This document shows positions 1 to 46,145 of a stretch of 46,145 bases of DNA, piece after piece. Origin of the DNA: Streptomyces sp. MS191 (GTDB lineage: Bacteria; Actinomycetota; Actinomycetes; Streptomycetales; Streptomycetaceae). Location: the NCBI RefSeq assembly GCF_008042125.1, contig NZ_RDBI01000081.1:1763-47907 (forward strand), given 5' to 3'. The first letter of the stretch is position 1. Every line of letters starts with the position of its first letter. Below the pieces are notes generated by a model that saw only the letters and a program-made list of their open reading frames with translations, did no database searches and was not told the DNA's origin. A program made the translations under genes and the position numbers.

Positions 1-860
1 CCCCCACCGGCGTCACGGCGGCCTCCGGCAGCGCGACCACCGTCCACGTCATGTGGAGCGCCGCGACCGACGACCGCGCCGTGGCCGGCTACGAGGTCTA
101 CGAGCGGGGCCGCAAGGTGAGAGACCTGCCGGCCACGACCCTCATGACCGACATCGTGAACCTGACGCCCGCCACCCCCTACTCCTTCACGGTCCGCGCC
201 CGCGACGCCGCCGGGAACCGCTCGCCACACAGCGTGACGGTCCCGGCGACCACCCTCGCCGCGAGCGCGCGCGACCGCACCCCCCCGACCACGCCGGCAT
301 CCCTGCGCGGCGCCGCCGACGGCAGCCGCGCCGCCACCCTGACCTGGACTCCCGCCCGCGACGACACGAGAGTGACGGCCTACGACGTCTACCAGGCGGA
401 CACCCGCGTCCACACCGTCCCCGGCACCGTCACCACCACCCGCGTCACGACGCTCCGCCCCGGCACGATCTACTCCTTCACGGTCCGCGCCCGCGACGCC
501 GCCGAGAACTCCTCCCCGGACAGCAACACCCTCGACGTCACCACCGCCGCCGCTCCCGGCGCGCCCCCGAACACCGCCCCCACCGACCTGGAGGCGACGG
601 CCGGGCGCGGCGAGATCACCCTGACCTGGACCCCGCCGAGGACCGACGCCCCGATCGAACAGCACCAGCTCTACCTGAACGGCAGGTTCGCCACGACCGT
701 CGTCTGGGGAGCGGAGCCCCCACCGGGCCGCGCCACCTACACCTTCACGGTCCAGGACCCACCGGGCACCCGCTACAGCGTCACCCTGCGCGCCAGGCTC
801 CCGGACGGCACCTGGGGCGACTTCTCCGCGCAGCGGACGGTGGTGGTGCCGGCGCGCTGA
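1..860 (+). CDS. Fibronectin type III repeat protein, C-terminal part (5' truncated)
   Basis: The reading frame is open from base 3, well before the first ATG at 51, so the gene starts outside the window. The visible ~285 residues hold the end of one Fn3 domain, a complete second domain (from about residue 94) and a third (from about residue 189). Each shows the Fn3 pattern: Leu-x-Trp near the start, YxVY in the middle and YSFTVRARDAAxN near the end. Such domains usually act as spacers between catalytic and carbohydrate-binding modules in secreted actinobacterial hydrolases. No catalytic domain is visible, so the enzyme activity, if any, lies upstream. The protein ends with the third domain; no anchor or sorting signal follows. 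Confidence 0.85.
   Translation, partial: PTGVTAASGSATTVHVMWSAATDDRAVAGYEVYERGRKVRDLPATTLMTDIVNLTPATPYSFTVRARDAAGNRSPHSVTVPATTLAASARDRTPPTTPASLRGAADGSRAATLTWTPARDDTRVTAYDVYQADTRVHTVPGTVTTTRVTTLRPGTIYSFTVRARDAAENSSPDSNTLDVTTAAAPGAPPNTAPTDLEATAGRGEITLTWTPPRTDAPIEQHQLYLNGRFATTVVWGAEPPPGRATYTFTVQDPPGTRYSVTLRARLPDGTWGDFSAQRTVVVPAR
180..504 (+). repeat. 34-bp direct repeat between two Fn3 domains
   Basis: Bases 180-213 and 471-504 are identical over 34 bp and encode the same stretch, YSFTVRARDAA, at the end of adjacent Fn3 domains. Identity at synonymous sites suggests a recent domain duplication or gene conversion. Confidence 0.75.
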
Positions 861-919
861 CACCCCGGCGCGCCCGTCGTGGAACGACGTCCTCCGCCCT
901 CCGGAACTACCCTGGAGGC

Positions 920-2773
920 GTGGCTGCCACCGTGCTCTCCAACACCGGGCTCGACACGTTCCTCGACGGCGCCCCCGAGCGCCACGACCCCTCCTACGTG
1001 CGGGCCGCCGACGCCGTGCTCGGGCTCCTGGCGCTGCGCGGGGCCGAACGGCGCGCGGGCCTGCCCGAGCCGACCGTGGAGTTGGTGCGGCATCTGCTCG
1101 TCGAGGACGCGCCGACCTTCGTCTACGCGACGCCCGAGGAGCTGGCGGCCTACCCCGCCGTGCTCGTCGCGCTCACCGAGCGGATCCGGGAGGCCGGGCG
1201 GCTCAACGGGAAGCGGCAGGCCCGGATCGTGACCGCGATCGAGGAGACCGTGCCCGACTTCGAGCGGGCGATGAACGACCCCGGCAACCTCACCTGGCAG
1301 CGCTGGTACGCCTCGCTGCTGCGGGCCGACGGCACCGACCCCGGCGACGCGGCCGCCGTCCTCGGCTGGCTCGCCGCCCACGAGGGCGTCACGACCCCGG
1401 ACGGGCTGCGCCGCGCCGACCTGATGAACCGGAGCGAACTCGCCGACGCCATCCTCGCCGAGGCCCTGACCGGCGCGTACGTACGGGACGCCGAGGCGCC
1501 CTCGCCCGCCGGGCCGCTGCTCTCCGACTCGGACGTCGCCCACGGCGTCGGCCGGGTGGCGGGCGAACTGGTCGACCGCTGGACCGCCGAGGGCCTGGCC
1601 GGGGCGCTCTCGGGGCCGTACGCCCATCTGGCCCCCGGGCCGGAGGCGTTCCCCCATCTGGTCCTGGCCGACACCCTTCTGGACGAACACCTCGACTACT
1701 ACGGGGACTCCACCGTGCCCCTCCCGCCACCGCCCGCGGAGCCGCACGATCCGCAGCGCTCCGTGGAGGCCGCCGCCGACCTGCTCGCCGCGGCCGTCGA
1801 CGAGATGAAGGCCGAGACGGGCGGGCTCTACGACGGCGAGGCCGCCCACCTGCTGTACGCGCTCTACCAGCGCGGCTCCAGCGCCGAGTCGGTGGCCCGC
1901 AGGGCCGCCGAGTTCGAGGACTGGCCGGTCGATCCGCGCCTGGAGGACGCGCCCGTACCCGTACCGGCCACGGCCCAGGCCCCCGGCGACTACCGGCTGC
2001 CCTCCGCCGAGGAGCTGACCCGGCTCGTCGGGCGGACCGTCACCGACGACGACCGGGCGCGGCTGGAGCCGTCCGCCCGGACCATGGCCGACACCGTCGA
2101 CCGGCTCACCGGGACGGGCATGGTCTTCCGCGCCGGTGACGCCTTCGGCCTCACCCCGCAGGGCGTCGAGGTCCTCCACTACCTGCTGAGGGTCCGGCAC
2201 GTCGCGGCCCCCGACGCCGCCGAGGCCGCCGCCTGGGACGCCCCGACGGTGGTCGCCGCGGCCGAGGGCTGGTCCGGTCCCGCCGCCGCGCGCGTCCTCG
2301 CCGACTGGCTCCGCGCCCGGGGTGACGACGCCGACGCGTGGTCGGCGCTGCTCGCCGCCCTCGGCACCGTCAACGCCGGGACCCACGAGGCCTCCGACAC
2401 CCGCGCGCTGTTCGGCCTCCTGGACGGCGCCGCGGCCCCCCTGGAGGCGCTGCGCGGCGCCGTCGCCGACCCGGTCGTCGGCGCGTCCGTGGCCGACACC
2501 CTCCGCGCCCGGGGCGAGACCGTGGACGAGACCCTCGTACCGCTGTCCGCCTACGCCCTCGCCGTACTGGACGAGCTGACCCGGGCGCCCGGCCGGGCCG
2601 CCTTCGACGTCGCGGCCGAAGGGTGGCCCGGCGGCGCGACCGCCCTGATCAAGGAGATGGTGGCGGCCGATCCGCACCAGGCCGAACGCACCCTGGTGCG
2701 CCTGGGGGTGGCCCGTCCGCAGGCGCGCACGGAGCGACGGGCGCGACGCCGGGTGAGGCGCCGCGCCCGCTGA
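920..2773 (+). CDS. Conserved hypothetical protein, 617 residues
   Basis: Not recognised. The GTG at 920 is preceded by a CTGGAGG ribosome binding site; the open frame continues upstream but only as a shadow of the Fn3 gene. The protein is acidic and rich in Ala and Leu, with no signal peptide or membrane segment, and looks mostly alpha-helical. Residues near 350-420 (TPQGVEVLHYLLR and what precedes it) resemble a small winged-helix-like segment, but this is weak. The C-terminus is a short Arg-rich tail. It lies 60 bp after the Fn3 gene and converges on the SGNH esterase gene with only 25 bp between them. A cytoplasmic role is inferred from composition only. Confidence 0.7.
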   Translation: MAATVLSNTGLDTFLDGAPERHDPSYVRAADAVLGLLALRGAERRAGLPEPTVELVRHLLVEDAPTFVYATPEELAAYPAVLVALTERIREAGRLNGKRQARIVTAIEETVPDFERAMNDPGNLTWQRWYASLLRADGTDPGDAAAVLGWLAAHEGVTTPDGLRRADLMNRSELADAILAEALTGAYVRDAEAPSPAGPLLSDSDVAHGVGRVAGELVDRWTAEGLAGALSGPYAHLAPGPEAFPHLVLADTLLDEHLDYYGDSTVPLPPPPAEPHDPQRSVEAAADLLAAAVDEMKAETGGLYDGEAAHLLYALYQRGSSAESVARRAAEFEDWPVDPRLEDAPVPVPATAQAPGDYRLPSAEELTRLVGRTVTDDDRARLEPSARTMADTVDRLTGTGMVFRAGDAFGLTPQGVEVLHYLLRVRHVAAPDAAEAAAWDAPTVVAAAEGWSGPAAARVLADWLRARGDDADAWSALLAALGTVNAGTHEASDTRALFGLLDGAAAPLEALRGAVADPVVGASVADTLRARGETVDETLVPLSAYALAVLDELTRAPGRAAFDVAAEGWPGGATALIKEMVAADPHQAERTLVRLGVARPQARTERRARRRVRRRAR

Positions 2774-2798
2774 ACCCCGTGGGGGGTCGGAAGAGGGG

Positions 2799-3965
2799 TC
2801 AGGAGAGCGCCGAGAGGTAGATCCCGGACGTGCCCGCCCCCGCCGTGTTGCGGCAGCTGTGGTTGCCGGTCGGTCGCGCCTGGATCAGGGCCAGGCAGCG
2901 GCCGAGGGCGAGCTGGCCGTAGTAGTTGGGGTGCACGGACTCCTGGACCGGTCCCTGGGTTTCGTTGCTGTCGATCCAGCGGGCCCACTCGCTGCTCGTG
3001 ATCGAGGCCGGCACCGTGGCACTCACCTGCTTCGACGCCTTGGCGCAGACCTCACGGCCCTGGAGCAGGTCCCGCAGGTCCATGAACTGGGTGCCCTTGG
3101 CGGCGGCGACGGCCTTCAGCCGGTCGGAGACCTGCGGGACGAGCGAGTCCCGCGCCCAGTCGGAGTCGAGGTTCCAGAACGGGCACCCGCCCGTGTTGAC
3201 GCGGCTCCAGCCGCTCTCCGTGTAGCGGTTGTCGGCGGCGCGGGGGATGGGGGACGGGTAGGACTGGAGCACGATCCGGTAGGCGGAGGCCGCGTAACCG
3301 GCGCCGGACATCACCGCGCGGATCTCGTCGACCGACTTGGCGACGTTCGCCATCGCGCCGTCGATCCTGGCGTCGACCTCGGCCTGCTGGTCGTCGTGGC
3401 AGTAGGAGTACCAGACGATGTAGTCGGTGGCGCAGGTGCGGATGATGTCCGAGAAGCCCAGGTCGTTGCCGCCGACCGACAGCACGATCATCCGGACGTC
3501 GTTCGCGGCGGCGACCGCCGCGAGCTGGTCGGCCTGCGGCGCCTCGCCCTTGTACGCCTGTCCGCCCTGCGAGGACCGGAACACGTTCTGCGTCGTGGCG
3601 CCGGAGCAGGCCAGGTTGACGAGGGTGGCGGCGATCGCGCCGGCGCTGCGCACCTCGGCGGAGTCGGAGCGGTGGCAGCCGTTGGCCGCCGTGGCGCCGT
3701 ACACGCGGGCGGGGTCGTACGTGCTGCCCGTCCAAGCCCGGTCGGTGCCGTTGCGACTGCCGGTGTTGGTGAGGCTGTTGCCCTGCCAGCGTCCGGCCTC
3801 GCCGGAGATGTAGCTGTCGCCCATGGTCACGACGGCGGTGGGGCCGGAGCCGGGACTCGCGGCGGCGGGGGCGGCGCCGGTGCCGACCAGCCCGCCGAGG
3901 GCGAGGGGCAGGGCGAGCGCGGCGGCGGCGGGTCTGTGGAGTGCGCGGTGGGGGGTGGTGCGCAT
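2799..3965 (-). CDS. Secreted SGNH/GDSL-family esterase or lipase
   Basis: The 388-residue product starts with an export signal: Arg/His-rich n-region, Ala/Leu-rich core and an APAAAS-type cleavage site near residue 37. The SGNH blocks follow in order: GDSYISGEAG (block I, catalytic Ser), a Gly before ATLVNLACSGA, SVGGNDLGF (block III, Asn) and SVHPNYYGQ near the C-terminus (block V, catalytic His). Several Cys residues suggest disulfides outside the cell. The family hydrolyses esters or lipids; the substrate cannot be read from the sequence. The ATG at 3965 has an AGGAG site about 10 bases upstream. The gene has its own upstream region of about 270 bp and converges on the 617-residue protein. 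Confidence 0.88.
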   Translation of the reverse strand: MRTTPHRALHRPAAAALALPLALGGLVGTGAAPAAASPGSGPTAVVTMGDSYISGEAGRWQGNSLTNTGSRNGTDRAWTGSTYDPARVYGATAANGCHRSDSAEVRSAGAIAATLVNLACSGATTQNVFRSSQGGQAYKGEAPQADQLAAVAAANDVRMIVLSVGGNDLGFSDIIRTCATDYIVWYSYCHDDQQAEVDARIDGAMANVAKSVDEIRAVMSGAGYAASAYRIVLQSYPSPIPRAADNRYTESGWSRVNTGGCPFWNLDSDWARDSLVPQVSDRLKAVAAAKGTQFMDLRDLLQGREVCAKASKQVSATVPASITSSEWARWIDSNETQGPVQESVHPNYYGQLALGRCLALIQARPTGNHSCRNTAGAGTSGIYLSALS

Positions 3966-4115
3966 GGCGGAGTTCTCCTGCGTCGGTGCAGAGGAGCGGG
4001 GGACTGCCGCCGGCCGGTGGCATGGCGGAATCTCGCATGCCGTGGCTTGTTACCGCTAGGTAGCTGCGTATCTCGGTTGCGTCACATGCCCTGTGAAACG
4101 CACCGGAGCGAAAAG

Positions 4116-4155
4116 GGCTCCGCCCCCGGTGCTGTGCGTCACCGGGGGCGGAGCC
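4116..4155 (-). terminator. Intrinsic terminator of aceB
   Basis: A perfect 16-bp inverted repeat (4116-4131 with 4140-4155) with an 8-base loop lies 82 bp past the malate synthase stop. On the minus strand the stem is followed by CCC and then TTTT, a true U-tract, which is uncommon in this GC-rich sequence. Confidence 0.85.
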
Positions 4156-4236
4156 TGTGTGCGGGCCGACGTACGGGAGTCCCGGAGGAGCCGTAGGGAG
4201 CCGGGGGGTACGGGTGCTGCGCGGCTGCTGTGCGGG

Positions 4237-5868
4237 TCAGCCGACCAGCTGTTCGTACGCGGGGAGGGTCAGGAAGTCGGCGTAGTCGGCGTCCAGCGAG
4301 ACGTGCAGCAGGAGGTCGTGGGCCTGCTGCCACTTGCCGGCCGCGAAGGCCTCCTCGCCGATCTCCTCGCGGATCGCGGCCAGTTCCTCGGCGGCCACCT
4401 CGCGCGCCAGCTCCGGCGTGGCCTTCACCGTCTCGCCGTCGTGCTCGAACTCGACACCGGCGTTGATCCACTGCCAGATCTGCGAGCGGGAGATCTCGGC
4501 GGTCGCCGCGTCCTCCATCAGGTTGAAGATCGCGACGGCGCCGAGGCCGCGCAGCCAGGCCTCGATGTACCGGGTGCCGACCTGGACGGCGTTGCGCAGG
4601 CCCTCGTAGGTCGGCCGCGCGTCCAGGGAGGCGATGTCGATCAGCTCCGGGCCCTCGACGTGCACGTCCTCGCGCAGCCGGTCCTTCTGGTTCGGCCTGT
4701 CGCCGAGCACCGCGTCGAAGGAGGCCATCGCGATCGGGACCAGGTCCGGGTGGGCGACCCAGGAGCCGTCGAAGCCGTCGCCCGCCTCGCGGTCCTTGTC
4801 CGCCTTGACCTTCTCGAAGGCGACCTTGTTGACCTCGGCGTCGCGCCGCGACGGGATGAAGGCGGCCATGCCGCCGATCGCGTGCGCGCCCCGCTTGTGG
4901 CAGGTGCGGACGAGCAGTTCGGTGTACGCGCGCATGAACGGCGCGGTCATGGTGACCAGGTTGCGGTCCGGCAGCACGAACTTGGCGCCGCCGTCACGGA
5001 AGTTCTTGACGATGGAGAAGAGGTAGTCCCAGCGGCCCGCGTTCAGTCCCGCCGCGTGGTCGCGGAGCTCGTAGAGGATCTCCTCCATCTCGTACGCGGC
5101 CGTGATCGTCTCGATCAGGACGGTGGCGCGCACGGTGCCCTGCGGGAGGCCGACGTAGTCCTGCGCGTACACGAAGACGTCGTTCCAGAGGCGGGCCTCC
5201 AGGTGCGACTCCGTCTTCGGGAGGTAGAAGTACGGGCCCTTGCCGAGCTCCACGAGGCGCTTGGCGTTGTGGAAGAAGTACAGGCCGAAGTCGACCAGGG
5301 CGCCGGGGACCGGGCGGCCCTCGAAGGTCAGGTGCCGCTCCTCCAGGTGCCAGCCGCGGGGGCGCATGACGACCGTGGCCAGCTCCTCGGCCGGCTTGAG
5401 CGCGTAGGACTTGCCCGACTTCGGGTCGGTGAAGTCGATCTTCCGGGTGTAGGCGTCGATCAGGTTGACCTGACCGAGGACCACGTTCTCCCAGGTCGGC
5501 GCCGAGGCGTCCTCGAAGTCGGCGAGCCAGACCTTCGCACCCGAGTTCAGCGCGTTGATCGTCATCTTCCGGTCCGTCGGGCCGGTGATCTCGACGCGGC
5601 GGTCGTTCAGGGCCGCCGGGGCGGGCGCGACCTTCCAGGAGTCGTCGGCACGGACGGCCGCGGTCTCCGGGAGGAAGCCGAGGGTGGACGTGCGGGCGAT
5701 CTCGGCGCGGCGCTCCGCCCGGCGGGCGAGGAGCTCGTCCCGGCGCGGCGTGAACCGCCGGTGCAGCTCCGCCACGAAGGCGAGGGCGGCGTCGGTGAGC
5801 ACCTCCTCCTGCCGCGGCAGGGGCTCGGCTTCGACGACGGCCAGGGGGGACGGCGCTGGTGCGGACAT
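4237..5868 (-). CDS. aceB: Malate synthase A
   Basis: Condenses glyoxylate with acetyl-CoA to malate in the cytoplasm. At 543 residues it has the length of the A form (the G form is about 720). Family landmarks are clear: the region around [20 protein letters not shown], the Arg of [11 protein letters not shown], the [19 protein letters not shown] segment leading into [22 protein letters not shown], and [18 protein letters not shown]. The ATG at 5868 follows GAAGGAAG. A strong terminator ends the unit, so it is probably monocistronic. No isocitrate lyase gene is near; instead the gene lies close to the allantoin genes, whose pathway releases glyoxylate, and its upstream region shares palindromes with allB. 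This suggests a purine-catabolic role, possibly beside the glyoxylate shunt. Confidence 0.96.
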
Positions 5869-6003
5869 GAACTGTCACTTCCTTCAGCGGGCTTCACGGG
5901 CGGTGCCTTGCGGCCGCCGGGCGTCACGGAAGCGGCACTGCGTGCCACGGTGCCGGGATACGGCCGCGAGCGCCGTCAGAGGTATCAGGCGCTTCTGAAC
6001 AGT

Positions 6004-6046
6004 GGATACTAGTTTCCTCATGGTGGAAGTTCAATGGTTTGTTGAT
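6004..6046. promoter_or_regulatory. Operator-like palindromes upstream of aceB
   Basis: Three overlapping or adjacent dyads lie 136-178 bp upstream of the aceB start: GGATACTAGTTTCC (6004-6017), TTCCTCATGGTGGAA (6014-6028) and TTCAATGGTTTGTTGAT (6030-6046). The last matches TTCAACAGTTCGTTGAA at 12528-12544, upstream of allantoinase, at 13 of 17 positions. The second shares the TTCC-N7-GGAA form with 12424-12438. They are probably binding sites of the IclR-type regulator at 11418-12227; this is inference from sequence matching only. Confidence 0.55.
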
Positions 6047-6094
6047 GTCGAGATACTCCGGATCGACAGACCGTGGCGCTCGGTGCCAGGTCTC

Positions 6095-6709
6095 TCACTC
6101 AAGGTGCGCCAGATCGGCCTCCGTGTCGATGTCGTAGGGCTCGGCCACATCCGAACAGTCCACCAGCGTGATCGCATCCCGATGGGCCTTCAGGAAGTCG
6201 CGTGCCCCCTGGTCGCCGACCGCACCCCCCGCGACGGCCGCCCAGCGGTCCGCGCCGAAGAGCACCGGATGGCCGCGTCTGCCGTCGTACGAGGCCGCCG
6301 CCAGGGAACCGCGGGAGCGGTAGGCCGACCGGACCCGCGCCACCGCCGGCGCCCCGATCCCCGGCTGGTCCACCAGACTCACCAGGGCCGCGTCCACCGG
6401 CAGCGCCTCGGCTGCCAGCGAGCCGAGGCCCACGCGCAGCGAGGAGCCCATGCCCTCGGCCCAGTCCGGGTTGTCCACCAGGACGCAGCCGGGCAGGACC
6501 GCCCGCTCGCGTACGAGCTCGGCGGAGGCCCCGAGAACCACGTGGACCACCTCGCAGCCGCCATCGCGCAGCGCGCGCACCGCGTGCTCCACCAGCGGCC
6601 GGCCGCGGTGGGGGAGCAGGGCCTTGGGTCGCCCGCCGAGGCGGCGCCCGCCGCCCGCGGCGAGGAGGAGACCGGCCACCAGGGGCCGGGTGTGCTGTGC
6701 ATCCGTCAT
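6095..6709 (-). CDS. MobA-like NTP transferase (molybdenum cofactor nucleotidyltransferase type)
   Basis: A 204-residue protein with the glycosyltransferase-A/NTP-transferase pattern: LLLAAGGGRRLGGRPKALLPHR near the N-terminus (the GGG-R-x-G and PKAL nucleotide-binding motif), VLVDNPDWAEGMGSSL in the middle, and LVDQPG, the metal-binding Asp region. It resembles MocA/MobA-type enzymes that attach CMP or GMP to molybdopterin. Xanthine dehydrogenase, a molybdoenzyme, feeds the allantoin pathway encoded nearby, so such a role would fit, but sugar-nucleotide activity cannot be excluded. The start is uncertain: ATG at 6709 or 6727, neither with a good ribosome binding site. It lies upstream of aceB on the same strand, separated by 226 bp that contain palindromes. 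Confidence 0.8.
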   Translation of the reverse strand: MTDAQHTRPLVAGLLLAAGGGRRLGGRPKALLPHRGRPLVEHAVRALRDGGCEVVHVVLGASAELVRERAVLPGCVLVDNPDWAEGMGSSLRVGLGSLAAEALPVDAALVSLVDQPGIGAPAVARVRSAYRSRGSLAAASYDGRRGHPVLFGADRWAAVAGGAVGDQGARDFLKAHRDAITLVDCSDVAEPYDIDTEADLAHLE

Positions 6710-6887
6710 GAGGGATGCATACCGCATGACGGCCCGGGACACGGATGCCTGAAATTGCGTCCGCGGAGTGGCGCGGCGGGCGCGCGATGGCGTTAACTGG
6801 CCCGCGACCCCCGGCGCCTGACCACCGTTCGAAGGGTCCGGTTCGGAGTGGGCGTTCGGCGCGCGATGTCGTGCGAGGGGGAGAACT

Positions 6888-7208
6888 TTGTTGCGAAGTG
6901 TTGGGCAGAGGCGTGTGACAACCGGCAGCGGCGAGGACCCGAGAGTGGCGGAGCTGCGTGCCGCCGTCTCCCGACTGCGCCGTGAACTCGCCGGCCACCG
7001 CGCCGAGTTCGCCGACCGCGGCATCGCCGAGGACGAGCTCGCGTCGCTGGACGCGATGGCCGTGAGCGGCGTGCCGGAGATCCGCAGGCTGCGCCGGTCC
7101 CTGCTGCTGATCGCGGGTGCGGTCGGCTCCGTCAGCGCCTTGGCGAACGGCCTCGCGGGCGTCCGCAACGCCGTGGAACTGTTCGGCGAGCCGCCGCGGG
7201 GCGCCTGA
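6888..7208 (+). CDS. Small conserved protein with one hydrophobic segment (DUF5955-like)
   Basis: A 106-residue product starting at TTG (6888 or 6891), about 7 bases after a strong GAGGGGGAG site. The N-terminal half is charged and helical (repeated RVAELRAAVSRLRREL-type heptads, a likely coiled coil). The second half has one hydrophobic stretch, SLLLIAGAVGSVSALANGLAG, that could be a membrane anchor or packing helix. I recall similar small Streptomyces proteins grouped as DUF5955, but that assignment is from memory. It is divergent from the nucleotidyltransferase and converges on the response regulator. Confidence 0.7.
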   Translation: MLRSVGQRRVTTGSGEDPRVAELRAAVSRLRRELAGHRAEFADRGIAEDELASLDAMAVSGVPEIRRLRRSLLLIAGAVGSVSALANGLAGVRNAVELFGEPPRGA

Positions 7209-7247
7209 GGCACTCCGGCGGCGGCCGAGGCGCGGCACCGAGGCCTG

Positions 7248-7268
7248 CCGGCCGGTGCCACCGGCCGG
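7248..7268. terminator. Hairpin between convergent genes
   Basis: A perfect 9-bp stem, CCGGCCGGT with ACCGGCCGG, with a 3-base loop lies between the convergent stops at 7208 and 7284. There is no T-tract on either strand. It could act as a bidirectional terminator. Confidence 0.5.
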
Positions 7269-7283
7269 GGGCGCCCCGCACGA

Positions 7284-7910
7284 CTACCGCCGGATCAGCC
7301 GCCGTGCCGTCGCCGCCGCCACCGCGGCCGTGCGCGAGTCGACCCCCAGCTTGGCGAAGACATGCACCAGATGGGACTTCACCGTCGCCTGGCTCAGGAA
7401 GAGCCGCTTGCTGATCTGCTGGTTCGACAGGCCCTCGCCCACCAGCTGCAGCACCTCCAGCTCCCGCTTCGTCAGCGCCTCCGCGGGCGTCCGCATCCGG
7501 TCCATCAGCCGGTGCGCCACCGCCGGGGCCAGCGCCGACTGGCCGGCGGCCGCCGTGCGGACGGCGGCGGCCAGCTCCTCGGGCGGCGCGTCCTTGAGCA
7601 GATAGCCCGAGGCTCCCGCCTCGACCGCCGCCAGGATGTCGGCGTCCGTGTCGTACGTGGTCAGGACCAGCACCCGCGGCCCGCCCCGTACGGCCGTGAT
7701 CGCCGCGGTCGCCTCCGAGCCGTGCATACCCGCCCCGAACTGCAGGTCCATCAGCACCACGTCCACCCCGCCCGCCGCGGCCAGCTCCACCGCGCGCTCG
7801 GCCGTCGCCGCCTCGCCGACCACGGCGAAGTCGGGCTCCGTGTCCAGGACCGCGCGGAGTCCCGCCCGGACCACCGGATGGTCGTCGGCCAGAAGAAGAC
7901 GGATCGTCAT
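7284..7910 (-). CDS. NarL/LuxR-family response regulator
   Basis: A 208-residue two-component regulator. The receiver domain (1-120) has the acidic pair in LLADDHPVVR, the phospho-acceptor Asp in VVLMDLQF, the Thr in VLVLTTYD and the Lys in YLLKDAPP. The C-terminal LuxR helix-turn-helix (from about 145) reads LTKRELEVLQLVGEGLSNQQ, then ATVKSHLVHVFAKLG. The receiver has MDLQFGAGMHG where MDIRMPG is usual, a variation seen in part of this family. Its ATG overlaps the stop of the sensor kinase by 4 bp (7907-7910), so the pair is translationally coupled. The likely target is the divergent ABC transporter at 9330-11110. Confidence 0.93.
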   Translation of the reverse strand: MTIRLLLADDHPVVRAGLRAVLDTEPDFAVVGEAATAERAVELAAAGGVDVVLMDLQFGAGMHGSEATAAITAVRGGPRVLVLTTYDTDADILAAVEAGASGYLLKDAPPEELAAAVRTAAAGQSALAPAVAHRLMDRMRTPAEALTKRELEVLQLVGEGLSNQQISKRLFLSQATVKSHLVHVFAKLGVDSRTAAVAAATARRLIRR

Positions 7911-9217
7911 GACGGCGCTCCAGCGGGAAGAGGGAGGGACACGGCGACCGCCGTGCCCTGACCGGGCGCCGACTCCACGGTGAAGGTGCCGCCAAGCGAC
8001 CGGGCCCGTGACCGCATCGCCGGCAGCCCGAAGCCGCCCTCCGCCGAGGGGGAGAGCCGGGCCGGATCGAAGCCCCGGCCGTCGTCCACCACGTCCAGCG
8101 TCACCGAGGCGTCCATGAAGGAGAGCGTGATCTCCGCCCGCGAGGCGTCCGCGTGCCGGACCGTGTTCGCCAGCGCCGACTGGGCGATCCGCAGCAGGGC
8201 CACCTCGTACGGGGTCGGCAGCTCCACCGGCGTGCCGCTCAGCGTGAACCGGGCCCGCAGCGGGCGGCCCGGAGCCGGCTCCTCCGCGGGGCCGCGGCCG
8301 GTCGTGGACGCCTGCTCCCGGCCGGTCGTGGACGTCTGCTCCCGGCCGGTCGTGGACGCCTGTCCCGGGCCTGCCGCGGACAGCCGTCCGGGCTCCTCCT
8401 CGGGCAGCCGTGCCGGGCCCGGCTCGCACAGTCGCTCCAGCGCCGCCGCGAGCGAGCCGTGCTCCAGGCCGGGCGGCGCCAGCGCCCGGACGAACCGGCG
8501 CGCCTCGGCCAGGTTGTCCTGCGCCGCCCGCCGGGCCCGTTCGACGTGGCCGGCCGCAGGGGAGTCCGGCGGCAGCGTCCGCTGCGCGGCCCGCAGCAGC
8601 AGCTGGATCGAGGACAGTCCCTGCGCCAGCGTGTCGTGGATCTCGCGGGCCAGGCGCTCCCGCTCCGCCAGCGTGCCGGCGTGCCGCTCGGCCGCCGCCA
8701 GCTCCGCCCGGGTCGACAGGAGCTCCTCGATCAGCCGCCGCCTCCGCTCGCTCTCGCGGTAGAGCGCCTGGTAGCCGAGCACCGTGGCCACCGCCACGGC
8801 CGCCCCGAGCAGCGGACCGATGAACACCCCCGGGTTGAGGGCGTCGCCGCGGCGCACGTAGGAGAGGATCGCCGCGCAGGCGGTGAGCGCCACCGCGGGC
8901 AGCGACCAGCGCACGGGCAGCAGGTGCAGCTGGAGGAAGTACAGCGGGAACGCCACCCACAGGCCCTCCGGCGTCAGCCACAGCAGCACGAGCCACGAGG
9001 CGCACAGCGCCGCCAGCCACAGGCCGGCCGCGCGCCGGGAGGTGCGCACCGACGGCAGCAGCGAACCGGCGGCGTAGACCGCGCCGGTGACCGCGGCCGC
9101 CGCCACCCCGGCGGCGGAGTCCGCCCGGACCGCCGCCAGGACCAGCAGGCCCGCCATCAGCAGGTGCAGGCACAGGCGCACCACGCGCAGGGCAGGGGTG
9201 AGGGAACGGGGATCCAT
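7907..9217 (-). CDS. Sensor histidine kinase (HisKA_3 type)
   Basis: 436 residues. The N-terminal half has about five or six hydrophobic segments with short loops, as in kinases that sense the membrane or a partner transporter. The dimerisation/phospho-acceptor helix follows at about 190-260, with His in ERERLAREIHDTLAQGL. The HATPase domain has N in LANTVRHAD and DDGRGFD, then GGFGLPAMRSRA. Between these domains is an unusual linker of repeated STTGREQ units encoded by a 24-bp tandem repeat. The start chosen is ATG 9217 (MDPRS); the frame is open far upstream, but that stretch is a shadow of the divergent permease. Pairing with the response regulator and a divergent FtsX-type exporter resembles antimicrobial-peptide or cell-envelope stress modules. 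Confidence 0.9.
   Translation of the reverse strand: MDPRSLTPALRVVRLCLHLLMAGLLVLAAVRADSAAGVAAAAVTGAVYAAGSLLPSVRTSRRAAGLWLAALCASWLVLLWLTPEGLWVAFPLYFLQLHLLPVRWSLPAVALTACAAILSYVRRGDALNPGVFIGPLLGAAVAVATVLGYQALYRESERRRRLIEELLSTRAELAAAERHAGTLAERERLAREIHDTLAQGLSSIQLLLRAAQRTLPPDSPAAGHVERARRAAQDNLAEARRFVRALAPPGLEHGSLAAALERLCEPGPARLPEEEPGRLSAAGPGQASTTGREQTSTTGREQASTTGRGPAEEPAPGRPLRARFTLSGTPVELPTPYEVALLRIAQSALANTVRHADASRAEITLSFMDASVTLDVVDDGRGFDPARLSPSAEGGFGLPAMRSRARSLGGTFTVESAPGQGTAVAVSLPLPAGAPS
8295..8366. repeat. Three tandem 24-bp repeats in the kinase linker
   Basis: Three 24-bp units (8295-8318, 8319-8342, 8343-8366) differ at only a few positions and encode repeats of about GREQASTT between the phospho-acceptor and ATPase domains. 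Copy number is likely to vary between strains. Confidence 0.85.
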
Positions 9218-9329
9218 GATCTGTCCAGCGTAGGCCGGGGCCGACCATCCGGACTCAACCGAAAGTTTGATTGCGGAGCCATCCGTGGCGCGATGCCCGG
9301 CCCGGGCCCCGGCCAGCAGTCTTGGTCCC

Positions 9330-10415
9330 ATGTTCGTGGCTTGGAAAGACCTGAGATTCGCCAAGGGGCGATTCACCCTGATGGGCACGGTGATCGTGCT
9401 GATCACCCTGCTCGTCGGCCTGTTGTCCGGGCTGACCGCCGGACTCGCCCGCGAGAACGTCTCGGCGATCACGGGACTGCCGGCCGACCGGCTGGCCTTC
9501 GCCGCGCCACCCGCCGGCCGGCCGGTCTCCTTCACCGACTCGACGGTGACGCAGGCGCAGTGGCGCCGGTGGGCGGAGCGGCCCGGGGTGACGAGCGCCG
9601 AGCCGCTCGGGATCCGGACACTGGGCGGCGTCGCCGGGGACCGGACGGCCTCCGTCTCCGCCTTCGGCACGGAGCCGGGATCGGGTCTCGGCCCCGAGAG
9701 CGAACGGCTCGGGCCGGGCCGGGTCGTGCTGTCGCGGTCCGCGGCCGAGGAGCTGGGGACCGCGGTGGGCGGCACCGTGCGCCTCGGACCGCTGGAGGCC
9801 GTCGTCGCGGCGGTCGCGGGCGACGCCTCGTACAGCCACACGCCCGTCGTGTGGACCTCGCTCGACGACTGGCAGAAGATCGGGCACAGCGGCACCACGC
9901 CCGACGAGCAGGCCACCGTCATCGTCCTGAGGGCAGGCGACGGCGCCGATCTCGGGGCCGGCGACCGGGCGTCGGGCACCGAGGCGAGGAGCGTCGACGG
10001 GGCGCTCACCGCCATAGGGTCCTACCAGGCGGAGAACGGCTCCCTGCAGCTGATGCGAGGCTTCCTCTTCGCCATCTCCGCGCTCGTCATAGGAGCCTTC
10101 TTCACGGTCTGGACGATCCAGCGCAGCGGCGACGTGGCCGTCCTCAAGGCGCTGGGCGCCTCCACGCCGTACCTGCTGAGGGACGCCCTCGGGCAGGCGG
10201 TGCTGATGCTCGGCGCCGGGACGCTGCTGGGCACCGGACTCGCGGTCTCCATCGGCGCGCTCGTCAGCGGCGGCGACGTGCCCTTCGTCCTGGAACCGGC
10301 GACCGTGCTCGGCCCGGCCGCCGTGATGATCCTCCTCGGCGTGCTCGGCGCCGGACTCTCCATCCGGCGCATCACCGCCGTCGACCCTCTGACCGCACTC
10401 GGGAGCGCCCGATGA
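9330..10415 (+). CDS. ABC transporter permease, FtsX/MacB type
   Basis: 361 residues. An N-terminal membrane segment (about residues 15-40, VIVLITLLVGLLSGLTAG) is followed by a large ~200-residue extracytoplasmic domain, then three C-terminal membrane segments (FLFAISALVIGAFFTVWTIQ; the AVLMLGAGTLLG region; the AAVMILLGVLGAG region). This is the FtsX topology. DVAVLKALGAS after the second segment is the usual coupling motif. Such permeases do not import; with their ATPase they extrude lipids, peptides or drugs, or transmit force across the membrane. The ATG at 9330 (MFVAWKDLRF) is chosen because the family starts this way. It overlaps the ATPase by 4 bp and is divergent from the sensor kinase, 112 bp away. 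Confidence 0.9.
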   Translation: MFVAWKDLRFAKGRFTLMGTVIVLITLLVGLLSGLTAGLARENVSAITGLPADRLAFAAPPAGRPVSFTDSTVTQAQWRRWAERPGVTSAEPLGIRTLGGVAGDRTASVSAFGTEPGSGLGPESERLGPGRVVLSRSAAEELGTAVGGTVRLGPLEAVVAAVAGDASYSHTPVVWTSLDDWQKIGHSGTTPDEQATVIVLRAGDGADLGAGDRASGTEARSVDGALTAIGSYQAENGSLQLMRGFLFAISALVIGAFFTVWTIQRSGDVAVLKALGASTPYLLRDALGQAVLMLGAGTLLGTGLAVSIGALVSGGDVPFVLEPATVLGPAAVMILLGVLGAGLSIRRITAVDPLTALGSAR

Positions 10416-11110
10416 GCCTGATCCTCGACGATGTCACGCTGACCTACCCCGACGGGGACGGGCGGCTCACCGCCCTCGACGCGATCGGGCTGGAGGTCCC
10501 GGCCGGCAGCGTCACGGCCGTCGTGGGGCCCTCGGGATCGGGCAAGTCCAGCCTGCTCGCGGTCGCGGCGACGCTCGTGACCCCGGACCGGGGCCGGGTG
10601 GTCGTGGCCGGCACGGACACCGGTCCGCTGGACGCGGCGGCCAGGGCGGCGCTGCGGCGGGAGCGGATCGGGATCGTCTTCCAGCAGCCCAACCTGCTGC
10701 CGTCCCTGACGGCCGCGGAGCAGTTGCAGGTGATGGCGCACCTCTCGGGGGGCCGGCCGAAGGCGGCGCGCGCGCGGGCCGCGGACCTGCTCGACGCCGT
10801 CGGCCTCGCCGACCTCGCCGGCCGCCGCCCGCACCAGCTCTCCGGCGGCCAGCGCCAGCGCGTCAACATCGCCCGGGCCCTGATGAACGAGCCCGCCGTG
10901 CTGCTCGTGGACGAGCCGACCAGCGCGCTGGACCACGAGCGGGGCGCGGCGGTGGTGGACCTGCTCGCGACGCTGACCGCGGAACGCGGCACGGCGACGG
11001 TGCTGGTGACCCACGACCGCACGCACCTGGAGCGGGCGGACGCGACCGTCCTCGTACGGGACGGCCGGCTGGTGGACCCCGTGACGGTGCCGGGCGGGGC
11101 GGCGGCCTGA
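10412..11110 (+). CDS. ABC transporter ATP-binding protein (MacB/LolD type)
   Basis: 232 residues containing one complete ATPase domain: Walker A GPSGSGKSS, Q-loop VFQQPNLLPSLT, signature LSGGQRQRVNIARA, Walker B VLLVDEPTSALD and H-loop VLVTHDR. It starts with an ATGA overlap with the permease stop, so the two form an operon and a complex, probably with a dimeric permease. The sequence type matches exporters of the LolCDE/MacB group. The divergent two-component system probably controls its expression. Confidence 0.94.
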   Translation: MSLILDDVTLTYPDGDGRLTALDAIGLEVPAGSVTAVVGPSGSGKSSLLAVAATLVTPDRGRVVVAGTDTGPLDAAARAALRRERIGIVFQQPNLLPSLTAAEQLQVMAHLSGGRPKAARARAADLLDAVGLADLAGRRPHQLSGGQRQRVNIARALMNEPAVLLVDEPTSALDHERGAAVVDLLATLTAERGTATVLVTHDRTHLERADATVLVRDGRLVDPVTVPGGAAA

Positions 11111-11200
11111 CGACGCGGCGGAGTGGCGGTGGCGCGCGGCCACGTCGGGGCTCCCGGCCTGGCCGCCGTGCCGCCGGCCGGAGGCACCGGACGCGACCAG

Positions 11201-11361
11201 GTCCTGTCCGGGCGATCTTCTCGGGCCCGCGACGACGGCTGCGGCCCCTCGCGGCGTTGTCGGAGTCGCCCGAGTACACCCGGTACGAGGGCGATCCTCC
11301 GCCTTGCGATGCACCACATCCGACGCCGCGGGCCGATCCTCCACGATCGCCCGGACAGGAC
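11201..11361. mobile_element. MITE-like element, 161 bp, with terminal inverted repeats
   Basis: The ends are perfect 17-bp inverted repeats: GTCCTGTCCGGGCGATC at 11201-11217 and its complement at 11345-11361. CCAG occurs directly on both sides (11197-11200 and 11362-11365), as expected for a 4-bp target duplication. The interior has no long open frame. It fills most of the 307-bp gap between the ABC ATPase gene and the IclR gene. It could be a MITE mobilised by an IS5-like transposase elsewhere, or the end pair of an IS that lost its centre. Confidence 0.65.
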
Positions 11362-11363
11362 CC

Positions 11364-11399
11364 AGGGGCGCCCCGGGCCTCCAGGCCCGGGGCGCCCCT
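11364..11399. terminator. Strong hairpin between ABC ATPase and IclR genes
   Basis: A perfect 17-bp GC-rich stem (11364-11380 with 11383-11399) with a 2-base loop lies 18 bp from the stop of the IclR-type gene. It can serve both converging units. There is no clear T-tract. Confidence 0.7.
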
Positions 11400-11417
11400 T
11401 GTCGTCGTGCTCCGCGG

Positions 11418-12227
11418 CTACGCCTGTCCGTTGCCCGCCGTGTTCGCGAGGGCCGCCGACAGCTCCCGGGCCACCTCCTGGAGGATCGGGACGATCTTCT
11501 CCGTCGCCGCCTCCGTCACGCGGCCCGCCGGGCCGGAGATCGAGATCGCCGCCGCAGTGGGGGAGTCGGGCACCGACACCGCGAGGCAGCGGACCCCTAT
11601 CTCCTGCTCGTTGTCGTCGACCGCGTACCCGGCGTCGCGCACCACCGCGAGCGCGTCCAGGAAACCCTCGGGCGTCGTGATGGTCTTCTCGGTCGCGGCC
11701 GGCATGCCCGTCCGGGCGAGCAGCGCGCGGACCTCGTCCGCCGGGGTGTGGGCGAGCAGCGCCTTGCCCACGCCCGTCGAGTGCGGCAGGACGCGCCGGC
11801 CGACCTCGGTGAACATCCGCATCGAGTGCTTCGACGGCACCTGGGCGACGTAGACGATCTCGTCCCCGTCGAGCAGGGCCATGTTCGCGGTCTCGCCGGT
11901 CTCCTCGACCAGGCGCGCCAGATAGGGCCGGGCCCAGGTGCCGAGCAGCCGGGAGGCCGACTCCCCGAGCCGGATCAGCCGGGGGCCGAGCGCGTACCGG
12001 CGGTTCGACTGCTGGCGTACGTACCCGCAGGCCACCAGGGTGCGCATCAGCCGGTGGATGGTGGGCAGCGGCAGCCCGCTGCTGGCGGAGAGCTCGCTCA
12101 GCCCGACCTCGCCGCCGGCGTCGGCCATCCGCTCCAGGAGGTCGAAGGCGCGCTCAAGGGACTGGACGCCACCGCTCGCGGCAGCGGGCTTTGCGGCGTC
12201 GGTGGTGCTGGCGTTGGACGTCGGCAC
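11418..12227 (-). CDS. allR: IclR-family regulator, probable allantoin-pathway repressor
   Basis: 269 residues. The N-terminal winged helix-turn-helix (about 20-85; VGLSELSASSGLPLPTIHRL is the recognition region) is joined to an IclR effector domain (about 95-260) with HSTGVGKALLA, the usual Thr/Ser effector pocket, and the conserved Cys in IGVRCLAVSV. The GTG start at 12227 follows AAAGGA. It is divergent from allantoinase (348 bp between starts), the usual arrangement of IclR repressors that bind glyoxylate or allantoin-pathway intermediates. Palindromes in that gap and upstream of aceB are candidate operators, so it may control both allantoin breakdown and glyoxylate use. The family is certain; the regulon and the name are inferred from context. 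Confidence 0.9.
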   Translation of the reverse strand: MPTSNASTTDAAKPAAASGGVQSLERAFDLLERMADAGGEVGLSELSASSGLPLPTIHRLMRTLVACGYVRQQSNRRYALGPRLIRLGESASRLLGTWARPYLARLVEETGETANMALLDGDEIVYVAQVPSKHSMRMFTEVGRRVLPHSTGVGKALLAHTPADEVRALLARTGMPAATEKTITTPEGFLDALAVVRDAGYAVDDNEQEIGVRCLAVSVPDSPTAAAISISGPAGRVTEAATEKIVPILQEVARELSAALANTAGNGQA

Positions 12228-12412
12228 GTCGAGGTCCTTTCGAGGCGGGCGGGCAGGTCAGCAGCCTACCGGGCGACCCCGTCGTACACACGGCCCCGGT
12301 GCCGCCGCCCGGGCCGGTGCCGGGTGCGCGACGGGGGTGTTTGTCCGGTGTCGACGGCTGCCCGGAGGGGTCCCCGGACCTCCCCGCATGTGCGGAGCTA
12401 CGTTCTACTGTA

Positions 12413-12438
12413 CGAAATTTCGATTCCACTTCATGGAA
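12413..12438. promoter_or_regulatory. Palindromes in the allR/allB divergent region
   Basis: Two dyads sit side by side in the only AT-rich patch of the gap: CGAAATTTCG (12413-12422, perfect) and TTCCACTTCATGGAA (12424-12438; TTCCA-N5-TGGAA, perfect arms). The second has the same TTCC-N7-GGAA layout as 6014-6028 upstream of aceB. They are likely IclR-type operator or promoter elements. Confidence 0.55.
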
Positions 12439-12527
12439 ACGTCCAAGAACGCCCGGTCGCGCCGGGGCGGGGCGGCGTCATGCTGGAAGCGTGCCCTTGA
12501 CGGCATGTCGTCCTGAGTTCAGACTCC

Positions 12528-12544
12528 TTCAACAGTTCGTTGAA
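12528..12544. promoter_or_regulatory. Palindrome just upstream of allantoinase
   Basis: TTCAACAGTTCGTTGAA has perfect 6-bp arms and a 5-base centre. It lies 32-48 bp before the allB start, where a repressor would block transcription. A near copy is at 6030-6046 upstream of aceB. The rest of the 348-bp gap between allR and allB is GC-rich, with nothing else identified. Confidence 0.6.
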
Positions 12545-12575
12545 TTTCTGCTGGGTGGAAGAAGAAGGGGTACGG

Positions 12576-13910
12576 GTGGACGTCAACCTGGTACTGCGCT
12601 CGACACGCGTCATCACCCCCGAGGGGACACGCCCCGCGTCGATCGCCGTCGCCGGCGGGACCATCGCCGCGGTGCTGCCGTACGACGCCGAGGTCCCGGC
12701 CGGTGCCCGGCTGGAGGACGTCGGCGACGACGTCGTGCTCCCCGGGCTCGTCGACACCCACGTGCACGTGAACGACCCGGGCCGCACCGAGTGGGAGGGG
12801 TTCTGGACCGCCACCCGCGCCGCCGCGGCGGGCGGCATCACCACCCTGCTCGACATGCCGCTCAACTCCCTGCCGCCGACGACCACCGTCGAGCACCTGC
12901 GGATCAAGCAGGAGGTCGCCCGGACGAAGGCGCACATCGACGTCGGCTTCTGGGGCGGCGCGCTGCCCGGCAACGTCAAGGACCTGCGCCCGCTGCACGA
13001 CGCCGGCGTCTTCGGCTTCAAGTGCTTCCTGTCGCCGTCCGGCGTGGACGAGTTCCCCGAGCTCGACCAGGAGCAGCTGGCGAACTCCCTCGCCGAGGTC
13101 GCCGGTTTCGACGGGCTGATGATCGTGCACGCGGAGGACCCGCACCACCTCGCCGCCGCCCCGCAGAAGAGCGGCGGCAGGTACGCCGACTTCCTCGCGT
13201 CCCGCCCGCGGGACGCCGAGAACACCGCGATCGGGAACCTGATCGACCAGGCCCGCCGTCTCGACGCGCGCGTCCACGTCCTGCACCTGTCCTCCTCGGA
13301 CGCGCTGCCGCTGATCGCCGCGGCCAAGGCCGAGGGGCTCTCCGTGACGGTCGAGACCTGCCCGCACTTCCTCACCCTCACCGCGGAGGAGGTGCCGGAC
13401 GGCGCGACGGAGTTCAAGTGCTGCCCGCCGATCCGGGAGGCGTCGAACCAGGACGCGCTCTGGCAGGGCCTGGCGGACGGGACGATCGACTGCATCGTCT
13501 CCGACCACTCGCCCTCCACCGCCGACCTGAAGACCCCCGACTTCGCCTCCGCCTGGGGCGGCATCTCCTCCCTGCAGCTCGGCCTGCCGGCGATCTGGAC
13601 CGAGGCCCGCCGCCGCGGCCACGACCTGACCGACATCGTCCGCTGGATGTCCGAAGGCCCGGCCCGGCTCGCCGGCCTGGACCGCAAGGGCGCCATCAAG
13701 GCCGGCCGCGACGCCGACTTCGCGGTCCTCGACCCCGAGGCCACCTTCACCGTCGACCCCGCCGAGCTGGAGCACCGCAACCGGGTCACCGCCTACGCCG
13801 GCCGGACCCTGCACGGCGTCGTGCGGTCCACCTGGCTGCGCGGCGAGCGCATCGCCGTCGACGGCACCCTCGCCGAGCCCTCCGGCCGCCTCCTCGAAAG
13901 GAACAACTGA
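12576..13910 (+). CDS. allB: Allantoinase
   Basis: A metal-dependent amidohydrolase that opens allantoin to allantoate in purine catabolism. 444 residues. Binuclear metal motifs are in order: [16 protein letters not shown] (HxH), Lys in [12 protein letters not shown] (carbamylated Lys), His in LMIVHAEDP, His in VHVLHLSS and Asp in CIVSDHSPS. The [11 protein letters not shown] segment is typical of allantoinases rather than dihydropyrimidinases. The GTG at 12576 is chosen because GAAGAAGGGG lies 7 bases upstream; an upstream ATG at 12540 overlaps the palindrome and is less likely. Allantoicase follows after 3 bp, so the two form an operon. Confidence 0.95.
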
Positions 13911-13913
13911 CCC

Positions 13914-15029
13914 GTGACCGGCATACCCTCCTTCACCGGCGACGCCAGCCCCTACGGCGGCGGCGACCCGTACGCGGACTACCGCACCGCCGACTTCCCC
14001 TTCACGCAGTACGCCGACCTCGCCGACCGGCGGCTCGGCGCCGGAGTGATCGCCGCGAACGACGAGTTCTTCGCCGAGCGCGAGAACATGCTCAAGCCGG
14101 AGGCCGCCGAGTTCGACCCCGAGCACTTCGGGCACAAGGGCAAGATCATGGACGGCTGGGAGACCCGCCGCCGCCGCGGCGTGTCCGCCCAGGAGCCGCA
14201 CCCCACCGCCGACGACCACGACTGGGCGCTGGTACGTCTCGGCGCCCCGGGCGTCGTCCGCGGCGTCGTCGTCGACACCGCGCACTTCCGCGGCAACTAC
14301 CCGCAGGCCGTGTCGGTCGAGGCGGCCTCGGTCGCGGGCTCGCCCTCCCCCGAGGAGCTGCTGGCCGACGACGTGAAGTGGACGACCCTCGTCCCGCGCA
14401 CCGCGATCGGCGGCCACGCGGCCAACGGCTTCGCCGTCGCCGTCGAGCAGCGCTTCACCCACCTGCGGGTCAACCAGCACCCCGACGGCGGCATCGCGCG
14501 GCTGCGCGTGTACGGAGAGGTGGCCCCCGACCCGCGCTGGCTCGGCGTGCTCGGCACCTTCGACCTCGCGGCGCTGGAGAACGGCGGCCAGGTCGAGGAC
14601 GCCTCGGACCGCTTCTACTCGCCGGCGACCAACACCATCCAGCCCGGCCGGTCCCGCAAGATGGACGACGGCTGGGAGACCCGCCGCCGCCGGGACAAGG
14701 GCAACGACTGGATCCGCTACAGCCTGGCGGCCGAGTCCGAGATCCGCGCGGTCGAGATCGACACGGCCTACCTCAAGGGCAACAGCGCGGGCTGGGCGGC
14801 GCTCTCCGTGGCGGCCGAGGGCTCCGAGGACTGGACCGAGATCCTGCCCCGGACCCGCCTCCAGCCCGACACCAACCACCGGTTCGTCCTGGACACCCCG
14901 GCCGTCGGCTCCCGCGTCCGGATCGACATCTACCCCGACGGCGGCATCTCCCGCCTCCGTCTCTTCGGCTCCCTCACCGAAGCGGGCACGGCGCGGCTGA
15001 CGGCCCGCCACCAGGAACTGGGCGGGTAA
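13914..15029 (+). CDS. alc: Allantoicase
   Basis: Cleaves allantoate to ureidoglycolate and urea. 371 residues made of two homologous beta-sandwich repeats. The motif KIMDGWETRRRR appears in the first half (about residue 78) and KMDDGWETRRRR in the second (about 250), and both halves carry VDTAxF/YxxGN and PDGGIxRLR, the two-fold repeat typical of the family. The GTG at 13914 follows GAAAGGA at the end of allB. Ureidoglycolate then yields glyoxylate, the substrate of the malate synthase at 4237-5868. No ureidoglycolate lyase or urease gene is in the window. Confidence 0.95.
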   Translation: MTGIPSFTGDASPYGGGDPYADYRTADFPFTQYADLADRRLGAGVIAANDEFFAERENMLKPEAAEFDPEHFGHKGKIMDGWETRRRRGVSAQEPHPTADDHDWALVRLGAPGVVRGVVVDTAHFRGNYPQAVSVEAASVAGSPSPEELLADDVKWTTLVPRTAIGGHAANGFAVAVEQRFTHLRVNQHPDGGIARLRVYGEVAPDPRWLGVLGTFDLAALENGGQVEDASDRFYSPATNTIQPGRSRKMDDGWETRRRRDKGNDWIRYSLAAESEIRAVEIDTAYLKGNSAGWAALSVAAEGSEDWTEILPRTRLQPDTNHRFVLDTPAVGSRVRIDIYPDGGISRLRLFGSLTEAGTARLTARHQELGG

Positions 15030-15047
15030 CGACACCCCGCCCGGCAC

Positions 15048-15087
15048 GCGAAGGCGCACCGGCCCGACAGCCCCGGTGCGCCTTCGC
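15048..15087. terminator. Terminator hairpin after allantoicase
   Basis: A perfect 15-bp stem (15048-15062 with 15073-15087) and a 10-base loop lie 18 bp after the alc stop, between alc and the convergent SDR gene. There is no T-tract. Probably bidirectional. Confidence 0.75.
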
Positions 15088-15131
15088 GCTATCCGCCCGA
15101 CACTCCCGGACGCCCCGGAGCGCCGCAGCCC

Positions 15132-15872
15132 TCAGGCGGCGTGTCCGCCGTCGACCGAGAACTCGGCGCCCGTCACGTACTCCGCTCCCGGACCCGCCAG
15201 GAACGCCACCATCGCGGCGACCTCGTCCGGGACACCGAACCGGCCCAGCGCCGTCAGCGCCGTCTGCCCCGGCGCGTACGGGCCGTCCGCCGGGTTCATG
15301 TCGGTGTCGACCGGGCCCGGATGGACCAGGTTGGCCGTGATACCGCGCCCGCCCAGGTCCCGGGCCAGCCCCTTCGTCAGGCCGACGAGCGCGGACTTGC
15401 TCGTCGCGTAGAGGGTTCCGCCGGGTCCCGGCACCCGCGCCGTCATACAGGTGCCGATCGTGATGATCCGGCCGCCGCGCCCCATCCGGCCCGCCGCCGC
15501 CTGTGCCGCCAGGAAGGCCGCCCGCACGTTGACCGCGAGCACCCGGTCCACGTCCGCCAGGGACAGGCTCTCCAGCGGGCCGAGGACGCCGATACCGGCG
15601 TTGTTGACCAGGACGTCGAGCCGGCCGAGCGCGTCGGCGGCCCACTCCACCGCGCCCGCCGCGTCCCCGGCGTCGGCCGCGTCGGCCCGCAGGGCCGAAG
15701 CCCTGCGCCCCAGCACCTCGATCGCCGCCGCGACCTCCCGCGCGCGCTCCTCGCCCCGGACGTAGGTGAAGGCGACGTCGGCCCCCTCACGGGCCAGCCG
15801 CAGGGCCGTCGCGGCCCCTATGCCGCGGCTGCCGCCCGTCACCAGGACCGCCTTGCCGTACATCGTGGACAT
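15132..15872 (-). CDS. Short-chain dehydrogenase/reductase
   Basis: 246 residues, a classical SDR: nucleotide-binding VTGGSRGIGAA at about 11-21, NNAGIG at about 89, Ser in IITIGTC replaced here by Thr/Cys, Tyr and Lys in YATSKSALVG, and PGPVDTDMNP near the C-terminus. The Ser of the catalytic triad falls in IGTCMTARVPG, so its exact partner is unclear. Glu/Arg after strand 2 (YVRGEERA) suggests NADP preference. The ATG at 15872 has TGGAGG upstream; a second ATG at 15863 is less likely. It is divergent from the RibD_C-type gene. The substrate is unknown. Confidence 0.88.
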   Translation of the reverse strand: MSTMYGKAVLVTGGSRGIGAATALRLAREGADVAFTYVRGEERAREVAAAIEVLGRRASALRADAADAGDAAGAVEWAADALGRLDVLVNNAGIGVLGPLESLSLADVDRVLAVNVRAAFLAAQAAAGRMGRGGRIITIGTCMTARVPGPGGTLYATSKSALVGLTKGLARDLGGRGITANLVHPGPVDTDMNPADGPYAPGQTALTALGRFGVPDEVAAMVAFLAGPGAEYVTGAEFSVDGGHAA

Positions 15873-16089
15873 GTCGAACCTCCAGGGAGAACGCGTACGT
15901 GGTTTCGCGTTCAATGAAAGGCGGCGGGGGGCGCGGGCACCGGCGGGAAACGGACGCGGCGATCGGCGGCGCCGGCACCGGACGGACGGCGCCGCTCCGG
16001 CGTCACCGATGAGTTCCGCCGGGCGGTGGAGTCGAAGCAGGTGAGACACGAGGGACCGGGGACCCCCGGTCGAACCGAAAGGGCCCGTC

Positions 16090-16701
16090 ATGACCGCCAC
16101 GCTCAGCCTCACCCAGTTCCTCTCGCTCGACGGCGTCCACCAGGCGCCCGGAGGCCCGCAGGAGGACCCCAGCGGCGGCTTCGGCCAGGGCGGCTGGTCC
16201 GTGCCGTACGGGGACGAGGACTTCGGCAGGTTCATGGCCGGGGTCTTCGAGCGGCCCACCGCCTTCCTGCTGGGGCGCCGCACCTACGAGATCTTCGCGG
16301 GCTACTGGCCGAAGCAGACCGACCCCGCCGACCCGATCGCAGGCAAGCTCAACGCCCTCCCCAAGTACGTCGCCTCGACCACCCTCGACACGGCCGACTG
16401 GGCCGGCACCACCGTCCTCGGCGGCGACGCGGCCAAGGAGGTCGCCGCGCTCAAGGAGCGCACCGAGGGCGAGATCCAGATGCACGGCAGCGGCGGGCTC
16501 GCCCGCTCCCTGATGGCGCACGACCTGATCGACACGCTCCACCTGCTGGTCTTCCCCGTCGTGCTCGGCAACGGGCGCCGCCTCTTCGTCGACGGCGCGC
16601 GGCCGACCGCCTTCCGGCACGAGGACGCCACGACCACGGGCTCCGGCGTCGCCATCCACACCTACACACTCGCCGGCCGGCCCGAGTACGGCAGCTACTG
16701 A
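16090..16701 (+). CDS. Dihydrofolate reductase-family (RibD C-terminal domain) protein
   Basis: 203 residues with the RibD_C fold: an N-terminal LTQFLSLDGV strand, FLLGRRTYEIFAGYW, then GEIQMHGSGGLARSLMAHDLID, HLLVFPVVLGNGRRLF and a C-terminal strand. This family of NADPH-binding reductases includes RibD and many small stand-alone proteins of unknown substrate; it is not a housekeeping DHFR. GAAAGGG lies 7 bases before the ATG. Divergent from the SDR gene; 156 bp separate it from the downstream transporter gene. Confidence 0.87.
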   Translation: MTATLSLTQFLSLDGVHQAPGGPQEDPSGGFGQGGWSVPYGDEDFGRFMAGVFERPTAFLLGRRTYEIFAGYWPKQTDPADPIAGKLNALPKYVASTTLDTADWAGTTVLGGDAAKEVAALKERTEGEIQMHGSGGLARSLMAHDLIDTLHLLVFPVVLGNGRRLFVDGARPTAFRHEDATTTGSGVAIHTYTLAGRPEYGSY

Positions 16702-16857
16702 GCACCCGCGGCGCGGGTCCGAGGCCGCGGGCCGGGCCGCCGGGCCGTCCGCCCCACGGAAAGGTGTAGCCCCCATCCGTCGTGCCGGGTAGGGTGATCG
16801 TCCGCGTGCGAGCCGTCGAAGTCTCCACCCCGTCAGACACGTTGGAGCAGGCCCGCC

Positions 16858-17784
16858 ATGTCCTCGATCGCCGCTTCCGTCCCGCTCGGCGCCCCGCGCC
16901 GCGCCTGGCTGACCGACCTCCCGGTCCTCCTCGTCGCCGTCGTCTGGGGCACCAGCTATCTCGCGGCCAAGGGCATCACCACCACGCACACCGTCATCGC
17001 GGTCCTGGTCCTGCGGTTCGCCGTCGTCCTCCCGGTCCTGGTCGCGGCGGGGTGGCGCCGGCTCAGGGCGCTGAACGCCGCCCAGTGGCGCGGCGCCGGC
17101 CTCCTCGGCCTGATCCTCAGCGGCATCTTCCTGCTGGAGACGTACGGCGTCGTCCACACCTCCGCCACCAACGCGGGCCTGATCATCAGCCTCACCATGA
17201 TCTTCACCCCGCTCGCCGAGGCCGCCGTCACCCGCAGGCGGCCGCCGCGCGCCTTCCTCGCCGCGGCCGCGCTCTCGGTCGCGGGCGTGGTGCTGCTGAC
17301 CCAGGGCGGCGGCTTCACCACCCCGTCGACCGGCGACCTGCTCATGCTGCTGGCGGCCCTCGCCCGGACCGTCCACGTCCTGGCCATGTCCCGGATCAAG
17401 GCGGTGCGCAGCGCCGACTCCCTCTCCCTGACCACCGTCCAGCTCGGCTCAGCGGTCGCCGTCTTCGCCGTCCTCGCGTCCGTCCCCGGGACCGGCGCCG
17501 CACCATGGTCGGTCGCGGCCGGGTTCGGGCCCCGGGAATGGGCCGGGCTGGTCTTCCTCTCGGTCTTCTGCACCCTCTTCGCCTTCTTCGTGCAGATGTG
17601 GGCCGTGCGCCGTACCTCCCCCTCCCGGGTCAGCCTCCTGCTGGGCACGGAACCGCTGTGGGCCGCCGCCGCGGGCATCGCGCTCGCGGGCGACCGGCTC
17701 GGCGTCCTCGGCGTCGCGGGGGCCGCCCTCGTGCTCGCCGGGACGAGTTGGGGCCGCCGCGCCGCCGACGAGGGCGACCGGTAG
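16858..17784 (+). CDS. EamA/DMT-family transporter
   Basis: 308 residues with ten predicted membrane helices arranged as two EamA repeats of five. The first begins LLVAVVWGTSYLAAKGI, the usual WG-x-S/N motif; the second begins DLLMLLAALARTVHVLAMSR. TEPLWAAAAGIALAGDRLG is the conserved E-P motif of the second repeat. Such proteins generally export metabolites or amino acids; the substrate is unknown. GGAG lies about 15 bases before the ATG. The small membrane protein gene follows after 11 bp. Confidence 0.9.
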   Translation: MSSIAASVPLGAPRRAWLTDLPVLLVAVVWGTSYLAAKGITTTHTVIAVLVLRFAVVLPVLVAAGWRRLRALNAAQWRGAGLLGLILSGIFLLETYGVVHTSATNAGLIISLTMIFTPLAEAAVTRRRPPRAFLAAAALSVAGVVLLTQGGGFTTPSTGDLLMLLAALARTVHVLAMSRIKAVRSADSLSLTTVQLGSAVAVFAVLASVPGTGAAPWSVAAGFGPREWAGLVFLSVFCTLFAFFVQMWAVRRTSPSRVSLLLGTEPLWAAAAGIALAGDRLGVLGVAGAALVLAGTSWGRRAADEGDR

Positions 17785-17795
17785 GTTCCTGCCCC

Positions 17796-18158
17796 ATGCG
17801 TTCACTCCCGTACGACATAGAGTTCCGCGCCCGCGCACGCCGCACCCAGGGCTGGGGGCTCGGCCTGCTCGCGCTCGCCGGCCTGCTGTGGATCTGGCTC
17901 GCCGTACTCCTGTTCGCGCCCTACGAGGTGGGCGAGTACAGATCCAAGGAGTGCCTGTCCCGCTGGAGTTCGGAGAACCTGCACAGCGACGGCAGCAGGT
18001 GTGTCGAGGAGCGCGACTGGCCCGAACTGCTCGCCGTGCTCGGCGCGTCCGTACCCCTCGCCGTCGTCGGTTCCGTCCTCTACACCAGCGGCTCGGTCTC
18101 CCACCGCATGGCCGAGCACCTCGCGGAGGTCACCCGCCTCAACGAGGCCTCCGCCTAG
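17796..18158 (+). CDS. Small membrane protein, unknown function
   Basis: 120 residues with two membrane helices (GLGLLALAGLLWIWLAVLLF at about 20-40, and LLAVLGASVPLAVVGSVLYT at about 78-98) and a ~35-residue polar loop carrying two Cys (KECLS and SRCVEE), which could form a disulfide outside the cell. Not recognised. The ATG at 17796 has TAGGTT 8 bases upstream and no Shine-Dalgarno sequence, so it may be leaderless. It lies at the left edge of the transposase relic. Confidence 0.75.
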   Translation: MRSLPYDIEFRARARRTQGWGLGLLALAGLLWIWLAVLLFAPYEVGEYRSKECLSRWSSENLHSDGSRCVEERDWPELLAVLGASVPLAVVGSVLYTSGSVSHRMAEHLAEVTRLNEASA

Positions 18159-18181
18159 GGGGTGTTGCGAAAGGAGCGCCG

Positions 18182-18256
18182 TCCGCCCGGAGGGCGGGCC
18201 TCGGCGGCCAAACACCCTACGAACGCCTCAAGCAGAAGACCCAGGCCCCGGTGTAA
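18182..18256 (+). pseudogene. C-terminal relic of an integrase-type (IS3/IS481-like) transposase
   Basis: The last 24 codons of a DDE transposase remain in frame: GLGGQTPYERLKQKTQAPV and a TAA stop. This is the typical tail of rve-domain transposases (the RPHSALGGxTP region). No start or catalytic domain is present. Just upstream, GGGTGTTGCGAAAGG (from 18160) looks like an IS end without its partner. The 144-bp gap between the small membrane protein and the next gene is therefore old IS debris. Confidence 0.65.
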
Positions 18257-18302
18257 CCAAGCTCCGGCAGATGCACACTTCAGAAGGTCTGGGCGGCTCG
18301 GC

Positions 18303-18797
18303 TCAGGTGTCGTAACTACCGTTCCATGGCGCGTTGAAGCCCAGGCCGTCGGGATGGAACTCGGCCCGCACACCGTCGTCCTCCTCGTCCTCCTCGTCCT
18401 CCTCGTCCGCCTCGTCCACGTCTTCCTCCACGACCAGGCCGAACAGGGCTCCCTCGAGCCGGACCTCGAAGGGCGCGATCGCGATGTCCTGGTACTGCCG
18501 CTCCGGCAGGGCGTTCAGCCACTCGGCAAGCAGCAGCCGGGCCGCGTCGATCGCCTTCTCCTCGCCGTCCGCAGTGGTGCCGGTGAACCGGATACGCGAG
18601 TCCAGGTGCCGGCCGGCCCCGTCGAACCGATGGAGCACGGCGCACCACCGCTTCTGGGACTGCCAGTCGTCACCGCTCCAGCCCTCAGGGAAGGCCGCGG
18701 TGACCGAGGCGAAGAACTGGCCGCCCTGCCACCGCCCGATGGTGCTCGTGCGGTAGTCAGGTTCGTGTCTGATCGGGATGATCCCGGGAACGCTCAT
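18303..18797 (-). CDS. Conserved acidic protein, unknown function
   Basis: 164 residues. The N-terminus reads MSVPGIIPIRHEPDYRT, and the middle has a conserved FFASVTAAFPEGW segment. The region at about 125-146 is almost pure Asp/Glu, encoded by a run of CTCCTCGTC-like triplets at 18373-18428. I recall such proteins in Streptomyces sometimes labelled formylmethionine deformylase-like, but no deformylase metal motif is visible, so that label is not supported. Alternative start: ATG at 18809. It lies 86 bp after the ATP-grasp gene on the same strand and could be its third partner. Confidence 0.75.
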   Translation of the reverse strand: MSVPGIIPIRHEPDYRTSTIGRWQGGQFFASVTAAFPEGWSGDDWQSQKRWCAVLHRFDGAGRHLDSRIRFTGTTADGEEKAIDAARLLLAEWLNALPERQYQDIAIAPFEVRLEGALFGLVVEEDVDEADEEDEEDEEDDGVRAEFHPDGLGFNAPWNGSYDT

Positions 18798-18883
18798 GGG
18801 CGGAACCATAGGCGCTACCTGGGACAACAGGGGGTGGTGACCCTCGCCACCCATCCGCGTGGAATGAGCTCTCACACGCGGCC

Positions 18884-19852
18884 TCAGGGATTCTCCGCGC
18901 TCCCGGCCGCCGGCGCCGACAGCAGGAAGTCGGCGAAGTGCTCGGTCAGCGGCTCGCCCGTCAGCGGTTCCAGGAACAGGAACTGCCCCTGGGGGTTCAC
19001 CTCCAGCCACACCGGCTCGTCGTCCGGGGTCAGCTTCAGGTCCACGATCCCCATCGGCAGCCCCAGGCGCCGCAGCACCTCGGACACCCGGGCGTGGAGC
19101 TCGGCGGGTACGGGCCACGGACGGATCGGCACCTCCAGGTCGGGGCGCCAGTCCAGGTCCTCCGTCTCGATGAGGGCCGCGTACATCCGCTCGCCGAAGG
19201 AGTTGAGGCGGATGTGCCGGCAGCCCTCGATGTACTCCTGGTACACGGCGGGGCAGACCTCGAACGAGGCGGCGGGGATCGATCCGGGATCGTCCAGCAT
19301 CCGGGTCCACAGGGACGGCCCCCGGGCGCCGACCACGGGCTTGACGATCGTCCGGCCCGTCTCGCGCACGAAGTCGACCACCTCCGCGCGTGACTGCGAG
19401 ATCAGGGTCCGCGGCACCCGGAACCCGCAGTCCCGGGCCACGGCCAGCTGGAAGACCTTGTCGGCGGCCCGGTCGGTGGCGTCCGCCGGTGAGATCCAGC
19501 GCCCGCGGAAGGACGCGGCGAGGATGCCGCCGAGCGCGCCCCGGCAGTCGTTGTCGACCAGACTGCGCTCGTGCGCGCTGCCCGCCCCCGCCGACACGGC
19601 CTGATCGGCCCGGGGGCGCCGCCACCACAGGACGTCCGCCCCCTCCACGGCCACCTCGACACCCTCGGAGGTCAGGACGGTGGCCGGCCGGCCCGAACCG
19701 GCCGGCCCGTCCCGGTGCGAGCGCCAGGACAGCGTCCGCCGTCCTCCGATGGTGTCGCTCTCCACGATGTGCAGCTCCCGCCCGCGCCCGCGCACGGCGT
19801 GCTGCACGGCCAGGGCGTGGAGGTCCTCGCGGACGGAGACGGTCAGGATCAC
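18884..19852 (-). CDS. ATP-grasp peptide ligase (MvdD/TgmB-like, graspetide type)
   Basis: 322 residues. The N-terminal ~110 residues match the pre-ATP-grasp region of RiPP ligases (DVLWWRRPR at about 74-82). The ATP-grasp fold has Lys171 in TIVKPVVGARG, QEYIEG (205-210), HIRLNSFGERMYAALIE (213-229), LDWRPD (233-238), VDLKL (270-274) and LEVNPQGQFLFLE (283-295, Mg-binding Glu and Asn). Such enzymes phosphorylate Asp/Glu side chains of a precursor peptide and close ester or amide rings with Ser, Thr or Lys. A DxR motif that contacts the substrate in known ligases appears here as HIR, suggesting a different subgroup. The GTG start overlaps the upstream peptide stop by 4 bp (GTGA), tying it to that peptide. 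Confidence 0.88.
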   Translation of the reverse strand: MILTVSVREDLHALAVQHAVRGRGRELHIVESDTIGGRRTLSWRSHRDGPAGSGRPATVLTSEGVEVAVEGADVLWWRRPRADQAVSAGAGSAHERSLVDNDCRGALGGILAASFRGRWISPADATDRAADKVFQLAVARDCGFRVPRTLISQSRAEVVDFVRETGRTIVKPVVGARGPSLWTRMLDDPGSIPAASFEVCPAVYQEYIEGCRHIRLNSFGERMYAALIETEDLDWRPDLEVPIRPWPVPAELHARVSEVLRRLGLPMGIVDLKLTPDDEPVWLEVNPQGQFLFLEPLTGEPLTEHFADFLLSAPAAGSAENP

Positions 19853-20106
19853 GCGACGCCGCAGTCGTCGCTGTGGCTCGCCTCGCCGTACGAGCAGCCG
19901 GTCTCGGCCGCCACGCCCGCGAGATTGTCGGCGACGATCTCCAGACCGGTGGTCTGGCGGACCGCCTGCTCCCAGGCGCGCAGCTGCTCGGGTGTCTTCA
20001 GGACCACGTAGCGGTCGGGCTGGGAATGGAAGACCACCGGGGGTGCCATCTTCACGACGTCCTCGTCGTACCCGTCCAGCGAGTCACCGAGCTTGAAGTC
20101 AGGCAT
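19849..20106 (-). CDS. Candidate RiPP precursor for the adjacent ATP-grasp ligase
   Basis: 85 residues starting at ATG 20106, with GAGG 8 bases upstream (an in-frame GTG at 20115 is less likely). Acidic overall. Residues 1-60 would be the leader (DGYDEDVVKM; YVVLKTPEQLRAWEQAV looks like a helix a ligase could bind). The last ~20 residues, AAETGCSYGEASHSDDCGVA, are rich in Glu, Asp, Ser, Thr and Cys and fit an omega-ester or omega-amide core; two Cys are spaced eleven apart. The coding overlap with the ligase means stoichiometric co-translation. No peptidase, acetyltransferase, methyltransferase or exporter lies beside it. The ~290 bp upstream hold its promoter region; no other gene was seen there. 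The precursor role is inference. Confidence 0.7.
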   Translation of the reverse strand: MPDFKLGDSLDGYDEDVVKMAPPVVFHSQPDRYVVLKTPEQLRAWEQAVRQTTGLEIVADNLAGVAAETGCSYGEASHSDDCGVA

Positions 20107-20394
20107 GACGCCCACCTCGGATCGGTAGGGGATTCTTCGCTCGTCTCCACGATTCCACTCCGGGCGATCCGGTGCATGTCGGAGCGGCGCCGGCAGGCGG
20201 CGCGTCCCCGACCGACAGGCGGGCGCGGACGAGCGGCTGACAGGTCGTCGGACCGGCCGCCGCGCGTGGGGGAAGGGGCGCGCTGGGGGCGCGCTTCCAC
20301 AGGCTCCGGCGCGCGAATGAGCGACCCTCGCGCTCCTGCGCGCCCCCGGGAGGGGTATCCCCCGCGCGGCCGCGTCCGGCGCCGCGAACGGCCG

Positions 20395-22830
20395 TCACGT
20401 CAGGGCGACCACCGCCCGGTGCGTGGCCGCGAGCGTTCCCGGGGTGACGCGCAGCCGGAGCGCGGAACCCGTGCCGAGCACCTGGACCGACGGATCGGCC
20501 GAGGTCACCGAGGACACCGGACGGTTCCAGGTGAGGTCGACGGCCGCACCGTCGCGCAGCGGACCGGAGACACAGACCGTGGCCGTGCCACCGGACTCGC
20601 GGATCAGGACCGAGGCGGGAGCGGAGGCGGTGACCTCGCCCACCGTGCCGGCCAGCCAGAGGTTGATCCCGGTGAAGCCCAGGGAGGGGACCCGGACCCC
20701 CTGCCGCTCGTCGGTGTTGGCGAGGACGGAGAGCCAGCCGGTGTCGGCGGCGCGGGCGGCCGTCCGGGCCTGATCGGCGCCCGGCATCAGGACGTAGGCG
20801 TACGCGGCCCACGTCGGATCGGTGCCGTGGTCGAACCAGAGCGTGAGGTACCGCCTGGTCACCGGGTCCGGCACCGCGTCCCGGTTGATGTCCGACCAGC
20901 GCCCCGTCCGTGCCTCGCGCAGCGCCTTCAGGGGACCGGCGCCGCCGGGGAAGACATAGCCGGCGTGCCCGGCGACGTGGGCCCAGCGGGCGCCGGTGAG
21001 GGTGGCGGACCAGCCGAGCGCGGTCGACCGGGCCGTACCGTCGACGGTGAGGGCGTGGACGCCGTTCGCGCCGAGGTTGCGGTTGTCGACGACCGACTCG
21101 ACGCCCGTGCCGTCCCGGCCGTGGATGCCCGCCCCGAGGCACACCACGGAGTCGTCCAGGAAGAACCAGGACTTCTTCGCCAGCAGGGTGGAGGACAGTC
21201 CCCTGAGGTGCTGGCCGACCGCCGCGTACGTCCCGTCGGTCGTCCCGCCGACCCAGCGCACGTCCGGCCGCGCCGCGCCCCAGGTGCCGCCCTCGCCGTC
21301 GGCGAGCGGCTTGCGGGACGCGGTGGTGCCGGGCAGCCGGTAGGGGTCGACCGTCGGCCAGAAGTCGTCGGTGTACTGCCCGTTGGCGTAGGTGTCGCCC
21401 CACCAGTACAGCATTCCGGAGCCGCTGTGCCAGGCGCGGAGGTTCTCGCCGTTGCCGTTCTCGTAGTACGTGATGCGGTTCGACGCCATGGACAGCCCGG
21501 CCGCCCAGCCCGGCCGCCGGTGCACGGCGCGGTCCATGCCGGGGAAGAGCCGGTGGCCGGTCGGTTCGGGGCTCGCCGTCGCGGTGCCGTCGCCGACGCT
21601 CTCGAGCCGGGCGAGCGCGGCGACGTCGAGCGCCGGGCTGTCGAGCACCGGGCTGAAGTGGTCGCGGGCGATCCAGCCCTTGATCAGGCCCTCCCAGCGG
21701 GACCGCTCGGCGGCGGACGCGCTCCGCGCCAGCAGCGCGACACAGGCGATGATCCCGTGACCCCGCAGATGGTCGTCCTGGTGGACTCGGCGGGTGTCCG
21801 TCGCCCGCACCCCCCGGCTGACCGCCCGGCCCGACACGGCGTCCATGGCCAGGCCGTTGAAGAGGAACGGCGCGTACGCCTTCTCGACGGAGTCGAACAC
21901 CGCCTGCCGCCCGCCGTCCGTCACCTCCCACGCCGAACCCCTGAACAGGGCGAACAGCAGGGACAGTCCGCCGAGCATGACGGCGCCGTAGGCGCCGGCG
22001 TACGGGACGTGGGTGTGCTGGACGAAGCTGCCGTCGGCGTGGAGGCCGTCTCCGGACGTGACGTACGGGAAGACGGGCGAGAGGGCGTCGCGGGCGAGGG
22101 CGAGCTTGGCGGCGGACCTGCCGAGGACGCCGCGCAGGGCGAGCACGCGGCACAGGTCGACCCGGTTGGCACCGGTCGAGGTGCCGCCGTAGTTCGCGAC
22201 GGCGCCGTCCGGCACGAAGCGGTCGACGGCGGCGCAGTGCCGCTCGATCCGGGTCGCGCCGAGGAAGTCGTACAGCAGGACGTCGATGTCGAGCAGCGCC
22301 TGCGGGATGCCGATCTGCCAGTCGTACCAGTTGCCGTAGCCGGTCTGGTTCGCGTGGTACGCCTGGTCGTGCAGATGGTCGAGACCGGCGAGGACGTCGT
22401 CCCGGACCCCGGTGTCGCCGGTGAGGCCGGTCCCGGGCTGCGCGTACGCCTCGGCCAGGGTGCGCAGCCGCTGGTGACTGATGCCCAGGTTCCCGGAGTA
22501 CGTGTACGACTCGGCGTCCGTGTCCGGTTCGGGATCCGCGTACGGGAGGTCCGGCCAGAGGGAGCCGGCGGTGGGGGCCATCGAGGCACGCAGATCGCGG
22601 GCCGTGTCGCCGAGTTGCGCGAGTTTCGACGCGAAGGGCTCGGCGGCCGGGGCGAATCCCGTGCCGAGGAGCAGCTCGCGCCAGGTGAGGCGCAGCGCGT
22701 CGAAGGCGTCCGTGGCGTGCGCGGGCGCCGCGGCGCCGGGGAGCGCGAGCGGCGCGAGAGCCGCGGTGCCGAGGGCCGCCCGCAGCAGGGCGCGTCGGGA
22801 CGGCAGGGAGGCGGGAACGGAGGGGTGCAT
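20395..22830 (-). CDS. Secreted polysaccharide lyase family 8 (hyaluronate/xanthan lyase type)
   Basis: 811 residues. A Tat signal peptide (SRRALLRAALGTAALAPLAL, cleaved near AHA, residue 39) is followed by the alpha/alpha-toroid catalytic domain with the PL8 signatures: WYDWQIGIP, the catalytic Asn in STGANRVDL, the His and Tyr in QHTHVPYAGAYG, and YYENGNGENLRAWHSGSGMLYWW, leading into the beta-sandwich domains. It cleaves uronic-acid-containing polysaccharides (hyaluronan, chondroitin or xanthan) by beta-elimination outside the cell. No Shine-Dalgarno sequence is evident at ATG 22830, and its upstream region is the relic of a histidine kinase, so it was probably placed here by recombination. 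Confidence 0.93.
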   Translation of the reverse strand: MHPSVPASLPSRRALLRAALGTAALAPLALPGAAAPAHATDAFDALRLTWRELLLGTGFAPAAEPFASKLAQLGDTARDLRASMAPTAGSLWPDLPYADPEPDTDAESYTYSGNLGISHQRLRTLAEAYAQPGTGLTGDTGVRDDVLAGLDHLHDQAYHANQTGYGNWYDWQIGIPQALLDIDVLLYDFLGATRIERHCAAVDRFVPDGAVANYGGTSTGANRVDLCRVLALRGVLGRSAAKLALARDALSPVFPYVTSGDGLHADGSFVQHTHVPYAGAYGAVMLGGLSLLFALFRGSAWEVTDGGRQAVFDSVEKAYAPFLFNGLAMDAVSGRAVSRGVRATDTRRVHQDDHLRGHGIIACVALLARSASAAERSRWEGLIKGWIARDHFSPVLDSPALDVAALARLESVGDGTATASPEPTGHRLFPGMDRAVHRRPGWAAGLSMASNRITYYENGNGENLRAWHSGSGMLYWWGDTYANGQYTDDFWPTVDPYRLPGTTASRKPLADGEGGTWGAARPDVRWVGGTTDGTYAAVGQHLRGLSSTLLAKKSWFFLDDSVVCLGAGIHGRDGTGVESVVDNRNLGANGVHALTVDGTARSTALGWSATLTGARWAHVAGHAGYVFPGGAGPLKALREARTGRWSDINRDAVPDPVTRRYLTLWFDHGTDPTWAAYAYVLMPGADQARTAARAADTGWLSVLANTDERQGVRVPSLGFTGINLWLAGTVGEVTASAPASVLIRESGGTATVCVSGPLRDGAAVDLTWNRPVSSVTSADPSVQVLGTGSALRLRVTPGTLAATHRAVVALT

Positions 22831-22838
22831 GGGGAGGG

Positions 22839-22988
22839 ACCACCGGCCCCGTCCCGCACGTCCCCGGCTCGGGCCAGGGACTCATCGGCCTCACCGAACG
22901 CGCCACCCTCGCCGGTGGCCGGATGGAGCACGGCCCCGCCCCCGACGGCGGATTCGCCCTGCAGGCCTGGCTACCGTGGCCCTCATGA
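22839..22988 (+). pseudogene. Decapitated histidine kinase: last ~50 codons only
   Basis: The frame ending at the TGA 22986-22988 reads GPVPHVPGSGQGLIGLTERA, then LAGGRMEHGPAPDGGF and ALQAWLPWPS. This is the G2 box and last strands of a HisKA_3-type sensor kinase ATPase domain. Its stop overlaps the ATG of the response regulator (ATGA at 22985-22988), the normal kinase-regulator junction. Upstream of about 22839 the similarity stops and the minus-strand lyase gene begins, so the sensor, phospho-acceptor and most of the ATPase domain are gone. Confidence 0.8.
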
Positions 22989-23656
22989 CCATCCGGCTGC
23001 TCATCGTCGACGACGACCCCCTCGTCCGCGCGGGACTCACCCTCATGCTCGGCGGCGCCGAGGACATCGAGATCGTCGGCGAGGGGGCCGACGGCCACGA
23101 GGTCCCCGAACTCGTCGCCCGGCTCGGCCCGGACGTGGTCCTGATGGACATCCGCATGCCGCGGGTCGACGGCCTCACCGCCACCGAACGGCTCCGCGCC
23201 CTCCCCGGCGCACCCGAGATCGTCGTCCTCACCACCTTCCACGCCGACGAGCAGGTGCTGCGCGCCCTGCGCGCGGGCGCGGCCGGCTTCGTCCTCAAGG
23301 ACACGCCGCCCGCGGAGATCGTCGCCTCCGTCCGCCGCGTGGCCGCGGGCGAACCCGTCCTCTCCCCGGCCGTCACCCGCCAGTTGATGACCCATGTCGC
23401 CGGTCACCAGGAGCCGCCCCGGCGGGCCGGCGCCGCGGCCCGGCTGGCCGCCCTCGCCGAGCGGGAGAGGGAGGTGGCCGTCGCCGTCGGACACGGCCGC
23501 TCGAACGCCGAGATCGCGGCCGCGCTGTACATGGGCGTGCCGACGGTCAAGACGCACGTCTCGCGCATTCTGGCCAAACTCGGCCTCAACAACCGTGTCC
23601 AGATCGCTCTCCTGGTCCACGACGCGGGCCTGCTGGAGGACGACGGCAGTCCGTAG
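22985..23656 (+). CDS. NarL/LuxR-family response regulator, orphaned from its kinase
   Basis: 223 residues. The receiver domain is intact: acidic residues in LIVDDDPLVRAG, phospho-acceptor in VVLMDIRMPRVDG, Thr in VVLTTFHADEQ, Lys in FVLKDTPP. The C-terminal helix-turn-helix contains LAEREREVAVAVGHGRSNAEI and PTVKTHVSRILAKLGLNNRVQ. The adjacent kinase is reduced to a C-terminal stub, so this regulator needs another kinase, acetyl phosphate or a phosphate-independent mode, and the old promoter is probably lost. The cytochrome P450 gene starts 9 bp downstream and may be read with it. Confidence 0.93.
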   Translation: MTIRLLIVDDDPLVRAGLTLMLGGAEDIEIVGEGADGHEVPELVARLGPDVVLMDIRMPRVDGLTATERLRALPGAPEIVVLTTFHADEQVLRALRAGAAGFVLKDTPPAEIVASVRRVAAGEPVLSPAVTRQLMTHVAGHQEPPRRAGAAARLAALAEREREVAVAVGHGRSNAEIAAALYMGVPTVKTHVSRILAKLGLNNRVQIALLVHDAGLLEDDGSP

Positions 23657-23665
23657 GGTGCGGAC

Positions 23666-24844
23666 ATGAGCGTCATCGATCTGGGCGAACTGGGGCCGGA
23701 CTTCATCGCGAACCCCTATCCGTACTACGCCGAGCTCAGGAAGGCCGGCCCCGTCCACGCGGTGCGTACCGCGTACGGGACGGACGCCTGGCTGGTGGTC
23801 GGGCACGAGGAGGCCCGTGCCGCCCTGACCGACCCACGGCTGTCCAAGTCGGCGTCCGTCGTCGACCTCGTCCCCCTGGAGCAGGAGGCCGTCGGCCTCC
23901 ATCTGCTCGCCGTGGACCCGCCCGACCACACCCGGCTGCGCAAGCTCGCGGCGGGGGCGTTCACCGGCCGCCGGGTGGAGAACCTGCGGCCGCGCGTCCA
24001 GCGGCTCGCCGACGAGCTGGTCGACGCGATGCTGCCGGCCGGCCGGGCCGACCTCGTCGACTCGTTCGCCTTCCCGCTGCCCATCATCGTCATCTGCGAA
24101 CTCCTCGGGGTGCCGGCTGAGGACCGCGACACCTTCCGCCGCTGGTCGAACGAGCTGGTGACGCCGAGCGGGGAGATCTCGGAGCAGGAGGCCGTCGAGG
24201 GCTTCGCCGCCTACCTCGACGAACTCATCGAGGACCGGCGGGCCTCCCGCCCCACCGACGACCTGCTCTCCGCGCTGCTCGCGCACAGCGCCGAGGACGG
24301 CGACCGGCTGTCACGGAGCGAACTGCGCGCCTTCGTCTATCTGCTGCTCATCGCCGGTCACGAGACCACGGTCAACCTGATCACCAACACCGTGCGGGCG
24401 CTGCTCACGCACCCGGACCAACTCGCCGCCCTGCGCGCCGACTTCGAGCTGATCGACGGGGCGGTGGAGGAGGGGCTGCGGTACGAGGGGCCGGTGGAGA
24501 ACGCCACCCTGCGCTTCAGCCGGGAGCCGGTCGCCTTCGGCGACGTCGTCGTCCCCGCGCGCAGCGTCGTGCTCGTCTGCCTCGCGTCGGGCGACCGCGA
24601 CCCGGCCCGCTTCCCCGACCCCGACCGCTTCGACATCCGCCGCGACCCGCGGGGCCATCTCGCCTTCGGGCACGGCATCCACTTCTGCCTGGGCGCCCCG
24701 CTCGCCCGCATGGAGGCCAGGATCGCGATCCGGACGCTCCTGGAACGCCTTCCGGGGCTGGAACTCGACCCCGGGGCGGGCCCGTTGGAGTGGCTCCCCG
24801 GCGGACTCATGCACGGGGTGCGGCATCTGCCCGTGCGATGGTGA
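23666..24844 (+). CDS. Cytochrome P450 (CYP107-like)
   Basis: 392 residues, a soluble class I bacterial P450. The I-helix is LLLIAGHETTVNLI (oxygen-activation AGHETT), the ExxR motif is EEGLRYEGPVENATLRF, and the heme loop is AFGHGIHFCLGAPLARME with the ligand Cys. AVDPPDHTRLRKLAAGAFTGRRV is the C-helix region. Such enzymes hydroxylate small molecules using electrons from a ferredoxin; no ferredoxin gene is adjacent. TAGGGT lies 6 bases before the ATG and overlaps the regulator stop, so a leaderless transcript is possible. The thioesterase gene follows after 4 bp. Confidence 0.95.
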   Translation: MSVIDLGELGPDFIANPYPYYAELRKAGPVHAVRTAYGTDAWLVVGHEEARAALTDPRLSKSASVVDLVPLEQEAVGLHLLAVDPPDHTRLRKLAAGAFTGRRVENLRPRVQRLADELVDAMLPAGRADLVDSFAFPLPIIVICELLGVPAEDRDTFRRWSNELVTPSGEISEQEAVEGFAAYLDELIEDRRASRPTDDLLSALLAHSAEDGDRLSRSELRAFVYLLLIAGHETTVNLITNTVRALLTHPDQLAALRADFELIDGAVEEGLRYEGPVENATLRFSREPVAFGDVVVPARSVVLVCLASGDRDPARFPDPDRFDIRRDPRGHLAFGHGIHFCLGAPLARMEARIAIRTLLERLPGLELDPGAGPLEWLPGGLMHGVRHLPVRW

Positions 24845-24848
24845 GGGC

Positions 24849-25265
24849 ATGACCGAACTCGACACCGCCCTCGCCCGCAAGGTCCTGGAGGCGCAGCCGT
24901 TCAGCCGGCTCCTCGGCGCCCGGATCACCGCCTTCGGCGAGGGCGGGGCCACCCTGGAGCTCGACGTGCGCGAGGACCTGCTCCAGCAGAACGGCTTCGT
25001 GCACGGCGGGGTGCTCTCGTACGCCGCCGACAACGCGCTGACCTTCGCCGCCGGGACGGCGCTGGGGGCGGCGGTGCTGACCGCCGGCTTCTCCATCCAG
25101 TACGTCCGCCCCGCCGTCGGCGTCACGCTGGTCGCCCGTGCGGCCGTGGTCCACGCGGGGCGGCGCCAGGCGGTCGTCCGGTGCGACCTGCTGGCCGTGG
25201 ACGCGGCGGGGGAGGAGACCCTCTGCGCGGTGGCCCAGGGGACGGTGCTCGCGGCCGGCGGCTGA
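24849..25265 (+). CDS. PaaI-family hotdog thioesterase
   Basis: 138 residues with a single hotdog domain: LLQQNGFVHGGVLSYAADNA, where the conserved Asn-Gly-x-x-His-Gly-Gly loop and a downstream Asp form the acyl-CoA thioesterase site of the PaaI/YdiI group, then TAGFSIQYVRPAVG. It probably hydrolyses an aryl- or acyl-CoA. It starts 4 bp after the P450 stop and is likely co-transcribed. The ~135 bp after it are GC-rich with no feature recognised. Confidence 0.9.
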   Translation: MTELDTALARKVLEAQPFSRLLGARITAFGEGGATLELDVREDLLQQNGFVHGGVLSYAADNALTFAAGTALGAAVLTAGFSIQYVRPAVGVTLVARAAVVHAGRRQAVVRCDLLAVDAAGEETLCAVAQGTVLAAGG

Positions 25266-25401
25266 GCCCGGAGCCGCTGCCCCGTCCCGGACCGGGCCCG
25301 GAGCAGGCCCCTCGTCCCGTCCCGGCCCCTCGCGTCCCGGCGGTGTCGAGCCGAGCCGTCCGCGAGCCGCCCCTGCTGCCCGCCTCCCTGAGCCTCGGGC
25401 C

Positions 25402-26412
25402 TCAGGTGCCGGCCGAGGGGATCTCGGCCAGGGCCACCGGGCGGCGCTCGCGGCGCGAGCGCTCGCACGCCTCGGCGACGCGCAGCGCCTCCAGCGCCTC
25501 GCGGCCGTCGCACGGATTCGCCCGCTCGCCCCGTACCAGCCCTACGAAGTCGTCGAGTTCGGCCTCGTACGCGGGGGCGAAGCGCTCCAGGAACCCGGGC
25601 CAGGGCTTGCCGGGGGAGGGCGGGCCCTGCGGTTCGACCGAGGTGAGCGGGGTGCGGTCGTCCCAGCCGACGGCGATCTGGTCCAGCTCCCCGGCCAGTT
25701 CCATCCGCACGTCGTAGCCCGCGCCGTTGCAGCGGGTCGCCGTCGCCGTCGCGAGCGTGCCGTCGTCGAGGGTGAGCAGCGCCGCTGCCGTGTCGACGTC
25801 GCCGACCTCGCGGAACATCGCGGGCCCGGCGTCCGAGCCGTTCGCGTACACCTCGACGACCTCGCGCCCGGTGACCCAGCGCAGAATGTCGAAGTCGTGC
25901 ACCAGACAGTCCCGGAACAGGCCACCGGAGAGCGGCAGATACCCGGCCGGCGGCGGCGCCGGGTCCGAGGAGGCGGTGCGGACGGTGTGCAGTCTGCCGA
26001 GCCCGCCCGCGGCCACGACCTCGCGCGCGGCCCGGTAGCCGGCGTCGAAGCGGCGCATGAACCCCAGCTGCAGTTCGGTGCCCGCGGACTCGACGGCCCG
26101 CAGCGCGGCCAGCGTGCCGGGCACGTCGAGCGCGATCGGCTTCTCGCAGAAGGCGGGGAGCCCGGCCCCGGCGGCGCGGCCGATGAGCTCGGCGTGGGCG
26201 GCGGTGGCGGAGGCGATGACCACGGCGTCGAGGGCGTGGTCGAGGAGGGCGTCGACGGTGGGGGCGGCCTCGGCGCCGAGCGCCCCGGCGACCCGGGCGG
26301 CCCGGGTGGCGTCGGCGTCCGCCAGGACCAGCGACTCGACCTCCGGGTGCCGGGCGAGCACACCCGCGTGGAAGGCCCCGATACGTCCCGTTCCGATCAG
26401 TCCGATGCGCAT
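25402..26412 (-). CDS. Gfo/Idh/MocA-family oxidoreductase (inositol dehydrogenase-like)
   Basis: 336 residues. The N-terminal Rossmann fold begins MRIGLIGTGRIGAFHAG; EKPIALD at about 95 is the conserved Lys motif of the family; LGFMRRFDAGY and the HDFDILRWV segment (catalytic Asp/His region) follow. This combination is typical of inositol 2-dehydrogenases and related NAD-dependent polyol or sugar dehydrogenases. It is divergent from a GntR regulator and a sugar ABC transporter, which supports a role in using the transported sugar or polyol. The start is ATG 26412, with weak ribosome binding; an ATG at 26439 would overlap the operator region. Confidence 0.9.
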   Translation of the reverse strand: MRIGLIGTGRIGAFHAGVLARHPEVESLVLADADATRAARVAGALGAEAAPTVDALLDHALDAVVIASATAAHAELIGRAAGAGLPAFCEKPIALDVPGTLAALRAVESAGTELQLGFMRRFDAGYRAAREVVAAGGLGRLHTVRTASSDPAPPPAGYLPLSGGLFRDCLVHDFDILRWVTGREVVEVYANGSDAGPAMFREVGDVDTAAALLTLDDGTLATATATRCNGAGYDVRMELAGELDQIAVGWDDRTPLTSVEPQGPPSPGKPWPGFLERFAPAYEAELDDFVGLVRGERANPCDGREALEALRVAEACERSRRERRPVALAEIPSAGT

Positions 26413-26451
26413 GGCCCCAAGGTGGTGCCGAGGGGGCATCCTGTCAAGGAT

Positions 26452-26463
26452 TTGTCAGGACAA
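26452..26463. promoter_or_regulatory. Candidate operator between Gfo/Idh and GntR genes
   Basis: TTGTCAGGACAA is a perfect palindrome with 5-bp arms and a 2-base centre, midway in the 101-bp divergent gap. A similar half site, TGTCAAGGA, lies 10 bp to its left at 26442-26450. It is likely bound by the GntR regulator encoded next to it, controlling both directions. Confidence 0.55.
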
Positions 26464-26513
26464 CCGGACTTCACCACTTCCTGTCGTGCGCCCCTGCGGC
26501 TACGCTCCCCTCC

Positions 26514-27272
26514 GTGTCCAAGCCGCCGTCCGCCGTTCTGCCGCCGCTCTCCGTGGACCGCACCAGCCCGGTCCCCCTCTACTTCCAGCTCGCCCGGCAG
26601 CTGGAGGCGGCCATCGGCGACGGGGCGCTCACACCCGGGAGCCTCCTCGGCAACGAGATCGACCTCGCCACCCGCCTCGGCCTGTCCCGGCCCACCGTCC
26701 GCCAGGCCATCCAGTCGCTCGTCGACAAGGGCCTCCTGGTGCGCCGCCGGGGCGTCGGCACCCAGGTCGTGCACCGCCACGTGCGGCGTCCGCTGGAACT
26801 GAGCAGCCTCTACGACGACCTGGAGGCGGCGGGCGGACTGCCCGCCACCATCGTCCTGGCCAACCGCCTCGAACCGGCGGACGCCCAGGTCGCCGCCGCC
26901 CTCGGCGTGCCGGAGGGGAGCGACGTCCACTGCCTGGAGCGGCTGCGGACCACGCACGGCGAACCGGTGGCCCGGCTGCGCAACCACCTGCCCGCCGGCC
27001 TGCTCGACCTGGACACGGCACGCCTGGAGGACACCGGTCTCTACCGTCTGCTGCGGGGCGCCGGGGTCACCCTGCACAGCGCCGGCCAGACGGTCGGCGC
27101 CCGCGCCGCCTCGGCGGCCGAGGCGGACCTGCTCGCCGAGCGGGAGGGAGCCCCGCTCCTGACGATGGAACGCACCACCTTCGACGACACCGGACGTGCC
27201 GTCGAGTTCGGCTCGCACCTGTACCGGGCGTCGCGGTACTCCTTCGACTTCCAGCTGCTGGTGCGCCCCTGA
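26514..27272 (+). CDS. GntR-family regulator (HutC subfamily)
   Basis: 252 residues. Winged helix-turn-helix at 18-90 (PLYFQLARQLEAAI; then LATRLGLSRPTVRQAIQSLV, the recognition helix) and a UTRA effector domain (about 100-245), with ERLRTTHGEPVARLRNHLP and a C-terminal YRASRYSFDF strand, typical of sugar- or sugar-phosphate-responsive regulators. The GTG at 26514 is preceded by TACGCT 7 bases upstream and no Shine-Dalgarno sequence, suggesting a leaderless mRNA. It heads the transporter operon (92 bp to the next gene) and probably represses it until the substrate is present. Confidence 0.93.
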   Translation: MSKPPSAVLPPLSVDRTSPVPLYFQLARQLEAAIGDGALTPGSLLGNEIDLATRLGLSRPTVRQAIQSLVDKGLLVRRRGVGTQVVHRHVRRPLELSSLYDDLEAAGGLPATIVLANRLEPADAQVAAALGVPEGSDVHCLERLRTTHGEPVARLRNHLPAGLLDLDTARLEDTGLYRLLRGAGVTLHSAGQTVGARAASAAEADLLAEREGAPLLTMERTTFDDTGRAVEFGSHLYRASRYSFDFQLLVRP

Positions 27273-27364
27273 CCTGAGGATTCCCCGACCCGCTGACGAT
27301 CCGCGCGACCCCCATGACCGATACTGCAATGCACGCAGAAGGACACAAAGGAGGGCACGGCCTC

Positions 27365-28384
27365 GTGACCAGGGTTCGGACAGGAGGGGTACGCGCGGCG
27401 GTCGGCGCCGTGCTCGCGATGGCGCTCACCGCCACACTGGCGGGGTGCAGCAGCACCGGCGGCAAGCGGGCGGAGGACGCCCGCAAGGCCGCCGCCGCCC
27501 AGGGCAGGGCCGCCGTGAACACCCCGCGGTGGACCTTCGCCATGGTGACCCACTCGGGTGACGGCGACACCTTCTGGGACATCGTCCAGAACGGCGCCAA
27601 GCAGGCGGCCGTCAAGGACAACATCAACTTCCTCTACGCCCACAGCGACGAGGCCCAGCAGCAGGCGCAGCTCGTCGACTCCTACATCGCCAAGGGCGTC
27701 GACGGACTGATCGTCACCCTCGCCAAGCCCGACGCGATGAAGACCGCCGTCGAGAAGGCCGTGAAGGCCGGCATCCCGGTCATCACCGTCAACTCCGGCG
27801 CCGACCGCTCGAAGGCGTACGGGGCGCTCACCCACATCGGCCAGGACGAGACCGTGGCGGGCGAGGCCGTCGGCGAGGAGCTCGACAAGCGGGGCCGCAA
27901 GAAGGCCCTGTGCGTGCTCCACGAGCAGGGCAACGTCGGCCACGAGCAGCGCTGCGCCGGGGCGAAGAAGACCTTCGGCGGCGAGCTCCAGAACCTGTAC
28001 GTCGACGGCACCAACATGCCCGACGTCCAGGCGTCCATCCTCGCCAAGCTCCAGGCCGACCCGTCCGTCGACGCGGTCGTCACCCTCGGCGCGCCCTTCG
28101 CGGACGCCGCCGTCCAGGCGAAGAAGACCGCCGGCAGCACGGCCGAGATCGACACCTTCGACCTCAACGCCAAGGTCGCCGGGGCGCTCGCCGCCGGCAC
28201 CCTCGGCTTCGCCGTCGACCAGCAGCCCTACCTCCAGGGCTACGAGGCCGTCGACCTGCTCTGGCTGTACAAGTACAACGCCGACGTCCTCGGCGGTGGA
28301 CAGCCGGTCCTCACCGGACCGCAGATCATCACCAAGGACCAGGCCGCCGCGCTCCAGGAGTACACCGAGCGGGGCACCCGATGA
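27365..28384 (+). CDS. Sugar ABC transporter substrate-binding lipoprotein
   Basis: 339 residues. The lipobox TLAGC lies at about residue 28 after an Arg-containing n-region and hydrophobic core, so it is a lipid-anchored binding protein. The rest is a periplasmic-binding-protein type 1 fold (ribose-binding-like): [17 protein letters not shown], then [25 protein letters not shown] and [14 protein letters not shown]. The GTG at 27365 is chosen because AAAGGAGG lies 10 bases upstream; in-frame ATGs at 27314 and 27329 would push the signal peptide inward. Its stop overlaps the permease start by 4 bp. It belongs to the CUT2 class (single-sugar or polyol import, such as ribose, xylose or inositol). 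Confidence 0.93.
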
Positions 28385-29430
28385 GCGCCACCGCCCCACC
28401 GGAGATCGACCACGTCGACGAGCGGCTGCTGCGCACCTCCCGGCTGGCGAAGCTGCTGGCCCGCCCCGAGCTCGGCTCGGTCGTCGGCGCGATCGCCGTC
28501 TTCCTCTTCTTCTCGGTCGTCGCCGACGGCTTCCTGCGCGCCTCCAGCCTCGGCACCGTCCTCTACGCGGCCTCCACCATCGGCATCATGGCCGTGCCCG
28601 TCGCCCTGCTGATGATCGGCGGCGAGTTCGACCTGTCGGCCGGCGTCCTGGTGACGACCTCGGCGCTCGTCTCGGCGATGTTCAGCTACCAGATGACCGC
28701 GAACGTCTGGGTCGGCGTCGGTGTCTCCCTGCTGGTCACCCTGGCCGTGGGGGCCTTCAACGGCTTCATGCTGACGCGCACGGGACTGCCCAGCTTCATC
28801 ATCACGCTCGGCACCTTCCTGATGCTGACCGGCCTCAACCTCGGCTTCACCAAGCTGATCAGCGGGACGGTCTCCACCAAGTCGATCGCCGACATGGAGG
28901 GCTTCCCCTCGGCCCGGAAGCTGTTCGCGTCCGAGTGGACCGTCGGCGGCGTCGAGCTCAAGGTCACCATCCTGTGGTGGTTCGCCCTGGTGGCCCTGGC
29001 CACCTGGATCCTGCTGCGCACCCGCTCCGGCAACTGGGTCTTCGCGGTCGGCGGCGGCGCCGACGCGGCGAGGGCCGTCGGCGTCCCCGTCGCCCGCACG
29101 AAGATCGGCCTCTACCTGGGCGTGGGCTTCTGCGCCTGGATCTCCGGCCAGCACCTGCTCTTCTCGTTCGACGTCGTCCAGTCCGGCGAGGGCGTCGGCA
29201 ACGAGCTGATCTACATCATCGCGGCCGTGATCGGCGGCTGCCTGATCACCGGCGGCTACGGCTCCGCCATCGGCTCCGCGATCGGCGCCTTCATCTTCGG
29301 CATGACCAGCAAGGGCATCGTCTACGCCGAGTGGAACCCGGACTGGTTCAAGTTCTTCCTGGGGGCGATGCTGCTCCTGGCGACGCTGCTGAACGCCTGG
29401 ATCCGCAGGCGCGTGGAGGCCGTGAAATGA
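28381..29430 (+). CDS. Sugar ABC transporter permease (RbsC-like)
   Basis: 349 residues with about ten membrane helices of the BPD_transp_2 family. Conserved features are [16 protein letters not shown] (the GGxDLSVG motif), [18 protein letters not shown], and [21 protein letters not shown], the coupling loop to the ATPase. [21 protein letters not shown] precedes the last helices. It starts by ATGA overlap with the binding-protein gene and ends by ATGA overlap with the ATPase gene, so the three are coupled. Confidence 0.94.
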
Positions 29431-30227
29431 CCACCGAGCCGATGACGGCGCCGTCCACCCCGCTGGTGGAGCTGGACGACGTCAGCAAGTACTACGGCAA
29501 CATCCGGGCCCTGGAAGGCGTCTCGCTGGAGGTCCGCGCCGGCGAGATCACCTGCGTGCTCGGCGACAACGGCGCCGGCAAGTCGACCCTCATCAAGATC
29601 GTCGCCGGGCTGCACCGGCACGACGCCGGGACCTTCCGCATCGACGGCGAGGAGGTCACGCTCGCCAATCCGCGCGAGGCGCTCGACCGCGGCATCGCCA
29701 CCGTCTACCAGGACCTCGCGGTCGTCCCGCTGATGCCCGTCTGGCGGAACTTCTTCCTCGGCTCCGAGCCGACCAAGGGCGCGGGCCCGTTCAAGCGGCT
29801 CGACGTCGAGCTGATGCGCGAGACCACCCGTGCCGAGCTGCTCCGCATGGGGATCGACCTGCGCGACGTCGACCAGCCCATCGGCACCCTCTCGGGCGGC
29901 GAGCGCCAGTGCGTGGCCATCGCCCGCGCCGTCCACTTCGGCGCCAAGGTCCTGGTGCTCGACGAGCCGACCGCCGCGCTCGGCGTGAAACAGTCCGGGG
30001 TCGTGCTGAAGTACGTGGCTGCCGCGCGTGACCAGGGTCTCGGAGTGGTGCTCATCACCCACAACCCGCACCACGCCTATCTCGTCGGCGACCGTTTCGT
30101 CCTGCTCAAGCGGGGCGTCATGGCCGGCAGCCACACCAAGAGCTCGGTGACCCTCGACGAGCTGACCCGCCAGATGGCGGGCGGCAGCGAGCTGGACGAC
30201 CTCCGCCACGAGCTGGAACGCTCGTGA
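29427..30227 (+). CDS. Sugar ABC transporter ATP-binding protein (single domain)
   Basis: 266 residues with one ATPase domain: Walker [15 protein letters not shown]-loop [11 protein letters not shown], signature [14 protein letters not shown], Walker [13 protein letters not shown] and H-loop [15 protein letters not shown]2 systems usually have a ~500-residue tandem ATPase; this single-domain form (FrcA-like) must dimerise. [17 protein letters not shown] is the helical segment typical of this subgroup. Coupled to the permease by ATGA. The kinase gene follows after 37 bp. Confidence 0.94.
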
Positions 30228-30264
30228 CCGGCCCCCCGCCACCGCACCTGGCAGAATCGAGGCG

Positions 30265-31443
30265 ATGAGTACCTACCGCGACCTCACCCACCGCGGCTCC
30301 GCCCGGGCCACCGTGCTGCGGACCGTCGGCACCCGAGAGCGCCGCTCCCACCTGACCGCTCCCCGGGTGCCCACCGTCGGCATCGACATCGGCGGTACGA
30401 AGGTCATGGCCGGGGTCGTCGACGCGGACGGCATCATCCTGGAGAAGGTCCGCACCGAGACCCCGGACAAGTCCAAGAGCCCCAAGGTCGTCGAGGACAC
30501 CATCGTCGAGCTGGTCCTGGACCTCTCCGACCGCCACGACGTGCACGCCGTCGGCATCGGCGCGGCCGGCTGGGTCGACGCCGAGCGGGCCACCGTGCTC
30601 TTCGCCCCCCACCTGGCCTGGCGCAACGAGCCGCTGCGCGACTCGCTGCAGTCCCGGCTCGCCGTCCCCGTGATGGTCGACAACGACGCCAACACCGCCG
30701 CCTGGGCGGAGTGGCGCTTCGGTGCCGGCCGCGGCGAGGACCACCTGGTCATGATCACGCTCGGCACCGGGATCGGCGGCGCGATCCTGGAGGACGGCCA
30801 GGTCAAGCGGGGCAAGTTCGGAGTGGCCGGCGAGTTCGGCCACATGCAGGTGGTGCCCGGCGGCCACCGCTGCCCCTGCGGCAACCGCGGCTGCTGGGAG
30901 CAGTACAGCTCCGGCAACGCCCTCGTCCGCGAGGCCCGTGAACTGGCCGCCGCCGACTCCCCGGTCGCGTACAACATCATCGAGCGCGTCAAGGGCCAGA
31001 TCCCGGAGATCACCGGCCCGCTCATCACCGAGCTGGCCCGCGAGGGCGACGCCATGTGCGTCGAGCTGTTCCAGGACATCGGCCAGTGGCTCGGTGTCGG
31101 CATCGCCAACCTCGCCGCCGCCCTCGACCCCTCCTGCTTCGTCGTCGGCGGCGGTGTCAGCGCCGCCGACGACCTGCTGATCGGCCCGGCCCGGGACGCC
31201 TTCCGACGTCACCTCACCGGCCGCGGATACCGCCCCGAGGCCCGGATCGCCAAGGCGCAGCTCGGCCCCGAGGCCGGTATGGTCGGGGCCGCCGACCTGG
31301 CCCGGCTCGTGGCCCGCCGCTTCCGCCGGGCGAACCGCCGCCGCCTCGAACGCTACGAACGGTACGAGCGCTACGCCCAGGCCCTGCGGGGCGGCGTCGA
31401 GGGCCGTACCTCCCGCACCACCCCCCAGGACCCGAATTCATGA
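30265..31443 (+). CDS. ROK-family sugar kinase
   Basis: 392 residues. An N-terminal extension of ~35 residues precedes the ROK domain: VGIDIGGTKVMAGVVD (phosphate loop), VDNDANTAAWAEWRFGAG (catalytic Asp), LGTGIGGAIL, and the zinc site CPCGNRGCWEQY with an upstream His (GEFGHMQVVPGGHRC). These are features of ROK glucokinases and related hexose kinases; there is no N-terminal winged helix, so it is a kinase, not a ROK repressor. The C-terminus is Arg- and Tyr-rich (RRLERYERYERYAQ). It follows the transporter genes and probably phosphorylates the imported sugar. Confidence 0.93.
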   Translation: MSTYRDLTHRGSARATVLRTVGTRERRSHLTAPRVPTVGIDIGGTKVMAGVVDADGIILEKVRTETPDKSKSPKVVEDTIVELVLDLSDRHDVHAVGIGAAGWVDAERATVLFAPHLAWRNEPLRDSLQSRLAVPVMVDNDANTAAWAEWRFGAGRGEDHLVMITLGTGIGGAILEDGQVKRGKFGVAGEFGHMQVVPGGHRCPCGNRGCWEQYSSGNALVREARELAAADSPVAYNIIERVKGQIPEITGPLITELAREGDAMCVELFQDIGQWLGVGIANLAAALDPSCFVVGGGVSAADDLLIGPARDAFRRHLTGRGYRPEARIAKAQLGPEAGMVGAADLARLVARRFRRANRRRLERYERYERYAQALRGGVEGRTSRTTPQDPNS

Positions 31444-32015
31444 CCGTGCCCACCCAGTCCGTCTCGCCCGACCGACGCGGCAAGCTCCCGGAGGACCGGC
31501 GCCACATGATCAAGCGCCGCTTCCTGACGGCGCTGACCATCGTGCTGCTCGTCGGCATCCCGGCCGGCTACCTGGTGATCTCCGCCGGGCAGAGCCGCGA
31601 CAGCGGTCGCGACAAGGAACGCGAGTCCTCCGGCAGCGGCCTCCAGGACAACTGGCCCTCCCAGATGAAGCGCCGGATCTTCGAGGTGCCCATCCCCAGC
31701 CGGTCCACGGACGTCGCCTACTACGAGACCAGCAACTGGAAGACGAGCCGGCTCTACGTCCAGTTCACGACGAGCGCCGGCAAGCTCGACTCCTTCCTGG
31801 AGGACGTCGGCACCAGCCGCTCCCGGCTGGAGCCGGGCAAGGTCACCGTCAGCGAACGCGACGCCGACATCGTGGGCTGGGAGTTCCCGCCGGGCCGGGA
31901 CTGGTCGGCCACCTCCATCGGCCGGGACAAGCCCCGGCCCGGCCACGACATCACCGTCGACCTCACCGACCCGGCCGCGCCCCGGGTCTACGTGGTCTCC
32001 ACGACCACCCCCTGA
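31440..32015 (+). CDS. Membrane-anchored extracytoplasmic protein, unknown function
   Basis: 191 residues. A cytoplasmic N-terminus with KRR precedes one membrane helix (FLTALTIVLLVGIPAGYLVI at about 28-47), followed by a ~140-residue soluble domain outside the cell. It lacks Cys and contains YYETSNWKTSRLYVQFTTS and DVGTSRSRLEPG. Not recognised. Its ATG overlaps the kinase stop by 4 bp (31440-31443), so it belongs to the sugar operon. Confidence 0.78.
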   Translation: MTVPTQSVSPDRRGKLPEDRRHMIKRRFLTALTIVLLVGIPAGYLVISAGQSRDSGRDKERESSGSGLQDNWPSQMKRRIFEVPIPSRSTDVAYYETSNWKTSRLYVQFTTSAGKLDSFLEDVGTSRSRLEPGKVTVSERDADIVGWEFPPGRDWSATSIGRDKPRPGHDITVDLTDPAAPRVYVVSTTTP

Positions 32016-32033
32016 GGGGCCTACGGAGCGACG

Positions 32034-32061
32034 AGGCCCCGCCGGGAATCCGGCGGGGCCT
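32034..32061. terminator. Terminator of the sugar-transport operon
   Basis: A perfect 12-bp stem (32034-32045 with 32050-32061) with a GAAT loop lies 18 bp after the last stop of the operon, between convergent genes. There is no T-tract. Confidence 0.75.
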
Positions 32062-32104
32062 CCGTGTGCGACGGCACCCGGCCGGCACCCGGCCGTCGCG
32101 CGGG

Positions 32105-32863
32105 TCACCCGTCGCCGTAGTCCTCGACGAGTTCGGCGATGGGCGCGAGCAGCGCCTCGGTCCGCCGCCGGTCCTCGCGCCGGCCCCGCAGGGCCTCGTC
32201 GACCGCCCGGAGGCGGGCCAGGGCCGCCGGCTCCCGCTTCCTGAGCGCCCGGCGCCCCGGTGTGGTGACCAGGTCCATGCACTCCGTGAGCAGCCGCCGG
32301 GTGGCCGGGGCCGGCGGTTCGGGGTCGGGGGCGGCGAACCCCGAGGTCAGGTAGCGGGCCGGGTCGGTCAGGCTCCAGCCGACGACCGTGCCGCCCTGGA
32401 CGAGGAGGGCCACGTCGGGGGCGATCCCGATCCGGGCGGTCAGCGGTTCGTCGAGCACGTCGAGGTCCCGCAGACAGGTGACGACGGTGTCGCCGGGGCC
32501 GCGGCAGAGCTCCGCGGTCACCTCCAGCCGGAAGTCCCGGGCCTCGTCCGCGCGCAGACCGCCGGGCCGGACGAGGGGCCCGGCCGGGACGCGCGCGGCG
32601 TCCTCGGCCGAGGCGATCTCGTCGGCCAGCTGGAACTCGGCGCCGGCCAGCTCCCGGCGCTCCGGGTCGAACCGCAGCTCGTCGGGGGTGTCCCACAGCC
32701 ACGGCCGACTGCCGAAGGTGTCCAGCAGGAACCGCTCGCGCTCCGCCACGTCGGCGTACGCCGCCACGCGCACCCGGAAGTCCCGGAAGTCGAAGCGCGG
32801 CAGGACGCTCAGCGGCTCGTCCGTGACGGTGGCCTGCCAGGTGTCGTCGAGGGTGAGTCTCAC
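32105..32863 (-). CDS. Unknown protein, candidate immunity protein for the RHS toxin
   Basis: 252 residues from GTG 32863, 13 bp after the RHS toxin stop; its ribosome binding site (GAGGCGG) overlaps the end of the toxin gene. The frame is open further upstream into the toxin gene, but the family-like start VRLTLDDTWQATV and the ribosome site favour 32863. Acidic, no signal peptide or membrane helix, with a beta-rich N-terminal half and a helical Arg-rich C-terminus. Not recognised. Polymorphic toxin genes are normally followed directly by their immunity gene, which is the only ground for this call; a general operon partner is also possible. Confidence 0.6.
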   Translation of the reverse strand: MRLTLDDTWQATVTDEPLSVLPRFDFRDFRVRVAAYADVAERERFLLDTFGSRPWLWDTPDELRFDPERRELAGAEFQLADEIASAEDAARVPAGPLVRPGGLRADEARDFRLEVTAELCRGPGDTVVTCLRDLDVLDEPLTARIGIAPDVALLVQGGTVVGWSLTDPARYLTSGFAAPDPEPPAPATRRLLTECMDLVTTPGRRALRKREPAALARLRAVDEALRGRREDRRRTEALLAPIAELVEDYGDG

Positions 32864-32876
32864 GGTGGGTGCCGCC

Positions 32877-35800
32877 TCACTTGATCTGCACTGCGGGAGC
32901 CATGTAGCCGGTCTTGGCGGGAATCCTGCCCTCCACCACGTCCAGGTGGGTAATCGGCCCACCGGGGTCGGTGGGCAGACCGCCCAGGGCGTTCACCCCG
33001 GACTCGCCCTTGAGGCCCGAGGGTCCGTAGGCGGTGATGACGTTGCCGCCGCCGGCTCCGCCTCCCTTCGTCACGACGATGTCGTCGCCCTGCCGGAAGA
33101 TCAGGTTCCCGCTGCCGGCCGTCGAGTGGTAGACCGCGTCGGGCTTCTTGAGGATCTCCAGGACCCGCTCGTCGGAGAAGTTGTGCGACGTGTCCGCGTG
33201 GTAGTTGCCGGCCTTCCGCATCCGGTCGCCCTGGGCCCTCTCGATCACCTCGTCCGCGGTGTCGACGGCCTCCTGCCGGGCCCGCGCGGCCTTCTCCTCC
33301 TTCGTGTACTTGGGCATGAGGCCCAGCGGGTCGCACCCGGAGTACGGGTTGTCCACGTAGGCGACGGGGTTCGGGGCCGGCGCGAGACCGAGGGGGTCCG
33401 GGGACGCGTACCGGCCGCTCTCCGGGTCGTAGTGCCGGAAGTGGTTGTAGTGGAGGCCGGTCTCGGGGTCGTCGTACTGCCCGGGGAAGCGGAGGGGGGT
33501 GTACGCGCTGCTCCCGCGGGCCCAGGCGGTGGCGCCCCACACGGTGGCCCGGGAGCGCCACGCGATCTCGCCGGACTCGTCGATCAGCTCGGTGGGGGTG
33601 CCGACCAGGTCGGTGGCGATGGCGAAGAAGCGGCGGTCGACCTCGGCCCGGGCCTCGTCGGCCGTGAGGACGCGCTCGGTCTGGGCGAGGGGCACGAGGC
33701 CGCGGTGGTCCCAGGTGAGGGCGACGGAGTGGGGCCGGTCCGGCTCATGGCTGGTCTGTTCGCACAGGGTCAGGCCGTCCCAGGTGAACCGGACCTCCTC
33801 GACCACGCTCTCCCCGTCCGGCGCCAGGCGCTGTTTGGCGGTGCGGCGGCCGAGGGGGTCGTAGCGGTACCTCCATCGGGTGCCGTCGGGGGTGGTCACG
33901 GCGGTGAGTCGGTTCTCGGTGTCCCACGTGTAGCGCCAGGTGTCCGGCTTGCGGGACAGCCGGGTCTTCTGCCGCAGGGTCACCCGGCCGAGCGCGTCGT
34001 GCTCGAAGCGGACGCCGCCGGCGCGGGTCAGCGTGGTGCCGGTGTAGGCGCGCGGCCCGGTGGCCTCGCCGCCGGAGTGGCCGGAGGGCCAGGAGGCGGA
34101 GGTCTGGTTGCCCGCGGCGTCGTAGGCGTACCGCTCCGTCCAGTCCCCGGCGCGGACGGCGGTGACCCGCCCGGCCGGGTCGAGGTCGAAGGCCCGGGTG
34201 CCCGACAGCCGGTCCGCGACGGAGACCAGGTGGCCGTCGGCGCGGTAGGCGTAGGAGCGGCTGTTGACGGTACGCCCGCCGACGGCGACGTGCTGCGCGG
34301 AGAGCCGTCCGGCCTCGTCCCAGGCGGACGTCATGCTGAGGGTGTCGTCGAAGACCCGGGCCAGCTCGCGGCCGGCGGCGTCGTGGGCGAAGCCGACCCG
34401 ACGGCCGCCGGTGGTGACCTGGTGGAGCCGTCCGGCGGCGCCGTACGCGTACGAGGTGACGTGACCGGTCGGGGTGGTGCGACGGGTGCGGCGGCCGAGG
34501 ACGTCGTAGGCGTAGACGACGGGTCGTCCGTCCACCAGTTCCGTCTTGGTGTTGCCGCGCTGGTCGTACTGGTACCGCAGTTCGCCGTCCGGGCCGGCGG
34601 CCTCCAGCAGGCGCCCGGCCCGGTCGTGGGTGTACGTCGTCACCCGGCCGTCGACGTCCTTGGCGACCACCTGGCCGAGGGCGTCGCGCGCGAAGGCCAG
34701 GGTGCCGCCGAGCGCGTCGACACGGGCGGCGAGCCGGCCGGCCGCGTCCACCCGGTAGCTCAGGACGCGGCCGTCGAAGTCGCTCTCGGAGACGACGTTG
34801 CCGGCCGCGTCGTAGGTGTAGTCCCAGGTCAGACCCTGGGGGTTGGTGACCCGGGTCAGCCGCAGGGAGGCGTCGTGCTCGAACTCGTAGCGTGCGCCGT
34901 CGGGCCGGGTACGGGCCACCGGCAGGTCGAAGTGGGTGTACTCGACGCGGGAGACGCCGCCGGCCGCGTCGGTATGGGTGAGGACGTTGCCCTCGCCGTC
35001 GTGGGTCCACGTCTCCGTGGCGCCGTCGGGTCCCGTCCGGCGGGCCAGGTGCCCGTCGGCGCTCCACTCCAGGAGGGTGAGCCCGCCCACCGGGTCGGTG
35101 ACGCGGACCGGGCGGCCCAGGGCGTCGCGTTCCGTGCGGGTGGTGCCGCCGGCCGGGTCGGTCACCTCGACGGGCAGCCCGGCCGCGTCGCACACCACCC
35201 GCGTCGTCGCGCCGAGGGCGTCGGTGATCGAGGTGAGCCGTCCGCCGTGGTCGTAGGTGTAGCGGGTGGTGGTGCCGGCCTCGTCGGTGACCGCCGTGCG
35301 GTTGCCCCGTTCGTCGTACGTGTGGAGCACCCGTGTCCCGTCCGCGCCGACGACCTCCACCGGAAGGCCGAACAGGCCCCGCACGGTGTGCAGTTCGCTG
35401 CCGTCGGGGCGGACGGCGGAGGTCAGCCGGCCCTCGTCGTCGTACGCGAAGGACGTGGTGTGGCCGAGCGGGTCGGTGCGGGTCAGGGCGTTGCCGCGCG
35501 CGTCGTAGCTGAACGACGTGGTGTGGCCGAGCGGGTCGGTGACGGCCAGGAGCCGGCAGCCCGGTCCGAAGAGATGCCGTGTCGCGTGCCCGTCGGCGGT
35601 GGTGAGCGTCGTGGTGTGACGGCCCGTCTCGGGGTCCGGCTCGGTGTACGCCAGGGTGATGTGGACGTGCCCGGCCTCGCCGCCCTCCGCCACGACGCGG
35701 TCGCGGTCGTCGTACACGTAGTCGTAGCGGCTCGCGTTGGAGTCGATCCAGGCGATGACGCGGCGGCGGTCGTCGTAGACGAAGGTCGTGGTGGCGCCCG

Positions 35801-37649
35801 ACGGCTTGGTGACCGTCGTCAGGTCGCCGTCCCGGTAGCCGTAGCGCAGCAGCGGCAGGTCCCCGCCGCCCTCGCCGGCGCCGGCCAGGGACAGGCCGGT
35901 GACCAGCCCGTCGGCGTGGGACAGCGTCACCTGGTGGCCGGCCGAGTGGGCCAGCGCCAGCGGCAGACCGCCCTCCGCCCGGTCGACGGTGACGACGTGA
36001 CCGTTGCGTTCGGTCACGGTGGACAGCCAGGCCGTGCCGTCACCCCCCGGCTCGCCACCGGACGGGGCGGCGAAGCGGAAGATCAGGCCGCCGTCGGGGG
36101 CGGTGACCGTGTAGTCGCCGTCGGCGTCCCGGGCCAGGAGCGTGCCGGACCGGCCCGACCAGGGACGGGTGGGCACGCCCGGGACCGGGTGCGGGTACGT
36201 GACCAGGAGCCCGTCGGCGGTGACGTGGACGACGCCGATCGCGTCGATCTCCAGACGCTCGTCGACGGTGGACGACCAGGCGGGCCCGAGGAAGCGGCCG
36301 GTCGCGCTGCCGGACTCGGTGCGGCGGGTGAAGGCCAGCGGCAGGATGCCGGGGATCTCCAGGTCCGTCTGCGGCAGGTACATCCGGCCCGAGGCGAGGT
36401 CCACCGGGTCGCCGCCCGCGGTGCGGTCGCCGTCGGGGGTGTGGTGCGTCCCGTCCGGGCTGTCGTCGACCAGCCGGCGCAGCCGGGCCGCGTCCGCGGC
36501 CTCCTCGGCGATGCGCACACCCTTGACCGCGGCGCCGCCACCGCCGGTCGCGGCGGTCAGCGCGAGGTCGGGGATCAGCCGGCCGAAGCCCTCGGCCGGG
36601 TCCTTCATGAAGTCCTTGACCATCTGGGTGCCGGTGCCGACGGGGTCGTTGACGGCGACCACGAGCCCCGCGGCCAGGCTGTTGAGGGAGGTGGCGTACT
36701 CGGCGGGGTGCGTGATGTTGTACGGGTCCGTCGGGTTGACGCTGCGGACGAAGTTGAGCAGCCCCGCCGTGCCCTTGATGATGCCGCCGCCGACGTGGTC
36801 GCCCATGATCTGCAGTTCCTTGAGGCCGTCGCCCACCTGCTCGGCGTACGACGGCTTCGCCGGCGCCATGTCGCGGGCGGCACGGATCGCCGTGCGCGCG
36901 GTCTCCGCCGCCGAGTTCCGCTGCTTGCGGGCCTCGGCGAGGATGTCCTGGGCCTCCTTCATCAGCGCCTTGCCGGGATCCTCGAACGTCGCGCCGGGCT
37001 TGGGAGGCAGCGAGGCCGGGTCGCGCTTGTCGGCGGGCTGGGCGTTGTAGCGGTCGACGGCTCCGTTGTAGTCGTCGACCTTCTTGCGGTGGGCGTCGGC
37101 GGCGTTCTCGGAGGCCTTGACGCCCTCCTTCCACTTGTCGATCGCCGTCTGCGCCTGCCCCTGAGCCCAGGTGACGGTGTCGGCGAACGCCTCCAGGGCG
37201 CCGAGCGCCTTGGAGCTGGCGTCGGCGGCCTTGTACCACTTGGGCGGCTGGGTGCTCACCGCGGTGCGCAGCGCGTCGGCCGTCTCGCCCTTGAGCTGCC
37301 CGGAGTCCAGGCCCCGGAGACCGTCGCCGGTGTCGTCGAAGGCCGACTGGAAGGCGGTCAGCTTCGCCGCGACGGCGTTGATCTTGCTCGCGCTGCCGTA
37401 GATCAGCTTGGTCTTGTCCTCGGTCTGCCCGAGGTCCATCTCGTCGACCTCCGCGCCCAGGCGGTTGGCGACCGAGCGGGACTGCTCGCGGACCCAGTCG
37501 GCGCCGGACTCCCAGCCGACGTCCTCCAGCCGGTCCGCGGTCCAGTTCCCCGCGTCCTCGACCCGGTTGCCCACCCACTCGACGCCGTCCTCGACCGCGT
37601 CCTCGACCGAGTCGGGCGTGATGTCACTGATGAAGTCGCCGATACCCAT
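32877..37649 (-). CDS. RHS-repeat polymorphic toxin, 1590 residues
   Basis: N-terminal ~300 residues: helical, charged, starting MGIGDFISDITPDSVEDAVE, similar to actinobacterial T7SS-type secretion signal domains, with coiled-coil regions. A DUF6531-like segment begins near residue 413 (GDPVDLASGRMYLPQTDLEI). Many YD/RHS repeats follow (about 600-1330; YDxxGRLTxxxxP patterns). The RHS core ends with HYNHFRHYDPESGRYASPD then PLGL (about 1400-1445). The last ~146 residues (encoded by 32877-33317) form a separate domain, MPKYTKEEKAARARQE to PAVQIK, with NFSDERVLEILKKPDAVYH and NLIFRQGDDIVVTKGG; this looks like a small BECR-type RNase fold. The RHS shell encapsulates the toxin for delivery to competitors. 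No secretion machinery is in the window. Confidence 0.9.
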   Translation of the reverse strand: MGIGDFISDITPDSVEDAVEDGVEWVGNRVEDAGNWTADRLEDVGWESGADWVREQSRSVANRLGAEVDEMDLGQTEDKTKLIYGSASKINAVAAKLTAFQSAFDDTGDGLRGLDSGQLKGETADALRTAVSTQPPKWYKAADASSKALGALEAFADTVTWAQGQAQTAIDKWKEGVKASENAADAHRKKVDDYNGAVDRYNAQPADKRDPASLPPKPGATFEDPGKALMKEAQDILAEARKQRNSAAETARTAIRAARDMAPAKPSYAEQVGDGLKELQIMGDHVGGGIIKGTAGLLNFVRSVNPTDPYNITHPAEYATSLNSLAAGLVVAVNDPVGTGTQMVKDFMKDPAEGFGRLIPDLALTAATGGGGAAVKGVRIAEEAADAARLRRLVDDSPDGTHHTPDGDRTAGGDPVDLASGRMYLPQTDLEIPGILPLAFTRRTESGSATGRFLGPAWSSTVDERLEIDAIGVVHVTADGLLVTYPHPVPGVPTRPWSGRSGTLLARDADGDYTVTAPDGGLIFRFAAPSGGEPGGDGTAWLSTVTERNGHVVTVDRAEGGLPLALAHSAGHQVTLSHADGLVTGLSLAGAGEGGGDLPLLRYGYRDGDLTTVTKPSGATTTFVYDDRRRVIAWIDSNASRYDYVYDDRDRVVAEGGEAGHVHITLAYTEPDPETGRHTTTLTTADGHATRHLFGPGCRLLAVTDPLGHTTSFSYDARGNALTRTDPLGHTTSFAYDDEGRLTSAVRPDGSELHTVRGLFGLPVEVVGADGTRVLHTYDERGNRTAVTDEAGTTTRYTYDHGGRLTSITDALGATTRVVCDAAGLPVEVTDPAGGTTRTERDALGRPVRVTDPVGGLTLLEWSADGHLARRTGPDGATETWTHDGEGNVLTHTDAAGGVSRVEYTHFDLPVARTRPDGARYEFEHDASLRLTRVTNPQGLTWDYTYDAAGNVVSESDFDGRVLSYRVDAAGRLAARVDALGGTLAFARDALGQVVAKDVDGRVTTYTHDRAGRLLEAAGPDGELRYQYDQRGNTKTELVDGRPVVYAYDVLGRRTRRTTPTGHVTSYAYGAAGRLHQVTTGGRRVGFAHDAAGRELARVFDDTLSMTSAWDEAGRLSAQHVAVGGRTVNSRSYAYRADGHLVSVADRLSGTRAFDLDPAGRVTAVRAGDWTERYAYDAAGNQTSASWPSGHSGGEATGPRAYTGTTLTRAGGVRFEHDALGRVTLRQKTRLSRKPDTWRYTWDTENRLTAVTTPDGTRWRYRYDPLGRRTAKQRLAPDGESVVEEVRFTWDGLTLCEQTSHEPDRPHSVALTWDHRGLVPLAQTERVLTADEARAEVDRRFFAIATDLVGTPTELIDESGEIAWRSRATVWGATAWARGSSAYTPLRFPGQYDDPETGLHYNHFRHYDPESGRYASPDPLGLAPAPNPVAYVDNPYSGCDPLGLMPKYTKEEKAARARQEAVDTADEVIERAQGDRMRKAGNYHADTSHNFSDERVLEILKKPDAVYHSTAGSGNLIFRQGDDIVVTKGGGAGGGNVITAYGPSGLKGESGVNALGGLPTDPGGPITHLDVVEGRIPAKTGYMAPAVQIK

Positions 37650-37651
37650 GG

Positions 37652-38305
37652 TCAGTTCCCCCCGGACTCACCCTGCTGTTCCTGCTTCGCGCGTTCCTCC
37701 GGCGACGGGCCGAAGGTGTCGTCCAGTGCCTGGTTCCAGCGGTCGTCGGATATCCCGAGAGCCTCGTTCAGGATCTGCGACTGCCGGCCGCCCTGGCCCT
37801 CGGTGAGCACGGTGCGACCGGTGTCCTTCCAGGTCTGCTCCATGTCCTGCCCGGCCTTCTCGAACGACTCGGGGCTCCAGTCCGGGTCCAGGTAGTCCGG
37901 CGTGAAGATGTCCCCCCAGCCCTGCTTGGCGATCTCCTCCTCACTGGCGTGCGGGTTCCCGCCGAACAGCGAGTTGGCGCCGACCTTGAGGGTGCTCGCG
38001 ATGTACTGGTCGTGCTCCCACATGGTGCCCGCCGCCAGGCCGAGGCGGTTCGCGATCTCGCTGGCGTCGCGCACCAGCGCGCGCACACCCCATTCCCAGC
38101 GTTCGCAGAAGTCCTCGAAGTCGACCGAGAGACCGTGGTGTCCGGCCTCCATCCCGGTCATGGCCAGCGACGAGAAGCCCTTGCCCAGCAACGAGCCGGT
38201 CGAGCCGCCGAGATCGCCGAGCTCGTCGATGGTCGCGCCCACGCCCTGCGTGAACCTGACCACGGACGCCTTGTCGAGTTGCAGGTCCTTCTCGTCACCG
38301 CTCAT
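37652..38305 (-). CDS. WXG100/ESX-like partner of the RHS toxin
   Basis: 217 residues, largely helical, acidic at both ends. The middle reads FEDFCERWEWGVRALVRDASEIANRLGLAAG, which resembles the helix-turn-helix hairpin of WXG100-related proteins (a W-containing turn between amphipathic helices). It ends two bases before the RHS ATG, so the genes are coupled. ATG 38305 follows AGGAGGGG. It is probably a chaperone or co-secreted partner that presents the toxin to a type VII-like system; this is inferred from context and shape. Confidence 0.72.
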   Translation of the reverse strand: MSGDEKDLQLDKASVVRFTQGVGATIDELGDLGGSTGSLLGKGFSSLAMTGMEAGHHGLSVDFEDFCERWEWGVRALVRDASEIANRLGLAAGTMWEHDQYIASTLKVGANSLFGGNPHASEEEIAKQGWGDIFTPDYLDPDWSPESFEKAGQDMEQTWKDTGRTVLTEGQGGRQSQILNEALGISDDRWNQALDDTFGPSPEERAKQEQQGESGGN

Positions 38306-38726
38306 GCCCGTGTCCCCCTCCTGTCGTGCCCGCCGCACCGGCGTCGACGGCGACCGCGTCCGGAACGATCCCGACGACCGGCGGGAAGAACATCGACCCG
38401 TCCTCGGTGGCGATGTCCACGGCGAGCCCGGCGGGCTCGCCCAGCGCGGGCACGATCTCGTCGACGATCCGCGCGCCCAGCAGTGCCGCGTAGTCCATGG
38501 GCCGGTCGCCGGGCCCGTGGTGCAGGGCGAACCGCGCCAGCGCGGCCTCGTCGGTGAACCCGCAGATCCACCGCACCCCGCCCGAACGCACCGACCACAA
38601 CCCCCCGTCGGCCACCGGTACCAGGAGCACCGACCGGCGCATCTCGCCGACCAGGGCGCGAGGGTCGTCGCCCCCTCTCCTCCGCTCCGCGATGCGCTCG
38701 GCGAGCGCCGCCCTCGGCTGCTGCAC
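38295..38726 (-). CDS. SseB-like domain protein, first gene of the toxin operon
   Basis: 143 residues. It resembles the SseB N-terminal domain: RRSVLLVPVADGGLWSV, then GFTDEAALARFA and GLAVDIATEDGSMFFPPV near the C-terminus. Such proteins are common beside T7SS-type toxin and WXG genes in actinobacteria, and their function is unclear. The GTG at 38726 is chosen for its GGGGAGG site; the frame is open upstream. Its end overlaps the next gene by 11 bp. The 147-bp gap to the divergent PcaL-type gene contains the operon promoter. Confidence 0.75.
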   Translation of the reverse strand: MQQPRAALAERIAERRRGGDDPRALVGEMRRSVLLVPVADGGLWSVRSGGVRWICGFTDEAALARFALHHGPGDRPMDYAALLGARIVDEIVPALGEPAGLAVDIATEDGSMFFPPVVGIVPDAVAVDAGAAGTTGGGHGHER

Positions 38727-38873
38727 GGTTCCTCCCCGTCGTAGGCGACTGATGGCACCGTAGGGCAGGACGCAGCCCGGGGAGTGGGCGGTTCTCGTGA
38801 AGGTTCGCGAGGCTCCGTGCGCGGCTCCCACCCGGGCACGGGGGAGACCGCGCGATATGAGACGGTGCAGGGC

Positions 38874-40136
38874 GTGAGCCAGACATCACCGAACACCCTG
38901 CAATACCGCACCGACGGACCCGAAGACGCCCCGGTCCTGGTCCTGGGGCCCTCGCTGGGCACCACATGGCACATGTGGGACCGGCAGATCCCCGAGCTGA
39001 CCCGTCAGTGGCGCGTCGTCCGCTTCGACCTGCCGGGACACGGCGGAGCCCCCGCCCACCCCTTCGCCTCCGTGGCCGAGCTCGGCGACCGGCTGCTCAC
39101 CACGCTCGACGACCTGGGCGTCCAGCGCTTCGGCTACGCCGGCTGCTCGTTCGGCGGTGCCGTGGGCCTCGACCTCGCGCTCCGCGCCCCCCACCGGGTC
39201 GCCTCCCTGGCCCTGGTCGCCACCTCGCCCCGGTTCGGCAGCCCGGACGAGTTCCGGCAGCGCGGCGTGGTCGTCCGCGCCAACGGCCTCGAACCGATGG
39301 CCCGCACCGCGCCCGAGCAGTGGTTCACCCCCGGCTTCGCCGCCGCCCAGCCCGCGATCGTCGAATGGGCCGTCCAGATGGTGCGGACGACCGACCCCGG
39401 GTGCTACATCTCCGCGTGCGAGGCGCTCGCCGTCTTCGACGTCCGCGAGGCCCTGGCACGCATCGGGATCCCCGCGCTGGTGCTCGTCGGCTCCGAGGAC
39501 CAGGTCACCGGCCCCGCCGAGGCCCGCACCCTGGTCGCCGGGATAGCGGAGGCCCGGCTCGCGGTCGTCCCCGGCGCCTCGCACCTCGCCCCCGTCGAGC
39601 AGCCGGCCGCCGTCACCGACCTGCTCACCGGCCACTTCGCCGGCACCGCGCACGACACCCAGAGCACGCCGGCCGCCCCGCCGATGCCGCCGGTCTCCGC
39701 CCCGGTCGTGCCCCGCGCCGAGATCGCCCCGGCAGAGATCCCGCCCGGGACCGCGGACGACTCGCGCCCCGACCCGTACGAGCGCGGCCTCAAGCTGCGC
39801 CGCGAGGTCCTGGGCGACGCCCATGTGGACCGGGCCCTCGGCGACGACTTCGACGAGGACTTCCAGTCGCTGGTCACCCGGTACGCCTGGGGCGAGATCT
39901 GGAGCCGGGAGGCCCTGGACCGCCGGACGCGCAGCGCGGTGACCCTCACCGCCCTGATCGCGGGCGGCCACCTCGACGCCCTCGCCGACCACACGAGGGC
40001 CGCCCTGCGCAACGGACTGACCCCCACCGAACTCAGGGAGATCGTGCTGCAGACCGGCGTGTACTGCGGGCTGCCCGCCGCCGACAGCGCGCTGCGCGTG
40101 GTGCGCCGGGTGATCAGGGAGGACACCACCCCGTAG
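38874..40136 (+). CDS. pcaL: PcaL-type fusion: 3-oxoadipate enol-lactonase and 4-carboxymuconolactone decarboxylase
   Basis: 420 residues with two domains. 1-~260: alpha/beta hydrolase with LVLGPSLGTTWHMWDRQIP (oxyanion region), nucleophile in AGCSFGGAVGLD, acid in LVGSEDQVTG and His in GASHLAPVEQP. After a Pro/Ala linker (about 260-300), the carboxymuconolactone decarboxylase domain runs from YERGLKLRREVLGDAHVDR through TRYAWGEIWSR to VLQTGVYCGLPAADSALR. Together they catalyse two consecutive steps of the protocatechuate branch of the beta-ketoadipate pathway. No other pca gene is in the window, so it may be a scattered paralogue. The start is GTG 38874; upstream sequence is also open. Confidence 0.88.
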   Translation: MSQTSPNTLQYRTDGPEDAPVLVLGPSLGTTWHMWDRQIPELTRQWRVVRFDLPGHGGAPAHPFASVAELGDRLLTTLDDLGVQRFGYAGCSFGGAVGLDLALRAPHRVASLALVATSPRFGSPDEFRQRGVVVRANGLEPMARTAPEQWFTPGFAAAQPAIVEWAVQMVRTTDPGCYISACEALAVFDVREALARIGIPALVLVGSEDQVTGPAEARTLVAGIAEARLAVVPGASHLAPVEQPAAVTDLLTGHFAGTAHDTQSTPAAPPMPPVSAPVVPRAEIAPAEIPPGTADDSRPDPYERGLKLRREVLGDAHVDRALGDDFDEDFQSLVTRYAWGEIWSREALDRRTRSAVTLTALIAGGHLDALADHTRAALRNGLTPTELREIVLQTGVYCGLPAADSALRVVRRVIREDTTP

Positions 40137-40288
40137 GGCGTGTCCGCCGCTCCCGCGAGGGCCCCGGCGTCCGGCCTCCGCTCGCCGGTCCGGCCTGATC
40201 GACAGGACGTCCTCCGGGCGTACGCTGGCCGGGGGGCTGTCCACGGACGGCCCATCGGTCCGTCCGCGTCGTCGTGAGGTCGAGTCCC

Positions 40289-40921
40289 GTGAAGCTGACC
40301 AAGATGTCCCACGCCTGCGTCCGTCTGGAGAAGGACGGGCGGACGCTCGTCATCGACCCGGGCGGCTTCAGCGAGCAGGACGCGGCCCTCGGCGCCGACG
40401 TGCTGCTCGTGACCCACGAGCACCCCGACCACTTCGACGAGGCACGGCTGCGGGCCGCCCTGGAGGCCGACCCGGCCGCCGAGATCTGGACGCTCCGGAG
40501 CGTCGCCGAGCAGCTCGCGGCCGCCTTCCCGGGCCGGGTGCACACGGTGGGTCACGGCGACACCTTCAGCGCCGCCGGCTTCGACGTGCAGGTGCACGGC
40601 GAGCTGCACGCGGTCATCCACCCGGACATCCCCCGGATCACGAACGTCGGCTACCTCGTGGACGGCGGTGTCTTCCACCCCGGCGACGCGCTGACCGTCC
40701 CCGGTCAGCCGGTGGACACGCTGCTCCTCCCGGTGATGGCCCCGTGGAACAAGATCTCCGAGGTGATCGACTACGTCCGCGAGGTCCGGCCGCGCCGCGC
40801 CATCGACGTGCACGACGCCCTGCTCACCGACCTCGCCCGGCCGATCTACGACCGGCAGATCGGCGGGCTCGGCGGCACCGACCACGGCAGGCTGACCCCG
40901 GGCGACTCCACCGAGCTGTGA
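40289..40921 (+). CDS. Metallo-beta-lactamase-fold hydrolase (UlaG-like)
   Basis: 210 residues: KLTKMSHACVRLEKDGRTL, IDPGGFS, then the metal motif VTHEHPDHFDEARL, a downstream His in IPRITNVGYLVDGGVFHPGDAL, and a C-terminal His in IDVHDALLT. This is the pattern of stand-alone MBL-fold proteins related to UlaG-type lactonases. GTG 40289 has GAGG 9 bases upstream; an in-frame GTG at 40274 has none. The substrate is unknown. Exonuclease III follows 45 bp later. Confidence 0.87.
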   Translation: MKLTKMSHACVRLEKDGRTLVIDPGGFSEQDAALGADVLLVTHEHPDHFDEARLRAALEADPAAEIWTLRSVAEQLAAAFPGRVHTVGHGDTFSAAGFDVQVHGELHAVIHPDIPRITNVGYLVDGGVFHPGDALTVPGQPVDTLLLPVMAPWNKISEVIDYVREVRPRRAIDVHDALLTDLARPIYDRQIGGLGGTDHGRLTPGDSTEL

Positions 40922-40966
40922 CGGCCGTACCGGCGACTGTCGGACCCCGCCGATAGGCTTCCCCCC

Positions 40967-41746
40967 ATGCGTATCGCGACCTGGAACGTCAACTCCATCA
41001 CCGCCCGGCTGCCCCGGCTCCTGGCCTGGCTGGAAAGCAGCGGCACCGACGTGCTGTGCATCCAGGAGACCAAGTGCACCGCCGAGCAGTTCCCCACCGA
41101 CGAGCTGCGCGAGCTGGGGTACGAGTCCGTGGTCAACGCCACCGGCCGGTGGAACGGCGTCGCGCTGGTCTCCCGGGCGGGCCTCGCCGACGTGGTCACG
41201 GGCCTGCCCGGCGGCCCCGTGTACGACGGCGTGGAGGAGCCCCGCGCGATCTCCGCGACCTGCGGTCCGGTCCGCGTCTGGTCGGTCTACGTGCCCAACG
41301 GCCGCGAGGTCTCCCACGAGCACTACGCGTACAAGCTGCTGTGGCTGGAGGCGCTCAAGGCCGCCGTGGCCGACGACGCGGCGGGGGAGCGGCCCTTCGC
41401 CGTCCTCGGCGACTACAACATCGCCCCGGCCGACGAGGACGTCTGGGACCTCGCGGCCTTCGAGGGCCTCACCCACGTCACCGAGCCCGAGCGGGCCGCG
41501 CTCGCCGGACTGCGCGAGACCGGGCTCTCGGACGTGGTCCCGCGCCCCCTCAAGTACGACCACCCCTTCACGTACTGGGACTACCGCCAGCTCTGCTTCC
41601 CGAAGAACCGGGGCATGCGCATCGACCTGGTGTACGGCAACAAGCCGTTCGCCGACGCGGTCACGGACAGCTACGTCGACCGCGAGGAGCGCAAGGGCAA
41701 GGGCGCGTCCGACCACGCGCCGGTCGTCGTCGACCTGGACGTCTGA
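40967..41746 (+). CDS. xthA: Exodeoxyribonuclease III (AP endonuclease)
   Basis: 259 residues of the EEP nuclease fold, full length for the family: MRIATWNVNSITARLPRL (metal Asn), VLCIQETKC (catalytic Glu), SVYVPNGREVS, the GDYNIAPADEDVWD segment (Asp-Asn) and SDHAPVVVDLDV at the C-terminus (catalytic His). It cuts at abasic sites and trims 3' ends in base-excision repair. TAGGCT lies 7 bases before the ATG with only C residues between, so it is probably transcribed as a leaderless mRNA independently of the MBL gene. Confidence 0.95.
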   Translation: MRIATWNVNSITARLPRLLAWLESSGTDVLCIQETKCTAEQFPTDELRELGYESVVNATGRWNGVALVSRAGLADVVTGLPGGPVYDGVEEPRAISATCGPVRVWSVYVPNGREVSHEHYAYKLLWLEALKAAVADDAAGERPFAVLGDYNIAPADEDVWDLAAFEGLTHVTEPERAALAGLRETGLSDVVPRPLKYDHPFTYWDYRQLCFPKNRGMRIDLVYGNKPFADAVTDSYVDREERKGKGASDHAPVVVDLDV

Positions 41747-41854
41747 GGGCGGTCCCGTCGTCCGCGGCGGGTCGGGTCCGCGAGGGTCGCCCCGCCGCGG
41801 CGATCTCCGCGCGCCTGGTGGTGCGGTGGCCCGGGAAAATGCGACGCTGGTCCG

Positions 41855-42298
41855 ATGAACATCCCATTCCTGGACAACTGGCGCAAGAGGCGCGTGATCG
41901 AATCGTCCGCGCCACCGCTGGTCTCGGCCTTCGACCGGGACCCCGAAGGCGTGGCGGATCTGCTCGCCGAGTGCGAGTTGCTGCGTACGGTCGTCCAGGA
42001 CTCGGGGATCGAGCTGGACGACACGCCGTACTCCCTGGAGCGGATCGACCAGATCCCGCCGCGCTGGCGCGACGATCCCGAGGAGCTTCCCTGGCTGGGC
42101 AACGACGCCGGCCTCTATCTGGGCACGGTCATCGTGCGGACCGTGCCCGGTGCGACCTGGCAGGTGTGGCCGGGCGGCCAGCCGGTGGTCCGGCTGGCCT
42201 CGGGCCGGGAGATCAACGTCGTGGAGGCCGGGCTCGACTGGGCGATCAGCGGCTCGCCGGAGCTCTCCCAGGTGTACGCGGAGGCCGCCGAGTTCTGA
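41855..42298 (+). CDS. Small conserved protein (DUF6278-like)
   Basis: 147 residues: MNIPFLDNWRKRRVIE, acidic helical middle (GVADLLAECELLRTVVQ), then a beta-rich C-terminal half with WQVWPGGQPVVRLASG and GLDWAISG. I associate this pattern with DUF6278 proteins of Streptomyces, from memory; the function is unknown. Cytoplasmic, no membrane helix. It stands alone, 108 bp after xthA, and is followed by an AT-rich promoter-like patch and the decayed transporter genes. Confidence 0.75.
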   Translation: MNIPFLDNWRKRRVIESSAPPLVSAFDRDPEGVADLLAECELLRTVVQDSGIELDDTPYSLERIDQIPPRWRDDPEELPWLGNDAGLYLGTVIVRTVPGATWQVWPGGQPVVRLASGREINVVEAGLDWAISGSPELSQVYAEAAEF

Positions 42299-42329
42299 CG
42301 GGACCTCCACCCCTTTGCAGTAAATACGG

Positions 42330-42347
42330 CTTATGCCCGTCTTATGC
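42330..42347 (+). promoter_or_regulatory. Direct repeats in an AT-rich promoter-like patch
   Basis: CTTATGC occurs at 42330-42336 and 42341-42347, 11 bp apart, that is on the same face of the helix. The patch 42315-42400 is much more AT-rich than its surroundings and lies just upstream of the transporter relics. It is probably the surviving promoter or activator site of the former operon. Confidence 0.4.
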
Positions 42348-42426
42348 GTGTCAGTCGATAAGTGTCTTTTCGTGGTGAATAGTTTGCGCTGACCTCGACA
42401 TCGCCGAGAAGGGGGCAGGGCAGCGT

Positions 42427-42663
42427 ATGGCCGTCGTCGATCCGTTGATCGAGCCGCGTGGCGCCGACAAGCACCTCGGCACCCCGCACGTCCTGCGGGA
42501 CATCGACCACACGTCGACGCTCTTCGACGAGCCGACGTCCGACCACCGCGTCGTCCTCATGGCCGACGGACGCGTCGTCGAGGACCGCACCCCCGAGGAG
42601 TTCTCCACCCGGTCGCGGAGCGAGCGCGCCCAGGACTTCCTGTCCAAGATCCTCACGCACTGA
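42427..42663 (+). pseudogene. Amino-acid ABC transporter ATPase reduced to 78 codons
   Basis: The open frame keeps three pieces of a ~250-residue GlnQ/GluA-type ATPase. Residues 1-27 (MAVVDPLIEPRGADKHLG then TPHVLRDID) are the N-terminus; 28-38 (HTSTLFDEPTS) contain the Walker B and D-loop; 39-78 (RVVLMADGRVVEDRTPEEF to FLSKILTH) are the C-terminus. Walker A, the signature motif and the helical domain are missing, so it cannot bind ATP as a transporter subunit. Deletions are in frame, and the start, a purine-rich upstream site and the stop survive. Confidence 0.8.
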
Positions 42664-42680
42664 CCGGGGCGGGCCTTTCC

Positions 42681-42827
42681 ATGCACCGTACGAAGCGCAC
42701 CCCCGTCCTGCTCGCCCGGCTGCCGACGGCCGTGGCCGTCGCACCCGGTGCCTCGGAGAAGGAGGGGCCCCTCGGCTCCACCTCCGTCGCGCTCGCCGAG
42801 AACCCGGCGGTCGCCGGCGCCTCAGGG
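42681..42827 (+). pseudogene. Remnant of the binding-protein gene (N-terminal part)
   Basis: Begins MHRTKRTPVLLARLPTAVAV, an export-signal-like start, then PGASEKEGPLGSTSVALAEN. It resembles the signal peptide and first residues of a glutamate-type binding lipoprotein in which the lipobox Cys is gone. About 49 codons can be assigned; then the frame is lost. The weak similarity makes this tentative; position in the operon is the main support. Confidence 0.45.
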
Positions 42828-42972
42828 CGTCACCGGCCCGCTCGGCACCTGCCCGACCCTGAGCGAACTCGGCCACGGCATCGTCCGGACCGCCGTCGGC
42901 CACCTGATCATCACCCCCACCATCAGCGTGCTCTCCACCTTCGTGGAGAAGCGCCGGGGAGTCGCCCGATGA
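42826..42972 (+). pseudogene. Remnant of the first permease gene (C-terminal part)
   Basis: In a frame shifted from the preceding piece, the last codons read GHLIITPTISVLSTFVEKRRGVAR and stop, resembling the last helix and the charged tail (ERRxGVAR-like) of amino-acid ABC permeases of the GluC type. Its TGA overlaps the next ATG (42969-42972), a normal permease-permease junction. The upstream part (GVTGPLGTCPTLSELGHG) is not assignable. Confidence 0.5.
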
Positions 42973-43403
42973 CCACGTCCACCACCCCCCACGACCTCCC
43001 CGGCCCGCCAGGGCGAGGAGCACGACCGTCGACAGGAGGAGCACGACCGTCGACAGGACGCCACCCGCTCCACGGCGTCCTGTCGACGGTCGTGCTCCTC
43101 GCCCTGGCGGGCCGGATCCTCCATCTCCTCCTCGACATGGGGCGGTTCACCGCCACCGAGTGGTCTCCCTCCGCCTACGAGGAGTTCCTGCGCGCGGGCA
43201 GGCCCATCGCGTCCGATCTCGACTACGATCTGCCCTTCATCCCCGTGGCGCCGGTGATCTCGCCGATCTGCATCGGGATGTGCGTGCTGCTCTCCTGGTT
43301 CGCCACCCGGGTGGCCGGGAGGGAGCGGCGCAGTCCGAGGACACGGGCCGGGGACGTCGTCCCGGCCGGACCAGGGACGCTGCTCCCGCCGCTCGGCCGG
43401 TAG
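42969..43403 (+). pseudogene. Remnant of the second permease gene, rearranged, 144 codons
   Basis: MTTSTTPHDLPGPPGRGA then, after a duplicated insert, RHPLHGVLSTVVLLALAGRI and LHLLLDMGRFTATEWSPSAYEEF. This matches, from memory, the N-terminal first helix and the WSPFEY-like loop of GluD-type glutamate permeases. The rest (one further hydrophobic segment, FIPVAPVISPICIGMCVLLSW, and an Arg-rich tail) does not follow the permease pattern and may be foreign or frame-shifted. The transport core is absent. The frame is still open and could give a two-helix membrane protein. Confidence 0.6.
43002..43113. repeat. Inverted duplication with a 21-bp tandem repeat
   Basis: 43002-43037 is the perfect reverse complement (36 bp) of 43078-43113. 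A 21-bp unit within the left arm is repeated in tandem (43017-43037 and 43038-43058), and the second copy extended to 43062 pairs perfectly over 25 bp with 43074-43098, leaving an 11-base loop. Two alternative large hairpins can thus form. The right arm is the original permease helix coding region (GVLSTVVLLALAG); the left arm is its inverted copy. Confidence 0.92.
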
Positions 43404-43455
43404 CCGACGCGGGGCAGCTCGCAAGGAGCCATGCCCGTCCGGCGACGGCCGGTGA

Positions 43456-45018
43456 TCACTTCGCCCGCAGCGGGACCGACACGTACGACGGGTCGCCCGC
43501 GGGGGAGGAGAAGGTCAGCCGTGCGCCGGTCGGGTTGTGCTCGATGTAGAGGGGGTCGACGGTGTCCACGACCACGGCGAGACGGTGGCCGGCCGGCACG
43601 TCGTAGGCCGTGGAGAAGAGCTCCAGGTCGACGGTGAACGGCTTGCCGGGCGTCTGCCCGTGGAAGGTGTACGGGGCATTGCTGACCAACTTGCCGAGGC
43701 CGAGCGGGCCCACGTCGTAGAGATAGGCGACGAGGGTGCCGCTCTCCTTGGTCGAGGTGACCGTGGTGTGGAGCTTCGCGGTGCCCCGCACCTGCTGGGC
43801 GGTGCCGTACCGCTCCGACTGCCAGACGCCGGCGAAGGCGCGGGGCAGCAGCGGGATGGAGGCCGTCGGCGGGGCCTGGACGAGCTGGTCCAGGATGTTG
43901 GACAGGAAGACCAGGCCGCCGTTGGCGCCCGAGTCGACGTTGGCCCAGATCCGCTGCGTGCCGCCGAGGGCGATCTTCCGTTCGTCGGCGCCCACGGACT
44001 TCCAGTCGGGATAGCTCTCGTAGCCGCCGTCGGAACGGGGCTTGAGCCGGACGGGCTGCTCGCGGTCGATGCCGTTGTCGACGCCCTTCAGGTAGTGGTC
44101 GAACCATCGATGGGCGCTGGTCCAGGTGTCGTTGGGCAGCCCGAGCAGACCGGTCGCCTCGGCGGTGGCGTGGTCGCCGGGCCGGAACTCCAGCCGCTTG
44201 GGGCCCGTCAGCTTCTCGTAGAAGGACGCGTACTGGTTCGGCGGGAAGATCGTGTCGCCCCAGGCGTTCCCGAGCATGATCGCGGCGCCGTTGGCGTTGA
44301 TCCGGTCGAGCTGGGTGGCGGCGGAGCGGGTGCGTCCCCAGGCGATCATCTCGTCCTCCTTGTCCAGGTCGGACGAGAGGAAGTCGCCGAGGATCTGGCG
44401 GAGTTCGGGGCCGGGACGGCCGGTGAGATAGCCGGCGCCGCCGAGCACCGCGGCGGCCTGGAGGTGCTGGGTGCGTCCGCTGTAGATGGACTCGATGAGG
44501 TCGGCCCAGCCGCTGAGGGCCGCGACGGCCTTGATCCGGCTGTCGTGCGCCGAGGCGAGCAGGCTGATGCCGGCGCCGTACGAGACTCCCGCCATGCCGA
44601 CCTTGTCCGGGTCGGCGGGGGTGTGCGCGAGGGCCCAGTCGATGACCAGGGAGGCGTCGGCGACGTCCTTCGGGCCGGCCGTCTCGATCTCGCCGCCGGA
44701 CTGCCAGAAGCCGCGGGAGTTGTAACTGACCACGACGTAACCGGAGTCGGCGAGCTTCTGGGCCTGCGCGAGGTACTCGATCTGGGGCACGGCCCAGCTC
44801 GTGGGGAGCACGATCACCGGGAAACGGGACGCGCCGTCGGCGCCGGCCGGGGTGACGACGTTGGCCTTGAGGACGGTTCCTCCGTCGCCGGCGATGTCGA
44901 CGAAGCGGACGGTGGTGCCGGTGGCGGCTGTCCCGGACGCGTGGGCGGTGGGGGCGAGTCCGAGGGTCGTTCCGGCCACGAGGGCGGCCGAGACGGCGAA
45001 GACCGGAGCTGTGCGCAC
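43456..45018 (-). CDS. Secreted CocE/NonD-family (X-Pro dipeptidyl-peptidase-like) hydrolase
   Basis: 520 residues. A signal peptide (MRTAPVFAVSAALVAGTTLG, cleavage near AHA at residue 27) is followed by an alpha/beta hydrolase domain of the PepX/CocE group: FPVIVLPTSWAVPQIEY, VVVSYNSRGFWQSGG (oxyanion Tyr region), nucleophile Ser in VGMAGVSYGAGIS, an Asp region in GNAWGDTIFPP and His in FRPGDHATAEATG. The C-terminal beta-sandwich (PepX_C, from about 340) ends RLTFSSPAGDPSYVSVPLR. Substrates could be acyl esters or Xaa-Pro peptides. The GTG at 45018 follows AGGAG. The ~290-bp upstream region has a cluster of GGTAA repeats likely to regulate it. Confidence 0.9.
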   Translation of the reverse strand: MRTAPVFAVSAALVAGTTLGLAPTAHASGTAATGTTVRFVDIAGDGGTVLKANVVTPAGADGASRFPVIVLPTSWAVPQIEYLAQAQKLADSGYVVVSYNSRGFWQSGGEIETAGPKDVADASLVIDWALAHTPADPDKVGMAGVSYGAGISLLASAHDSRIKAVAALSGWADLIESIYSGRTQHLQAAAVLGGAGYLTGRPGPELRQILGDFLSSDLDKEDEMIAWGRTRSAATQLDRINANGAAIMLGNAWGDTIFPPNQYASFYEKLTGPKRLEFRPGDHATAEATGLLGLPNDTWTSAHRWFDHYLKGVDNGIDREQPVRLKPRSDGGYESYPDWKSVGADERKIALGGTQRIWANVDSGANGGLVFLSNILDQLVQAPPTASIPLLPRAFAGVWQSERYGTAQQVRGTAKLHTTVTSTKESGTLVAYLYDVGPLGLGKLVSNAPYTFHGQTPGKPFTVDLELFSTAYDVPAGHRLAVVVDTVDPLYIEHNPTGARLTFSSPAGDPSYVSVPLRAK

Positions 45019-45071
45019 GGGTCACTCCTCACTGGGGGGTCACTGATGGGGGGCAGTGAAAGTGACCCGAC

Positions 45072-45126
45072 GGTAACCGCGCGGCCTTACCTGCGGTAAC
45101 TGGTCGGTAAGTTACGTGCGGGTAAC
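45072..45126. promoter_or_regulatory. Cluster of GGTAA half-sites upstream of the secreted hydrolase
   Basis: Within 55 bp there are GGTAAC (45072-45077), TTACC (45087-45091), GGTAAC (45095-45100), GGTAAG (45106-45111), GTTAC (45111-45115) and GGTAAC (45121-45126), in both orientations, starting 54 bp before the GTG at 45018. GGTAAG followed by TTAC gives a compact dyad at 45107-45114. This looks like a multi-site operator. The remaining bases to 45309 show nothing else. Confidence 0.5.
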
Positions 45127-45309
45127 GATTGTGCGCGGGTCGGCGCGCGCGGCCGGTGCCCACGCGCTCCTGGGACGTGTTGCGGGCGCTCCGCAGCCAC
45201 CCGGCGCGCCGCGGGGTGTATACGGCCGGACTCGCGGGCACCCGGCGACTCCCGGCCGTTTCAGGGGTGTTCGGCCCGTCGCCGACGTCCCGCCTGCGAT
45301 CCTGTGATC

Positions 45310-45987
45310 ATGGAAGCGCACACGGGCAGCACGATGGTCGCCCTCCCGCCGGGACGGGTGACTCTGTCGGACCGGCGGACCCGGCGGCGCTGGCAGGTCG
45401 AGATCACGCCCTGCGAGCTCGCGGCGGTCCCGGTCACCCAGGCGCTGTACGCCGAGGTCACCGGCGGACTGCGGCCGAGCGCCGCACCCGGGGACCTCCT
45501 CCCCGTCGAGGGCGTCTCCTGGTGGGACGCCGTCCGGTTCTGCGACGCCCTGTCCGTACGGCACGGACTCGCCCCGGCGTACCGGATCCGGGGGGACGAC
45601 GAGGGCATCGAGTGGGACGCCGCCGCCGACGGTTACCGGCTGCCCACCGAGGCGGAGTGGGAGTACGCCTGCCGCGCCGGCACGACCGGTCCGCACTACG
45701 GCCCCCTCGACGACATCGCCTGGTACCGCGGCAACTCGGGCGACCGCCCGCACGACGTCGGCGGCAGACTGCCCAACGCCTGGGGCCTGCACGACATGCT
45801 GGGCAACGTCTGGAACTGGTGCTGGGACGTCTACGACGCCGAGGTCTACGGCGCCTACCGGGTGCTGCGCGGCGGCGGCTGGTTCGACGAGCACTGGAGC
45901 TGCCGCGCCTCCGCCCGGCGCCGCAGCCACCCGAGCTACCGGGTCGACGACGTCGGCTTCCGCGTCGCCCGCTCCCTCCCCGCCTGA
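45310..45987 (+). CDS. SUMF1/formylglycine-generating-enzyme-like domain protein
   Basis: 225 residues with a single SUMF1 (FGE-sulfatase) domain: VPVTQALYAEVTG, PVEGVSWWDAVRFCDALS, YRLPTEAEWEYACRAGT, GLHDMLGNVWNWCWDVYD and VLRGGGWFDEHWSCRASARR, ending VGFRVAR. True formylglycine-generating enzymes have two active-site Cys in the GGSxxC...C region; here only SCRAS is present, so it probably does not oxidise sulfatases and belongs to the wider group of SUMF1 proteins (EgtB- or regulator-like). ATG 45310 is chosen; GTG 45304 is in frame. No partner sulfatase is in the window. Confidence 0.87.
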   Translation: MEAHTGSTMVALPPGRVTLSDRRTRRRWQVEITPCELAAVPVTQALYAEVTGGLRPSAAPGDLLPVEGVSWWDAVRFCDALSVRHGLAPAYRIRGDDEGIEWDAAADGYRLPTEAEWEYACRAGTTGPHYGPLDDIAWYRGNSGDRPHDVGGRLPNAWGLHDMLGNVWNWCWDVYDAEVYGAYRVLRGGGWFDEHWSCRASARRRSHPSYRVDDVGFRVARSLPA

Positions 45988-46115
45988 CACCCGGGTACGG
46001 AGGCCGGCCGCGGCGTCCCGCCGGTCCGCCCGCCCGCGGGACCCGACGGGCGTCCGCGACCGGAGGCGCCCCCGGCCTCTGGAAATCCCCGGGCCGGCGC
46101 CCCAGGCTGGGAGCC

Positions 46116-46145
46116 GTGCAGAACACCGGAGAGGTACCCGACGTC
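46116..46145 (+). CDS. Possible start of a further gene (3' truncated)
   Basis: A GTG at 46116 preceded by a weak GGGAG-like site opens a frame, VQNTGEVPDV, that runs off the window end. Ten codons are too few to identify a product. Confidence 0.3.
   Translation, partial: MQNTGEVPDV

Follow-up and report, generated by a model that had tools for sequence, protein, structure and literature searches.

A conserved pair of genes on the minus strand of the window, the 46,145-nucleotide stretch of Streptomyces DNA analysed here, encodes an ATP-grasp ligase and, directly upstream of it, an 85-residue peptide that very probably is crosslinked by this ligase in the manner of a graspetide. We read the pair as a minimal graspetide-type RiPP system in which two rings would be formed at Glu68 and Asp80 of the peptide, with Cys82 and Cys71 as the most likely donors; this reading as a whole is tentative, and we place it a little short of an even balance.

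Results

The gene pair

The ligase gene occupies positions 18884..19852 (minus strand; 322 aa, GTG start, stop codon included) and was recognised by NCBIfam, PDB and fold matches. The precursor gene lies at 19849..20106 (minus strand; 85 aa, ATG start at 20106, TGA stop), and its relatives are found upstream of all 19 close ligases, the window ligase included. A Shine-Dalgarno-like site, GAGGTG (20113..20118, minus strand), can be read in the sequence 7-12 nt upstream of the ATG. The TGA stop of the precursor overlaps the GTG start of the ligase by 4 nt (GTGA). The two reading frames, their overlap and the C-terminus of the precursor, AAETGCSYGEASHSDDCGVA, are as the first-pass annotation gave them, and its proposal of a minimal two-gene RiPP-type pair is supported.

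The whole peptide is under purifying selection (dN 0.02-0.08, dS 0.32-0.84 over the six possible pairings of the four closest copies), and so is the core region in the same six pairs (dN 0-0.04, dS 0.07-0.60). Because of this selection and because the pair recurs in other genomes, its arrangement is more than chance; a chance open reading frame is ruled out by conservation, gene overlap and dN/dS. A search of the window's genome for a second precursor returned a single weak match (E 0.26). In the plasmid record of a close relative, both genes carry the NCBI annotation 'hypothetical protein' (accession pair WP_331727759.1/WP_331727762.1), and the family is therefore easy to overlook.

The ligase and its clade

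Judged by sequence and modelled fold, the window ligase is within the graspetide-synthetase superfamily, yet its scores stay below the cut-off of every NCBI family listed. The best NCBIfam match is TIGR04187 (E 6.3e-45; 153.7 bits, below the 350-bit cut-off), followed by MvdC (TIGR04185; 103.7 of 425 bits) and MvdD (TIGR04184; 97.2 of 475 bits), both also below their cut-offs, and each of these three models matches all 22 clade members scanned. The nearest solved sequences in a PDB search were MdnC (5ig9; 5.8e-24), PruB (9bou), AMdnB, MdnB, CdnC and PsnB. The AlphaFold2 model of the ligase (mean pLDDT 85.7, 22-row alignment) likewise has MdnC 5ig9 as its best fold match (VIA Z 28.8, rmsd 3.3, 296 aligned), with AMdnB (Z 27.0), PruB (26.5), CdnC (25.8), MdnB (25.6) and PsnB (25.3) behind it and LysX and RimK next in the list (Z ~22); among the matches listed, graspetide synthetases fill the first 32 of 50 from Foldseek and the first 9 of 50 from VIA. 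Sequence and fold thus agree with the initial assignment of the enzyme to the MvdC/MvdD kind.

The ATP-grasp landmarks pointed out at first reading are present, namely Lys171 (in IVKP), LDWR at residues 233-236, EVNPQG at 284-289 and HIR at 213-215. EVNPQG (18986..19003, minus strand), which we take to be the ATP-grasp metal-binding site, is invariant in the 22-row ligase alignment. The HIR motif (H213-I214-R215; 19208..19216, minus strand) stands where other graspetide-type ligases have D/E-x-R.

The clade as collected comprises 29 ligases, of which 19 are close and come from Streptomyces and ten are distant (L044-L047 and six from another family, called f19). At E<=1e-30 the ligase search matched 17 places, spread over 15 of 295 Streptomyces genomes, and further searches gave matches in 12 of 391 genomes of the order (1e-40), 10 of 394 of the class (1e-45) and 6 of 250 of f19 (1e-60); these genome sets overlap, part of the matches belong to the outgroup and, since the searches used score limits and a capped first pass, a missing match does not prove absence from a genome. 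Four matches of the Streptomyces search (L013, L014, L015 and L017) carry D/E-x-R and were set aside as outgroup, two Streptomyces contigs, one of them also present among the genomes searched, and one Streptomyces linear plasmid were added as clade sources, and two loci that appeared twice (L018 is L038 and L011 is L037) were each counted once. Canonical ligases are commoner: 20 of the places from a TIGR04187 search were examined for them, and 18 of 41 relatives carry one over the TIGR04187 cut-off.

In a tree of 62 ligases, made up of the 29 clade members, 20 from the TIGR04187 search (18 over the cut-off; L115 and L116 below it) and 13 others, the clade falls on one branch with support 100/100 and a length of 0.97. 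The alignment upholds the early remark that HIR replaces D/E-x-R. All 29 clade members have H-x-R, and His occurs at this site in none of the 33 outgroup ligases, 32 of which have D/E-x-R (five via a one-residue shift); the remaining one, L115, has A-V-R with a His before it. The clade is further marked by G117, Y204 and K273 (29/29, against 0/33 of the others) and by Q288 (29/29 against 2/33). The window ligase, with its HIR, lacks the D/E-x-R that is usual in graspetide synthetases. That motif has a role in core binding; it is better regarded as a common than as a proven defining feature, and a literature search for the phrase 'DxR motif' together with ATP-grasp found no paper.

Two groups of outgroup ligases came up in these searches. 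Five with D-L-R (L078, L080, L088, L089 and L090), from Streptomyces and one other actinomycete family, have an astacin-type metallopeptidase reading frame directly upstream; HEIGHxxGLxHE and a C-terminal extension are found in all five, with a stop that overlaps the ligase start. The sole one scanned, that of L014 (L014:662-1501, the same place as L090), matches Pfam PF01400 at 1.8e-37. It would be unusual for a protease to serve as the substrate or partner in a graspetide system. Four E-L-R ligases of f19 (L079, L081, L082 and L086) have short upstream reading frames with a GG-like motif, for example VNGGRKFEWSS in L079, L082 and L086, and these are perhaps precursors of another graspetide type.

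The precursor leader and core

The precursor alignment bears out the expectation that the leader is kept and the core is variable. Residues G7, P22, P23, V24, Q29, P39, W45, E46, T52, T53 and G54 of the leader are invariant in 18 close precursors. The stretch PPVVF (residues 22-26; 20029..20043, minus strand), whose P22, P23 and V24 are invariant in this 18-row alignment, likely corresponds to Phhx(1,2)h, a motif that the available part of PMC8939145 describes for the leaders of graspetide precursors. Residues 39-53 (19948..19992, minus strand) are predicted by AlphaFold2 to form a helix (block pLDDT 72-80) that contains L-x-x-W-E, with W45 and E46 invariant. This is the one longer helix in a peptide model with a mean pLDDT of 57, and residues 64-85 have no confident structure (pLDDT <50), so that the earlier description of the leader as folded-looking was overstated. 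Cys is absent outside the last 30 residues in all 30 precursors, and the leader is Cys-free.

The precursors of f19 also have P-x-V/I and L-x-x-W-E, and the close and f19 sets match each other in hhalign at E 8e-5. Kinship to GRASP_targ leaders was considered and dropped: hhalign against the canonical precursors showed no similarity (E 0.66 and 0.34), TIGR04186 (GRASP_targ) was not listed for the window precursor or any of 18 close precursors at E up to 10 with HMMER filters on, and the window's genome has no TIGR04186 match at 0.001. Neither Pfam nor NCBIfam holds a credible family for the precursor.

The predicted core spans residues 67-85 (AETGCSYGEASHSDDCGVA; 19852..19908, minus strand) and contains E68 (19903-19905), C71 (19894-19896), D80 (19867-19869) and C82 (19861-19863), all on the minus strand. 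Glu68 and Asp80 are invariant in the 18 aligned close precursors, and C71 and S79 are nearly so, in cores that vary in length and sequence. All 19 close precursors fit the motif E-x(1,2)-[C/S]-x(5,8)-D-x-C, as do seven of 11 distant ones (six of f19, and L047) when the last position is given as [C/S]; the four of the 30 that miss it are L044, L045, L046 and L094b. The motif was read post hoc from related sequences and is for that reason a hypothesis rather than a test. When the tails of nine sequences were shuffled, 1.2-16% of trials still matched it, and in L042 and L043 the alignment and the motif choose different Asp residues.

At position 71, 18 of the 19 close precursors have Cys and one (L041) has Ser. 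Position 79, which immediately precedes the Asp, holds Ser in 17 of the 19, Thr in L031 and Cys in L096, and position 77 is Ser in seven and Cys in four of the 11 precursors that have it. The residue two after the Asp (D+2) is Cys in all 19 close and in six f19 precursors and Ser in the sister L047. Such exchange of Ser, Thr and Cys at fixed positions beside invariant acids is as expected of nucleophile positions. The close precursors have 2, 3, 4, 5 or 6 Cys, not always an even number. In f19, L093 has two Cys and the other five of the six precursors have just one, so the exchange of Cys for Ser at D+2 between f19 and L047 is not about an intramolecular disulfide. The core had been expected to show a pattern of acids and hydroxyls; the conserved acids are there, but their most constant partner in the close precursors (18-19 sequences) is a thiol and not a hydroxyl. 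Canonical precursors of the Streptomyces group matched at 40 places; in all 12 that were examined, the last 45 residues are free of Cys.

Recurrence and neighbourhood of the pair

The first-pass annotation had held that absence of the small gene beside most ligase homologues would speak against its proposal. Such an absence was not found: each of the 29 clade ligases has a related small gene upstream. Of the 19 close pairs, 13 show a 4-nt overlap of the two genes and five a 1-nt overlap, and in one the genes are 1 nt apart. The precursors of L044-L047, which lie 36-139 nt upstream of the ligase, were picked by eye among upstream reading frames because they share a P-x-V/I-F/Y...E pattern. The precursor of L093 matches the precursor profile weakly (E 0.024), and its leader and core nevertheless read alike. 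At L094 (G1087:C1) two precursors with the same type of leader stand in tandem upstream of the ligase, and the second (L094b) ends in PTWCHGILDDLI, which does not fit the core motif.

A search of 391 Streptomyces genomes with the close precursors as queries gave 14 matches, of which 11 have an intact adjoining ligase, two are decayed and one is weak. In one decayed copy (L074) the precursor is split over two frames and no ligase was found; in the other (L075) the precursor is truncated and the ligase is reduced to a 22-aa stretch. None of the 14 stands as an orphan precursor, as the two without an intact ligase are decayed remnants. L087 (E 0.0075) was rejected as a precursor and taken as chance, since it runs antisense to a long reading frame that, by eye, resembles an arginine-biosynthesis gene.

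In the window, a polysaccharide lyase of family 8 is encoded upstream of the pair, and downstream come genes for two unknown proteins, of 164 and 120 aa, and for an EamA transporter. As was noted at the outset, the pair is not flanked by a second modifying enzyme, a peptidase or a dedicated exporter; the EamA-family transporter lies ~1.1 kb downstream on the other strand, and none of the 21 other loci compared contains a counterpart of it. The idea that the pair belongs to a larger fixed cluster is unsupported: across 22 loci, none of the neighbour families keeps a fixed position. Some families recur at varying distance (family 2, the widest, in 8/22 loci and family 4 in 6), L033 and L038 have two neighbours in common, and the neighbourhoods of L034 and L035 are nearly identical; these gene lists are approximate because our home-made gene caller missed the ligases of L036, L041, L043 and L046. 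Nine of ten clade matches checked on long contigs (three others were left out) are less than 1 Mb away from the end of their contig, and one pair sits on a 498-kb linear plasmid of Streptomyces. These positions, together with the plasmid copy, would suit an exchanged accessory module.

Discussion

Graspetides as a class are defined by ester or amide rings that an ATP-grasp ligase closes between side chains. We infer docking, ring formation, thioester chemistry, connectivity and cleavage, as well as any biological role, in the following way. The Cys-free leader, with its PPVVF stretch and L-x-x-W-E helix, would dock the precursor on the ligase, and the ligase with ATP would phosphorylate the side chains of Glu68 and Asp80 in the core. 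Adjacent side chains would then attack the acyl phosphates and close two rings with the loss of 36 Da; the predicted tryptic fragment of the window precursor, QTTGLEIVADNLAGVAAETGCSYGEASHSDDCGVA, has a computed MH+ of 3411.495 when unmodified. From the conserved motif, the attackers would most likely be the thiols of Cys82 and Cys71, which would give side-chain thioesters; provided that crosslinking is of the graspetide type, thiol donors seem to us an even call. The connectivity could be nested, E68-C82 and C71-D80, which would use each residue of the motif once and leave a loop of 5 to 8 residues. The leader would be removed afterwards by an enzyme encoded elsewhere.

It is possible, though we lean against so broad a claim, that these loci represent a natural thioester (side-chain thiolactone) graspetide family, composed of HxR synthetases, precursors with hydroxyl donors swapped for thiols, and reactive two-ring peptides. 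If this is true, the peptides could acylate targets or rearrange to amides. Thioesters are labile, and it speaks against them here that no dedicated exporter or peptidase is conserved beside the pair in 22 loci. Because the cores also hold Ser and Thr, ordinary esters could form as well.

The same ligase could thus make an ordinary graspetide, with E68 and D80 as acceptors, Thr69, Ser77 and Ser79 as ester-forming donors, and the Cys residues free or joined in disulfides after export. We regard this as a serious, if doubtful, possibility. Described graspetide donors are Ser, Thr or Lys, according to the available part of PMC13097080. Position 79 is a hydroxyl residue in nearly all close precursors (Ser in 17/19, Thr in 1), and the core of the distant relative L044 is Cys-free with three Thr. 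However, the residue before the Asp is not kept in the sister lineage, where it is Trp, and [C/S] at D+2 is kept; moreover, D+2 is Cys in 19/19 close precursors, and odd Cys numbers and the lone Cys of five of six f19 precursors also speak against this reading. A Cys-rich subtype could also bind metal. That the core, rich in Cys and Asp (up to 6 Cys, as in CSCGCSDDCCVDC), serves to hold zinc or copper, with or without links made by the ligase, is improbable as an account of the family: six of the 19 close precursors have a CSCGC[S/T]DDCC core (subtype B), and zinc-binding Cys motifs occur in another RiPP type, the cysimiditides (PMC13001092, in the part available), but the window core has two Cys only, f19 cores mostly have one, and the general neighbour comparison over 22 loci gave no neighbour gene at a fixed place beside the pair.

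It is very unlikely that the enzyme is not a macrocyclase but couples a peptide, as substrate or carrier, with a small molecule or an amino acid, in the way of RimK/LysX or of a pheganomycin-like system. The ATP-grasp fold is common to both activities, and LysX and RimK come next in the fold list; nevertheless, its best matches in both sequence and fold are peptide macrocyclases, and the C-terminal residues of the peptide vary (VA, LA, MA, PE, PV, PIQ, AL and others). The thiol-linked two-ring peptide that we prefer would come from a family of just two genes whose precursors have invariant acids and a thiol that is nearly so, and such a family would allow a direct test in E. coli of whether enzymes close thioester macrocycles natively. 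Its ligase, in which the substrate-site motif is HxR, would also be a resource for engineering, and electrophilic peptides from the family could serve ligation chemistry.

Among known systems, GRASP_SAV_5884/GRASP_targ (TIGR04187 with TIGR04186), including PruB of S. coelicolor (9bou), resembles the window pair in having an actinomycete precursor directly upstream of an ATP-grasp ligase, in ligase superfamily and fold, and in its C-terminal acidic core. The window ligase differs in falling below the 350-bit cut-off and in HxR instead of D/E-x-R, and the precursor in its dissimilar leader (hhalign E 0.66) and in the Cys of its core, which none of the 12 canonical tails examined has. The microviridin synthetases MdnC/MvdC and MdnB/MvdD include the best sequence and fold match (MdnC 5ig9), and MdnC shares the DWR stretch, but MdnC has ELR where the window ligase has HIR, and no second ligase is adjacent in the window. 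The plesiocin synthetase PsnB (7drm, 7drn, 7dro, 7drp) is alike in fold (Z 25.3), but its sequence match is just 1.2e-9. Plesiocin cores have repeated Thr/Glu. The microviridin leader PFFARFL (PMC8939145, available part) also differs from that of the window.

The fuscimiditide-type graspimiditides of ThfA/ThfB resemble the proposed product in that one ligase makes two rings in a stem-loop; there, however, the native donors are Thr and a methyltransferase, ThfM, takes part (PMC12291112, available part), and no methyltransferase is adjacent in the window. ThfB accepts replaced donors, and replacement yields amides and thioesters (same part of PMC12291112). Graspetide synthetases more generally use Ser, Thr or Lys and can make non-native thioesters (PMC13097080), and the available parts of PMC13097080 and PMC12291112 report no native graspetide thioester. 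Many predicted graspetide precursors carry conserved Cys, for which radical SAM thioethers were suggested (PMC8939145, available part); no radical SAM enzyme is among the eight neighbour genes scanned here. Of published graspetide groups 1-43, three (27, 28 and 35) are said to consist of a ligase and a precursor alone (PMC13097080, available part), and the present lineage may already be listed in such surveys. Because the ligase lies in sequence and fold inside the graspetide-synthetase superfamily, the initial suggestion of an undescribed peptide class was too strong; on sequence grounds the lineage has a ligase motif, a leader and a core of its own, and is best described as a distinct graspetide-type lineage.
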